Source: Halococcus hamelinensis 100A6 (GTDB lineage: Archaea > Halobacteriota > Halobacteria > Halobacteriales > Halococcaceae). Taken from it: 41,565 nucleotides of DNA. The notes beneath the pieces are model-generated. The model was not told the origin of the DNA, ran no database searches, and saw only the letters and a list, made by a program, of their open reading frames with translations. Made by a program: the position numbers and the translations under genes. This document shows, one piece after another, positions 1-41,565 of the stretch (position 1 is its first letter; the number at the start of each line of letters is the position of its first letter). The DNA is taken from the NCBI RefSeq assembly GCF_000336675.1, contig NZ_AOMB01000015.1, forward strand, positions 46,106-87,670, read 5' to 3'.

Positions 1-718
1 CGTCGAAGTCGTCGACCTCGACCCATCGCGCGCCCGCGATGTCGAGGGGTTCGACGTCGTGGTCGCCGGGCGCGAGGAGTGCGTCGATGGCGACCTCGGT
101 CCAGTCGCCGGTGTCGGCCGCGAGCCGCTCCTCGATCTCCTCGAACAGTCGGGTCGAGAAGTCGGCGGAGAACCGGTAGGCGTCGATGCTCGTGGCATCG
201 GCCTCGGCCGCGTCGACGTCCTTCGAGAGGTGTTCGACCCGGTTTCGGCTATCGAGGGTGAGCTTCATCGACTCCTCGTCGTAGGTGTCGGTGTCGCACG
301 CGATGGCGCTGCCGGAGCCCGTGGCGAGTTCGGCGGCGACGCGGGGGTCGAACACCACGTCGCCGTTCGAGAGGCAGAACGCCTCGCCGTCGACCGCCTC
401 ACGGGCGAGCGACAGCGAGTACATGTTGTTGGTGGTGTCGTAGTCCTCGTTCTCGATCACCGTGATCTCGAGTTCGGGGCGTTCGGCCGCGACCGCCGAA
501 CACAGTTCGCGGACGTCGTCGGCGAGATAGCCCGCGACGACCACGACCTCGACGATGCCGGCGTCGGCGTAGGCGTGGAGCTGGTGGGCGAGGATCGGTC
601 GTGATCCGATCGTCACGCAGGGCTTTGGCTGGTCGGCGGTCACGGGGCGGAGCCGGGAACCGACCCCGGCCGCGAGCACCACTGCCGTGCCTATCGGGGT
701 GGATACTGCAGCAGTCAT
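1..718 (-). CDS. LicC-like NTP-transferase (nucleotidyltransferase), 3' end cut off by window edge
   Basis: The minus-strand frame is open from an ATG at 718 to base 1 (239 codons, no stop), so the C-terminus is missing. Near the N-terminus (residues 13-26) it has the nucleotide-binding loop AAGVGSRLRP, followed by DQPKP. Residues 94-102 read DTTNNMYSL, a pattern typical of LicC-type phosphocholine/sugar-phosphate cytidylyltransferases, and residues 118-120 are NGD, the usual metal-binding Asp. The family joins CTP or another NTP to a phosphorylated small alcohol or sugar. The gene lies 70 bases downstream of, and in the same direction as, a CDP-glycerol glycerophosphotransferase homologue, so I infer that it makes the activated donor for that enzyme. 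The substrate cannot be read from sequence; inositol-phosphate or choline-phosphate activation are alternatives. Confidence 0.85.
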   Translation of the reverse strand, partial: MTAAVSTPIGTAVVLAAGVGSRLRPVTADQPKPCVTIGSRPILAHQLHAYADAGIVEVVVVAGYLADDVRELCSAVAAERPELEITVIENEDYDTTNNMYSLSLAREAVDGEAFCLSNGDVVFDPRVAAELATGSGSAIACDTDTYDEESMKLTLDSRNRVEHLSKDVDAAEADATSIDAYRFSADFSTRLFEEIEERLAADTGDWTEVAIDALLAPGDHDVEPLDIAGARWVEVDDFD

Positions 719-788
719 ACTGCCGATTTCGGGTCATTCATTGTAGGTGTTCGCCCTGACTGTGAAAGCAATAGATTCTTGGCCTATT

Positions 789-1997
789 CTATGGAGATCT
801 TCGAACCCGCTTGTTTTCGTGGCCCCGAACGGTTCGGAAAACGCGTTCCGCGCGGTCGGGCCGGGTGTCACAGAACCGCTCGCGGACCCGGGCGCGCTCG
901 GCGGCGAACCCGTCCGCCTCGGCCCCGAGGGTCCGGTCGAGGGCCGCGAGGAGCTCCGGGTTCGTTCGGGCGACCGGGCCGGGCGTGACCTCGTCGTAGT
1001 CGAAGTAGAAGCCCCGCTCGGCCCGGTAGCGGTCGAGGTCGGGCGCGTAGAACAGGACGGGTCTATCGAGCAGGAGGTAATCGAAGAACACCGAGGAGTA
1101 GTCGGTGAGCAGCGCGTCGGCGAGCGGCAACAGCGCGTGGCTGTCGACGCGCTCGGGGAGCCCGCGGATCCGGTCGCCGGCGAGCGTGCCGGGTTCGAGC
1201 GGTTCGTTCGGATGGGGTTTGACGAGGAGGTACGCGTCGTGGCGTTCGAGGAGTTCGTCGAGGGCGGCGGTGTCGAGCGTTTCGAAGACGCTCTCGCCCG
1301 AATCCCGGAAGGTCGGGAGCGAGAGAACGAGTCGGTGCTCGGCGGCGAGCGCCTCGACCGCCCGGAGGCTGGCACCGTCGAGACCGATGTCGTCGTCGGC
1401 TATCGACCCGACCAGCGCGTCGTTGCGCGGATAGCCCGTGACGGCGAGGACTTCGGGGTCGATATGGAGCCCCGAGACGAAGGCGGGGATCATGGCCTCC
1501 GCGGGTATCGTGATGCGATCGAGCACGTCGTGGGCGTAGGAGTGGGCGAGGCGAACGGGCAGGGGTTCCCCGGGGAAGTGCGAATCCCACGAGATGTGTT
1601 TCAGTGGCGTGCCGTGCCAGAGCAGGACCGCACGCGCGCCGCCCGAGAGCGCGAGGGTCACGTCCCGGAGCCCGTGGGTGACACAGACGACCCCGGCCCG
1701 GAGGTTCGCCCGGAGGCCGCGCAACGACCGGGTGTGGTGGGCCTCGTAGCCCCGGGCGCGAAGCGTCTCGACCACCTCGGGGTCCGTCGAGAGCCAGACC
1801 GCCCGGATCTCGGGGTGGTTCGCCGCGACGTGGAGGTAGAGGTACTTCGCGTTGTCCGCGAACCCCTGGCCGCTCCGCGTCCCGAACACCCACAGATCCG
1901 GGTCACGGGTGAGCGGGAGGCGCGCGACGACCCAGTGGCAGAGACAGCCGATGACGAGAAACGCGCGGTCGAGCGCCGCGCGGAGACGTTGCTGCAT
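789..1997 (-). CDS. CDP-glycerol:poly(glycerophosphate) glycerophosphotransferase family protein (TagB/TagF type)
   Basis: This protein of about 402 residues belongs to the family that transfers glycerol-phosphate (or ribitol-phosphate) from CDP-activated donors onto a growing wall polymer. Visible hallmarks are WHGTPLKHI in the middle and LTDYSSVFFDY in the C-terminal half, the two conserved histidine and Asp/Ser motifs of the family. The donor-binding region VKPHPNEP lies between them. The open frame extends to a GTG at 2048, but I prefer the ATG at 1997 because the extra 17 residues are arginine-rich and unlike the family. It is transcribed toward the LicC-like gene, probably as a two-gene unit. 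A short hydrophobic stretch after the start may be a membrane anchor. In archaea the acceptor is unknown; a phosphate-linked surface glycan is an inference. Confidence 0.85.
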   Translation of the reverse strand: MQQRLRAALDRAFLVIGCLCHWVVARLPLTRDPDLWVFGTRSGQGFADNAKYLYLHVAANHPEIRAVWLSTDPEVVETLRARGYEAHHTRSLRGLRANLRAGVVCVTHGLRDVTLALSGGARAVLLWHGTPLKHISWDSHFPGEPLPVRLAHSYAHDVLDRITIPAEAMIPAFVSGLHIDPEVLAVTGYPRNDALVGSIADDDIGLDGASLRAVEALAAEHRLVLSLPTFRDSGESVFETLDTAALDELLERHDAYLLVKPHPNEPLEPGTLAGDRIRGLPERVDSHALLPLADALLTDYSSVFFDYLLLDRPVLFYAPDLDRYRAERGFYFDYDEVTPGPVARTNPELLAALDRTLGAEADGFAAERARVRERFCDTRPDRAERVFRTVRGHENKRVRRSP

Positions 1998-2122
1998 CGT
2001 GTGAATCCGCGGCGGTCGCCGCCAAAGCCCCACCGATACGACGATCACGGAACGCGCTCATCCGTATCGGTCGTTCACGTCCGCTACAGGACGGGGTCGG
2101 CGTGACGACCCTGGCTCGTCCC

Positions 2123-2902
2123 TCAGGCGATCCGCGAGCCGCCGTCGACCCAGACCTGCTCGCCGGTGACGTAGTCGGCCCCCTCGCTGGCGAGGTAGAG
2201 GTACGCGCCCGCGAGGTCCGATGGCCGGCCCGCGCGCGTCGGCGGTGTCCTCCCGTCGCCACCCACCGATTCCTCGGCCCGTTCGGACCAGCCCTCGGTG
2301 ATCTCGGTGGCGACCGGTCCCGGCGCGACGCTGTTGACCCGGATGTCGTACTGGGCGAGTTCGAGCGCCGCGCTCCGGGTGACCATCCGGATCGCGCCCT
2401 TCGTCGCGGCGTAGTGGGCGTGCTCCCAGTCGGGCATACTGGCGGTCGAGGAGGCGGTGTTGACGATACACCCCGGCTCGCCGCGCTCGATCATGTCGTT
2501 CGCGGCGGCCTGCGTCCCGAAGAAGGTCCCCACGGTGTTCACCCGATGCACCCGTTCGAGGTCCTCGGGGCTCACCTCGCGAAAGCGCCGGCTGACGTGG
2601 ACCCCGGCGTTGTTGATCATTACATCGACCCCGCCGAACTCGCGGGCGGCCTCGACGACGGATTCGATCTCCGCGGGGTCCGAGACGTCCGTCTCGACGT
2701 ATTCGCTCTCGCCGCCGGCCTCGCGGATGGCTTCGTGGGTCGGCCGTTCGGCGTCGTGGTCCTTCGGCTCCGCTCGGACGTCGGCGTTGACGACCGTCGC
2801 GCCGGCCTCGCCGAACGCGAGCGCCACCGCGCGGCCGATGCCCGAACTCGCGCCCGTCACGATGACCGTCTCGTCGGCGAAATCGCCGGTGATCGTACCC
2901 AT
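2123..2902 (-). CDS. SDR-family NAD(P)-dependent oxidoreductase (glucose/ribitol dehydrogenase-like)
   Basis: A 259-residue classical short-chain dehydrogenase of normal length. It shows the cofactor-binding TGASSGIG (residues 16-23), the structural NNAG (97-100), the catalytic serine region around 151-152, and the YAATK active site (Tyr164, Lys168). The C-terminus YVTGEQVWVDGG is typical of the 3-oxoacyl-ACP reductase/glucose dehydrogenase-like branch. A minus-strand TATA-like box at 2926-2933 lies 27 bases before the ATG, pointing to a leaderless message. The gene is divergent from a zinc alcohol dehydrogenase at 3019. The two oxidoreductases could serve one polyol or sugar pathway, but nothing in the sequence proves this and the substrate is unknown. 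Confidence 0.9.
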   Translation of the reverse strand: MGTITGDFADETVIVTGASSGIGRAVALAFGEAGATVVNADVRAEPKDHDAERPTHEAIREAGGESEYVETDVSDPAEIESVVEAAREFGGVDVMINNAGVHVSRRFREVSPEDLERVHRVNTVGTFFGTQAAANDMIERGEPGCIVNTASSTASMPDWEHAHYAATKGAIRMVTRSAALELAQYDIRVNSVAPGPVATEITEGWSERAEESVGGDGRTPPTRAGRPSDLAGAYLYLASEGADYVTGEQVWVDGGSRIA

Positions 2903-2925
2903 GGCAACACGACTCGCTCCGGGGG

Positions 2926-2933
2926 GTTAAGCG
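2926..2933 (-). promoter_or_regulatory. TATA-like box for the SDR gene
   Basis: On the minus strand the sequence reads CGCTTAAC, centred about 27 bases upstream of the ATG at 2902. This spacing predicts transcription starting at or next to the start codon. Confidence 0.55.
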
Positions 2934-2990
2934 GTCGCGTTGGGTTCGGCGGTCCCTCGACGCGGCCGTCGGGTTGCCGGTAGCTGGAGG

Positions 2991-2998
2991 TTTTTAGC
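2991..2998 (+). promoter_or_regulatory. TATA-like box for the zinc alcohol dehydrogenase gene
   Basis: TTTTTAGC lies 25 bases before the GTG at 3019. The spacing supports GTG as the true, leaderless start. The box shares a 116-base divergent intergenic region with the SDR promoter. Confidence 0.6.
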
Positions 2999-3018
2999 TC
3001 GGGGTCCACCACTCCGCG

Positions 3019-4065
3019 GTGATACACGCAGCCATCTACCACGGGCCGGGCGACATCCGCGTCGAGGAGGTCCCCGACCCCGAGATCGAGGAGCCGACGG
3101 ACGCCGTGGTCCGGATCACCCATACGGCGGTCTGTGGCTCGGACCTCTGGTTCTACCGGGGCCACCGCGAGGAGATGCCCGAGGGCGCGGGGGTCGGCCA
3201 CGAACCGATGGGGATCGTCGAGGAAGTCGGGGATAAGGTCCGGCACGTCGAACCCGGTGACCGGGTGCTCTCGCCGTTCTCGATCTCCTGTGGCGAGTGC
3301 GAGTTCTGCCGGAAGGGCCTCCAGACCTCCTGTGTGAACGGCTACGGCTGGGGCGGCGACCTCACCGGCGCACAGGGCGAGAAGGTTCGCGCGCCGCACG
3401 CCAACGGCACGCTCGTGAAGGTCCCCGAGCGCTACGCCGACGACGAGGGCGTCCTCGAATCGCTCCTGCCGCTCACGGACGTGATGTGTACGGGCCACCA
3501 CGCCGCCGTCAGCGCGGGCGTCGAGGCGGGTGACACGGCCATCGTCATCGGTGACGGCGCGGTCGGGCTGTGTGGCGTGCTCGCCGCGAAACGCCTCGGG
3601 GCCGAGCGCGTCATCGCGATGGGCCACCACGAGGACAGGCTCGAAATCGCCGAGGAGTTCGGCGCGACGGAGGTCATCTCCGCGGAGGGCGAGGAAGCCA
3701 TCGAGGCGGCCCGCGAGACGACCTACGGCGGCGCGAACCACGTCCTCGAATGCGTCGGGATGGAATCCTCGATGGAGACCGCCGCGGAGGTCGCACGTCC
3801 GGGCGGCACCATCGGCTACGTCGGCGTTCCGGCGGGTGTCGAGACCACCGACTTCGTCGCCACGATGTTCGGGAAGAACGTAGGCCTCGAAGGTGGCGTC
3901 GCGCCGGTGCGTCGCTACGTCGACGACCTGATGGCCGACGTGCTCCAGGGCACCCTCGACCCCTCGCCGGTGTTCACGAAGACCGTCGATATCGAGGGCG
4001 TGCCCGAGGGCTACGAGGCGATGGACGAGCGCGAGGCGGTGAAGGTGATGGTCAAGAACGAATAG
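3019..4065 (+). CDS. Zinc-dependent alcohol dehydrogenase, MDR family
   Basis: A 348-residue medium-chain dehydrogenase. Catalytic zinc ligands are Cys39 (AVCGSDLW), His61-Glu62 (GHEP) and probably one further downstream residue. The structural zinc lobe has four cysteines at 91, 94, 97 and 105. The NAD(P)-binding loop GDGAVG is at 178-183. It starts with GTG, supported by the TATA box 25 bases upstream. It differs from the second MDR gene at 17740 by a longer insertion after the structural zinc lobe (about residues 108-130), so the two are not recent duplicates. The reaction is alcohol or polyol oxidation (or aldehyde reduction); the substrate cannot be assigned. It is divergent from the SDR gene. 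Confidence 0.9.
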   Translation: MIHAAIYHGPGDIRVEEVPDPEIEEPTDAVVRITHTAVCGSDLWFYRGHREEMPEGAGVGHEPMGIVEEVGDKVRHVEPGDRVLSPFSISCGECEFCRKGLQTSCVNGYGWGGDLTGAQGEKVRAPHANGTLVKVPERYADDEGVLESLLPLTDVMCTGHHAAVSAGVEAGDTAIVIGDGAVGLCGVLAAKRLGAERVIAMGHHEDRLEIAEEFGATEVISAEGEEAIEAARETTYGGANHVLECVGMESSMETAAEVARPGGTIGYVGVPAGVETTDFVATMFGKNVGLEGGVAPVRRYVDDLMADVLQGTLDPSPVFTKTVDIEGVPEGYEAMDEREAVKVMVKNE

Positions 4066-4077
4066 AGCCAGAAAGCC

Positions 4078-4085
4078 GCTTATCT
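4078..4085 (+). promoter_or_regulatory. Possible TATA box for the low-GC membrane protein gene
   Basis: GCTTATCT lies about 39 bases before the ATG at 4121, which would leave a short leader of about a dozen bases. Spacing is the only evidence. Confidence 0.4.
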
Positions 4086-4120
4086 ATCTCTGGACACTGA
4101 TTTCTTCGTGTTAGCACAGT

Positions 4121-5032
4121 ATGAACCTTCAGTGGATAACTAACGAAGTTATCTCGTGGCTCATTGCCCACGGTTTTCAGCCAAACAATCGAGAGTGGGT
4201 GGGGCTAATTCTGCTCGTGACGTTTGCGGCATTCGTCATCTGGAACACTCAATCGCGCTCGGCCCTATTTTCAGCAATTAAGGTGGCCACTGGTCGCAAG
4301 TTGCTCGCTCTTTGGGCGATCTACATTCTATGGCTGATATTGTTCGTACTGGTAGCAGATATGGTTGGCATTTGGAATCCAGTACTGACAAAAGACACAT
4401 TCATCTGGGGAGTATCCTCAGGTCTTGTACTACTGGGGAGTTTTACCGAAGCTACGAAGATTGCCTATCTCAAGGACAAGGCCACTGAGATTATAGGGGG
4501 TATCGTGATAATCGAATATTTCATGAATCTGTCGCCCTTCTCAATTCCGATCGAGTTCGTTCTGCAAGTAGTACTGCTAATCGCTATTGTTCTTCCGGCC
4601 GGTGCAAGCAATTCTCAAGAAGAAGATATCGCATCTAAAGTAAGAATATGGACTTTGACCATCGCATCGGCTGTTGTTGTGATCCATACCTTACGAACTG
4701 CTGATATATTGTGGGGTGCAGTAGATTGGCAGCTATCGGTTGTCAAGATGGTTTGGCCTATGCTATTGGGTCTGTGGATGTTGATACTCACATTTCCTCT
4801 CTCGATCTACGCAGCCTACGAAGAAGTATTTCTTCGGATAGATATCTGTAGGAGTGATAGCTCAAAAGCGTGGAGAGCAAAAATTGGTGTCGTGTTAGCG
4901 TTAGGTATCCGGCTCAAATCGATACGAGAAGCAGCGAAGGGAGGGGGTATGGCGTACGATGTAGCTCATACGAATTCCATTGGTGCTGCTTACGAGGAGG
5001 CTAAACGCCACAGGTTAGAAGATGAGAGCTGA
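4121..5032 (+). CDS. Unrecognised multi-pass membrane protein in a low-GC island
   Basis: A 303-residue protein I do not recognise. Hydrophobic segments at about residues 26-42, 60-84, 93-109, 144-162, 178-197 and 208-232 suggest six or seven membrane helices. A charged, probably cytosolic tail of about 65 residues follows. Base composition is sharply different from the neighbours: sampled 60-base lines are about 47-53% GC, against about 72% in the preceding gene. Codons such as ATA, TTA and AGA are frequent, whereas neighbours avoid them. It stands alone between two minus- or plus-strand housekeeping-type genes, with no integrase, IS or tRNA next to it. I infer recent acquisition. No enzymatic motif is visible, so a transporter, sensor or defence role is speculation only. 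Confidence 0.8.
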   Translation: MNLQWITNEVISWLIAHGFQPNNREWVGLILLVTFAAFVIWNTQSRSALFSAIKVATGRKLLALWAIYILWLILFVLVADMVGIWNPVLTKDTFIWGVSSGLVLLGSFTEATKIAYLKDKATEIIGGIVIIEYFMNLSPFSIPIEFVLQVVLLIAIVLPAGASNSQEEDIASKVRIWTLTIASAVVVIHTLRTADILWGAVDWQLSVVKMVWPMLLGLWMLILTFPLSIYAAYEEVFLRIDICRSDSSKAWRAKIGVVLALGIRLKSIREAAKGGGMAYDVAHTNSIGAAYEEAKRHRLEDES

Positions 5033-5055
5033 GGAAAACCCACCCGAAGAGAAAA

Positions 5056-5937
5056 CTACTCTGGTCCGTCAGTGTGCCTGTCAAGCGCCTCGTCGACCAG
5101 CGCAGCAACTTCTTCAACGACATCCTCGTCGGCGGGCTGGTGCGGAAAGCGAACGTGTCCGGCCGGCACGTCGCGGTGGGCCATCGCCGCCTTGAGGCCG
5201 GGGACACCGTACCGGGCGGTGACCGCCTGATTGAGCGCGACCAGATCGGCGTTGAGCGCGCGTGCGGCGGCGCTGTCGTCGGCTCGCTGGTGGTACACGT
5301 CCGAAACGAGGTCGGGGACCACGTTGGCGAGCGCCATGACGCCGCCGTCGCCGCCGGCGTCGAGCGCCGGTGCGAGGAGGGCACCAGTTCCAACGAGGAG
5401 ATCGAACTCCGGCCCCGCGAGGCGGCGCTCGCGCTGGAACGCGATCATGTCGCCGGTCGAGTCCTTCAGCCCGGTGACGTTCTCGTGGTCGGCCACCGTC
5501 CCGACCGTCTCCGGGTCGAGCGAGACGTCGGTCTTCGCCGGCACGTTGTAGAGGTAGATCGGGAGCGGGCTCTCGTCGGCCAGCCGACGGTAGTACGCTG
5601 CGAGCGCCGCCTGGTCGTGGTCGAAATAATAGGGTGTGACGACCAGCGCGGCGTCGGCCCCCGCGTCCGCCGCCCGCCGTGTCTGCTCGCGCGTCTCCTC
5701 GAATCCCGGATGGCCGGTGCCGGCGAGCACGGGCACCGAGACCTCGTCGGCGACGATCGCCGTCACCGTCGCCCGTTCTTCGAGGGTCATGAGCTCCGAT
5801 TCGCCGTTCGAGCCACACGGGACGACGAAGTCGACACCACAGTCGACCACCCACGACGCGACCGCTCGGAGTTTCGCTTCGTCGATCGCTCCCCCCTCGT
5901 CGAACGGCGTCACCAGCGGTACACCTACACCTTCCAT
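5056..5937 (-). CDS. DapA/DHDPS-family aldolase or lyase
   Basis: A 293-residue class I aldolase-like TIM barrel. It carries the substrate-binding GSNGE (residues 42-46; GTTGE in classical DapA), the catalytic Tyr130 in YLYNVP and the Schiff-base Lys158 in GLKDSTGD. The family includes dihydrodipicolinate synthase, 2-keto-3-deoxygluconate aldolase and N-acetylneuraminate lyase. Ser in place of Thr in the GxxGE motif fits the wider family but does not settle the substrate, so a sugar-acid aldolase is as likely as lysine synthesis. A TATA-like box 27 bases upstream supports its own leaderless promoter although the peptidase gene upstream reads in the same direction. No other lysine genes are nearby. 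Confidence 0.85.
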   Translation of the reverse strand: MEGVGVPLVTPFDEGGAIDEAKLRAVASWVVDCGVDFVVPCGSNGESELMTLEERATVTAIVADEVSVPVLAGTGHPGFEETREQTRRAADAGADAALVVTPYYFDHDQAALAAYYRRLADESPLPIYLYNVPAKTDVSLDPETVGTVADHENVTGLKDSTGDMIAFQRERRLAGPEFDLLVGTGALLAPALDAGGDGGVMALANVVPDLVSDVYHQRADDSAAARALNADLVALNQAVTARYGVPGLKAAMAHRDVPAGHVRFPHQPADEDVVEEVAALVDEALDRHTDGPE

Positions 5938-5960
5938 GCTCTACCCCTCGTCCGCTCCCG

Positions 5961-5968
5961 CTATAGTA
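5961..5968 (-). promoter_or_regulatory. TATA-like box for the DapA-family gene
   Basis: Minus-strand TACTATAG, about 27 bases before the ATG at 5937, inside the 55-base gap behind the S9 peptidase gene. It suggests the aldolase gene can be transcribed separately. Confidence 0.55.
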
Positions 5969-5992
5969 CTCGTGACTGGTCTCCCTCGACGA

Positions 5993-8053
5993 TCACTCCT
6001 CGTCGTCGGTCGATTCGAGCGCAGGGTCGTGCTTCTCGTACCACTCGGTGAGCTGTTCGAGCCGATGGAGCGCGCGGTCGGGGTCGCCGACGTTGTGGTG
6101 TTCGTCGGGATAGACCACGAGCTTCGCGTCGACGCCCCGCTTGCGCGCACTGACGTAGAGCTGTTCGGACTGGCTGGGCGGGCACCGCCAGTCCTGGTCG
6201 CCGGCCATCACCAACAGGGGTGTCTCGATGTTCCCGGCGTCCCTGATGGCCGAGGCGGCGTCGTAGGTTTCCTTGGCCTCCCACGGCAGCCCGAACTCGT
6301 TGACGAGCCCGACCTGGGTGTCGTCGGTCCCGAAGACCGACCGGAGGTCGTAGATGCCGTGTTCGGGTGCGGCGGCGGTCAGGAGGTCGGTCTGTGTCAC
6401 GAGGAACCCCTGGGCGATGCCGCCGTAGGAGACCCCGCGGCCGAACACCCTGTCCGGATCGGCCCACCCGCGCTCGCAGAGCGCCTCGATACCGGCGGCG
6501 ATGTCCTCGACCTCGACGGTGCCCCACTGCCCCCGGAGTTCCTCCGCGAACGCCCGTCCGTAGGAGGCTCCACCGCGGTAGTTGGGACAGACCACGACGT
6601 AGCCGCGGCTGGTCCACGCCGCGTACTCGAAGTCGAACTCGGGCACGTCGTAGTGGACCGGCCCGCCGTGGATCGAGACCACCAACGGGTGGGGCTCGGG
6701 GTCGTCGGGGTCAAACCCCGGCGGCAGGTACGTGACGGCGTCGATCTCGTGACCGGCGCTCTCGTAGCGCACCCGCTCGCAGTCGGGAAACGAACCCCCG
6801 TCGAGCAGCTCCTCGTTCACCGCGGTGAGCGCCTCGAAGGCGTCACCGCCGGCCGATTCGAGGTCCGCGAGGCTCGCGGTGTGGAGGTCGACGCCCGCCG
6901 AGGGGTGACTCACCAACGCGACCAACGTTCCCGCGGCGAGGTCGAACGTCTGGAGGGTCCGGTGCTCGACCGGGTCGGGAAAAACACGCTCGGGGGGCGC
7001 GCCGTCGGGATGGGCACGAACGAACCGGACGTCGGCCTCGTCGGCGATGGCCGTCAGAACCGTTCCGTCGTCCCACCGGAGCGGCGCTTGCCGAGTGGGC
7101 CGCCGGTCCAGGTCGGGGGTCAGCGACTCGTAGCCGTCGCCGTCCCACACGTAGACCTGGCCGGGGACGGCGCTGTTCTCGGGGTCGCTGCCGACGAACG
7201 CGAGCCGGTCGCCGTCGGGGTGCCACTCCGCGCCGCCGACGACCAGGTCGCTCTCGGTGAGGCGGGAGAGGTCGGTACCGTCGGGCGCGACGGTGTAGAG
7301 GTCCATCACCGCGTTGTCGTCGGGCCGTTCGGTCCGATTCGAGAGGAAGGCGATCCGGTCGCCCGCGGGGCTCCACGCGGGCTGGAGGCCGCTCATCGGT
7401 TCGTAGGCCCCACCGCCGTAGGCCTCGTCGAGGCGCGTCGACTCGCGGGTCTCGACGTCGACCACGAAGAGGTAGCTCGTCACCGAATCCAGCCAGCCCG
7501 CGCCGTCGGCTTTGTGCTGGAGGCGTTCGGTCTCGATCGGTCCGTCCCCCTCCCGACGGGCGTCGAGATACTCGCGTTCCTCGTCGGTCGGGTCGCGCGC
7601 CGAGACCACGACCCGCTCGCCGTCGGGCCCCCAGTCGAACTCCCGAACCCCCTCGTCGCGGTCGGTGACCTGCCGCGCGTCGCCACCGAGTTCGAGGTCG
7701 AAGACCCAGACCTGGGACTTCGGTTCGTCGCCGTTCTCGCTCGGCTCCGTCCCGTCCTCGTCGGTATCGCCCGATGTGACCGCCAGCCCGACGTCGTGCT
7801 CGCGCACCGCGAGCACCCCGAGTTTCGTGCCGTCGGGGCTCCACTGCGGTGACCCGGCATCCGAGGCGCGGGTCAGTCGGTGGGGCGGTCGGCTCCCGTC
7901 GGTCGGCACCACGAAGACCGACGTGTGACGCTCGTCGTCGGTCCGACTCGACTCGCGGGCGACGAACGCGGCGTGGTCGCCGTCGGGCGAGAGCGCGACC
8001 GCCGTGATGGTCGTCACGTCGTAGACCGAATCGAGCGGTATCGGGTCCGTCAT
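5993..8053 (-). CDS. S9-family serine peptidase (acylaminoacyl-peptidase / prolyl-oligopeptidase type)
   Basis: A 686-residue cytosolic peptidase of the usual family size. The first 400 residues contain repeated blades of a beta-propeller with WSPDG-type motifs (for example ALSPDG, QWSPDG, DWGPDG, WSPAG, WHPDG). The C-terminal alpha/beta-hydrolase domain has the nucleophile Ser542 in GVSYGG, the acid Asp621 in GDQDW and the base at His652/His653 in DEHH. The propeller normally filters substrates so that only short peptides reach the active site. There is no signal peptide, so a role in turnover of cytosolic oligopeptides is likely. The start ATG at 8053 gives the expected N-terminus leading directly into the first blade. 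An acidic 10-residue tail is usual for halophiles. Confidence 0.92.
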   Translation of the reverse strand: MTDPIPLDSVYDVTTITAVALSPDGDHAAFVARESSRTDDERHTSVFVVPTDGSRPPHRLTRASDAGSPQWSPDGTKLGVLAVREHDVGLAVTSGDTDEDGTEPSENGDEPKSQVWVFDLELGGDARQVTDRDEGVREFDWGPDGERVVVSARDPTDEEREYLDARREGDGPIETERLQHKADGAGWLDSVTSYLFVVDVETRESTRLDEAYGGGAYEPMSGLQPAWSPAGDRIAFLSNRTERPDDNAVMDLYTVAPDGTDLSRLTESDLVVGGAEWHPDGDRLAFVGSDPENSAVPGQVYVWDGDGYESLTPDLDRRPTRQAPLRWDDGTVLTAIADEADVRFVRAHPDGAPPERVFPDPVEHRTLQTFDLAAGTLVALVSHPSAGVDLHTASLADLESAGGDAFEALTAVNEELLDGGSFPDCERVRYESAGHEIDAVTYLPPGFDPDDPEPHPLVVSIHGGPVHYDVPEFDFEYAAWTSRGYVVVCPNYRGGASYGRAFAEELRGQWGTVEVEDIAAGIEALCERGWADPDRVFGRGVSYGGIAQGFLVTQTDLLTAAAPEHGIYDLRSVFGTDDTQVGLVNEFGLPWEAKETYDAASAIRDAGNIETPLLVMAGDQDWRCPPSQSEQLYVSARKRGVDAKLVVYPDEHHNVGDPDRALHRLEQLTEWYEKHDPALESTDDEE

Positions 8054-8312
8054 CGTGGATCGTCACCACACCACGGGTATTACGCTGTCCCTTCCCCAAC
8101 GCCCTCTATCGACGCGCTCCGTCGACATCCCCGACGGTTCGGTGAGGAACCTGCGACACCCCGCAATCGTTCCGGATCCGAACCGAGTTCACAGTAGCCC
8201 TCCTGAGAGAAGGGAGCGTAGCTTCAAGTCGCGGGCATCGAACGGTCGGCTGTAATGGCGCAGTCCTTCCACCCACGGGCCCCTCGACCCATCACTGGCG
8301 CTCTCACTCCCC

Positions 8313-8738
8313 ATGTCTCGGTCTGAGCCCTCCCCATCGGACGATGGCGAATCGCTCCATCGGGCGTACATGCTGGGTGTTCGGATCGTCGAGTGTTACC
8401 CGACCAACGCCGACGGGGTCCGATACCGATTCGAAGCGCCACACCACACGGGAATCACCTTCGAGAACCCGGAGACGGCCGAACTCTACGCCGACGTCTA
8501 CTTCGACGTCAACGGCTTCGAGGAGGCCGGCACCGGTGATCGGGGTGTTCCGCCCGAGATCATCCAGGCCGGCCGCGACACCCTCGTGGCGTACTTCCTG
8601 ACCCAGCCGGGCACCGACGTCAACTGGGTGGCGTCGTTCTACGGGGTGAAACCGGAGAAGGTCCGGCGGTACGCCTCCCGGGTCGAAAAGCGGGCGGCGG
8701 GGATCCGGGAGGGCGCGAAAGAGCGCGGTATGGAGTAG
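8313..8738 (+). CDS. Conserved hypothetical haloarchaeal protein, helical C-terminus
   Basis: A soluble 141-residue protein whose function I do not recognise. The middle (about 30-75) looks like alternating strands with aromatic residues. The C-terminal part contains WVASFYGVKPEKVRRYASRV, which resembles a helix-turn-helix-like element followed by basic residues, so nucleic-acid binding is possible but unproven. An internal ATG at 8370 (MLGVRI) is an alternative start that would drop a 19-residue acidic, serine-rich lead. No convincing TATA box decides between them. It is divergent from the S9 peptidase gene across about 260 bases in which I see no other gene. Confidence 0.7.
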   Translation: MSRSEPSPSDDGESLHRAYMLGVRIVECYPTNADGVRYRFEAPHHTGITFENPETAELYADVYFDVNGFEEAGTGDRGVPPEIIQAGRDTLVAYFLTQPGTDVNWVASFYGVKPEKVRRYASRVEKRAAGIREGAKERGME

Positions 8739-8925
8739 CCGACAACCCGTTTTCGACCCCGGTATGCTGACCTCGTGTGATCACCATCCGACGCCGAGTC
8801 CCGACCGTCGCCCTCGCGAGCCACCGGACCACTACGTAGCACTCATAGCCGTTCGTTCGGGTCGGTATGTCTCCGGTGTTTATGCCGCGAAGCTACTTCC
8901 CTCGGGCCTTTGCGTGACCATTCGC

Positions 8926-11400
8926 ATGGTCGAATTTACGCGGCGGAAGCTGATGGCGACGTCGGTCGCGGCCACGCTCGGTGCCAGTGTGGTCGGCACG
9001 GCGAGTGCGGAACACTCTGAAGAAGTCGAAGAGACGAATACGCCGGGGGCCCCGAGTGTCGAGGGCGAACTCAAGCGTTTCTCGACGACTGCCTTCGGTG
9101 CCGAGGTGACGGGACCGTTTGTATTCGACGACGGCGGGCTGCTCTACAGCCTCCAGCACCCGAGCGAGGAGAACCCCGAACCGTTCGACCGGGCCGGCAT
9201 CGGCTACTTCAGCGGTTTCAATTTCGAACTCGACGGCGACAACGACGACTTCGAGGAGGTCTCGACACCTCAGACCGAGGACGAGCAGGGACGCGTCCGG
9301 GCGGGCAACGGCGAGTACACGTTGCTCGCACGGGGCCGCGAGCCGATCAACGGCGGCGCGGAACGCCTCGGCGTGACCCAGACGCCCGACGGAACCGACA
9401 TCGTCCGGGCGGACGCCGCCAACGCCGAGCCCGAACGGAAGAACCGCCCCTACTTCGCGGGCACGCAGTACGGGCTGGCCGCGAGCAACCCCGACTGCAA
9501 CCAGTTCGTCCCCACGGACGACGGTACCGCGGGCTACCTCTTCACCAACTGGGAGAACAGCCCCGGAAACATCTCCCGGATACCGATCAGCCAGGACGAC
9601 GACGGCGAGTGGGAGGCTGACCTGGAGAACGCGATCAACCTCGCGAACACCGACGCCCTCCGCGACCTCGGCGGCACGCGCATCAACTGCTACGGCGACC
9701 GCAGCCCGTGGAACACGATGATCTCCTCGGAGGAGAACTACGCCCAGCCGCGCGTCTCGCTCACGCACACGGTGGGCGACATCGTCGAGGCCGACAGCGG
9801 AAAGGGCCTCGTCGGTGGGTGTCAGTTCTGGAACCGACCGAACCCCAACGGTATCGGCGAGGCGATCGTCGAGTACTACGGTGAGGACGAGGCCTTCGAA
9901 CCGCAGGGCTACTGGGCGCTGACGGGCGTCGAGTTCCTCGCGTACTACCTCGGTGCCGAACAGGTCGACCAGCCCGACGCCGACCAACCCGACGAGGAGA
10001 CGCTCAGCGATACGACGCCGATCGTCGACGTCTACCCCAACCCGTACCGCTACGGCTACCACGTCGACGTCCGCGAGCCGACGGCCGACGAACCCCAGCC
10101 GGTCAAGTACTACGTGATGGGCCGAGCGGCGTGGGAGTCGCCGAACGTCCAGGCCGACGAGCGAACCGTCTACGGCTGTTCGGACGGCGACAGCAAGGGC
10201 ATCTACAAGTTCGTCGCCGACGAGCCGATCCCGAGCTACGAGGACCCGATGGACGTCGCAGGGACTCTCTACGCCCCGAAGATCACCAACGACGCGGCCT
10301 CGGCCCCCGAGACCGGCAAGCGCAACTCCCCGGCGGACGTCGATCTGGAGGTCGAGTGGATCGAGCTCGGACACGCGAGCAACGCCGAGGCCGAGGCGTG
10401 GATCGCCGACTACGACGACGTGACCCAGGAGGACTACCTCGCGCACGCCGAGACCGACTGGGAGGACGACCCAGAGGCGGCGCTCGAAGAGGCCGACAAG
10501 GCCGTCATCGAGAACGGCAACCGGAACTACATCACCAACGAGGAGATCGTCGAGTGGGCCGCCCAGTTCGAGGCGCACGGCCCGGACGGCGTCGACGAGG
10601 AGCTCCGGAGAGTCCCCTTCTTGGAGATGCGAGCGGCCGCAAAGGAGATCGGCGCGTCCATCGAGTTCAACAAGGCGGAGGGTGTCGACAGCGTCGACGG
10701 CGCTCAGCCCGGCGACTTCGTCTACTTCGGGATCTCCGAGTTCAACGACGACATGGCCGACGACACGGGCGATCTCCGGATGGACCGCGTCGACGGCGGC
10801 GTGGTCTACCGCGCGGAACTCGAAGCGGACTACAACGTCTCGACGCTCGAACCGGTCATCGTCGGGCCCGACTTCACCGACCCGCCCGCCGACGCCGACG
10901 ACGCGCTGCGCAACGTCGACAACGTCTACGCGATGGACGACGGCCGGCTGATCTGCTGTGAGGACGGCTTCGGCGGCCCCGCCCGTTCGTACCCCAACGA
11001 CGGGCTGTACGTCTACGACCCCGACCCCGATGGCGAGAGTGGCGACGATGACGATATGGGCTTCCACACCCCGCCGGCGGACGACCCGCTGAACGCCCGC
11101 TTCCGGGATTGCTGTGCCAACACCGTCGACACGCCGCCGGAGAACGGGATCCTCAACCTCGACCTCGTCTACGGCGCGTACGAAGGGCCGTATGACGTCG
11201 AGATCACCTCACCGGAGCTCTCTGAGTCGGAAATCGACGAGATCACCTTCGACAACGCCGACGACGACCCGTACGACCTGACCCGCGACGACATCGTTGG
11301 GATGGACGTCTCCGACGTCCCGGCCGGCGAGTACGAGTTCACCGTGAGCGTCGTCGACGCGGACGCGACGGCGATGGTCTCCTTCGAAATCGAGGACTGA
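8926..11400 (+). CDS. PhoX-like (DUF839) secreted phosphatase with Tat signal peptide
   Basis: An 824-residue exported protein. The chosen ATG at 8926 places a twin-arginine signal at the very start (FTRRKLMATS followed by an Ala-rich hydrophobic stretch ending near ASAEHS). The frame is open further upstream to 8764, but that extension would bury the signal. The body matches the PhoX/DUF839 pattern: an internal motif GIYKFVADEP and the late motif DDGRLICCEDGFGGP then NDGLYVYD, which lie in the calcium/iron-bound active-site region of this propeller-fold family. PhoX enzymes release phosphate from organic phosphoesters outside the cell. After about residue 730 there is an extra beta-rich tail of about 80 residues. 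It could alternatively be a non-phosphatase DUF839 protein. Confidence 0.8.
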   Translation: MVEFTRRKLMATSVAATLGASVVGTASAEHSEEVEETNTPGAPSVEGELKRFSTTAFGAEVTGPFVFDDGGLLYSLQHPSEENPEPFDRAGIGYFSGFNFELDGDNDDFEEVSTPQTEDEQGRVRAGNGEYTLLARGREPINGGAERLGVTQTPDGTDIVRADAANAEPERKNRPYFAGTQYGLAASNPDCNQFVPTDDGTAGYLFTNWENSPGNISRIPISQDDDGEWEADLENAINLANTDALRDLGGTRINCYGDRSPWNTMISSEENYAQPRVSLTHTVGDIVEADSGKGLVGGCQFWNRPNPNGIGEAIVEYYGEDEAFEPQGYWALTGVEFLAYYLGAEQVDQPDADQPDEETLSDTTPIVDVYPNPYRYGYHVDVREPTADEPQPVKYYVMGRAAWESPNVQADERTVYGCSDGDSKGIYKFVADEPIPSYEDPMDVAGTLYAPKITNDAASAPETGKRNSPADVDLEVEWIELGHASNAEAEAWIADYDDVTQEDYLAHAETDWEDDPEAALEEADKAVIENGNRNYITNEEIVEWAAQFEAHGPDGVDEELRRVPFLEMRAAAKEIGASIEFNKAEGVDSVDGAQPGDFVYFGISEFNDDMADDTGDLRMDRVDGGVVYRAELEADYNVSTLEPVIVGPDFTDPPADADDALRNVDNVYAMDDGRLICCEDGFGGPARSYPNDGLYVYDPDPDGESGDDDDMGFHTPPADDPLNARFRDCCANTVDTPPENGILNLDLVYGAYEGPYDVEITSPELSESEIDEITFDNADDDPYDLTRDDIVGMDVSDVPAGEYEFTVSVVDADATAMVSFEIED

Positions 11401-11427
11401 GCGCTGTCCGTCCGACACACCGACCCA

Positions 11428-11436
11428 CGCTTTTTT
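11428..11436 (+). terminator. T-run terminator after the PhoX-like gene
   Basis: Six consecutive T residues (11431-11436) follow a GC-rich stretch 30 bases after the stop codon. Archaeal transcription commonly ends at such oligo-T tracts. Confidence 0.45.
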
Positions 11437-11548
11437 GATCGATGCGACGACGAGAACCATCGACGCCCGGCATCGACAGCAACGGGACTGTGATCGACGG
11501 CGGCGTAATGGATGAGAACCGATCCGTGAGCGATGGATTTCGACAACC

Positions 11549-11556
11549 GTTTTAGT
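11549..11556 (+). promoter_or_regulatory. TATA-like box fixing the start of the DHH-family gene
   Basis: GTTTTAGT is centred 25-26 bases before the ATG at 11578. The upstream in-frame ATG at 11533 lies before this box, so it would not be transcribed. The box therefore selects 11578 as the leaderless start. Confidence 0.65.
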
Positions 11557-11577
11557 CACCGGCCGTTGCCTCCGGTA

Positions 11578-13728
11578 ATGGGTAGCTGTATCATCTGCGG
11601 CACCTCCACCGAGGGCTACATCTGCGAGAGCCACCAGGAGGACGTCGTCTTTGACTTCGAAGGATCGCACGCCAACCAACTCACCCCCGGACGCTTCTAC
11701 CGCGGCTCGGTCGACGGCTTCGCCGAGTTCGGCGTCTTCATCGACATCGGCGACAGCGTGACCGGGCTCCTCCACCGAAGCGAACTCGACAGCCGGCTCG
11801 AAAGCCTCGATTGGGACTCCGGCGACGAGGTCTACGTTCAGGTCACCGACGTTCACGACAACGGCAACGTCGACCTCACGTGGTCGATCCGCCAGTCCGA
11901 CCGCGAGTTCCGGGGCGCGCTCGTCGACACCCCGGAGGGCGACGAGCTCCCCGCGGAGGCCGACGACCCAAATGAAGACGCGGCTGCCGGGCGTCCGGTA
12001 GCCGACACCGCCGACGAATCCACCGACGCGGAATCGACGGCCGACCAGACGGAATCGACGGCCGCCGAAACGGAACCGACGACCGACCGAACCCGCACCG
12101 ACGGCGACAGCCCGGTCGAGACGGCGTCGACCACCGATCCCGGCAGCGTGGTTTCCGACGCCGATGACACGACGTCCGATCCCGACGGTCAGGCTGCCGA
12201 TGCGGGCGGTGCACAGCTCGTCGAACCCGAACCCGAGTCGGAATCGACCTCGGGGACCGAGTACGAGACGGTTCGCACCGACGACCTCGACGAGTACGTC
12301 GACGACTCGGTCCGCATCGAGGGCGAGGTCGCGAGCGTTCGCCAGACGGGCGGCCCGACGGTGTTCACCCTCCGCGACGAGGCCGGCACCGTCGAGTGTG
12401 CGGCCTTCGAGGAGGCGGGCGTCCGGGCCTATCCCGGCATCGAGGCCGGCGCGTTCGTCGCGGTCGAGGGTCACGTCGAGCGCCACCGGGGCGGTCTTCA
12501 GGTCGAATCCGACGACCTCTCGGTGCTCGACGAGTCGGGGCGCGAGGCGGTCGAGACGCGGATGGCGGACGCGCTCGCGGACGAGGCCGAGGTCGAGTCG
12601 GTCGATCTCCTCGCCGAGGATAGCGTTGTGGCGGACCTCACTAACGAGATCCGCGACCTCGCGGGGACCATCCGACGTGCGGTGTTGGAGTCCCGACCCG
12701 TCGTGGTGCGCCACGACGCGAGCGCCGACGGCTACCTCGCCGCGGCGGCCATCGAGCGCGCGACGCTGCCGTTCGTGGAGGCCGAACACGCCCGGAGCGA
12801 CGCCGGCTACCACTACTTCGACCGACGGCCGCTCGCCGAGGGTGTCTACGACATGGACTCGGCGACGCGCGACGTCACGAAGATGCTCGACGCCCGCGAG
12901 CGCCACGACGAGGCGATCCCGCTGTTCGTCTTCTGTGGCGTCGGCGGGACGAGCGCCTCGTCCGATGGACTGTCCCTGCTCTCGGTCTACGACGCCGAGC
13001 GCGCGGTGCTCGACGTCGACGTCGAGGAGCACGTGGACGTGGACGCGTTCGTCGGGACGGACGGGGACGACACCACGGCGGCCGCGCTCGCGGCGAACGT
13101 CGCGGTCCACATCGACCCCGAGGCCCGCGAGGACCTCGCACACCTGCCGGCGGTGAGCTTCTGGGAACACACCCCGGCGGCCTACGCCGACCTCGCGGAC
13201 GAAGCGGGCTACGACGCCGAGCGGGCGCGGGAGGTCCGCGAGGCGGTCGCGCTGGTCGCGAACTACCAGTCCTACGAGGACAAACGCGAGCTCGTTCGCG
13301 ACCTCGTCTTCGAGGGCGGCGAGGCGCTCGCGGCGGCCTTCGCCTCGCGCTTCCGGACGAAACGCGACGCCGCCATCGAGACCGCACGCGCCCACCTCGA
13401 CTACCGCGAGGTCGACGGGGGAACGATCGGAGTGCTCGACACCGACGCGTTCACCCACCGCTACGACTTCCCGCCGACCGCGCTGCTCTGTGACGAACTC
13501 CACCGCCGGACCCGCGAGGCGGCTTCGGTCCTCGTCGGCGTCGGCGAGGACGAACTGTTCGTCCGCGGCGACGTGGACATCCACGCCATCGCCGAGGAAA
13601 CCGCCGAGCGCGTCCCCGACGCCGACGTCTCCGTCGGCGCGGCGCGTGACGACCGGCTCGAATTCCTGCTCGGCGAACGCGATGCGGTGCAGGAAGCGGT
13701 TCTCGACGTCGTGGCCGAGCAGGCCTAA
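11578..13728 (+). CDS. Zn-finger / S1 / OB-fold / DHH (RecJ-like) protein with degenerate catalytic motifs
   Basis: A 716-residue multidomain protein. In order: a zinc knuckle (Cys4, Cys7, Cys16, His19); an S1 RNA-binding domain (about 36-108); an acidic, Thr/Ser-rich linker (about 120-235); an OB-fold (about 245-318); and a DHH/RecJ-type phosphoesterase-like core from about 370. Archaeal RecJ-like nucleases with this layout usually have motif HHADADG, a later Asp, and a DHH triplet. Here the first motif reads HDASADG (about 379-385), one metal-binding Asp being replaced by Ser. The expected DHH site (around 13003-13032) reads LDVDVEEH, and no DHH triplet occurs anywhere. I infer a nucleic-acid-binding protein that has lost or altered nuclease activity. 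Family placement is firm; the loss of activity is inference. Confidence 0.85.
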   Translation: MGSCIICGTSTEGYICESHQEDVVFDFEGSHANQLTPGRFYRGSVDGFAEFGVFIDIGDSVTGLLHRSELDSRLESLDWDSGDEVYVQVTDVHDNGNVDLTWSIRQSDREFRGALVDTPEGDELPAEADDPNEDAAAGRPVADTADESTDAESTADQTESTAAETEPTTDRTRTDGDSPVETASTTDPGSVVSDADDTTSDPDGQAADAGGAQLVEPEPESESTSGTEYETVRTDDLDEYVDDSVRIEGEVASVRQTGGPTVFTLRDEAGTVECAAFEEAGVRAYPGIEAGAFVAVEGHVERHRGGLQVESDDLSVLDESGREAVETRMADALADEAEVESVDLLAEDSVVADLTNEIRDLAGTIRRAVLESRPVVVRHDASADGYLAAAAIERATLPFVEAEHARSDAGYHYFDRRPLAEGVYDMDSATRDVTKMLDARERHDEAIPLFVFCGVGGTSASSDGLSLLSVYDAERAVLDVDVEEHVDVDAFVGTDGDDTTAAALAANVAVHIDPEAREDLAHLPAVSFWEHTPAAYADLADEAGYDAERAREVREAVALVANYQSYEDKRELVRDLVFEGGEALAAAFASRFRTKRDAAIETARAHLDYREVDGGTIGVLDTDAFTHRYDFPPTALLCDELHRRTREAASVLVGVGEDELFVRGDVDIHAIAEETAERVPDADVSVGAARDDRLEFLLGERDAVQEAVLDVVAEQA

Positions 13729-13839
13729 CCGGACGAACTCGCTTCTTTCGCTGTCGGATAGCCCTTCCCAGTCTCATCGCCAAGTGCACTCTAGCTGTTG
13801 TAACAAACGAGATACGACCTCGACGCGACGAAACCTCGG

Positions 13840-14448
13840 CTACGAAACTTCGAAGACACGCAACGTATCGCGTTTCGTACGTTCCGAGAAGCGCTGGTCC
13901 AGCCCGAGGTCGGTGAATATCCCCTTCCAGTTCCGGTAGTAGAGCGGGAAGTCGTCGTTGACGTAGTTCACGTCGCCGTGGTCCTCCGAGTCGCCGCCCT
14001 CGTTCTCGACGGTAACGAGCAGGTCCGCCGCGACGCGGGCCACCTCTTCGAAGACTCCGCTATTCTCCGGCGGGACGTGCTGGAGGGTCTCCACCGAGTA
14101 GACAACGTCGAAGGCGTCGTCGGGAAAATCGGGGAGGACATCCTCGATCGCGCCGGTGTGGAACGTGCCCGTCGCGGCCAGCTCGGGATACCGGTCGGCC
14201 ATCGCCGCGAAGGACTCGTCGTTGATGTCGATGCCCGCCAGATCCGAAAAGCCCGCCTCCTGGAGGTGGGCGAGGTGTCGACCGGCGCTACAGCCGAGTT
14301 CGAGGATCGCAGCGTCCGCGGGGACGGCGGCCGTACAGACCTCGGCGAGGCGTTCGCTCGTCGCGTTGGCTCCCAGATGTGCGTAGTAGGCGGGTGAGAA
14401 CTCCCCGGAACGTCCGGCCCAGCAACGGTGGTTCTCGGCCGGGTCCAT
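13840..14448 (-). CDS. Class I SAM-dependent methyltransferase
   Basis: A protein of 202 residues with the Rossmann-type motif I ILELGCSAGRHL, the acidic end of strand 2 (GIDIND), and motif IV FDVVYSVETLQHVP. This is the class I methyltransferase pattern, here with a small-molecule-like arrangement. Two ATG codons are close together (14454 and 14448). I choose 14448 because the minus-strand TATA-like box GTATTTAA at 14471-14478 is centred 26-27 bases upstream of it. The gene lies directly downstream of sdhB, at the position where sdhA is usually found in haloarchaea, but it has its own promoter and shows no relation to respiration. The substrate is unknown. Confidence 0.85.
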   Translation of the reverse strand: MDPAENHRCWAGRSGEFSPAYYAHLGANATSERLAEVCTAAVPADAAILELGCSAGRHLAHLQEAGFSDLAGIDINDESFAAMADRYPELAATGTFHTGAIEDVLPDFPDDAFDVVYSVETLQHVPPENSGVFEEVARVAADLLVTVENEGGDSEDHGDVNYVNDDFPLYYRNWKGIFTDLGLDQRFSERTKRDTLRVFEVS

Positions 14449-14470
14449 ACCCACCCTTCGGCGAGGGTGG

Positions 14471-14478
14471 TTAAATAC
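14471..14478 (-). promoter_or_regulatory. TATA-like box for the methyltransferase gene
   Basis: Minus-strand GTATTTAA lies in the 63-base gap between the sdhB stop and the methyltransferase start. It implies independent transcription from the sdh operon and favours the start at 14448 over 14454. Confidence 0.65.
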
Positions 14479-14511
14479 TCGTCAGGATCGAACGGCGTCG
14501 GTGGTCGAAAT

Positions 14512-15366
14512 CTACCAGAACTTCAGGTTGTCCTTCACGGCCTCGCGCTTCAACTCCTGGATGTGCTCGGTGAGTGGGATGTCCTTCGGGCAGACATCGG
14601 TACACGAGAACTGGGTCTGACACCGCCAGACGCCGTGTTCCTGTTCGAGGATGTTGAGGCGGTGTTCCTTCAGGTCGTCCTCCTCGCGTTCGTCCATCGC
14701 GAACCGGTAGGCCTTGTTGATCGCCGCCGGGCCGAGGTACTTGTTGTCGCCCGCCGCGATGTTACACGAGGACTGGCACGCGCCACACCAGATACACCGT
14801 GTGCTCATCTTGATCTTCTCGCGGTTCTCGCGGCTCTGGAGCTGTTCCTCGCCGTCGGGGGTCTCGCCCTGGAAGTAGGGTTCGACCGCGTGCATCTGGT
14901 CGTAGAAGTGCTCCATGTCGACCACGAGGTCCTTCTCGACGTCCTGGTGGGGCAGGGGTTCGACCCGTACGGTCTCGGCGTCGAGGTCCGCGACCTGGGT
15001 CTGGCAGCCGAGACGCTGTGAACCGTTGATGAACAGCGCGTCGGAGCCACAGACCGCCTGCCGACAGGAGTGCCGGAAGGTCAGCGTCGAGTCGTAGTGG
15101 TCGCGGGCGTAGATCAGGGCGTCGAGCACCGTCATGCCCTGCTTGAGCGGTACCCGGAACTCGTCGAACCGGGGTTTCGTCTTGCCCTCGACCTCGGGGT
15201 CGTAGCGGTAGACGACGAGGCTGACGTGCTCGCTTCCCTCGTCGGCCGTCGACTCCGCGCGCGCCTCGCGCTCCTCGGCGTCGACCCGCTTGCGTTCGAG
15301 TCGGCGTTCCTGCGGGGAGTCGCCCTGTTCGCCCTCGGCGTCCGATTGCTGTATCTGTGTACTCAT
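14512..15366 (-). CDS. sdhB: Succinate dehydrogenase iron-sulfur subunit SdhB
   Basis: A 284-residue electron-transfer subunit of respiratory complex II, which carries electrons from the flavoprotein SdhA to quinone. The [2Fe-2S] site has Cys101, Cys106, Asp109 and Cys121; an Asp at the third position also occurs in Escherichia coli SdhB. The C-terminal clusters use Cys191, Cys194, Cys197 and Cys201 plus Cys249, Cys255 and Cys259, giving the [4Fe-4S] and [3Fe-4S] pattern. The first 45 residues are a charged extension rich in Glu, Arg and Lys that precedes the conserved fold. The gene follows sdhC and sdhD in one operon with a 12-base gap. The flavoprotein gene sdhA, expected next, is absent. 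Confidence 0.96.
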   Translation of the reverse strand: MSTQIQQSDAEGEQGDSPQERRLERKRVDAEEREARAESTADEGSEHVSLVVYRYDPEVEGKTKPRFDEFRVPLKQGMTVLDALIYARDHYDSTLTFRHSCRQAVCGSDALFINGSQRLGCQTQVADLDAETVRVEPLPHQDVEKDLVVDMEHFYDQMHAVEPYFQGETPDGEEQLQSRENREKIKMSTRCIWCGACQSSCNIAAGDNKYLGPAAINKAYRFAMDEREEDDLKEHRLNILEQEHGVWRCQTQFSCTDVCPKDIPLTEHIQELKREAVKDNLKFW

Positions 15367-15378
15367 TGGTTGTGTCGG

Positions 15379-15744
15379 TTAGCTCATTCCCGTCATCGCG
15401 AGCGCGAGCCGAACGCCCTGGACTATCAGCGCTGCGCTGGCGACCACCAGCACGCCGGCGACGACCTTCTTCTGGGTCCCGTCGAGGCCCTGGTTCACGA
15501 GCGCGTTGTAGACCCCGTTGACACCGTGGAAGGTCGCGGTGATCAGAAACAGGATCATCGTCGCGAAGTAGCCCACCTGGCTCATCCGGAGGCTCGACCC
15601 CGCGAGGGTGATCTCGTAGGCGTGGTTCACGAAGTGGAGGAGCATGAAGTGGAAGGCGAGCACGACGATCAGGAACGCCGCCGTGACCCGCTGGAGGAAC
15701 CACCGCCAGCCCCGTCGGTCGAACGAGGAGTACTGTTCGGCCAT
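15379..15744 (-). CDS. sdhD: Succinate dehydrogenase membrane anchor subunit SdhD
   Basis: A 121-residue membrane protein with three hydrophobic helices (about 18-40, 52-75 and 92-115) after a short polar N-terminus. Histidines in the first two helices (FHFMLLHFVNH and TATFHGVNG) are in positions that ligate haem b in complex II anchors. Together with SdhC it anchors SdhB to the membrane and forms the quinone site. Its ATG directly abuts the sdhC stop codon, so translation is probably coupled. The assignment rests on operon context and the FHGVNGxYN pattern, since anchor subunits vary widely. Confidence 0.9.
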   Translation of the reverse strand: MAEQYSSFDRRGWRWFLQRVTAAFLIVVLAFHFMLLHFVNHAYEITLAGSSLRMSQVGYFATMILFLITATFHGVNGVYNALVNQGLDGTQKKVVAGVLVVASAALIVQGVRLALAMTGMS

Positions 15745-16137
15745 CTAGAAGGCCCCCGAGAGGAAGGTCGGGACGCTAGCTACGGCGATGATCCCGGTGA
15801 GGACCAGCGACGCGTAGAAGCTCTTGTCCTGGGATTCGAGTCCGACCCCCAGGTCGACGAACAGTAGTCGAATGCCGTTCAGGATGTGGAAGGCGGCCAC
15901 CGCGAGCAGGCCGACCTCGAGGATGCGAACCAACAACAGCCCTTCGAGACTCTGGAGGGTCGTGTTGTAGGCGTTCGCCCCCGACATCGCCGTGCTCAGA
16001 ACCGAGATGTGGACGAAGAGATAGCCGATCAGCACCCAGCCCGTAAACTTATGAAAAACCCAGGCCCACATCCCGGCGGAGAACTCCCGCCACCGGCCGA
16101 AGTCCTCCACGAGGCCCCGCTTGTACGACTGACTCAT
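15745..16137 (-). CDS. sdhC: Succinate dehydrogenase cytochrome b556 subunit SdhC
   Basis: A 130-residue membrane anchor with three hydrophobic helices. The N-terminal half contains [16 protein letters not shown], the Ser/His-Lys-x-Thr-Gly signature of cytochrome b556 subunits, where a conserved histidine ligates haem. The second helix contains [10 protein letters not shown], another family hallmark. It is the first gene of sdhCDB. A TATA-like box at about 16162-16169 lies 28 bases before the ATG and faces away from the rfcL promoter, so the operon and rfcL share a short divergent control region. Confidence 0.93.
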
Positions 16138-16161
16138 GCGTTCGGACTCTCGTACCCGCCG

Positions 16162-16169
16162 GGTTTAGT
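16162..16169 (-). promoter_or_regulatory. TATA-like box for the sdhCDB operon
   Basis: Minus-strand ACTAAACC centred about 28 bases before the sdhC ATG at 16137, within the 109-base gap shared with rfcL. Confidence 0.55.
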
Positions 16170-16216
16170 CGTTACGTACCCGGACAGGCGTTCCGTCGGC
16201 GACGACGTTCGCAACC

Positions 16217-16224
16217 ACTATACC
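16217..16224 (+). promoter_or_regulatory. TATA-like box for rfcL
   Basis: ACTATACC centred 26-27 bases before the ATG at 16247, predicting a leaderless rfcL transcript divergent from the sdh operon. Confidence 0.6.
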
Positions 16225-16246
16225 CGACTCGACTGTAACTCACCCA

Positions 16247-17695
16247 ATGGACTGGACCGAGACGTACCGTCCGTCGACCCTCTCCGAGGTCCGGGGCAAC
16301 AACAAGGCCCGCGACGCCCTCCGCGAGTGGGCCGAGACCTGGGAGGACCACCGCGAAGCCGTCATCCTCCACGGCGCGCCCGGCGTCGGCAAGACCAGCG
16401 CGGCCCACGCGCTCGCGAACGACATGAGCTGGCCCACGATCGAACTCAACGCCTCGAATCAACGGACGAAAGCCATCATCGAGCGGGTCGCGGGCGAGGC
16501 CGCCAAATCCGGTACCCTCTCGGGCGGCAGCGCGGGTCGGCGGCTCGTCGTCATGGACGAGGCCGACAACCTACACGGGAACGTCGACCGCGGCGGCTCG
16601 CGCGCGATCACGAGCCTCGTGAAGGAAGCGGGCCAGCCGATGGTGCTGATCGCCAACGAGTTCTACGAGATGTCGAACGCCCTCCGGAACGCCTGTGAGA
16701 CCATCGAGTTCCGCGACGTCTCGGCGCGCTCGATCCGCCCCGTGCTCCGGGACATCTGCCGTCAGGAAGGCGTCGAGTACGAGGACGACGCCCTCGAAGC
16801 CATCGCCGAACACAACAGCGGCGACCTCCGAGGGGCGGTCAACGACCTCCAGGCGCTCGCCGAGTCCACCGAGAAGCTCACCGCCGACGACGTCGTGACC
16901 AGCGACCGCGACCGCACCACGGGGATCTTCGACTTCCTCGACGCGCTGATCAAGGAAGAGGACGCCGAGGGCGCACTCCGGATGTCCTACGACGTCGACG
17001 AGACCCCCGACGACCTCATCAACTGGATCGAGGACAACGTCCCGAAGGATTTCCATGGCGCGGAACTCGCCGACGCCTACGACAACCTCGCGAACGCCGA
17101 CCGCTGGCTCGGCCGCGTGCGCGCGACCCAGAACTACTCCTACTGGCGATACGCGGGCGACGCCATGACCGCGGGCGTGGCCGCCTCGCGCCGCGAACCG
17201 AAGGGCGGCTGGACGCGCTACGGCCCGCCGAGCTACTGGTCGAAGCTCGGGCGCTCGCGCGGCACGCGCGACACGCGCGACTACATCGCCCAGCGGATCG
17301 CCGAGACCGCTGGCGTGAGCATGGCGAGCGCGCGCCGCGAGGTCATGCCCTACCTCGCGACGATGACCCACCACTGCACCAACCGCGAACTGACCGTGGC
17401 GATGACGGCGCGCTACGACCTGGAGGCGAAACACGTCTCGTTCATCACCGGCAGCGGCGAGAGCACCAACAAGGTCCAGTCCGTCGTCGAGGACGCGGCC
17501 CGGCTCCGCGAGGAGGCCGCCGTCGAGGGTTCACAGGGCGCGTTCGAGGGCGCGACCAGGACGGACGACGACCCGCTCGCCGACGACGAGCCGGACGACG
17601 GTGACGAACCGGCCGAAGCCGACGAGCCGGAAGACGAGGCAGCCGAGGAGGCCGCGGCGGACGACTCCCAGTCCGGCCTCGCGGATTTCTACTGA
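16247..17695 (+). CDS. rfcL: Replication factor C large subunit (archaeal clamp loader)
   Basis: A 482-residue AAA+ ATPase. RfcL with RfcS subunits loads the PCNA sliding clamp on DNA. Walker A is GAPGVGKT at residues 43-50, and Walker B is VMDEAD around 102-107 with the DEAD-type acidic pair typical of RFC. The sensor region RNACETIEF follows. The C-terminal third is helical and then turns into a long acidic linker rich in Asp, Glu and Ala. The last eight residues QSGLADFY form a PCNA-interacting PIP box (Q..L..FY). Length and layout match haloarchaeal RfcL. It is divergent from sdhC, and followed after 44 bases by an unrelated dehydrogenase gene. Confidence 0.97.
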   Translation: MDWTETYRPSTLSEVRGNNKARDALREWAETWEDHREAVILHGAPGVGKTSAAHALANDMSWPTIELNASNQRTKAIIERVAGEAAKSGTLSGGSAGRRLVVMDEADNLHGNVDRGGSRAITSLVKEAGQPMVLIANEFYEMSNALRNACETIEFRDVSARSIRPVLRDICRQEGVEYEDDALEAIAEHNSGDLRGAVNDLQALAESTEKLTADDVVTSDRDRTTGIFDFLDALIKEEDAEGALRMSYDVDETPDDLINWIEDNVPKDFHGAELADAYDNLANADRWLGRVRATQNYSYWRYAGDAMTAGVAASRREPKGGWTRYGPPSYWSKLGRSRGTRDTRDYIAQRIAETAGVSMASARREVMPYLATMTHHCTNRELTVAMTARYDLEAKHVSFITGSGESTNKVQSVVEDAARLREEAAVEGSQGAFEGATRTDDDPLADDEPDDGDEPAEADEPEDEAAEEAAADDSQSGLADFY

Positions 17696-17739
17696 GCCGC
17701 CACCTGCGAGCTTTTCCCCCACCCACACGAGGTCCGGCC

Positions 17740-18795
17740 ATGCGCGCCGCAGTCCTCACTGAGTACGGCGAACCGCTCGATGTCCGTGAGATCGAGGAAC
17801 CGGACCCCGCGAGCCACGGCGTCGTCGTCGACGTCGACGCCTGCGGGGTCTGCCGGAGCGACTGGCACGCCTGGCACGGCCACGGCGAGTGGGCCGACGA
17901 CCGGGTCCCGCTGGGGCAGGTCCTCGGCCACGAACCAGCGGGCGAAATCGTCGCGGTCGGCGACGAGGTCACGGCGCGCGCGCTCGGCGAGCGGGTCGCG
18001 GTACCGTTCAGCCTCGGCTGTGGCTCCTGTCCCACCTGCCGCAACGGTCACGGCAACGTCTGTGCGGACGACCGCGCGCTCGGGTTCGAGGCGAGTACCC
18101 CGGGGGCGTTCGCCGAGCGGGTCCACGTCCCGAACGCCGAGTACAACGTCACGCCGCTTCCCGACGGCGTTTCACCGGTGGCGATGGCCGCGCTCGGCTG
18201 TCGGTACGTCACGGCCTACAACGCGCTCGCGCGCCGGGCCGACCTGGAGGCCGGCGAGTGGCTCGCGGTCGTGGGCTGTGGCGGGGTCGGCCTCTCGGCG
18301 GTCCAGCTCGGCGCGGCGATGGGCGCGCGGGTGCTCGCGGTGGATCTCGACGGGGCCGCGCTCGACCTCGCTGCGGACCTCGGCGCGCGGGCGACGGTCG
18401 ACGCGACCGACGATCCAGCGAGAGCGATCCGCGACCTGACGGACGGCGGCGCGCACGTCGCGCTCGACGCGCTCGGGAGCGCCGAGACCTTCCGCACGAC
18501 CATCGAGTGCCTCCGGCGGCGCGGCCGGCACGTCCAGGTCGGGCTCACGGGCGACGACGAACGCGGCGAGGCCGCGCTGCCCGTCGACGAACTCGTGCGC
18601 AACGAGATCGATCTCCTCGGAGCCCGTGGCCTCTCGCCGACGCGCTACGGCGACCTGTTCGACTTGCTCGCGGGCGGGGCGATCGACCCCGGCGAACTCG
18701 TCACCCGAGAGGTGAGCTTAGAGGACGTTTCGGACCGACTGGCGGCGATGGACGACTACGGCGTCACGGGGGTCGAGGTCGTCACCGAGTTCTAG
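17740..18795 (+). CDS. Zinc-dependent alcohol dehydrogenase, MDR family
   Basis: A 351-residue medium-chain dehydrogenase. The catalytic zinc region is CGVCRSDWH (Cys38) and GHE (His64, Glu65). The structural zinc cysteines are at 94, 97, 100 and 108. The cofactor loop GCGGVG is at 179-184, and an acidic residue after strand 2 (VDLDG) suggests NAD rather than NADP. The pattern [14 protein letters not shown] is typical of the alcohol/threonine-dehydrogenase-like subgroup common in archaea. The substrate is not determined. Its stop codon overlaps tail-to-tail with that of the ABC-transporter ATPase on the other strand, both using the same CTAG. Confidence 0.9.
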
Positions 18796-19535
18796 AGGAT
18801 CTTCGAGAGGAACTGCTGGGCGCGGTCGGTGTCGGGGTCGGCGAAGAAGCGCTCTGGCTCGGCGGTCTCGACGATCCGGCCCTCGGACATCAACACCACG
18901 CGGTCCCCGACCTCGCGCGCGAACCCCATCTGGTGGGTCACCACCAGCATCGTCATCCCCTCCTCGGCGAGTTCGCCCATCACGTCGAGCACCTCGCCAA
19001 CGAGTTCGGGGTCGAGCGCGCTCGTCACCTCGTCGAACAACATGACGTCGGGCTCCATCGCGAGCGCGCGGGCGATGGCGACGCGCTGTTGCTGGCCGCC
19101 CGAGAGCTGGCCCGGATACGAGTCGGTCTGGTCCGAGAGCCCCACGCTGGCGAGGAGTTCCTCGGCGCGCTCGCGGGCGTCGTTCTTCGAGATCCCCTTC
19201 ACCTTCCGCGGGCCGAGGGTGACGTTTTCGAGCGCGGTCTTGTGGGGAAAGAGGTTGAAGCTCTGGAAAACCATCCCGATACGCTGGCGGAGGCGGTTGA
19301 TGTCGGCGTCCGGGGCCGAGATCGCCTCGCCTTCGAGCCGGATCTCGCCCGACTGGATCGCCTCCAGTCTGTTCGCACACCGGAGGAGCGTCGACTTCCC
19401 GCTGCCGCTCGGGCCGATCACCACGCATACCTCCCGGTCTTCGACGTCGAGGTCGACGTCCCGCAGGACGTGGGCGTCGCCGAAGTACTTGTTCACGCCG
19501 TCGAACTCCAGGATCGGCGTCGATGAGGGGCTCAC
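18792..19535 (-). CDS. Polar amino-acid ABC transporter, ATP-binding protein
   Basis: A 247-residue ABC ATPase of the GlnQ/HisP type. It has Walker [11 protein letters not shown]-loop [10 protein letters not shown], signature LSGGQQQR, Walker [13 protein letters not shown] and the switch histidine in VVTHQMG. The frame is open farther upstream, but the likely start is the GTG at 19535, whose bases overlap the permease stop in a GTGA arrangement and which gives the normal N-terminus [12 protein letters not shown]. It energises uptake with the permease and binding protein encoded just upstream. It is the last gene of the operon and ends in a shared CTAG with the opposing dehydrogenase gene. Confidence 0.94.
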
Positions 19536-20359
19536 GAGTTCCCTCCGGCGGGGTCGGCACGGCGTTCGAGATAACTCACGATCCGGCCGAGGGGGATCGT
19601 GATCATGAGGTAGGCGACCGCGACGATCACGATCGGCGTCCATGGGTCGAAGGTGTTGCTGTTGACGTTCCGGAAGGCGCTGATGAGTTCGGGGACCGCG
19701 AGCACGGTGAGTAGGGAAGTATCCTTCACGAGGATCACTTGGTCGTTACCGATGGCGGCGAGCGCGTTGCGCCAGGCCTGCGGCAGGACCACCTCGCGCA
19801 TCGACTGGATGTACGAGAGCCCGAGCGACCGCGCCGCCTCCATCTGTCCGCCGGGCACCGACTCGATCCCGCCGCGGATCGCCTCGCCGATGTAGGCTGC
19901 GTGGTTCAGCGTCAGCCCGATGATCGCGGCCGGAACCGAGAAGTCGGAGAAGGGGAACTGGCCGGCCGGCCAGAGCGTCGGCACCCCGAAGTAGATCACG
20001 AACAGCTGGAAGAGCAGGGGTGTGCCGCGGAAGAACTCGATGTACCCCCGCGCGACGTTCCGCGTGAAGCCGGTCCGGGAGACCCGCCCGAGCCCGACGA
20101 AGACCCCGGCGACCACCGACAGCACCGAGCTGATGACGACGATCTTGAGCACCGTGATGAAGGCGTCGGTGAACTGCGGGTAGACCACCTCGATCAGGAG
20201 TCCGGGGTCGACCTGAAAGACGACGATGTAGCCGATGAACACCGCGATCAGGAGCGTGAACAGCCCCGTGACCGCCATGCCGACCCACTTCAGCGTCGTG
20301 TCGTTGAGTACCCGATTCTCGGGGGTTCCGCGTGTCGTGTTGGTTTGCGTGTCGGCCAT
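19532..20359 (-). CDS. Polar amino-acid ABC transporter permease
   Basis: A 275-residue inner-membrane permease of the HisMQ/GlnP type. The N-terminal 25 residues are polar; five or six hydrophobic helices follow. The conserved coupling loop that contacts the ATPase is visible as [20 protein letters not shown]. The family signature [15 protein letters not shown] sits before it. Only one permease gene is present, so the transporter probably works as a homodimer. It lies 40 bases after the binding-protein gene and overlaps the ATPase start by four bases. Confidence 0.94.
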
Positions 20360-20399
20360 TGCGGGGAGTTACCGGGAGGCGGTGATAGGTGTCGGTGGT

Positions 20400-21335
20400 T
20401 CAGCCGTCGAAGTACTCGTTGTAGATCTCGTCGTAGGTGCCGTCGTCGCGGATGGTCGAGAGCGCCTCGTTCACCCGCTTTCGGAGGTCGTCGTCGTTCT
20501 GCCGGAACGCGATGCCGTACTCCTCGACGGTGAGGGTGAGGTACGACGGCGCGTTCTTGCCCTGGTTTGCGGCCTCGCCGTCGCCCTCGACGAACCGGAC
20601 CGCGTCGGAGTTCTCGTTGACGAACCCGGCGTTGACGGTGTTGTCGTTGATGACCGCGGCGACCTGGTTGTTCATCAGCGCGCTGAAGGCGTCGGGGATC
20701 TGGTCGTAGCTCTCGATCGAGAGGTCGCCGTCGAACTCCTCTTTCAGCCCCGCGGCGGCGTCGGCCCCGGTGGTGCCCTTCTGGACGCCGACGGTCTGCC
20801 CCTTGAGGTCGGCTTTCCCCGAGATATCGCTGTTCTGGAGGGTGATGATCGTCTGGTAGGCCGTGAAGTAGGGGTCCGAGAAGTCCACCTTCTCCGCACG
20901 GTCGTCGTTGATCGTCATCGCGCTCATGATCACCCGGAAGTTGTTGTTGTTGAGCGACGGGATGATGCTGTCGAACGAGGTGGCCTGGAACTGCGGGGTC
21001 ATCCCCAGCTGCTCGCCGAACACCGCCTTCGCGATGTCGACGTCGAACCCGACGAGCTCGTCCTCGTTCGTCCGGTACTCGAACGGCTTGTAGGGGATGT
21101 CGGAGCCGATGGAGATGCTTTGCTGGTTGTTCGACCCGCCGCTGGCGTTCCCGCTCGCCGTCCCGCCGGATCCGTTCCCCGTCGTGCCGCTTCCGCTTCC
21201 ACCGCCGCCGCTGCCGTTCTCGCTGCTGTTGTTCCCGCCGCTTCCACCCGTACAGCCCGCGAGCGAGAGCGCCGCGACCCCCGCGCCGGTCGCCTTCAGA
21301 TAGCCGCGCCGCGTCGCCGAGCGATCCTTTGCCAT
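20400..21335 (-). CDS. Polar amino-acid ABC transporter substrate-binding lipoprotein
   Basis: A 311-residue extracellular binding protein. The N-terminus carries twin arginines (Arg9-Arg10) and a lipobox LSLAGC with Cys28, so it is probably exported by Tat and lipid-anchored. A flexible Gly/Ser/Asn linker covers about 29-70. The mature domain has PFEYRTNEDELVGFDVDIAK and later FSDPYF, both standard in family 3 solute-binding proteins for amino acids such as glutamine, arginine or cystine. The exact ligand is not predictable. A TATA-like box at 21356-21363 lies about 25 bases upstream of the ATG, so this is the first gene of the transporter operon. Confidence 0.94.
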   Translation of the reverse strand: MAKDRSATRRGYLKATGAGVAALSLAGCTGGSGGNNSSENGSGGGGSGSGTTGNGSGGTASGNASGGSNNQQSISIGSDIPYKPFEYRTNEDELVGFDVDIAKAVFGEQLGMTPQFQATSFDSIIPSLNNNNFRVIMSAMTINDDRAEKVDFSDPYFTAYQTIITLQNSDISGKADLKGQTVGVQKGTTGADAAAGLKEEFDGDLSIESYDQIPDAFSALMNNQVAAVINDNTVNAGFVNENSDAVRFVEGDGEAANQGKNAPSYLTLTVEEYGIAFRQNDDDLRKRVNEALSTIRDDGTYDEIYNEYFDG

Positions 21336-21355
21336 ACCCCGTCTGGGGAGATGAC

Positions 21356-21363
21356 GCTTTTCA
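21356..21363 (-). promoter_or_regulatory. TATA-like box for the amino-acid transporter operon
   Basis: Minus-strand TGAAAAGC centred about 25 bases before the ATG at 21335; the 227-base region up to the aIF1 stop holds no other recognisable gene. Confidence 0.5.
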
Positions 21364-21562
21364 CTCTTTCGTCACGAACCGCCCTCCGGCTGGGTTCCTC
21401 GTGTTCCCCGTCGGAAGAACGGACGAACTCGCATCGATGCGCCGGTCTTTCCGGATGATCGGTCGGTTGTGACCGCGGACCCGATCCGCGTCGTGGCTCG
21501 ACCACGCGAGGCGTCGCTCGGCGGTCGGGCGTTGATAGTGTGTCGATGAAAAGCGGAGGTGT

Positions 21563-21856
21563 CTACGCGACCGTATAGCCCTTCTCGCGAAGGAACTCCT
21601 CGATCCGGCCGGTGTGGTTGCCCTGGAGTTCGATGGCGTCGTCCTCGATGGTGCCGCCACAGGCGAACTTGGATTTCAGGTCCGAGGACAGACTCGACAT
21701 GTCGACGTCCTGTGGGTCGAACCCTTCGACTATCGTTACCTCCTTTCCGTATCTGCGCTCGTCGATGCGGATGGTGATCTGCTGGGACTCTCGCGCCACG
21801 TCTTCGCAGACGCAGAGTTCCTGAGGCAGGCCGCACGTCGAGCAGACTTCCGACAT
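21563..21856 (-). CDS. Translation initiation factor aIF1 (SUI1), with N-terminal zinc knuckle
   Basis: A 97-residue SUI1-domain protein. It starts with a cysteine knuckle (Cys5, Cys8, Cys14, Cys16: [13 protein letters not shown]). The SUI1 fold follows, with the signature [18 protein letters not shown] and IELQGNH. In archaea this factor binds the small ribosomal subunit and checks start-codon choice. It has the standard archaeal length. Its promoter box overlaps the stop codon of the upstream transglutaminase gene. A second SUI1 protein without the zinc knuckle is encoded at 33405, so this one is probably the canonical aIF1. Confidence 0.95.
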
Positions 21857-21880
21857 TACACTGGGAAATATGAAGTCATC

Positions 21881-21891
21881 GTATTAAATAC
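21881..21891 (-). promoter_or_regulatory. TATA-like box for aIF1, overlapping the upstream stop codon
   Basis: Minus-strand GTATTTAATAC, a near-palindrome, lies about 30 bases before the aIF1 ATG. It overlaps the TAA stop of the transglutaminase gene at 21884-21886. It would give aIF1 its own transcript despite the operon-like layout. Confidence 0.6.
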
Positions 21892-24196
21892 TGTCGGGAC
21901 CTCGCTCGCGTCGATTTCGGCGGAATCGACCCACCACCGGGGTGCGCTCGGCCACGAGCTGGTCGACCAGCCCGGCGGCCTCGTCGGCGTCGGTCCGGCT
22001 CACCTCGCCGGCGTAGTGGGCGCGCTCGAAGATCTCGCCGACCCGCTCGACCCGTTCGTCGCTGCTCACGACCGCGAGGTACTCCCGCGGGGTCTCGCCC
22101 GCCCGTCGTGGTCGGTGGTCGCGCGCGAGGAGGTATTCGAGCCGGTCGAACGACCGCTCGACCGCCGCGGCCGGCGACCCGCTCGGGTGGACCCGGAGCC
22201 AGAGCTCGCGGTAGAGCCGTTCGAGCACGCCGGTTCGGTGGGCGGCGGCGGCCAGTCCGACGAGCACGACCAGCGTGAAGAGGAGCTCCCGCGGCGACGG
22301 CGAGGGGAGCTGCAGGTCGAAGCTCGCCGCCCCGTCACTCGAACCGGCCGCACCGCCGGCGGTCGTCGTGGCGTTCGTCGCGTTCGCCCCGTCCTGGTTC
22401 GCGGCCCGCTGGAGCTGGTCGTCGAGCCCGGCGGGGGCGTCGGCGGTCGCGTTCGAGTCGTTCACGGTGGTCGTCTCCGTCGCCGTCGCCCCGACCGGCG
22501 TGGGCGTCGGCGTCGGCGTCCACTCGCCGGCCTCGGAGCCGTCGGCGTCGACGTTCGAGCCGTTCCCCGCGCGGGCGTCCTCGAGGTTCGACTGCTCGAC
22601 GGCGCTTCGCGGCGCGGCCGGCGTCGGGTCGAACCTGACCCACCCGGTCTCGGGGAAGTAGACCTCGACCCAGGCGTGGCTGTCGTAGCCACGGACCACC
22701 CACTCGTCCTCGGCGACCTGCTGGCCCTCGGCGTAGCCCGTCACGAACCGCGCCGGGATGTCCTGACTCCGGAGCATCGTCACCATCGTGGTGGCGAAGT
22801 AGGTACAGTAGCCCGCGTCCATCTCGAAGAGGAACGCGTCCGCGATGTTGCCGTCGGGCCGGTCGACGTCGAGCGAGTAGTTCTTGCTTGTCTCCAGCCA
22901 GCGCTCGACCGTCCGGGCGGTGTCGTAGGGGTTGTCGGCGTTCGCGGTGACGCGGTCCGTCCGGGTCGCGACCCGGTCGGGCGTGCTCTCGGGGAGCTGG
23001 GTGTACTGGCTCGCGACCGCCTCCGGGTAGGCCGTCCCGGCCGCCCGGAGCTGGGCGGGCGTCGCGTTCGGGCGCTGGCTCTCGACCGCGTAGGTCGTGC
23101 CGTTCCCGAGTTCGCCGTCGGGCTGGAGCCCGCCGAGCGCCGTCACGCTGGCGTTGTCGGCGACGCTGCCCGAGAGCTCGGTCGGTTTCCACGCCGCGGG
23201 CAACACGCCGAGCTCGGACCGGAACTCGTAGGTCTGGTCGACCTCGGTGGCGTCGCCCGGCGGGCCCGCGAGCGAGCCGGCGTAGGGCTCGCTGCTTCCG
23301 GTTCTGACCCATCCCTGTCCGGTGTAGCGGTCGTAGCCCGCGACGCGCCAGTAGTCCTCCCGGTCGCTCTCGACGGTGAAGCGGACCTTCGGCGAGAGGG
23401 TGATCGCGCCCTGGACGTTCACCTCGTCGCCCGCCGAGAGCAGCCCGCCCTCGATGGTCGACGCCCCGCTCCCGTCGCCGGCCCCGGAGGTGACGAGCGG
23501 CTGGGACGCCCCGCCGGGGACCACGCTCAGGAACGGCGCGACCACGACCATCGCCGCGAGCACCACCACGAGCGTCTCGGCCTGTCGCGCGCTCCCGCCG
23601 TTGCGGTCGAGTTCGCCGAAGCCGACCACGCCCGCCGCGCCGGCGGTCCCCGCGAGCACCGCCACGATGCCCGCGTCGCCGGTCAGGACGAAGAAGCCGA
23701 GCGCCGCGCTCCCCACGACCGCCGCGCTCACGTAGTGCCGCCGGAGCGAGAGATACCAGACGAGGAACGTCGGCGTGGGCGCGAAGCCGACCGCCCACGT
23801 CCCGGCCGCCATGATCCGGAGCACCGAGAGCCCGGTCAACAGCGCGAGGACGTCGGTCTTCACCGCGTCGAGCGATTGGAGCAAGAGCGCGCCGTTCGGC
23901 ACCGCCTGGATGTAGCTCCAGGTCCCGACCCCGAACAGCGCCGCCGCGAGCACGACCGCGCCGGCCGTCGGCAGGAAGCGGGCGAGCACCGTCGCCGCCA
24001 CCAGACTCCCGGCGACGAACAGCCAGAGCGTGTCGGTGCCGCCGGCGACGTCGGTGACGGCCGTGAGCACTCGGAGAACGGACCCGATGAGGAGGAGGGT
24101 CGATGCGAGCGCGAGTGCGCGGCGCGAGCGCGGCCCGAACCCGACCGACAGCCGCCGACCCGAGCGCTCGTCGTTTCGACTTTCGAGCGTGCTCAC
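21884..24196 (-). CDS. Membrane-anchored transglutaminase-like protein (DUF3488 / transglutaminase / DUF4129 type)
   Basis: A 770-residue membrane protein. Residues 25-225 contain about six hydrophobic helices. A large extracytoplasmic region follows, with the papain-like transglutaminase core: Cys464 in GYCTYF, His507 in DSHAWVE and Asp523 in RFDPTP. A low-complexity Thr/Ala/Asn region (about 545-650) leads to one more helix (about 660-680) and a charged cytosolic tail. Such proteins accompany MoxR and DUF58 in many prokaryotes and are thought to act in cell-surface protein processing, though the substrate is unproven. Its ATG overlaps the DUF58 stop by four bases, so translation is likely coupled. 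All three catalytic residues are present. Confidence 0.92.
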   Translation of the reverse strand: MSTLESRNDERSGRRLSVGFGPRSRRALALASTLLLIGSVLRVLTAVTDVAGGTDTLWLFVAGSLVAATVLARFLPTAGAVVLAAALFGVGTWSYIQAVPNGALLLQSLDAVKTDVLALLTGLSVLRIMAAGTWAVGFAPTPTFLVWYLSLRRHYVSAAVVGSAALGFFVLTGDAGIVAVLAGTAGAAGVVGFGELDRNGGSARQAETLVVVLAAMVVVAPFLSVVPGGASQPLVTSGAGDGSGASTIEGGLLSAGDEVNVQGAITLSPKVRFTVESDREDYWRVAGYDRYTGQGWVRTGSSEPYAGSLAGPPGDATEVDQTYEFRSELGVLPAAWKPTELSGSVADNASVTALGGLQPDGELGNGTTYAVESQRPNATPAQLRAAGTAYPEAVASQYTQLPESTPDRVATRTDRVTANADNPYDTARTVERWLETSKNYSLDVDRPDGNIADAFLFEMDAGYCTYFATTMVTMLRSQDIPARFVTGYAEGQQVAEDEWVVRGYDSHAWVEVYFPETGWVRFDPTPAAPRSAVEQSNLEDARAGNGSNVDADGSEAGEWTPTPTPTPVGATATETTTVNDSNATADAPAGLDDQLQRAANQDGANATNATTTAGGAAGSSDGAASFDLQLPSPSPRELLFTLVVLVGLAAAAHRTGVLERLYRELWLRVHPSGSPAAAVERSFDRLEYLLARDHRPRRAGETPREYLAVVSSDERVERVGEIFERAHYAGEVSRTDADEAAGLVDQLVAERTPVVGRFRRNRRERGPDSI

Positions 24197-25170
24197 GAGA
24201 CCACCCCGGTGTCGGCCGTGGGTTCGATCCTGGGGCCGGCGAGGTCGCTGAAGGCTATCTCGCGGTTCTCGACGGTCACGCGCGTGCCGCCGGCGTCGGC
24301 GACCACCCGGACGTCGGCGTCGCGCTCGACCCGTCCCGGCCCGGCTCTGGCGAGCGCGGCGAGGACGCGGTCGCGCTGGGACTCGCCGCCGTCGCGTTCG
24401 ACCTCGACGCCGGGGAGCGCGAGGCCGACCGCGAGCCCCGCGTCGAGCAGCGCGGTGACGACGCTCGCGGTCGCCGCCGCCATCTCGTCGTCGTAGCCCG
24501 CGACCGCCTCGGCGGCGACCGTCAGCCCTGTGACGTCGCTCGCGGTGTCGAACTCCATCACCACGAGCTCGTCGCGTTTGGCGCTCGACGCCCAGTGGAT
24601 GTCACGCAGGCTGTCGCCCGGGACGTACTCCCGGAGTTCGTCGAACTCGTCGCGCTGGTCGACGGGGTCGGGCGCGCCGAGCGCGCCGCCGGCCCCCGCG
24701 ACCTCGAAGAGCGGTGGATACACCAGAAGGGGCGTTCGTTTCGGGTAGTCGTACGTCGTCGTCCAGAGCCCGAGGACGTCCGTCACTTTCAGCGTCGCCG
24801 GGCCGAGCCGCCGTTCGCCGCGGGAGCCGAGCCGAACGTCGTACTCGACGGTGGCCGGCAGCCCGCGCTTCGCGCTCGAAAACGAGGTTTCGAGCCCGTC
24901 GCCGACGGTCTCGGTGACCCGCGCCGACAGCGCGTCGCCCCCCTCGATGGTGAGCTCGACGGGTCGAATCTCGTCCGGAAACCCGGGTGCGGGTCGGCTC
25001 CGACGAAGCGTCGGGCGGTCGGCGAGAACCAGCTGTACCGCCCCCGCGACGAGCGCGACCAGCGCCGGCACCACCACCGCGTTGAGCGAGCGCGCGCCGA
25101 AGCGGACCGCGAGCCAGACCGCGAGGCCGCACAGCCCCGCCACCGTGACCGCCCGGCGGGTGGGTCTCAT
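24193..25170 (-). CDS. DUF58 domain protein
   Basis: A 325-residue protein with two hydrophobic helices at the N-terminus (about 8-24 and 28-50), a beta-rich middle, and the DUF58 hallmark DELREYVPGDSLRDIHWASSAKRDEL (the R-x-Y-x-x-G-D and I-x-W-x-x-x-A-x elements). The region after it resembles a degenerate von Willebrand A fold. DUF58 proteins pair with MoxR ATPases and are thought to be their client or adaptor. It overlaps moxR upstream and the transglutaminase gene downstream by four bases each, both as ATGA, forming a tight three-gene operon. Confidence 0.92.
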   Translation of the reverse strand: MRPTRRAVTVAGLCGLAVWLAVRFGARSLNAVVVPALVALVAGAVQLVLADRPTLRRSRPAPGFPDEIRPVELTIEGGDALSARVTETVGDGLETSFSSAKRGLPATVEYDVRLGSRGERRLGPATLKVTDVLGLWTTTYDYPKRTPLLVYPPLFEVAGAGGALGAPDPVDQRDEFDELREYVPGDSLRDIHWASSAKRDELVVMEFDTASDVTGLTVAAEAVAGYDDEMAAATASVVTALLDAGLAVGLALPGVEVERDGGESQRDRVLAALARAGPGRVERDADVRVVADAGGTRVTVENREIAFSDLAGPRIEPTADTGVVS

Positions 25171-26159
25171 TCGACGCGAACCGTCGAGAGCGCCGTCCGG
25201 ACGATCTCCCGCCCGGTCTCGTCGGTGCTGGAGACCGGTCGGATCCGGTGGGCGAGCGTGACCTCGGCCTCGTGCTGGACGTCGTCGGGCGTGACGTATC
25301 CCTGGCCGTCGAGCGCCGCCCGGGCCTGGCTGGCGCGCAACAGCGCCAGCGACCCGCGGGGGCTCACCCCGAGCTGAGCGTGCTCGCGGGTGTAGTTCGC
25401 CAGCCGCGTGACGTACTGTCTGATGGGGGCCTCGACGGTGATCTCGGCGACCGTGGCGCGCGCGCCGCGGAGCTGGTCGAGGCTGGCGACGGGGTCGAGG
25501 GTCTCGATCGGGTGGGTGCCGGCGACCCGCCCGAGCATCGCGGCCTCGGCGTCGGGCGAGGGGTAGCCGAGCCGGAGGCGTTTCGTGAACCGGTCGACCT
25601 CGGCGATCGGGAGTTCGTAGGTCCGGTTCCGTTCGACGGAGTTCTGCGTGGCGATCACGGTGAAGGGCTCCTCGAGGCGGTGAGTGGTGCCGTCGACCGT
25701 GACCTGGGTCTCCTCCATCACTTCGAGGAGCGCGCTCTGTGTCTTGGGTGGGGCGCGGTTGATCTCGTCGGCGAGCACGACGTTCGCGAACACCGGACCG
25801 GGTCGGAACTCGAACTCCCGGGACTGCTGGTTGAAGACGTTGACCCCGGTGACGTCGGCGGGCAGGAGGTCGGGCGTGAACTGGACCCGGGAGAAGGAGG
25901 ACTCGAACGAGCGGGCGACCGCGCGTGCGAGCATCGTCTTGCCGACCCCGGGGACGTCCTCCAGCAGGACGTGCCCGCGCGCGAGCATCGTGGTCACGAT
26001 GTGTTCGATCGCGTCGTGGCTCCCGACGATCACGTCCTCGACGTTCCCGATCACGGTCCGGGCGAGGTCGCCGACCTCCTCGACCGAGAGCTGGCGGGTC
26101 GGTTCGGCGCGGGCGGTTCGCGGGTGGCCGGTATCGGTGTCGATGTTCGCGTCCGTCAT
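25167..26159 (-). CDS. moxR: MoxR-family AAA ATPase
   Basis: A 330-residue MoxR ATPase. Walker A is EDVPGVGKT (67-75), Walker B is VLADEIN (about 128-134), and the sensor region IATQNSVE is present. The C-terminal lid contains SPRGSLALLRASQARA, typical of MoxR. The ATG at 26159 gives a 25-residue polar lead before the conserved helix. The open frame continues far upstream without resembling a protein, so it was cut here. MoxR proteins are chaperone-like and mature or activate partner complexes; the coupled DUF58 and transglutaminase genes are the likely partners. No clear TATA box was seen, but a 10-base perfect palindrome lies 71 bases upstream. Confidence 0.93.
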   Translation of the reverse strand: MTDANIDTDTGHPRTARAEPTRQLSVEEVGDLARTVIGNVEDVIVGSHDAIEHIVTTMLARGHVLLEDVPGVGKTMLARAVARSFESSFSRVQFTPDLLPADVTGVNVFNQQSREFEFRPGPVFANVVLADEINRAPPKTQSALLEVMEETQVTVDGTTHRLEEPFTVIATQNSVERNRTYELPIAEVDRFTKRLRLGYPSPDAEAAMLGRVAGTHPIETLDPVASLDQLRGARATVAEITVEAPIRQYVTRLANYTREHAQLGVSPRGSLALLRASQARAALDGQGYVTPDDVQHEAEVTLAHRIRPVSSTDETGREIVRTALSTVRVE

Positions 26160-26229
26160 GGATTGAGAGGGCGGGCCGAGGACGGGCGTTCGCGCCGACC
26201 CATTGACACGTTCGTGGGGTTGAGCGCTT

Positions 26230-26239
26230 GTAACGTTAC
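26230..26239. promoter_or_regulatory. Perfect palindrome GTAACGTTAC upstream of the moxR operon
   Basis: A 10-base perfect palindrome in the 219-base gap between the divergent moxR (starts 26159) and the small gene at 26379. It could be an operator for either gene, but a chance occurrence cannot be ruled out. Confidence 0.25.
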
Positions 26240-26349
26240 TGTTTCCGTGTGTCGCTGCCGCATGGAGGGCTATAGAGCGCTCCCGAGTCGGCGTCGAGGG
26301 CGACCGCACTGTGGGACCCCCACGACCGGCCGATCGATTCCAGAAGGTC

Positions 26350-26357
26350 GATATAGC
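26350..26357 (+). promoter_or_regulatory. TATA-like box fixing the start of the gene at 26379
   Basis: GATATAGC centred 25 bases before the ATG at 26379. It rules out upstream in-frame starts such as the ATG at 26262. Confidence 0.6.
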
Positions 26358-26378
26358 CGGTTTCCCTACCGTCGCGGG

Positions 26379-26864
26379 ATGGCCCTCTCCGACGAGGCGA
26401 CCGAACGCCTCGCAGACGTGGTTGCCCTCCAACCCACGAAGAACGGCGAACTCGAAGAGCGCTGGGGGATGGACGGCGGCAGCGAGGTCCACCAGTACCT
26501 CGAAGCCGAACTCAAGGAGTACTACTACCGCGACGAGAACAGCCTGATCCGCGCGACCGCCGACGCCGCCGAACTCGTCGGGGCCGAACCCGACGACGGC
26601 CCGCGAACCGTTCGCGTGCCCGAACTCGAAGTCTCGGTGTTCGACGTCGTCGCCGACCAGGACGACGATCCCGAGAGCGTGGTCTCGGTGCTCCACAAGC
26701 TCCGCGAGACCCACGACATCGACCCCGCACCCGACGACGTTCGCTCCGCGCTCCGGGGCCTCGCACGCCGCGGCGTGGTCGAGGTGGTTCAACGGACCGT
26801 CCCGGTCTTCCGGCTCGCGGTCGAGCGCGATTCGGTGGTCGTCGAGCCGATCGACGAGGACTAA
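26379..26864 (+). CDS. Conserved haloarchaeal protein (resembles the family I recall as DUF5797)
   Basis: A 161-residue acidic, soluble protein. The N-terminal half (LADVVALQPTKNGELEERWGM) looks like a short winged-helix start. It is followed by HQYLEAELKEYYYRDENSLI, a striking conserved-looking block with a run of tyrosines. The C-terminal part (about 75-155) resembles a second helix-turn-helix with a beta hairpin (ALRGLARRGVVEVVQRTVPVFRL). The whole suggests a DNA-binding or regulatory protein. The family label is from memory and unverified. Its TAA stop overlaps the TAG stop of the opposing gene at 26861. Confidence 0.7.
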   Translation: MALSDEATERLADVVALQPTKNGELEERWGMDGGSEVHQYLEAELKEYYYRDENSLIRATADAAELVGAEPDDGPRTVRVPELEVSVFDVVADQDDDPESVVSVLHKLRETHDIDPAPDDVRSALRGLARRGVVEVVQRTVPVFRLAVERDSVVVEPIDED

Positions 26865-27904
26865 TCGAGGTCGGGTCGGCTGCGCTCGCGCTGGTCGGCG
26901 AGCAGCCGTTTGATGGCCTTTCCGGGCCCGCCCTCGATCGGCCAGCCCCGCGAGCGCCACGTCGGGGGCTCGGGTTCGAACGACCCGCACGACCACGCAC
27001 ATTCGGTCGCGCTCTGGTGGTGGCCCTTCGCCGCACACCACGGCAGGAGGGTTCGACCGTCCTCACGAAGCTCGAAGTGTCGGCAGTCGGGTCGCATCGT
27101 GTCGGCGTAGGCCCGCCAGCCGCGCTCGTAGGCTCGTTCTGCGATCCCGAGGCGTTTCTCGGTCTTCCACTCCCGGCTCGCGTACTCGAACTCGGCGGCG
27201 TTCTCGCCCGTCGCGCGCTCGATGATCCGGGTTCCAGGCTCGTGGGCCGCGAGGGTTCGCGGGTGCCAGGCGACCTCGGCGTTCGTTCCGCCCTCCTCAT
27301 CGGTATCGACCACCAGTACGCCCGCTTCGACCGGGAAGTCCTCCAGCAGCACGGGTTCGATGACCTCGTCGGTGCGAGCGGTGGCGACCCAGACCTCGTC
27401 ACAGAGCCCGAGCGCGACGTCGCGTTCGATCTGACCGGCGAGCGCGCGGGCGGCGCTCGCGGTGAGGTCGGGCTTGTTCTCGATCGCGACCACTCGCTCG
27501 ACCCAGTCGGGGTAGGCCCACTTCTGGCGGAGTTCGATCCGGTTGTTCCGGCGGCGGGTGTCGACGGCTCCACGACCGGCCGCGCGGTGGACCGCCTCCC
27601 GAACGTACCGCCAGGGGTAGTCGGGCTCGGGCAGGGCGTCGCGGTACCACGTCCACTCGGTCGGCGCGTTGCGAACCACTCCTAGCAGGTCGCCATCGAG
27701 CCGCTTCGTGCCGAACCGCGCCCGCTCGGCGAGCTTCCGGGTGTTCGCCTCCACGACCACCGTGTCCCACCGCCGGTACTTCGTCCCGAGCTGGCGGGCG
27801 ACGATGGCGGTGGTGTCGGACGGCAGCGTCCCCTCGGGCGGCCAGTTGCGCTCGGCCCAGGCACACACCCCGAGTTCGAAGACGAACTCGCTGTCGACGT
27901 TCAC
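26861..27904 (-). CDS. Predicted PD-(D/E)XK nuclease-like protein with C-terminal cysteine cluster (resembles DUF5787)
   Basis: A 347-residue protein found, to my memory, as a haloarchaeal family of unknown function (DUF5787; unverified). The core shows Pro132-Asp133, then nine residues later Glu142-Asn143-Lys144, in PDWVERVVAIENKPDL. A helix (about 148-165) and then a strand CDEVWVATA follow. This spacing and order match the PD-(D/E)XK nuclease core (D, then ExK, helix, strand). The C-terminal part has cysteines at about 274, 290, 302 and 306, which could bind zinc or an iron-sulfur cluster. The start is uncertain: GTG at 27904 gives a family-like N-terminus (DSEFVFELGVCAWAE), with a weak TATA-like sequence 26 bases upstream. 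An earlier ATG is at 27958. DNA cleavage is inferred only. Confidence 0.75.
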   Translation of the reverse strand: MNVDSEFVFELGVCAWAERNWPPEGTLPSDTTAIVARQLGTKYRRWDTVVVEANTRKLAERARFGTKRLDGDLLGVVRNAPTEWTWYRDALPEPDYPWRYVREAVHRAAGRGAVDTRRRNNRIELRQKWAYPDWVERVVAIENKPDLTASAARALAGQIERDVALGLCDEVWVATARTDEVIEPVLLEDFPVEAGVLVVDTDEEGGTNAEVAWHPRTLAAHEPGTRIIERATGENAAEFEYASREWKTEKRLGIAERAYERGWRAYADTMRPDCRHFELREDGRTLLPWCAAKGHHQSATECAWSCGSFEPEPPTWRSRGWPIEGGPGKAIKRLLADQRERSRPDLD

Positions 27905-28084
27905 GTTCCGTGTCCCCCTTCGACCGGCTAATCGGTTCGGTTTTCGGGGTGGTCCCACCCGACGACTCTACCCCGTTCGCGGATCGATACGGCTCGTGCG
28001 GCGGGGGCCCGATTCGGAAACGCGGTGAACCGACCGTCGGTCGTCACCGGTCCCGCTCACGACGACCGTGCCGGAACCCGGTCG

Positions 28085-28092
28085 GTTTAGTA
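28085..28092 (+). promoter_or_regulatory. TATA-like box for the esterase gene
   Basis: GTTTAGTA centred 26-27 bases before the ATG at 28115, supporting that start as leaderless. Confidence 0.6.
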
Positions 28093-28114
28093 TCGACTGC
28101 CCGAGCGTTCGGTC

Positions 28115-29062
28115 ATGCAGGCCGACGAGATCCACCCCCAGGCGAAGGCGGCGGTCGAACGACAGGACCGATTCTCGCTCCCGCACAGCCGCCGTGCGAC
28201 GCCGGCCCTCCGCTTCGTCTCGCGCGTGACGATGCGGATCCGGAACCGGCACAACCCGCACGTCGGGACGGTGACGGACCTCACGATCCCCGGTCCCGCG
28301 GGCGACCTCGACGCCCGCCTCTACCGACCGGACGGGGACGGCCCGCACCCCACGGTCGTCTTCTTCCACGGCGGCGGGTTCGTCTTCGGCGACATCGCCA
28401 CCCACGACTGGCTCTGCCGGCACTTGGTTCGCGAGAGCGGCTGTGCCGTCCTCTCGGTGGACTACCGGCTCGCGCCCGAACACCCCTTCCCGGCGGCGGT
28501 CGAGGACGCCTACGCCGCGACCGAGTGGGCCGCCGCGAACCCCGAGGCGCTCGACGCCACCGGCGAACTCGCGGTGGCGGGCGATTCGGCCGGCGGGAAC
28601 CTCGCCGCCGTCGTCGCCCTCCTCGCCGCCGACCGCGACGGGCCGGCCATCGACCATCAGGCCCTCCTCTACCCCGGCGTCGGGTTCGACGACGAGCATC
28701 CCTCGATGCAGGACCACGCCGGCATCGTGCTCTCCGAGGCGGACATGGAATGGTTCAACGAGTGCTACTTCGTGAACGACATCCACATGCGAAACCCCTA
28801 CGCCGACCCGATCAACGCCGCCGACCTGTCCGGGGTCGCGCCCGCGACGGTCGTCACCGCGGGCTTCGACCCGCTTCGGGACGGCGGGCGGGCCTACGCC
28901 GAGCGCCTCGTCCGTGACGGGGTCTCGACGCGCTACGAGAACTACGCGGACATGGTCCACGGCTTCATGACGATGCGCGAGGTCGACCGCGCTCGCGAGG
29001 CTATCGCCGCCGTCGCCGACGACCTCGCGGGCGCGCTCGTCGGGGACCGGGCCGTCGAGTGA
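28115..29062 (+). CDS. Alpha/beta-hydrolase of the hormone-sensitive-lipase family (carboxylesterase)
   Basis: A 315-residue esterase. The oxyanion-hole motif HGGG is at 85-88 and the nucleophile is Ser158 in GDSAGG. The acid is in the GFDPLRD segment and the base His in MVHGFMT near the end. The sequence DYRLAPEHPFPAAVED is a family hallmark. The first 50 residues form the usual helical cap and are rich in Arg and His. There is no signal peptide, so it is cytosolic and probably hydrolyses short-chain acyl esters. The next gene is convergent (Nudix), nine bases away. Confidence 0.93.
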   Translation: MQADEIHPQAKAAVERQDRFSLPHSRRATPALRFVSRVTMRIRNRHNPHVGTVTDLTIPGPAGDLDARLYRPDGDGPHPTVVFFHGGGFVFGDIATHDWLCRHLVRESGCAVLSVDYRLAPEHPFPAAVEDAYAATEWAAANPEALDATGELAVAGDSAGGNLAAVVALLAADRDGPAIDHQALLYPGVGFDDEHPSMQDHAGIVLSEADMEWFNECYFVNDIHMRNPYADPINAADLSGVAPATVVTAGFDPLRDGGRAYAERLVRDGVSTRYENYADMVHGFMTMREVDRAREAIAAVADDLAGALVGDRAVE

Positions 29063-29071
29063 GTCGCCGGC

Positions 29072-29497
29072 TCAGTAGCCCGCGTCGTTGAGGAAGTCGT
29101 GGGCTTCGACGAAGATGTCGCGCGGGCCGTCCTGGGTGATGGTGTTCACCGCCTGCTCGTAGTCGCGCCACTGGTGGTCGTGGTGTTCGTTCGAGAGTTC
29201 GGCGCTCGCCTCGTTCGACTCCGCGACGAACAGGTGGACGGTCTTGTGGATCGTGTCGCCGCCGGCCTGGAAGACGTAGTCGTACTCGCGCCGAAACCCA
29301 TCGATCAATCTGAAATCCGCGATCCCGGATTCCTCCGTTACCTCTCGAATCGCCGTCTGCTGGAGTTCCTCGTCCCCCTCGACGCCGCCTTTGGGGAACT
29401 CCCAGTCCCCGGGACGGCTCTTCAGGAGGAGGTACTCGCGGCGGCCCCTCGTATCGCGAAAGAGGATAGCCCCCGCACTCGTCGCTTCGACTGCCAT
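29072..29497 (-). CDS. Nudix hydrolase (diadenosine-tetraphosphatase-like)
   Basis: A 141-residue Nudix protein with a complete Nudix box at residues 38-59 (Gly38, Glu44, then REVTEESGI). The N-terminus SAGAILFRDT and WEFPKGG are typical of the Ap4A hydrolase branch, which degrades dinucleoside polyphosphates made under stress. A TATA-like box (29519-29526) lies 25-26 bases before the ATG. Between box and start lies a perfect five-base inverted repeat that could be an operator. The gene borders the hairpin array. Confidence 0.9.
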   Translation of the reverse strand: MAVEATSAGAILFRDTRGRREYLLLKSRPGDWEFPKGGVEGDEELQQTAIREVTEESGIADFRLIDGFRREYDYVFQAGGDTIHKTVHLFVAESNEASAELSNEHHDHQWRDYEQAVNTITQDGPRDIFVEAHDFLNDAGY

Positions 29498-29499
29498 TA

Positions 29500-29514
29500 C
29501 CCGATTTATTCGGG
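29500..29514 (-). promoter_or_regulatory. Inverted repeat between TATA box and start of the Nudix gene
   Basis: CCCGA and TCGGG arms surround a five-base AT loop. They lie 3-17 bases upstream of the ATG, just inside the core promoter. A repressor site is possible; the arms are short, so this is tentative. Confidence 0.3.
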
Positions 29515-29518
29515 CCGG

Positions 29519-29526
29519 CTTTAATT
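29519..29526 (-). promoter_or_regulatory. TATA-like box for the Nudix gene
   Basis: Minus-strand AATTAAAG, 25-26 bases before the ATG at 29497. It is one of the more AT-rich boxes in the window. Confidence 0.6.
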
Positions 29527-29561
29527 GGGTGTTGTTTCAACTCCCACCTTTTGCTGTCGTT

Positions 29562-29665
29562 CGGAAGGCGCTCCGCGCCTTCCGTGATCGTCAAAAGAGC
29601 CTCCGGCTCTTTTGGACCTCGCGGAGCTTCGCTCCGCTCAGTGACGAAACGGCGAAGCCGTTTCG
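29562..29665. repeat. Array of four strong hairpins with three-base loops
   Basis: Four perfect inverted repeats in a row: 29562-29584 (10-bp stem, loop TCC), 29592-29614 (10-bp stem, loop TCC), 29621-29637 (7-bp stem, loop TTC) and 29645-29665 (9-bp stem, loop GAA). Stem sequences differ but the geometry is the same, and the loop centres are 26-30 bases apart. Weaker hairpins continue at 29686-29696 and 29725-29738, and possibly 29708-29724. The gene-free region 29498-29865 contains only this array, the Nudix promoter and the short direct repeat at 29761. It may be a dispersed palindromic element, a remnant of a miniature transposon, or an RNA structure. It lacks CRISPR-type identical repeats. 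Confidence 0.85.
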
Positions 29666-29685
29666 AACCACGTGCTCCGGAGTTC

Positions 29686-29738
29686 GGGCCTCGCCCTTCA
29701 TCCACCAGGAGAGCACAGCTCCCCTGAGCCTCGGCTCA
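29686..29738. repeat. Weaker hairpins extending the array
   Basis: A 4-bp stem with loop CTC (29686-29696), an imperfect stem around the loop ACA (about 29708-29724) and a 6-bp TGAGCC/GGCTCA stem (29725-29738). They keep the short-loop style of the main array and are probably part of the same element. Confidence 0.45.
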
Positions 29739-29760
29739 CTGCCGTTCGCCGAGACACCAG

Positions 29761-29820
29761 GGACCGCACCGCAACCGCCACACCGCTCGGCGGCCGCACC
29801 GCAACCACCGCGGCCGCGAC
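29761..29820. repeat. Two imperfect 30-base direct repeats
   Basis: The 13-base core CCGCACCGCAACC occurs at 29764-29776 and again 30 bases later at 29794-29806. The flanks are similar GC-rich sequence. It lies just before the phosphoesterase start at 29866. Confidence 0.5.
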
Positions 29821-29865
29821 CGCCGTAGTCGGCGGCGTTTTCACACCCGACCCGCAATTCAGTCC

Positions 29866-30375
29866 ATGATCTGCGTCGTCTCCGATACACACGGCACCGA
29901 CGGCCATCGGCTCACCGGTCGAACCCTCGATGCCGTCCGCGAGGCGGACCTCACGCTTCACGCCGGGGATTTCACGACCGAAGCGGTGCTCGATGCCTTC
30001 GAAGACGAGGCCCGCGACCTCCGGGCCGTCCACGGCAACAACGCGACGCGCGGGGTCCGCGACCGCCTCCCCGCCGAGCGCGTCGTCGAACACGAGGGGG
30101 TTCGGATCGCGATGACCCACGGCGACCGCCACGACGAGACCGCGCTCTCCCTGTTCGGTCGCGAGGCCGACGCGGACCTCGTCGTCTTCGGCCACTCCCA
30201 CGACCCCGAGTTCGTCGAAGCTGGCGAAATCGGACTCCTCAACCCCGGCAGCCACGCCGACCCACGCTGGTACCGACCGGGACACGCCGAACTCGACGTG
30301 GACGAGACCGGTATCGAGGGGCGGCTCCGCGAACCAGATGGCGAGGTCTTCGAGACGTTCCGGCTCGAACGGTAG
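29866..30375 (+). CDS. YfcE/MJ0936-type metallophosphoesterase
   Basis: A 169-residue calcineurin-like phosphoesterase with all metal motifs: SDTHG (Asp7, His9), HAGD (Asp35), GNN (Asn58), THGD (His85) and GHSH (His110, His112). Proteins of this size hydrolyse phosphodiesters, including 2',3'-cyclic nucleotides, in vitro; the physiological substrate is unknown. It is followed after 39 bases by a tiny membrane-peptide gene that has its own TATA box. Confidence 0.92.
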   Translation: MICVVSDTHGTDGHRLTGRTLDAVREADLTLHAGDFTTEAVLDAFEDEARDLRAVHGNNATRGVRDRLPAERVVEHEGVRIAMTHGDRHDETALSLFGREADADLVVFGHSHDPEFVEAGEIGLLNPGSHADPRWYRPGHAELDVDETGIEGRLREPDGEVFETFRLER

Positions 30376-30385
30376 CCCCGAAACG

Positions 30386-30393
30386 ACTATACT
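30386..30393 (+). promoter_or_regulatory. TATA-like box for the 43-residue membrane peptide
   Basis: ACTATACT centred 25-26 bases before the ATG at 30415. It is good support that this very small gene is real. Confidence 0.6.
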
Positions 30394-30414
30394 CCACCGC
30401 CGGATACGCCACCC

Positions 30415-30546
30415 ATGCCCTTCGGCATCAGTCCCGCACTGTTCGCGGTCATCATCGTGCTCCTCCTCGTGATCTTCGCGTTCTTCCTCCTCTTTCGCCG
30501 GACCGCGATGGCGTTCCGCGAGGGCGCGGAGCGCGGCCGCCGATAG
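30415..30546 (+). CDS. Small single-helix membrane protein (43 residues)
   Basis: A 43-codon gene. Residues 9-27 are a pure hydrophobic helix (Val, Ile, Leu, Phe), followed by RRTAMAFREGAERGRR, so the basic end should face the cytoplasm. The start is supported by a well-spaced TATA box. Small proteins of this shape occur in haloarchaea to my knowledge, but their function is unknown. The last base of its stop codon is the first base of a 21-base tandem duplication. Confidence 0.7.
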   Translation: MPFGISPALFAVIIVLLLVIFAFFLLFRRTAMAFREGAERGRR

Positions 30547-30587
30547 CGACTACGCGACCGCCCGCCGCGACTACGCGACCGCCCGCC
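30546..30587. repeat. Perfect 21-base tandem duplication
   Basis: Two identical 21-base copies, 30546-30566 and 30567-30587. The second copy contains the stop codon and last codons of the threonine aldolase gene, and the first repeats them beyond the stop. It adds no residues to the protein and looks like a recent slippage event. Confidence 0.9.
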
Positions 30588-31581
30588 GCACGCCCGCGAC
30601 GGCCTCCTCGATATCGTCCTCGTCGACGTCCCAGTGGGTACAGAACCGAACCCGGTAGTCCCCGAACGCCGACGCCCGCACCCCTTCCTCGGCGATGGCG
30701 TCGACGAACGCCTCGGCGGGCGATTCGGTCCCCGCGACCACGATGTTCGTATCCGGCTCGGCCGCGGTCACGCCCCCGATCCCGTCGAGGCCCGCCGCGA
30801 GGGTCTTCGCGTTCGCGTGGTCCGTCTCGAGCCGGTCGACGTTCGAGAGCGCCTCGATCCCCGGCGCGGCGATGATCCCCGCCTGACGCATCCCGCCGCC
30901 GAGCAGTTTCCGGTGGCGACGCGCGCGCTCGACGAACGCCGCGCTCCCGGCGAGCATCGACCCGACGGGCGCGCCGAGGCCCTTCGAGAGACAGAACAGC
31001 ACCGAATCCACGCTTTCGAGCAGTCGCGGCGCGGGCGTATCGAGCGCGACGCTGGCGTTGAACACCCGCGCGCCGTCGACGTGCACGGGGACGTCGAGGT
31101 CGTGGGCGGCCTCGGCCGCGGCGTCGATCGCCTCGGCCGGGATCGCGACCCCGCCCTTGCTGTTGTGGGTGTTTTCGAGCGCGAGGAGCCCGGTGCCGGC
31201 CCGGTGGCCGTCGGTCGCGACGTGGCCCGCGTCGATGTCTTCAGGAGTGATGGTCCCACGGGGACCGCCGTCGATCGTCCGCGCCTGAAGCGCCGAGTGC
31301 TGGGCGAGGCCGGCGAGCTCCCACTTGTAGATGTGGCTCTCGCGTTCGCAGAGCACCTCCTGGCCGCGGTCGGTGTGGGTGCGCGCGGCGACCTGGTTGC
31401 CCATCGTCCCGGTCGGTACGTAGAGCGCCGCCTCCATGCCGACGGCCTCGGCGGCACGGGCTTCGAGTTCGTTGACGGTGGGGTCCTCACCGTAGACGTC
31501 GTCGCCCACCTCGGCGGTACGGGCGGCCTCGCGCATCGCGTCGCTCGGGCGGGTGACGGTGTCGCTCCGGAGGTCGATCAT
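30571..31581 (-). CDS. ltaE: Low-specificity threonine aldolase / beta-eliminating lyase
   Basis: A 336-residue PLP enzyme that splits threonine (or allo-threonine) into glycine and acetaldehyde. It starts with MIDLRSDTVTRP, the classical N-terminus of the family. Other hallmarks are YVPTGTMGNQ (57-63 region), VHVDGARVFN around 167-175, and the PLP-binding Lys200 in CLSKGLGAPVGS. The open frame extends to 31722, but the canonical N-terminus fixes the ATG at 31581. Its extreme 3' end is duplicated downstream. Confidence 0.95.
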   Translation of the reverse strand: MIDLRSDTVTRPSDAMREAARTAEVGDDVYGEDPTVNELEARAAEAVGMEAALYVPTGTMGNQVAARTHTDRGQEVLCERESHIYKWELAGLAQHSALQARTIDGGPRGTITPEDIDAGHVATDGHRAGTGLLALENTHNSKGGVAIPAEAIDAAAEAAHDLDVPVHVDGARVFNASVALDTPAPRLLESVDSVLFCLSKGLGAPVGSMLAGSAAFVERARRHRKLLGGGMRQAGIIAAPGIEALSNVDRLETDHANAKTLAAGLDGIGGVTAAEPDTNIVVAGTESPAEAFVDAIAEEGVRASAFGDYRVRFCTHWDVDEDDIEEAVAGVRRAVA

Positions 31582-31669
31582 GGGTCGGCTACTGCCGTGA
31601 CCGTCAAATACCCCTCGGAGGCCGATCGTGCGCGCGTCGACTCGGTGCACCGTCGCCCGAAACGGACGC

Positions 31670-31834
31670 CTATCGGTTGGTGTGCCGGGGCGAGTGGGCC
31701 TCGCGGACCTCGGCCCCGTCACGGAGTTTGTCCTCGCACCGGGGACAGACCCGGACGGTCTCCATCCCGGTCGGGGCGAACACGCGAACGTACTGTTCGG
31801 TCACGAACGACTCACAGTTCAGGCAGTTAGGCAT
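31670..31834 (-). CDS. Small zinc-ribbon protein (54 residues)
   Basis: A 54-residue protein with two CxxC pairs: Cys4/Cys7 (CLNC) and Cys30/Cys33 (CPRC), around a short beta region FVTEQYVRVFAP. It most likely binds one zinc ion. The sequence resembles small conserved haloarchaeal zinc proteins; the function is unknown. It lies 88 bases upstream of the threonine aldolase gene on the same strand. Confidence 0.75.
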   Translation of the reverse strand: MPNCLNCESFVTEQYVRVFAPTGMETVRVCPRCEDKLRDGAEVREAHSPRHTNR

Positions 31835-31931
31835 TGGGAGTATCAGTAGGTGATATCGCCGCCGAAGAATAGTTCATACCGGACTGTGCAAGGCGTATTT
31901 GTACTCGGCGGCGAACGCCCTCCGGCGCACC

Positions 31932-33329
31932 TCACTCGGCGGCCCGGTCCGCAGCGTCGCCGGCGTCCGCACACGCCATCTGCACCACCTTGCTCAGCGC
32001 CGGATGGGCGTGGAGCAGGGTGTTCGCGAGGTCGTCGACCGTCAGTCCGTATCGGACGGCGGGCACCACCTCGTGAACGAGGACCGACGCCTCGTGGCCG
32101 AAGACGTGACAGCCGACGACCGCCCGGCTCTCGGGGTCACAGAGCACCTTCACGAACCCACGGTCGAGCTTCAGCGCCCGGCTCATCGCGGTATCGGTGA
32201 ACGCGGCACGACCCACGACGTACTCGTCCCCGTCCTCGCGGAGTTCGGCCTCCGTCCGCCCGACCGCCGCGACCTGTGGCTCGGTGAAGACGGCGTGTGG
32301 GAGCGCGGTGAAGTCCGCCTCGCGACCGGCATCGTGAACCACGTTGTCGACGACGATTTCGCCCTCGTAGTCCCCGGAGTGTTTGAACATCGCGTTGCCC
32401 GCGACGTCACCCATCGCCCAGACCCCCTCGAGGGAGGTTCGGAGCTGCTCGTCGGTCGCGACGAACCCCCCGTCGTCCGTCTCGATGCTCGTCGCGTCGA
32501 GCCCGACGCCGTCGGTGTTCGGCCGCCGGCCCAGCGCCACCAGCAGTTCGTCGCCCATCACCTCGACCGAATCGCCGTCCCCGGTTTCGGCGGTCACAAT
32601 AACCTCACCGTCAGACTCCTCGACGGCCGTGGCGCTGTGGCCCGTGTAGACGTCGTGGCGTTCCTCGGCGACCTCGGTAACTGCCGCCGCAACGTCCGAA
32701 TCCTCGCGATGGAGGAGGGTCTCGTTGCGGTCGACCAGCACGACGTCCGTCCCGAACGCATCGAAGTAGTAGCCGAGTTCGGCGGCGATGTAGCCGCCGC
32801 CGAGCACCACGAGTCGCTCGGGTGGACTTTCCAGCCGGAGCGCGTCGGCGCTGGTCAGGAAGTCGACCTCGCCGAGCCCGTCGATCGGATCGGGAACCAC
32901 GGGCGTGCTCCCCGCCGCGACGACGACTTTCTCTGCCGTGTGCGTCTCGCCCGACTCGACGAGCTCGATCGTTTCGTCGTCGACGAACCGGGCTTCCTCC
33001 TGGAACAGCGTGAGGTTCGCCTGGTCGCGTTTGTTCTGCGCCTTCCGGTCCGCGACCGCGGCGAGCTCGTCGTTGACCTCGCGAACGAACTCGGAAAAGC
33101 GGACCTCGTCGACCGAAGCGTCGATACCGAACTCGCTCGCCTCACGGACCCGATTCGCGACGGTCGCGTGCTGGATCAGCATCTTCGAGGGGTTGCAGCC
33201 ACGGTTCAGACAGAGTCCACCGATTGGACCCTTCTCGACGAGCGCCGTCTCCAGGCCCGCCTCGGCCGCCGCCGAGGCCACCCGATTGCCGGTGCCGCCG
33301 CCGAACACGATCAGGTCGAAGTCGACCAT
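31932..33329 (-). CDS. Pyridine nucleotide-disulfide oxidoreductase (dihydrolipoamide dehydrogenase / thiol-disulfide reductase-like)
   Basis: A 465-residue flavoprotein. The FAD motif is GGGTGN near residue 10 and the redox-active disulfide is Cys40 and Cys45 in GGLCLNRGCNPSK. The NAD(P) motif is LGGGYIAAE, and the second FAD motif is WAMGDVAG. The dimer-interface motif near the C-terminus reads HAHPALSK. The usual acidic partner of the catalytic histidine in dihydrolipoamide dehydrogenase (Glu after HPxxS) is Lys here. This branch resembles mycothione reductase and the haloarchaeal bis-gamma-glutamylcystine reductase more than true E3. No 2-oxoacid dehydrogenase genes are nearby, which also argues against E3. 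A TATA box lies 25-26 bases upstream. Confidence 0.88.
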   Translation of the reverse strand: MVDFDLIVFGGGTGNRVASAAAEAGLETALVEKGPIGGLCLNRGCNPSKMLIQHATVANRVREASEFGIDASVDEVRFSEFVREVNDELAAVADRKAQNKRDQANLTLFQEEARFVDDETIELVESGETHTAEKVVVAAGSTPVVPDPIDGLGEVDFLTSADALRLESPPERLVVLGGGYIAAELGYYFDAFGTDVVLVDRNETLLHREDSDVAAAVTEVAEERHDVYTGHSATAVEESDGEVIVTAETGDGDSVEVMGDELLVALGRRPNTDGVGLDATSIETDDGGFVATDEQLRTSLEGVWAMGDVAGNAMFKHSGDYEGEIVVDNVVHDAGREADFTALPHAVFTEPQVAAVGRTEAELREDGDEYVVGRAAFTDTAMSRALKLDRGFVKVLCDPESRAVVGCHVFGHEASVLVHEVVPAVRYGLTVDDLANTLLHAHPALSKVVQMACADAGDAADRAAE

Positions 33330-33350
33330 AGTAGGGGTTCGGTGTCGGGG

Positions 33351-33358
33351 GATAAATC
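33351..33358 (-). promoter_or_regulatory. TATA-like box for the disulfide reductase gene
   Basis: Minus-strand GATTTATC, 25-26 bases before the ATG at 33329. It shares a 75-base divergent region with the SUI1 gene. Confidence 0.6.
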
Positions 33359-33373
33359 CGTTCGCGCCGGACC

Positions 33374-33381
33374 CCTTATCC
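33374..33381 (+). promoter_or_regulatory. TATA-like box fixing the GTG start of the second SUI1 gene
   Basis: CCTTATCC centred 27 bases before the GTG at 33405. The ATG at 33394 is in another frame and too close to the box. Confidence 0.55.
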
Positions 33382-33404
33382 GTCGAGAGCGCCTATGGGA
33401 CGGT

Positions 33405-33704
33405 GTGTCAGGCGACTTCAACTCGATCACGGGACTGCCCGACGAACTCGACATCGACGGCGACCTCGCGCGCGCCGACCAGCGGGTCTCGATCCGCGTC
33501 GACGAGCGCCGCTACGGCAAGGCGATGACCATCGTCGAGGGGTTCGACGACTCGACGACCGACGTCTCCGACCTCGCCTCCGAGCTCAAGAGCCAACTCG
33601 CGACCGGCGGCACCGTCTCGGACGGGCGGATCGAACTCCAGGGCGACCACCGGAATCGGCTGCCCGATCTCCTCGAAGAACGCGGGTTCGAACTCGCCGA
33701 CTGA
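33405..33704 (+). CDS. Second SUI1-domain protein (aIF1/YciH paralogue without zinc knuckle)
   Basis: A 99-residue SUI1 protein starting with GTG. The SUI1 signature RVDERRYGKAMTIVEGFD and IELQGDH are present, closely parallel to the factor at 21563. The N-terminus (SGDFNSITGLPDELDID) replaces the cysteine knuckle of aIF1 and resembles the start of YciH-type proteins. The frame is open far upstream across the reductase gene on the other strand, but only this part codes. It may act as an alternative or stress-linked initiation factor; this is inference. Confidence 0.88.
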   Translation: MSGDFNSITGLPDELDIDGDLARADQRVSIRVDERRYGKAMTIVEGFDDSTTDVSDLASELKSQLATGGTVSDGRIELQGDHRNRLPDLLEERGFELAD

Positions 33705-33795
33705 GCGCCGGTTCGAGGGCGGCTCGAACGCTCCGCTACGTTTGATCTATTGGAAGACGTGGTAGCTATGTGTACGGGTCGGGAACATTCGAGAC

Positions 33796-34026
33796 GTGTT
33801 ACCGCTGCAGATACCGGGAGTTCCGGGCGGGAGCGAGGGAGTCGCCGTGCTGTTCACTCTCATCATCCCGCTGGTCGTCGCGTGGTGGACTTATAGAGAT
33901 GCCAAACGTCGTAACAACGAGAACCCCCTCAACTGGGGAATCAGTATGTTCTTGTTCGGATTCCTTGGATTCTTCCCGATAATCGTCGGTATCGGACTCT
34001 GGAGAAGTGTGAGGAAGGACGTCTAA
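33796..34026 (+). CDS. Small membrane protein with two helices
   Basis: A 76-residue protein beginning with GTG. Two hydrophobic helices (about 16-31 and 47-67) flank a hydrophilic loop YRDAKRRNNENPLNW. The C-terminus is basic (RSVRKDV). The base composition is somewhat lower in GC than the neighbours. The pattern of a short loop with Asn-Pro-Leu-Asn between helices is common in small prokaryotic membrane proteins of unknown role. The start is uncertain; the next in-frame GTG is at 33847. Confidence 0.6.
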   Translation: MLPLQIPGVPGGSEGVAVLFTLIIPLVVAWWTYRDAKRRNNENPLNWGISMFLFGFLGFFPIIVGIGLWRSVRKDV

Positions 34027-34101
34027 TGGAGATGCGGATCAGGAACCCGTGACCGGCCAGTTCCGTCGTCGAGAGACGGTCCCGTTCTCGGCAAGCCAAA
34101 G

Positions 34102-34109
34102 CTACAATT
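34102..34109 (+). promoter_or_regulatory. TATA-like box fixing the aldehyde dehydrogenase start
   Basis: CTACAATT centred 27 bases before the ATG at 34133. It rules out the earlier in-frame GTG at 34049. Confidence 0.6.
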
Positions 34110-34132
34110 GGCGCGCGACCCCAATCGGGGCT

Positions 34133-35509
34133 ATGGACAGAACGAATCCGGCCACCGGCGAGGCCCTCGAACCGGTCGAGGACGACACCGAGGAGGACAT
34201 CGAGACCGCGCTCGCGACGGCCGACGAGACGTTCGAGGAGTGGCGCGAGGTTCCGATCAACGAGCGCCAGCAGCTCCTCGCCAACGCGGCCGAGGTGCTC
34301 CGGGAGAACAAAGGGGAGTACGCCGAACTCATGACCCGCGAGATGGGCAAACCCATCTCGGGGGCGGTCGCGGAGGTGGAGAAGTGCGCGTGGGTCTGTG
34401 AGCACTACGCCGAACGCGCCGACGAGTTCTTCCAGGACGAACTGATCGGCAGCGACGCCGAGACGAAGACCCTGGTCTCCTACGAACCCCTCGGCCCGGT
34501 GCTCGTGATCATGCCGTGGAACTACCCCTTCTGGCAGGTCTTCCGGTTCATCGCGCCGCACGTCACCGCCGGCAACGTCGGGATCCTGAAACACGCCTCG
34601 AACGTGCCCGGCTGTGCCCAGGCCATCGAAGACATCCTGCTCGAAGCGGGCTTTCCCGAGGGCGTCTTCCAGTCGCTGATGATCCACTCCGACCCGATCG
34701 AGGGAATGCTCGAAGACGACCGCATCGTGGCCGCGACGCTCACCGGGAGCGAGCCCGCGGGCCGCGCGGTCGCCGAGACCGCCGGGGCCGAACTCAAGAA
34801 GACGGTGCTCGAACTCGGCGGCAACGACCCGTTCATCGTGCTCGACGACGCGGACCTCGACGCCGCCGCCGAGGTCGGCGCACAGGGTCGCACCCTCAAC
34901 TCCGGCCAGTCGTGCATCGCGAGCAAGCGCTTCATCGTCCACGAGGACGTCTACGACGAGTTCGTCTCGAAGTTCGTCGACGAGATGGATTCACTCACTA
35001 TCGGCGACCCGACGGAGGAGGACACCGACGTCGGCCCGCAGGCCCGCGAGGACCTGATGGAGGAGCTTCACGACCAGGTCGAGCGCACGGTGGAGGACGG
35101 CGCGACGGTCGAAGTCGGCGGCGAACCGCTCGATAGAGATGGGTTCTTCTACCCGCCGACGGTGCTCACGGACGTGCCGACCGACGCCGCCTCGGCCTGC
35201 GAGGAGGTCTTCGGGCCGTCGGCGGCGGTCTTCGAGGTGAGCAGTGAAGCGGAGGCCATCGAACTCGCCAACGACTCCGACTACGGCCTGAGCTCTTCGG
35301 TCTGGACCGACGACCTCGACCGTGGCGAGCGCGTCGCCCGCCAGATCGAGGCCGGGATGAGTTACGTCAACCAGCTCTCGAAGTCCGACCCGCGACTCCC
35401 CTTCGGCGGGGTCAAGAACTCGGGCTACGGCCGCGAGCTCGGTCGCCACGGGGCCCACGAGTTCGTGAACCGGAAGACCGTCTGGGTGCAGGACGCCGAC
35501 CCGAACTGA
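34133..35509 (+). CDS. NAD(P)-dependent aldehyde dehydrogenase (succinate-semialdehyde dehydrogenase-like)
   Basis: A 458-residue aldehyde dehydrogenase. Catalytic residues are Asn130 (PWNYPF), Glu227 (ELGGND) and Cys261 (SGQSCIASKR). The N-terminus NPATGEALEPV and the relatively short length match the GabD1/SSADH-type branch, which oxidises succinate semialdehyde or similar aldehydes to acids. No GABA transaminase gene lies nearby, so the physiological substrate is uncertain. The chosen start matches the TATA spacing and the family N-terminus. Confidence 0.93.
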   Translation: MDRTNPATGEALEPVEDDTEEDIETALATADETFEEWREVPINERQQLLANAAEVLRENKGEYAELMTREMGKPISGAVAEVEKCAWVCEHYAERADEFFQDELIGSDAETKTLVSYEPLGPVLVIMPWNYPFWQVFRFIAPHVTAGNVGILKHASNVPGCAQAIEDILLEAGFPEGVFQSLMIHSDPIEGMLEDDRIVAATLTGSEPAGRAVAETAGAELKKTVLELGGNDPFIVLDDADLDAAAEVGAQGRTLNSGQSCIASKRFIVHEDVYDEFVSKFVDEMDSLTIGDPTEEDTDVGPQAREDLMEELHDQVERTVEDGATVEVGGEPLDRDGFFYPPTVLTDVPTDAASACEEVFGPSAAVFEVSSEAEAIELANDSDYGLSSSVWTDDLDRGERVARQIEAGMSYVNQLSKSDPRLPFGGVKNSGYGRELGRHGAHEFVNRKTVWVQDADPN

Positions 35510-35590
35510 GTTCTCGGAGGGAGCGAGCGATGGAGGCGGTCGTTTCCGCGAACGGCTGGTCGACTCCGAGTAGTCCCTCGTTTTCCCCTT

Positions 35591-36343
35591 TCAGCGCTTC
35601 TCGTAGACGTAGAAATCGGAGTGGCGGGATTCGTACTCGTTCTCGACCGTCTCGACCAGTTCGAACGCCGGGAACTCCGTCTCGACGTAGTCGGTGAAGC
35701 GTCGGTGCCTGACGTGGAGTTCGGGGGTCGCCTCGTCGTGGTTGCTCGAGAAGACGATCACGTACCGAGTCGCCGACTCGAACATGTCGTGCATCGTCTT
35801 CTCGAAGGTCTCGTCGTCCACTAGGTGGAAGACGACCTCGAGGGAGAGAACCAACTCGGCCTCGAACCGCGTTCGCTGTTCGTCGTGATACGCATCCGGG
35901 TCGTAGTGAGCGAACGTTTTGGTCTCGTCGTCGGCGAACCGTTCTGCACACGCCTCGACGGCCGACTCGGATATCTCGAGTCCCCTGTACTCCGGGTAGT
36001 CCGCGAGCGCTACCTGGTCGCCGTCCCCGCAGCCGAATTCGAGAACGGACTCGATATCGTGCTCGTCGACGAACGCGTTCAGGAAGTCCGCTTTGAACTG
36101 TCTGTGCCCACCTCGTGACCCTGGCCCCGAGTCCCGACCATCTGCGTACCGCTGTTCCCAGTACTGCGTCGAGTCGAACAGCCGATAGTAGAGGGCTCGC
36201 GTCGGTTCGGTACGCCCGAGAAGCGAGAGCAGCCGCATCTTCGCGTAGGTTGTCGTCCGAGCGGCGAGTCCGTCCAACCCCTCGTCGAGAGCGATCTCGA
36301 CACCTCGTCGAGCCAGCGCTGATATGCCCACACGAATGGTCAT
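35591..36343 (-). CDS. SAM-dependent methyltransferase
   Basis: A protein of about 250 residues. The SAM motif I is VLEFGCGDGDQVAL, followed by GLEISESAVEAC, and motif IV contains ELVLSLEVVFHLVDD. Class I methyltransferases with a helical N-terminal extension (here about 90 residues, with FDSTQYWEQRYADG) often act on sugars or small molecules; the substrate is unknown. The start is uncertain. The ATG at 36343 is only 17 bases from the TATA-like box at 36356-36363, whereas a GTG four codons later (36331) has better leaderless spacing. It is the only gene in this stretch on the minus strand, facing away from dsbB. Confidence 0.85.
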   Translation of the reverse strand: MTIRVGISALARRGVEIALDEGLDGLAARTTTYAKMRLLSLLGRTEPTRALYYRLFDSTQYWEQRYADGRDSGPGSRGGHRQFKADFLNAFVDEHDIESVLEFGCGDGDQVALADYPEYRGLEISESAVEACAERFADDETKTFAHYDPDAYHDEQRTRFEAELVLSLEVVFHLVDDETFEKTMHDMFESATRYVIVFSSNHDEATPELHVRHRRFTDYVETEFPAFELVETVENEYESRHSDFYVYEKR

Positions 36344-36355
36344 AGATCTCGTTTT

Positions 36356-36363
36356 GTTAAATC
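36356..36363 (-). promoter_or_regulatory. TATA-like box for the methyltransferase gene
   Basis: Minus-strand GATTTAAC. It lies 16-17 bases before the ATG but 28 bases before an in-frame GTG at 36331, so it raises the possibility that the protein starts at the GTG. Confidence 0.5.
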
Positions 36364-36429
36364 TGACGAGTGACCGTGCAAACCAAACCCCTCTCGATGC
36401 CCACCGCGCCCGGAACCGGACCGCAACCG

Positions 36430-36437
36430 CTACATAG
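36430..36437 (+). promoter_or_regulatory. TATA-like box for dsbB
   Basis: CTACATAG centred about 25 bases before the ATG at 36458. Confidence 0.55.
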
Positions 36438-36457
36438 CTCTTCTCCCGGGATACCCT

Positions 36458-36862
36458 ATGCGCCGCTTCGAGGCCCGGCTGCCGCTCGCTGGCGGAACCT
36501 TGGTTGCCATCGTCGCCACCGCCGGCAGCCTCTATTTCAGCCTCGGACTCGGTCTCGTACCCTGCGAACTCTGCTGGTATCAGCGGATACTGATGTATCC
36601 ACTGGTGCTCGTCCTCGGCGTCGCGGCCCTCGAGAACCGACGGCGGGTCTTCCTCACCGCGCTCCCGCTGTCGGCCCTCGGAACCGTCGTCGCGGCCTAC
36701 CACTCGTGGCTCCAGGTCAGCGACACCACCGGCACCTGCTCGGTCGGCGGTGGCTGTAGCGCGGTCCAGTATCAGGTGGCCGGGCTCTCGATACCCAACC
36801 TCTCGCTGATCGCGTTCGTGCTGATCACGCTTTCGCTGGTCGTGACGGCCCGAAGCCGATAG
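36458..36862 (+). CDS. dsbB: Disulfide bond formation protein DsbB
   Basis: A 134-residue membrane protein of the DsbB family, which reoxidises a DsbA-type thiol oxidase by passing electrons to quinone. It has four hydrophobic helices. The first cysteine pair is Cys36/Cys39 in PCELCWYQR, the family signature. The second is Cys94 and Cys100 in the second external loop (TCSVGGGC). Both pairs are required in known DsbB, so the protein looks functional. No dsbA is in the window. It is convergent with nth, with seven bases between them. Confidence 0.94.
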   Translation: MRRFEARLPLAGGTLVAIVATAGSLYFSLGLGLVPCELCWYQRILMYPLVLVLGVAALENRRRVFLTALPLSALGTVVAAYHSWLQVSDTTGTCSVGGGCSAVQYQVAGLSIPNLSLIAFVLITLSLVVTARSR

Positions 36863-36868
36863 CTTGAC

Positions 36869-37681
36869 TCACTCGGCCGGTGCGTCGGCGGGGTCGACCA
36901 CCTCGTCCGTCGCGGGATAGACACCCACCTGGTCGCAGAGGTCGGCCATCGGGCAGGCGTCGGGGTCGTCGAGGCACGCCGGTTTCCGGGCTTTGCAGAA
37001 CTCCCGGCCGAACTGGATCGTCGCGGTGTGGCCGAACCCGCACTTCTCGGCCGGGACCTGATCTTCGAGGACCGCTCGAACCCCCTCGTGGTCGGCGTCG
37101 GGCGGCGCGACCCCGATTCGACGATAGATCCGGTGGACGTGGGTGTCGACGGGGAAGACGCCCGCACGACCGCCGGAAAACAGGAGGACGCAGTCGGCGG
37201 TCTTGGGGCCGACCCCCGAGAAGTCGAGCAGCGTATCGCGTACCGTTGCAGGGTCTTCCGCCGTGACGAACTCGTCGAACGCCGCCGCGCCGCCGTACTC
37301 CTCGACCACGCGACCCGCGATCCGGCCGAGAGTTTCGGATTTCTGGTTGTAGAGCCCCGCGGGCTGGATCGTCTCGGCGAGGTCGTCCTGATCGGTTTCC
37401 GAGAGCGCCACCGCGAGGTCCTCACCCTCGCCGTAGCGCGCCATCAGCGCGTCGTGGGCGGGCTGGCTGGCTTTGTCGGAGGTGTTCTGACTCAAGATCG
37501 TGCGGACGAGACACTCGAAGGCGTCCTGGCCACCGTAGGTCTTGCGCCAGTAGCGCTCGCCGAGGCGGTCGACGACCCGCTCGGCGCGGCTGTCGGCCGT
37601 CCGTTCGTCGAACTCGCTCGCGAGTCCGCCGCCGTCCGGACCCCCACTGATGTTCTCGGTGGGTTCCTGGTCCTCGCTCAT
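36869..37681 (-). CDS. nth: Endonuclease III (base-excision DNA glycosylase/AP lyase)
   Basis: A 270-residue HhH-GPD glycosylase that removes oxidised pyrimidines. The helix-hairpin-helix FSGVGPKTADCVLLF contains the catalytic Lys160, and VDTHVHRI contains Asp179. Cys229, Cys236, Cys243 and Cys249 would bind the [4Fe-4S] cluster. The spacing is C-6-C-6-C-5-C rather than the bacterial C-6-C-2-C-5-C, so there is a four-residue insertion in the cluster loop. The N-terminal 30 residues are a disordered acidic extension. The ATG at 37681 was chosen over 37750 because the added upstream residues are unlike the family. Confidence 0.93.
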   Translation of the reverse strand: MSEDQEPTENISGGPDGGGLASEFDERTADSRAERVVDRLGERYWRKTYGGQDAFECLVRTILSQNTSDKASQPAHDALMARYGEGEDLAVALSETDQDDLAETIQPAGLYNQKSETLGRIAGRVVEEYGGAAAFDEFVTAEDPATVRDTLLDFSGVGPKTADCVLLFSGGRAGVFPVDTHVHRIYRRIGVAPPDADHEGVRAVLEDQVPAEKCGFGHTATIQFGREFCKARKPACLDDPDACPMADLCDQVGVYPATDEVVDPADAPAE

Positions 37682-37730
37682 AGCGGGCCGTAGGGCGCAC
37701 GATATTACAAAACGTCGTTCGCGGAACCGC

Positions 37731-38918
37731 TCAGCCAGCGGACGAGCCAAGCCGCCGCCGAACCACGACGAGCAGCACGGTACCGGCGACCGTGAGCGCC
37801 CCGAGAAACGCCCAGCTCACGGAGTAGCCGGAGTGTTCGACCAACAGTCCGAACGTCGGCGGCGCGACGAGTCCGCCGACGTTGATCGCGGTCTGCCCGC
37901 CGGCGGTCGCCGCCCCGATGTCGTCGTCGTCGACGATGGTCCCGAGACACGAGTAGAACACCCCCGTCGAGCCGTAGACCGTGAGCCCGAGCCCCGCGAA
38001 GACGACGAGCGCCACCGGAAACGAGGGGAGGCCCGTGGCGAGCACCGCGAACAGGACCACCGCGACGGCCATCTGGACCAGCGCGACGGTGGCCGCCCCG
38101 CGTGCGCCGCCGAGGCGGTCGGCGACGCCCCCCGCGCCGATCCGCGCGGCGCTTCCCATGATCTGGGTCAGCGCCAACACGACGCCGCCGACGAGGGTGG
38201 TGTGGCCGAGGTCGTCGACGACGTAGAGCACGATGTAGCCGAGCATCGCGAAGATCGACGCCCCCATGAAGAATCCGACGCCGACGAGCACGAGATAGGC
38301 TCGGTTCGAGCGCAGCACCGAGAAGTCGGGTACCGAGAGGGTTCCCTCGCCGCGGGTGCCGTCGTAGAGCGCGACGAAGCCCACGACGTAGCCACCCGCG
38401 AGCGCCGCGATCACCCAGAAGCCGGCCTGCCACGCGACCACCGCTGCCAGTCCCGTGATCACCAGCGAGGCGATCGCACTGCCCGCCGTGACCCCGACCT
38501 GCTTCAGCCCCATGGCGAAGTTGCCCCGACCGGCGGGCGCGCTCGCGAGGATCCCCCGGTTCGAGGCGGGCATCGCCGAGGAGTACGCGCCCCCGAGCAC
38601 CGCGCCCGCCACCAACAGGAGGCCGTAGCTCGGCGCGAGCGAGACCCCGACGGTCGCGACCGCGAGCCCGACCAGCCCGAAGACCATCACGCGTTTCTCG
38701 CCGTAGCCGTCGACCGCCGCCCCGCTCGGCACCAGCGCGACCGTGTAGCCGAGCAGCGCCGCGGTCGTGAACAGCCCGACCTCGGTCGCCGACAGCGAGA
38801 AGGCGTCCCTGACGACCCCCGTGGCGGCGAAGATGCTGTAATAGCAGAGACTCGCCGCCACCTGCCAGCCCGCGACCGTGGCGACCGACGACCAACTTCC
38901 CTCCGTCTCGCGTGACAT
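37731..38918 (-). CDS. MFS transporter
   Basis: A protein of about 395 residues with 12 hydrophobic segments. The loop after helix 2 reads GAAVDGYGEKRVM, the MFS motif A (GxLaDrxGrrr) in a modified form. A second partial copy, GGVADRLGGARG, appears in the C-terminal half. The first helices ATGVVRDAFSLSATEVGLFTTA are typical of the nitrate/cyanate-type or CynX-like carriers, but the substrate cannot be assigned. The start at 38918 is preferred over 38960, since a TATA-like sequence around 38958-38966 would overlap the longer version. Confidence 0.88.
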   Translation of the reverse strand: MSRETEGSWSSVATVAGWQVAASLCYYSIFAATGVVRDAFSLSATEVGLFTTAALLGYTVALVPSGAAVDGYGEKRVMVFGLVGLAVATVGVSLAPSYGLLLVAGAVLGGAYSSAMPASNRGILASAPAGRGNFAMGLKQVGVTAGSAIASLVITGLAAVVAWQAGFWVIAALAGGYVVGFVALYDGTRGEGTLSVPDFSVLRSNRAYLVLVGVGFFMGASIFAMLGYIVLYVVDDLGHTTLVGGVVLALTQIMGSAARIGAGGVADRLGGARGAATVALVQMAVAVVLFAVLATGLPSFPVALVVFAGLGLTVYGSTGVFYSCLGTIVDDDDIGAATAGGQTAINVGGLVAPPTFGLLVEHSGYSVSWAFLGALTVAGTVLLVVVRRRLGSSAG

Positions 38919-39053
38919 TCGGCGAGTATCGCCTCGGGTGGTGATCGGTGGCAAACACACCTAAACGTGGCGTATCGGCGAGCTATCGACGGAGATCGAT
39001 CGACCTAGACCGCCCGGTAGCCGTTCGTTTCGACGGCGGGTCAATAGACCAGA

Positions 39054-39491
39054 TCACTCGACCCGGAGCGTCGCGGTGAGCGAGCCGCCGTCGGCGAGCG
39101 CCGTCACGAGCTCCCGGTCGAGGTCGCCGGCCGCCCGGTCCGCGCCCACCATCACCGTCCGGTCGTCGACGTAGTCGCTGGTCCGACAGACGAGGCTCCG
39201 GTCGTTCGTGCAGTCGAGGTCGGGATGGCCGCGCCCGCGAACGGTTCGGGTCAGCCCATCGACGGCGAGTTCGAGGCTGACGGTCGCGTCGGCGTCGCGG
39301 CAGGCGTCGACGAACGCGGGGTCGAAGTCGGCGGGCGTCCGGTCGGCCTCGATCCCGAGGATACAGTCGCCGGCGGGCGTGAGGTAGTCGTCGGCGGTGA
39401 GTTCGAGCGTGCTCGCGTGGCGCGCGGTGACGTGTTCGTGACCGCGTGCGCGGACGATTTCTTCCACGCCGGTCGTCGGCGGGAGCCGCAC
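39054..39491 (-). CDS. DUF371 family protein
   Basis: A 145-residue protein of the archaeal DUF371 family. Hallmarks are RARGHEHVTARHASTLE and LTPAGDCILGIEAD near the N-terminus, and VRGRGHPDL in the middle. The family is widespread in archaea and has no known function; the conserved GH and DC residues hint at a metal or nucleotide site but this is a guess. It lies six bases after a tiny zinc protein gene and may be co-transcribed with it. Confidence 0.9.
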   Translation of the reverse strand: MRLPPTTGVEEIVRARGHEHVTARHASTLELTADDYLTPAGDCILGIEADRTPADFDPAFVDACRDADATVSLELAVDGLTRTVRGRGHPDLDCTNDRSLVCRTSDYVDDRTVMVGADRAAGDLDRELVTALADGGSLTATLRVE

Positions 39492-39497
39492 TTAGGG

Positions 39498-39650
39498 CTA
39501 CGTCTTCGCGACGGTCACCGTGATGGCACCGCAGACGCACTCGTAGGCCCGGCGCTCGCCGCCCACGTCCCGGAAGACCAGTGCGGGCTCCGGGTCGAGG
39601 TCGCGCCCGCACCCTTCGGCCTCGCAGGTCAGCGTGAGTTCTTCGAACAT
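39498..39650 (-). CDS. Small zinc-binding protein (50 residues)
   Basis: A 50-residue protein with cysteines at 9 and 14 (TCEAEGC) and 38 and 40 (CVC), likely a single zinc site between beta strands. The ATG at 39650 is 25 bases after a minus-strand TATA-like box. Function unknown. It directly precedes the DUF371 gene on the same strand. Confidence 0.75.
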   Translation of the reverse strand: MFEELTLTCEAEGCGRDLDPEPALVFRDVGGERRAYECVCGAITVTVAKT

Positions 39651-39670
39651 ACCGGAGGGACGTCTGCAGG

Positions 39671-39679
39671 GGCTATGAA
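39671..39679 (-). promoter_or_regulatory. TATA-like box for the 50-residue zinc protein and DUF371 genes
   Basis: Minus-strand TTCATAGCC, 25 bases before the ATG at 39650. It defines the small gene as the first of a two-gene unit with DUF371. Confidence 0.5.
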
Positions 39680-39723
39680 CCGGCGGCAACCCCGGAGTGA
39701 AACTGAAAGAAACACACGGAAGG

Positions 39724-39731
39724 GCTATGCC
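39724..39731 (+). promoter_or_regulatory. TATA-like box fixing the start of the GH2-like gene
   Basis: GCTATGCC centred 27 bases before the ATG at 39754. It rules out the earlier in-frame ATG at 39697 and at 39727. Confidence 0.5.
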
Positions 39732-39753
39732 CCGCGCGCCCACTTCGGTTGAC

Positions 39754-41439
39754 ATGAACCTCCGCGAGTGGAGCGCGGCCGCGGTCGACCCGGGCGGGCG
39801 AGATCCACCGAAACCCGACGAGTGGATCGCCGTCGACGGTCCCGAGAGCCCGACGCGCTTCACCGGCGAGCGGACGGTCGCCTACCGAACCCGCTTCGCC
39901 GACCCCGGTGGAGCACGCGCCGAGATCCGTCTCGGCGGGCTCTACGCCCACGCGCGTATCTGGCTCAACGGCGAGTTCCTCGGGGAGCACGATACCTACT
40001 TCACGCCGTTCAGCGCCGTCGTCGATCCGGCGGACGAGAACGAACTCGTCGTGGCCTGTCGCGCGCCCGACGACCGCTTCGGCGGCGTCTTCGAGACGGA
40101 CCACCTCCCGTCGCGGGACCGCGTTCCGGGGATCCGATGGGACGCCACCGTCGAACCCGTCCCCGAGGTCGCCCTCACCGACCTCACGGTCCGGCCGGCC
40201 GAGGGTGACGAGACGGGGATCAACGCCATCGTCACCGTCGACGCCGGGACGGAGCTCTCGGGGCGGATCCGGCTGACGCTCCACCCCGCGGACGGCGAGG
40301 CTACGAGCGCGATGACGTCCGTCGGGGTCGCGGCGGAGGCAGGCGGGCGCGTCACCGTTCAGGGTCGGCTCTCGGTTCGTGACCCCGACCGGTGGTGGCC
40401 GCGTGGCTTCGGCTCACAACAGCGCTATACGGTGCGGGCGGCGCTCGGCGACCACGAACGCACCGCGACAACCGGCTTTCGGACCGTCGAGTACGGCTCC
40501 GGGGGGCTGGTCGTGAACGGAACGCAGGTCCCGGTTCGCGGCCGGGTCGTGCTCCCGACGACCGACCCCGCGGACGCGGCGGGGGCCATCGAGCGCGCGG
40601 TCGAGACGAACGCGAACCTCGTGCGGTGGTACGGCCACGTCCCGCCCGAGTCGGCCTACGACGCAGCCGACGAGGCGGGCGTGCTCCTCATGCAGGACCT
40701 GCCGATGAGTCCGGGCGCGCTCGACGCCGAACGCGCCCGGTCGCTTGCGCGCCAGCTCTCGGGGGCCTACGGCCACCACGCGAGCCTCGCGTGCTTCGGG
40801 GTCCACGACGACGCCTACGAATTCGAGACGGCCACCGACCGGGGTTCGTGGCGGGTGCTTCGCGCGGTGAGTGGGCGCGAGCACGCGGCGACCGCGACGG
40901 CGGCCACGGGCACGCTGCCGGGGTCCGTCCCCGCGCTCGCCGTCCCCGGTCTCGATGCCGGTATCGAGGACGGGACCGAGGGCTGGGTGGTCGACGGTTA
41001 CACGGGGGCGGCCGGCGACCTCGACCCGGGCACCCACACCCGGTACGCGGTGGCCGGAACCGACGCGGCGGCGGCGACGAACGCGGAGCGGACGGTCGCG
41101 GCGCTCCGCCGGTCGGGGATACCGTTCCTCACTGCGTTCGCGCCGCCGGACGCCGCGTCGGTCGACGCCACGCTCGCGACCGGGTTCGACCCGGTGAACG
41201 TGTTCCTCGACGACCCGACCGGGCCCGAACCCGCGGTCGTGGTGGGCAACGACGCCGCCGACCCCGTCACGGGTGAGGTCGAGTGGGTGGCCGGCGAGCG
41301 GTCGGGAACGTTCACGGTCGACCTCGGACCGGCCTCGCGGGCGACGGTCGGTACGGTCGACCCGCCCGCGGAGGCCGATGCGATCGACCTCGTGCTCTCG
41401 GTCGAGGGTCGGTCGGTCGAGACCAGTTATCCCCGATAG
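39754..41439 (+). CDS. Glycoside hydrolase family 2-like protein, probably lacking catalytic acid/base
   Basis: A 561-residue protein. The N-terminal domain resembles a GH2 sugar-binding jelly roll (VAYRTRFADP, then IWLNGEFLGEHDTYFTPF). A beta-sandwich domain with VRDPDRWWPRGFG follows. A TIM-barrel-like part then begins, with ETNANLVRWYG and AADEAGVLLMQDLPM, normal for beta-mannosidases and beta-galactosidases. In GH2 enzymes the next block is HHPSLALWxGNNE, whose Glu is the acid/base. Here residues 341-353 read HHASLACFGVHDD, so the Asn-Glu pair is replaced. The barrel is also short. There is no signal peptide. I infer a carbohydrate-binding or otherwise non-hydrolytic protein. Confidence 0.8.
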   Translation: MNLREWSAAAVDPGGRDPPKPDEWIAVDGPESPTRFTGERTVAYRTRFADPGGARAEIRLGGLYAHARIWLNGEFLGEHDTYFTPFSAVVDPADENELVVACRAPDDRFGGVFETDHLPSRDRVPGIRWDATVEPVPEVALTDLTVRPAEGDETGINAIVTVDAGTELSGRIRLTLHPADGEATSAMTSVGVAAEAGGRVTVQGRLSVRDPDRWWPRGFGSQQRYTVRAALGDHERTATTGFRTVEYGSGGLVVNGTQVPVRGRVVLPTTDPADAAGAIERAVETNANLVRWYGHVPPESAYDAADEAGVLLMQDLPMSPGALDAERARSLARQLSGAYGHHASLACFGVHDDAYEFETATDRGSWRVLRAVSGREHAATATAATGTLPGSVPALAVPGLDAGIEDGTEGWVVDGYTGAAGDLDPGTHTRYAVAGTDAAAATNAERTVAALRRSGIPFLTAFAPPDAASVDATLATGFDPVNVFLDDPTGPEPAVVVGNDAADPVTGEVEWVAGERSGTFTVDLGPASRATVGTVDPPAEADAIDLVLSVEGRSVETSYPR

Positions 41440-41481
41440 AGCGGGCCTACAGACCGTGTGACAGGTCCCCACCATCGCAAC

Positions 41482-41489
41482 GTTTAAAT
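41482..41489 (+). promoter_or_regulatory. Strong TATA-like box near the contig end
   Basis: GTTTAAAT followed by a 6-bp hairpin TCTTCG/CGAAGA at about 41494-41511 with an ATG (41503) inside it. Only about 55 bases of genome follow. It probably drives a gene or RNA that continues beyond the contig; nothing more can be said. Confidence 0.35.
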
Positions 41490-41544
41490 CGGTTCTTCGA
41501 CTATGCGAAGACGCCAGAACGCCGCCGGCATCACTGTGGTATCG

Positions 41545-41565
41545 CTGTCTCTTATACACATCTCT
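41545..41565. other. Nextera/Tn5 mosaic-end sequencing adapter (not genomic)
   Basis: Bases 41545-41563 are the exact 19-base mosaic end CTGTCTCTTATACACATCT used in transposase-based library preparation. The two bases after it (CT) fit the older version of the adapter. The genome therefore ends at 41544 in this assembly. Confidence 0.97.

Follow-up and report, generated by a model that had tools for sequence, protein, structure and literature searches.

In Halococcus hamelinensis 100A6, a tandem array of hairpins with three-base loops lies between divergent genes for a Nudix protein and a calcineurin-like phosphoesterase, and the question is what such an array is and how it came to be there. 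The window analyzed is the whole stretch of 41,565 nucleotides that surrounds this locus, and all positions refer to it. Four perfect triloop inverted repeats, described in an earlier note made from the sequence, are present at 29562 to 29665 with stems of 10, 10, 7, and 9 bp. Their start-to-start spacings are 30, 29, and 24 bases, of which the first two fall within the range of 26 to 30 given in that note and the third does not. The weaker hairpins said to follow are also present but imperfect; one at 29706 to 29726 has a 9-bp stem with one mismatch and lies within a second dispersed repeat. Both strands carry overlapping ORFs across the array. The gap that houses it (29498 to 29865, 368 bp) is not, however, the only long gene-free stretch of the window, since a crude gene caller leaves longer gaps at 4066 to 5055, 18796 to 19531, 27686 to 28114, and 33651 to 34048.

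A composition effect was ruled out by shuffling and folding. No more than two triloop hairpins occurred within 110 bp in any of 50 dinucleotide shuffles of the window, versus four in the real sequence, and the array folded far better than its own shuffles, with z-scores of −7.2 as single-stranded DNA and −5.9 as RNA. The four hairpins are real and belong to one element, the parts of which are as follows, each with the evidence for it.

29557 to 29670, + strand: whole element, four-hairpin form, TCGTT ... AACCA, 114 bp (filled versus empty sites of related copies)
29557 to 29561, + strand: left end TCGTT (head GTCGTT or GTGGTT in almost every copy)
29562 to 29584, no strand: H1, 10-bp stem, loop TCC (inverted repeat, folding, both-side changes)
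29585 to 29591, + strand: spacer TGATCGT (kept in copy alignment)
29592 to 29614, no strand: H2, 10-bp stem, loop TCC (inverted repeat, folding; stem wholly replaced in Natribaculum luteum)
29615 to 29620, + strand: spacer GACCTC (kept in copy alignment)
29621 to 29637, no strand: H3, 7-bp stem, loop TTC (inverted repeat, folding, both-side changes)
29638 to 29644, + strand: spacer TCAGTGA (kept in copy alignment)
29645 to 29665, no strand: H4, 9-bp stem, loop GAA (inverted repeat, folding, both-side changes)
29666 to 29670, + strand: right end AACCA (end comparison among copies)
29690 to 29762, + strand: segment of another dispersed repeat (CTCGCCCTTCATCCACCAGGAGAGCACAGCTCCCCTGAGCCTCGGCTCA...CGCCGAGACACCAGG) (many genomic matches)

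The element meets its surroundings between G29556 and C29671. Its copies have a common design, TCGTT[H1]TGATCGT[H2]GACCTC[H3]TCAGTGA[H4]AACCA, in which the spacers are constant and the stems variable. The ends (TCGTT... and ...AACCA) mirror each other at four of five bases, with a CG-hairpin at each end. A member of the family consists of two terminal hairpins, each of the form GT(C/G)GTT[CG-stem, 3-nt loop, stem-CG]T(C/G)A, joined either directly (∼58 bp) or via one to four inner hairpins. The four-hairpin form of ∼110 bp is the common one (33 of 66 parsed copies); two- and six-hairpin forms also occur, giving a range of 2 to 6 hairpins.

The earlier note had held that an array with no second copy and no covariation would be a local composition effect; both copies and covariation were found. 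A search of the array's own genome (46 contigs, 3.42 Mb) returned 57 matches to this region, which fall into two modules, the hairpin array itself and, from approximately 29690 to 29762 onward, a separate dispersed repeat. Copies of the array in this genome number about 30 or more, a total that adds four-hairpin places found with a structure model to 13 two-hairpin places found with a spacer pattern. The second repeat reads ATCCACCAGGAGAGC...CGCCGAGACACCAGG within 29690 to 29840, followed by ACCGCAACCGC-type repeats, and has dozens of partial copies in the genome; elsewhere it is itself a target of the hairpin elements, with insertions in loci L145, L213, and L214. At loci L014, L018, L021, L007, and L016 of the same assembly, single N bases lie inside duplicated element stretches, so copy structure is uncertain there, and tandem copies may have been collapsed or scaffolded.

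The closest Nudix homologues assign this genome to Halococcus. All or part of the hairpin-array module occurred in 10 of 10 Halococcus-group genomes, and within the order the covariance (structure) model matched 124 of 146 genomes, in 50 of 56 genera. A spacer-only pattern, GTCGTTCGN{13,19}CGTGATGACGN{13,19}CGAACCA, in which the free stretches need not be complementary, matched 49 of the 393 genomes searched in the phylum; counted from the listing, these were 49 of the 81 in the element's own order and 0 of the 312 outside it. The reversed spacer pattern, run as a control, had no match in the 393 genomes. Three Natrialbaceae copies were found in a plasmid search, with the Natribaculum plasmids keeping the same architecture around a wholly replaced H2 stem, while the phage records and viral contigs searched held no element. 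Related two-hairpin copies, reading GTCGTC[CGAGAGAC..]TGATCA[CGAAAATC..]AACGAC, were present in G066 (4 contigs, ∼46 to 51% G+C in the loci read). In Natribaculum luteum (L170, 1350 to 1640), a hypothetical protein, WP_246975715.1, is annotated across the element and is probably a false ORF.

The hairpins are conserved in shape. In an alignment of 11 copies, 96% of pair cells were paired, and 40 cells had changed on both sides, compared to 11.8 after shuffling. The spacer pattern yielded 248 free stretches, 231 of them odd in length, and 188 of the 231 were perfect hairpins with a central 3-nt loop, whereas 20% would be expected with shuffled arms. The closing pair was C-G in 185 of the 188, and the loops were chiefly GAA/TTC (89) and GGA/TCC (38). 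In 80 haloarchaeal loci gathered via the Nudix gene, regardless of hairpins, 19 tandem hairpin pairs had 3-nt loops, versus 0 to 3 for each other loop length; counts of all hairpins by loop length gave little signal in this coding-rich DNA, the tandem pairs alone carrying it. This triloop grammar was not described in the literature searched, chiefly freely readable papers.

Insertion was examined by rejoining the flanks of copies and searching for element-free sequence that aligned across the junction. In a first set, 41/66 rejoined flanks did so (a count that includes some matches to the copies' own locus), compared to 23/200 mispaired controls. A second set comprised 80 copies selected by spacer pattern alone; with own-locus matches excluded and at least 25 bases required on each side, 34/80 matched, compared to 12/320 mispaired controls. 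Joints in the printed alignments were mostly clean G^C or G^T, with no base duplicated or lost. The best filled and empty pair was L358 (also L298) against L099, Halorubrum xinjiangense, with 92% over 285 bp for L358. The target consensus is CGNWG^C(G), with C at −5 in 67, G at −4 in 69, W at −2 in 64, and C at +1 in 73 of the 80 copies; G at −1 was fixed by the search pattern in this set and was found in 61/66 of the independently parsed set. Insertion lies between G and C, rarely with T or A at the right.

The joined flanks themselves formed a hairpin spanning the junction in 13 of the 80 copies, with 2.05 expected. Two positions recurred: one base 3' of a triloop, e.g., TGCGGGAGC-aaa-G^CTCCCGCA, and the base of the loop in the hairpin GCCTCGGGG^cttgaCCCCGAGGC (L288, L304, and L305). 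An IS605-type tnpB lay within 400 bp of 16/80 copies, most copies being elsewhere; at a background of 1 tnpB per 233 kb, taken from other haloarchaeal stretches rather than matched genomes, fewer than 1 of the 80 would be expected near one. TnpB domains were confirmed for three of these tnpB-adjacent loci. Comparison of filled with empty sites shows clean insertion at CGNWG^C, with no target duplication and a preference for hairpin tips, palindromes in or close to IS605-type tnpB genes among them. L298 and L358, from two genomes, lie at one and the same site of tnpB-related sequence, with nearby flanks ∼92% identical to one empty site, and their hairpins differ; these may be independent insertions at a hotspot or the product of fast hairpin turnover.

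For the window copy, no pair of strains was found in which one carries the element at the orthologous locus and the other lacks it. The order of the upstream genes is different in relatives, so there is no direct empty site, and in the closest relative (G006) the locus is occupied by other DNA. The rejoined junction, ccttttgctG^Cgtgctccgg, matches element-free sequence at 18 of 20 bases. Mobility of this copy would therefore follow from that of its family. With many copies, defined ends, and empty sites, the suggestion in the earlier note of a dispersed palindromic or miniature mobile element gained support, and we put the probability at roughly three in four that the array represents a non-autonomous mobile DNA element with copies throughout the haloarchaea.

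Because most of the empty sites are paralogous repeats, some of them could instead reflect recombination within repeats. Extended to the whole family, this alternative holds that the element does not move now and is an old repeat that recombination and gene conversion carried from one repeated intergenic region to another. Many flanks are indeed repeats, some pairs (L213/L214 and L219/L220) are duplicated along with their flanks, and interiors have been swapped between identical ends in L145 and L213. Yet the ends and the G^C junction are the same in unrelated contexts, including tnpB genes, and we consider it unlikely that the family is immobile.

Whether the hairpins act as DNA or RNA bears on two further explanations. 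Counted in fixed polarity, GAA loops numbered 47 and TTC loops 42, and stem mismatches were GT or TG in 18 cases and AC or CA in 11. In genomes G001, G041, and G105, pairs of copies within one genome differed solely by one reverse-complemented loop. By crude gene calls, polarity relative to flanking tandem genes was 15:15, and 24 copies lay between convergent genes and 6 between divergent genes. The strand symmetry and the 15:15 polarity argue for function at the DNA rather than the RNA level. The array might be a DNA scaffold like bacterial BIME/REP arrays, with cruciforms between convergent genes that would serve as binding sites for gyrase or a nucleoid protein and as insulators of supercoiling, dispersal being secondary. 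Strand symmetry and the bias to convergent genes are compatible with such a role, as is the loop type: most of the loops have the sequence GNA or its complement and a C-G closing pair, as in DNA mini-hairpins of extraordinary stability. Extraordinarily stable DNA mini-hairpins are known (PMC10527192). A scaffold alone, however, leaves the exact ends, the target sequence, the nested insertion, and the association with tnpB unexplained, and two-hairpin and four-hairpin forms have spread alike; it is an improbable account of the family. Least probable is a transcribed structured RNA family (a 3'-UTR element, mRNA stabilizer, or small RNA) with stems under RNA selection, as the earlier note had allowed: strong stem covariation and the preference for gene 3' ends (convergent 24 versus divergent 6) speak for it, but loops, mismatches (G-T to A-C, 18 to 11), and polarity to tandem genes are all strand-symmetric though RNA should favor one strand, and an Rfam search gave sub-threshold chance matches only, with no known RNA family. 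The same note had rightly set the array apart from a terminator or CRISPR; in particular, a CRISPR array was rejected, as the spacers are constant, the hairpins variable, and the copies dispersed.

For the mobile element, a mechanism can be proposed. The hairpins would act as single-stranded or extruded DNA, an enzyme supplied in trans would recognize those at both element ends, and the element would be cut and pasted in a manner resembling IS200/IS605 or REP elements. The peel-and-paste mechanism of IS200/IS605 is the best model because of the subterminal hairpins, the short left target, and the lack of duplication. Loop inversion together with perfect stems suggests copying or repair within the hairpin, which would keep stems perfect and invert loops, and L145 and L213, which share one site and identical ends but whose interiors are swapped, suggest that hairpin cassettes may be exchanged between copies. 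A Y1 transposase was absent from three Halococcus-group genomes with many copies (one of them 72% complete), which does not support Y1 as an obligate partner. Neither the Y1 searches nor a search for a gene between the ends tied a transposase to the element, and a longer, autonomous version with such a gene was absent from the DNA examined. More speculatively, the family may be a haloarchaea-wide mobile class defined by shape, in which an enzyme recognizes hairpin tips (C-NNN-G^C) and inserts there, and in which one arm of a hairpin is re-copied from its partner at every round of movement or repair, so that stems can change freely while staying perfect and loops flip; copies nesting in their own and in IS605-type hairpins could then be parasites or brakes of those transposons.

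The closest known kind is SMR-A, the A-type small mobile repeats of Haloquadratum walsbyi (HqIRS42, HqIRS43, and HqIRS55), reported in one species as ∼110-bp repeats of high copy number and high identity within a type (PMC3119063). These have prominent inverted ends unrelated to known transposons, make no target duplication, and insert preferentially into palindromes near the ends of IS605-type elements and PATEs (palindrome-associated transposable elements); their mobilization was called enigmatic (PMC3119063). The element is SMR-A-like in nearly every respect tested, a likeness drawn from the published description rather than from the HqIRS sequences. The window copy (114 bp) matches in length, the ∼58-bp two-hairpin forms being shorter, and target duplication is likewise lacking. 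The preference for IS605-type palindromes is seen in the copies near tnpB and in the three insertions at GCCTCGGGG^cttgaCCCCGAGGC, although the majority lie elsewhere, and the target CGNWG^C also occurs in ordinary intergenic repeats. Unlike SMR-A, the present elements are order-wide, with hypervariable stems, a triloop grammar, and 2 to 6 hairpins.

Other relatives are more distant. PATEs and IS200/IS605 elements share the subterminal hairpins, short left target, and lack of target duplication. PATEs, however, have no inverted terminal repeats and hold their termini in common with IS605 elements, whereas the present ends mirror each other; IS200/IS605 elements likewise lack inverted ends of this kind, and the present elements insert into IS605-type elements. 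Bacterial REP/REPIN sequences are also short, extragenic, palindromic, and non-autonomous, with compensatory hairpin changes, but they have conserved REP tips and are tied to a RAYT transposase, in contrast to the variable stems and loops and conserved spacers found here (PMC3116915). REPIN tips are tagged GTAG/CGTC and the present ends are TCGTT/AACCA; RAYT was sought via the Y1_Tnp family only. Mitochondrial hairpin and double-hairpin elements resemble the present ones in being single, double, or multiple, intergenic, and presumed mobile, but those of sponges keep stems and vary loops of ∼7 nt, in another lineage (PMC2800124).

New here are the spread through a whole order, the grammar of the hairpins and their covariation, the inversion of loops, and the exact target. 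Small mobile repeats formerly described from one square archaeon would now form an order-wide superfamily with exact ends, target, and structure. Such elements account for haloarchaeal intergenic sequence miscalled as ORFs by gene finders, and their shape-conserving evolution and exact ends open the enzyme and the maintenance of the hairpins to direct test.

Related arrays were also seen. In Natrinema and Halopiger, another triloop array lies after TTTTGCTCTGC and before TTAGCTTCGATGAAAAGCACTCCTCC (L077, 7830 to 7921; L065, 5535 to 5594; L053, 15861 to 15910; L042, 5197 to 5243); it has a GACCTC[GCGGG..] part in common with the window element, and its ends differ. Triloop pairs with other spacers (TGGCA and TTCGCACGGCC) occurred at L054 (6816 to 6858), L095 (6806 to 6891), L076 (13609 to 15717), and L037 (16757 to 16808), suggesting several sister families.
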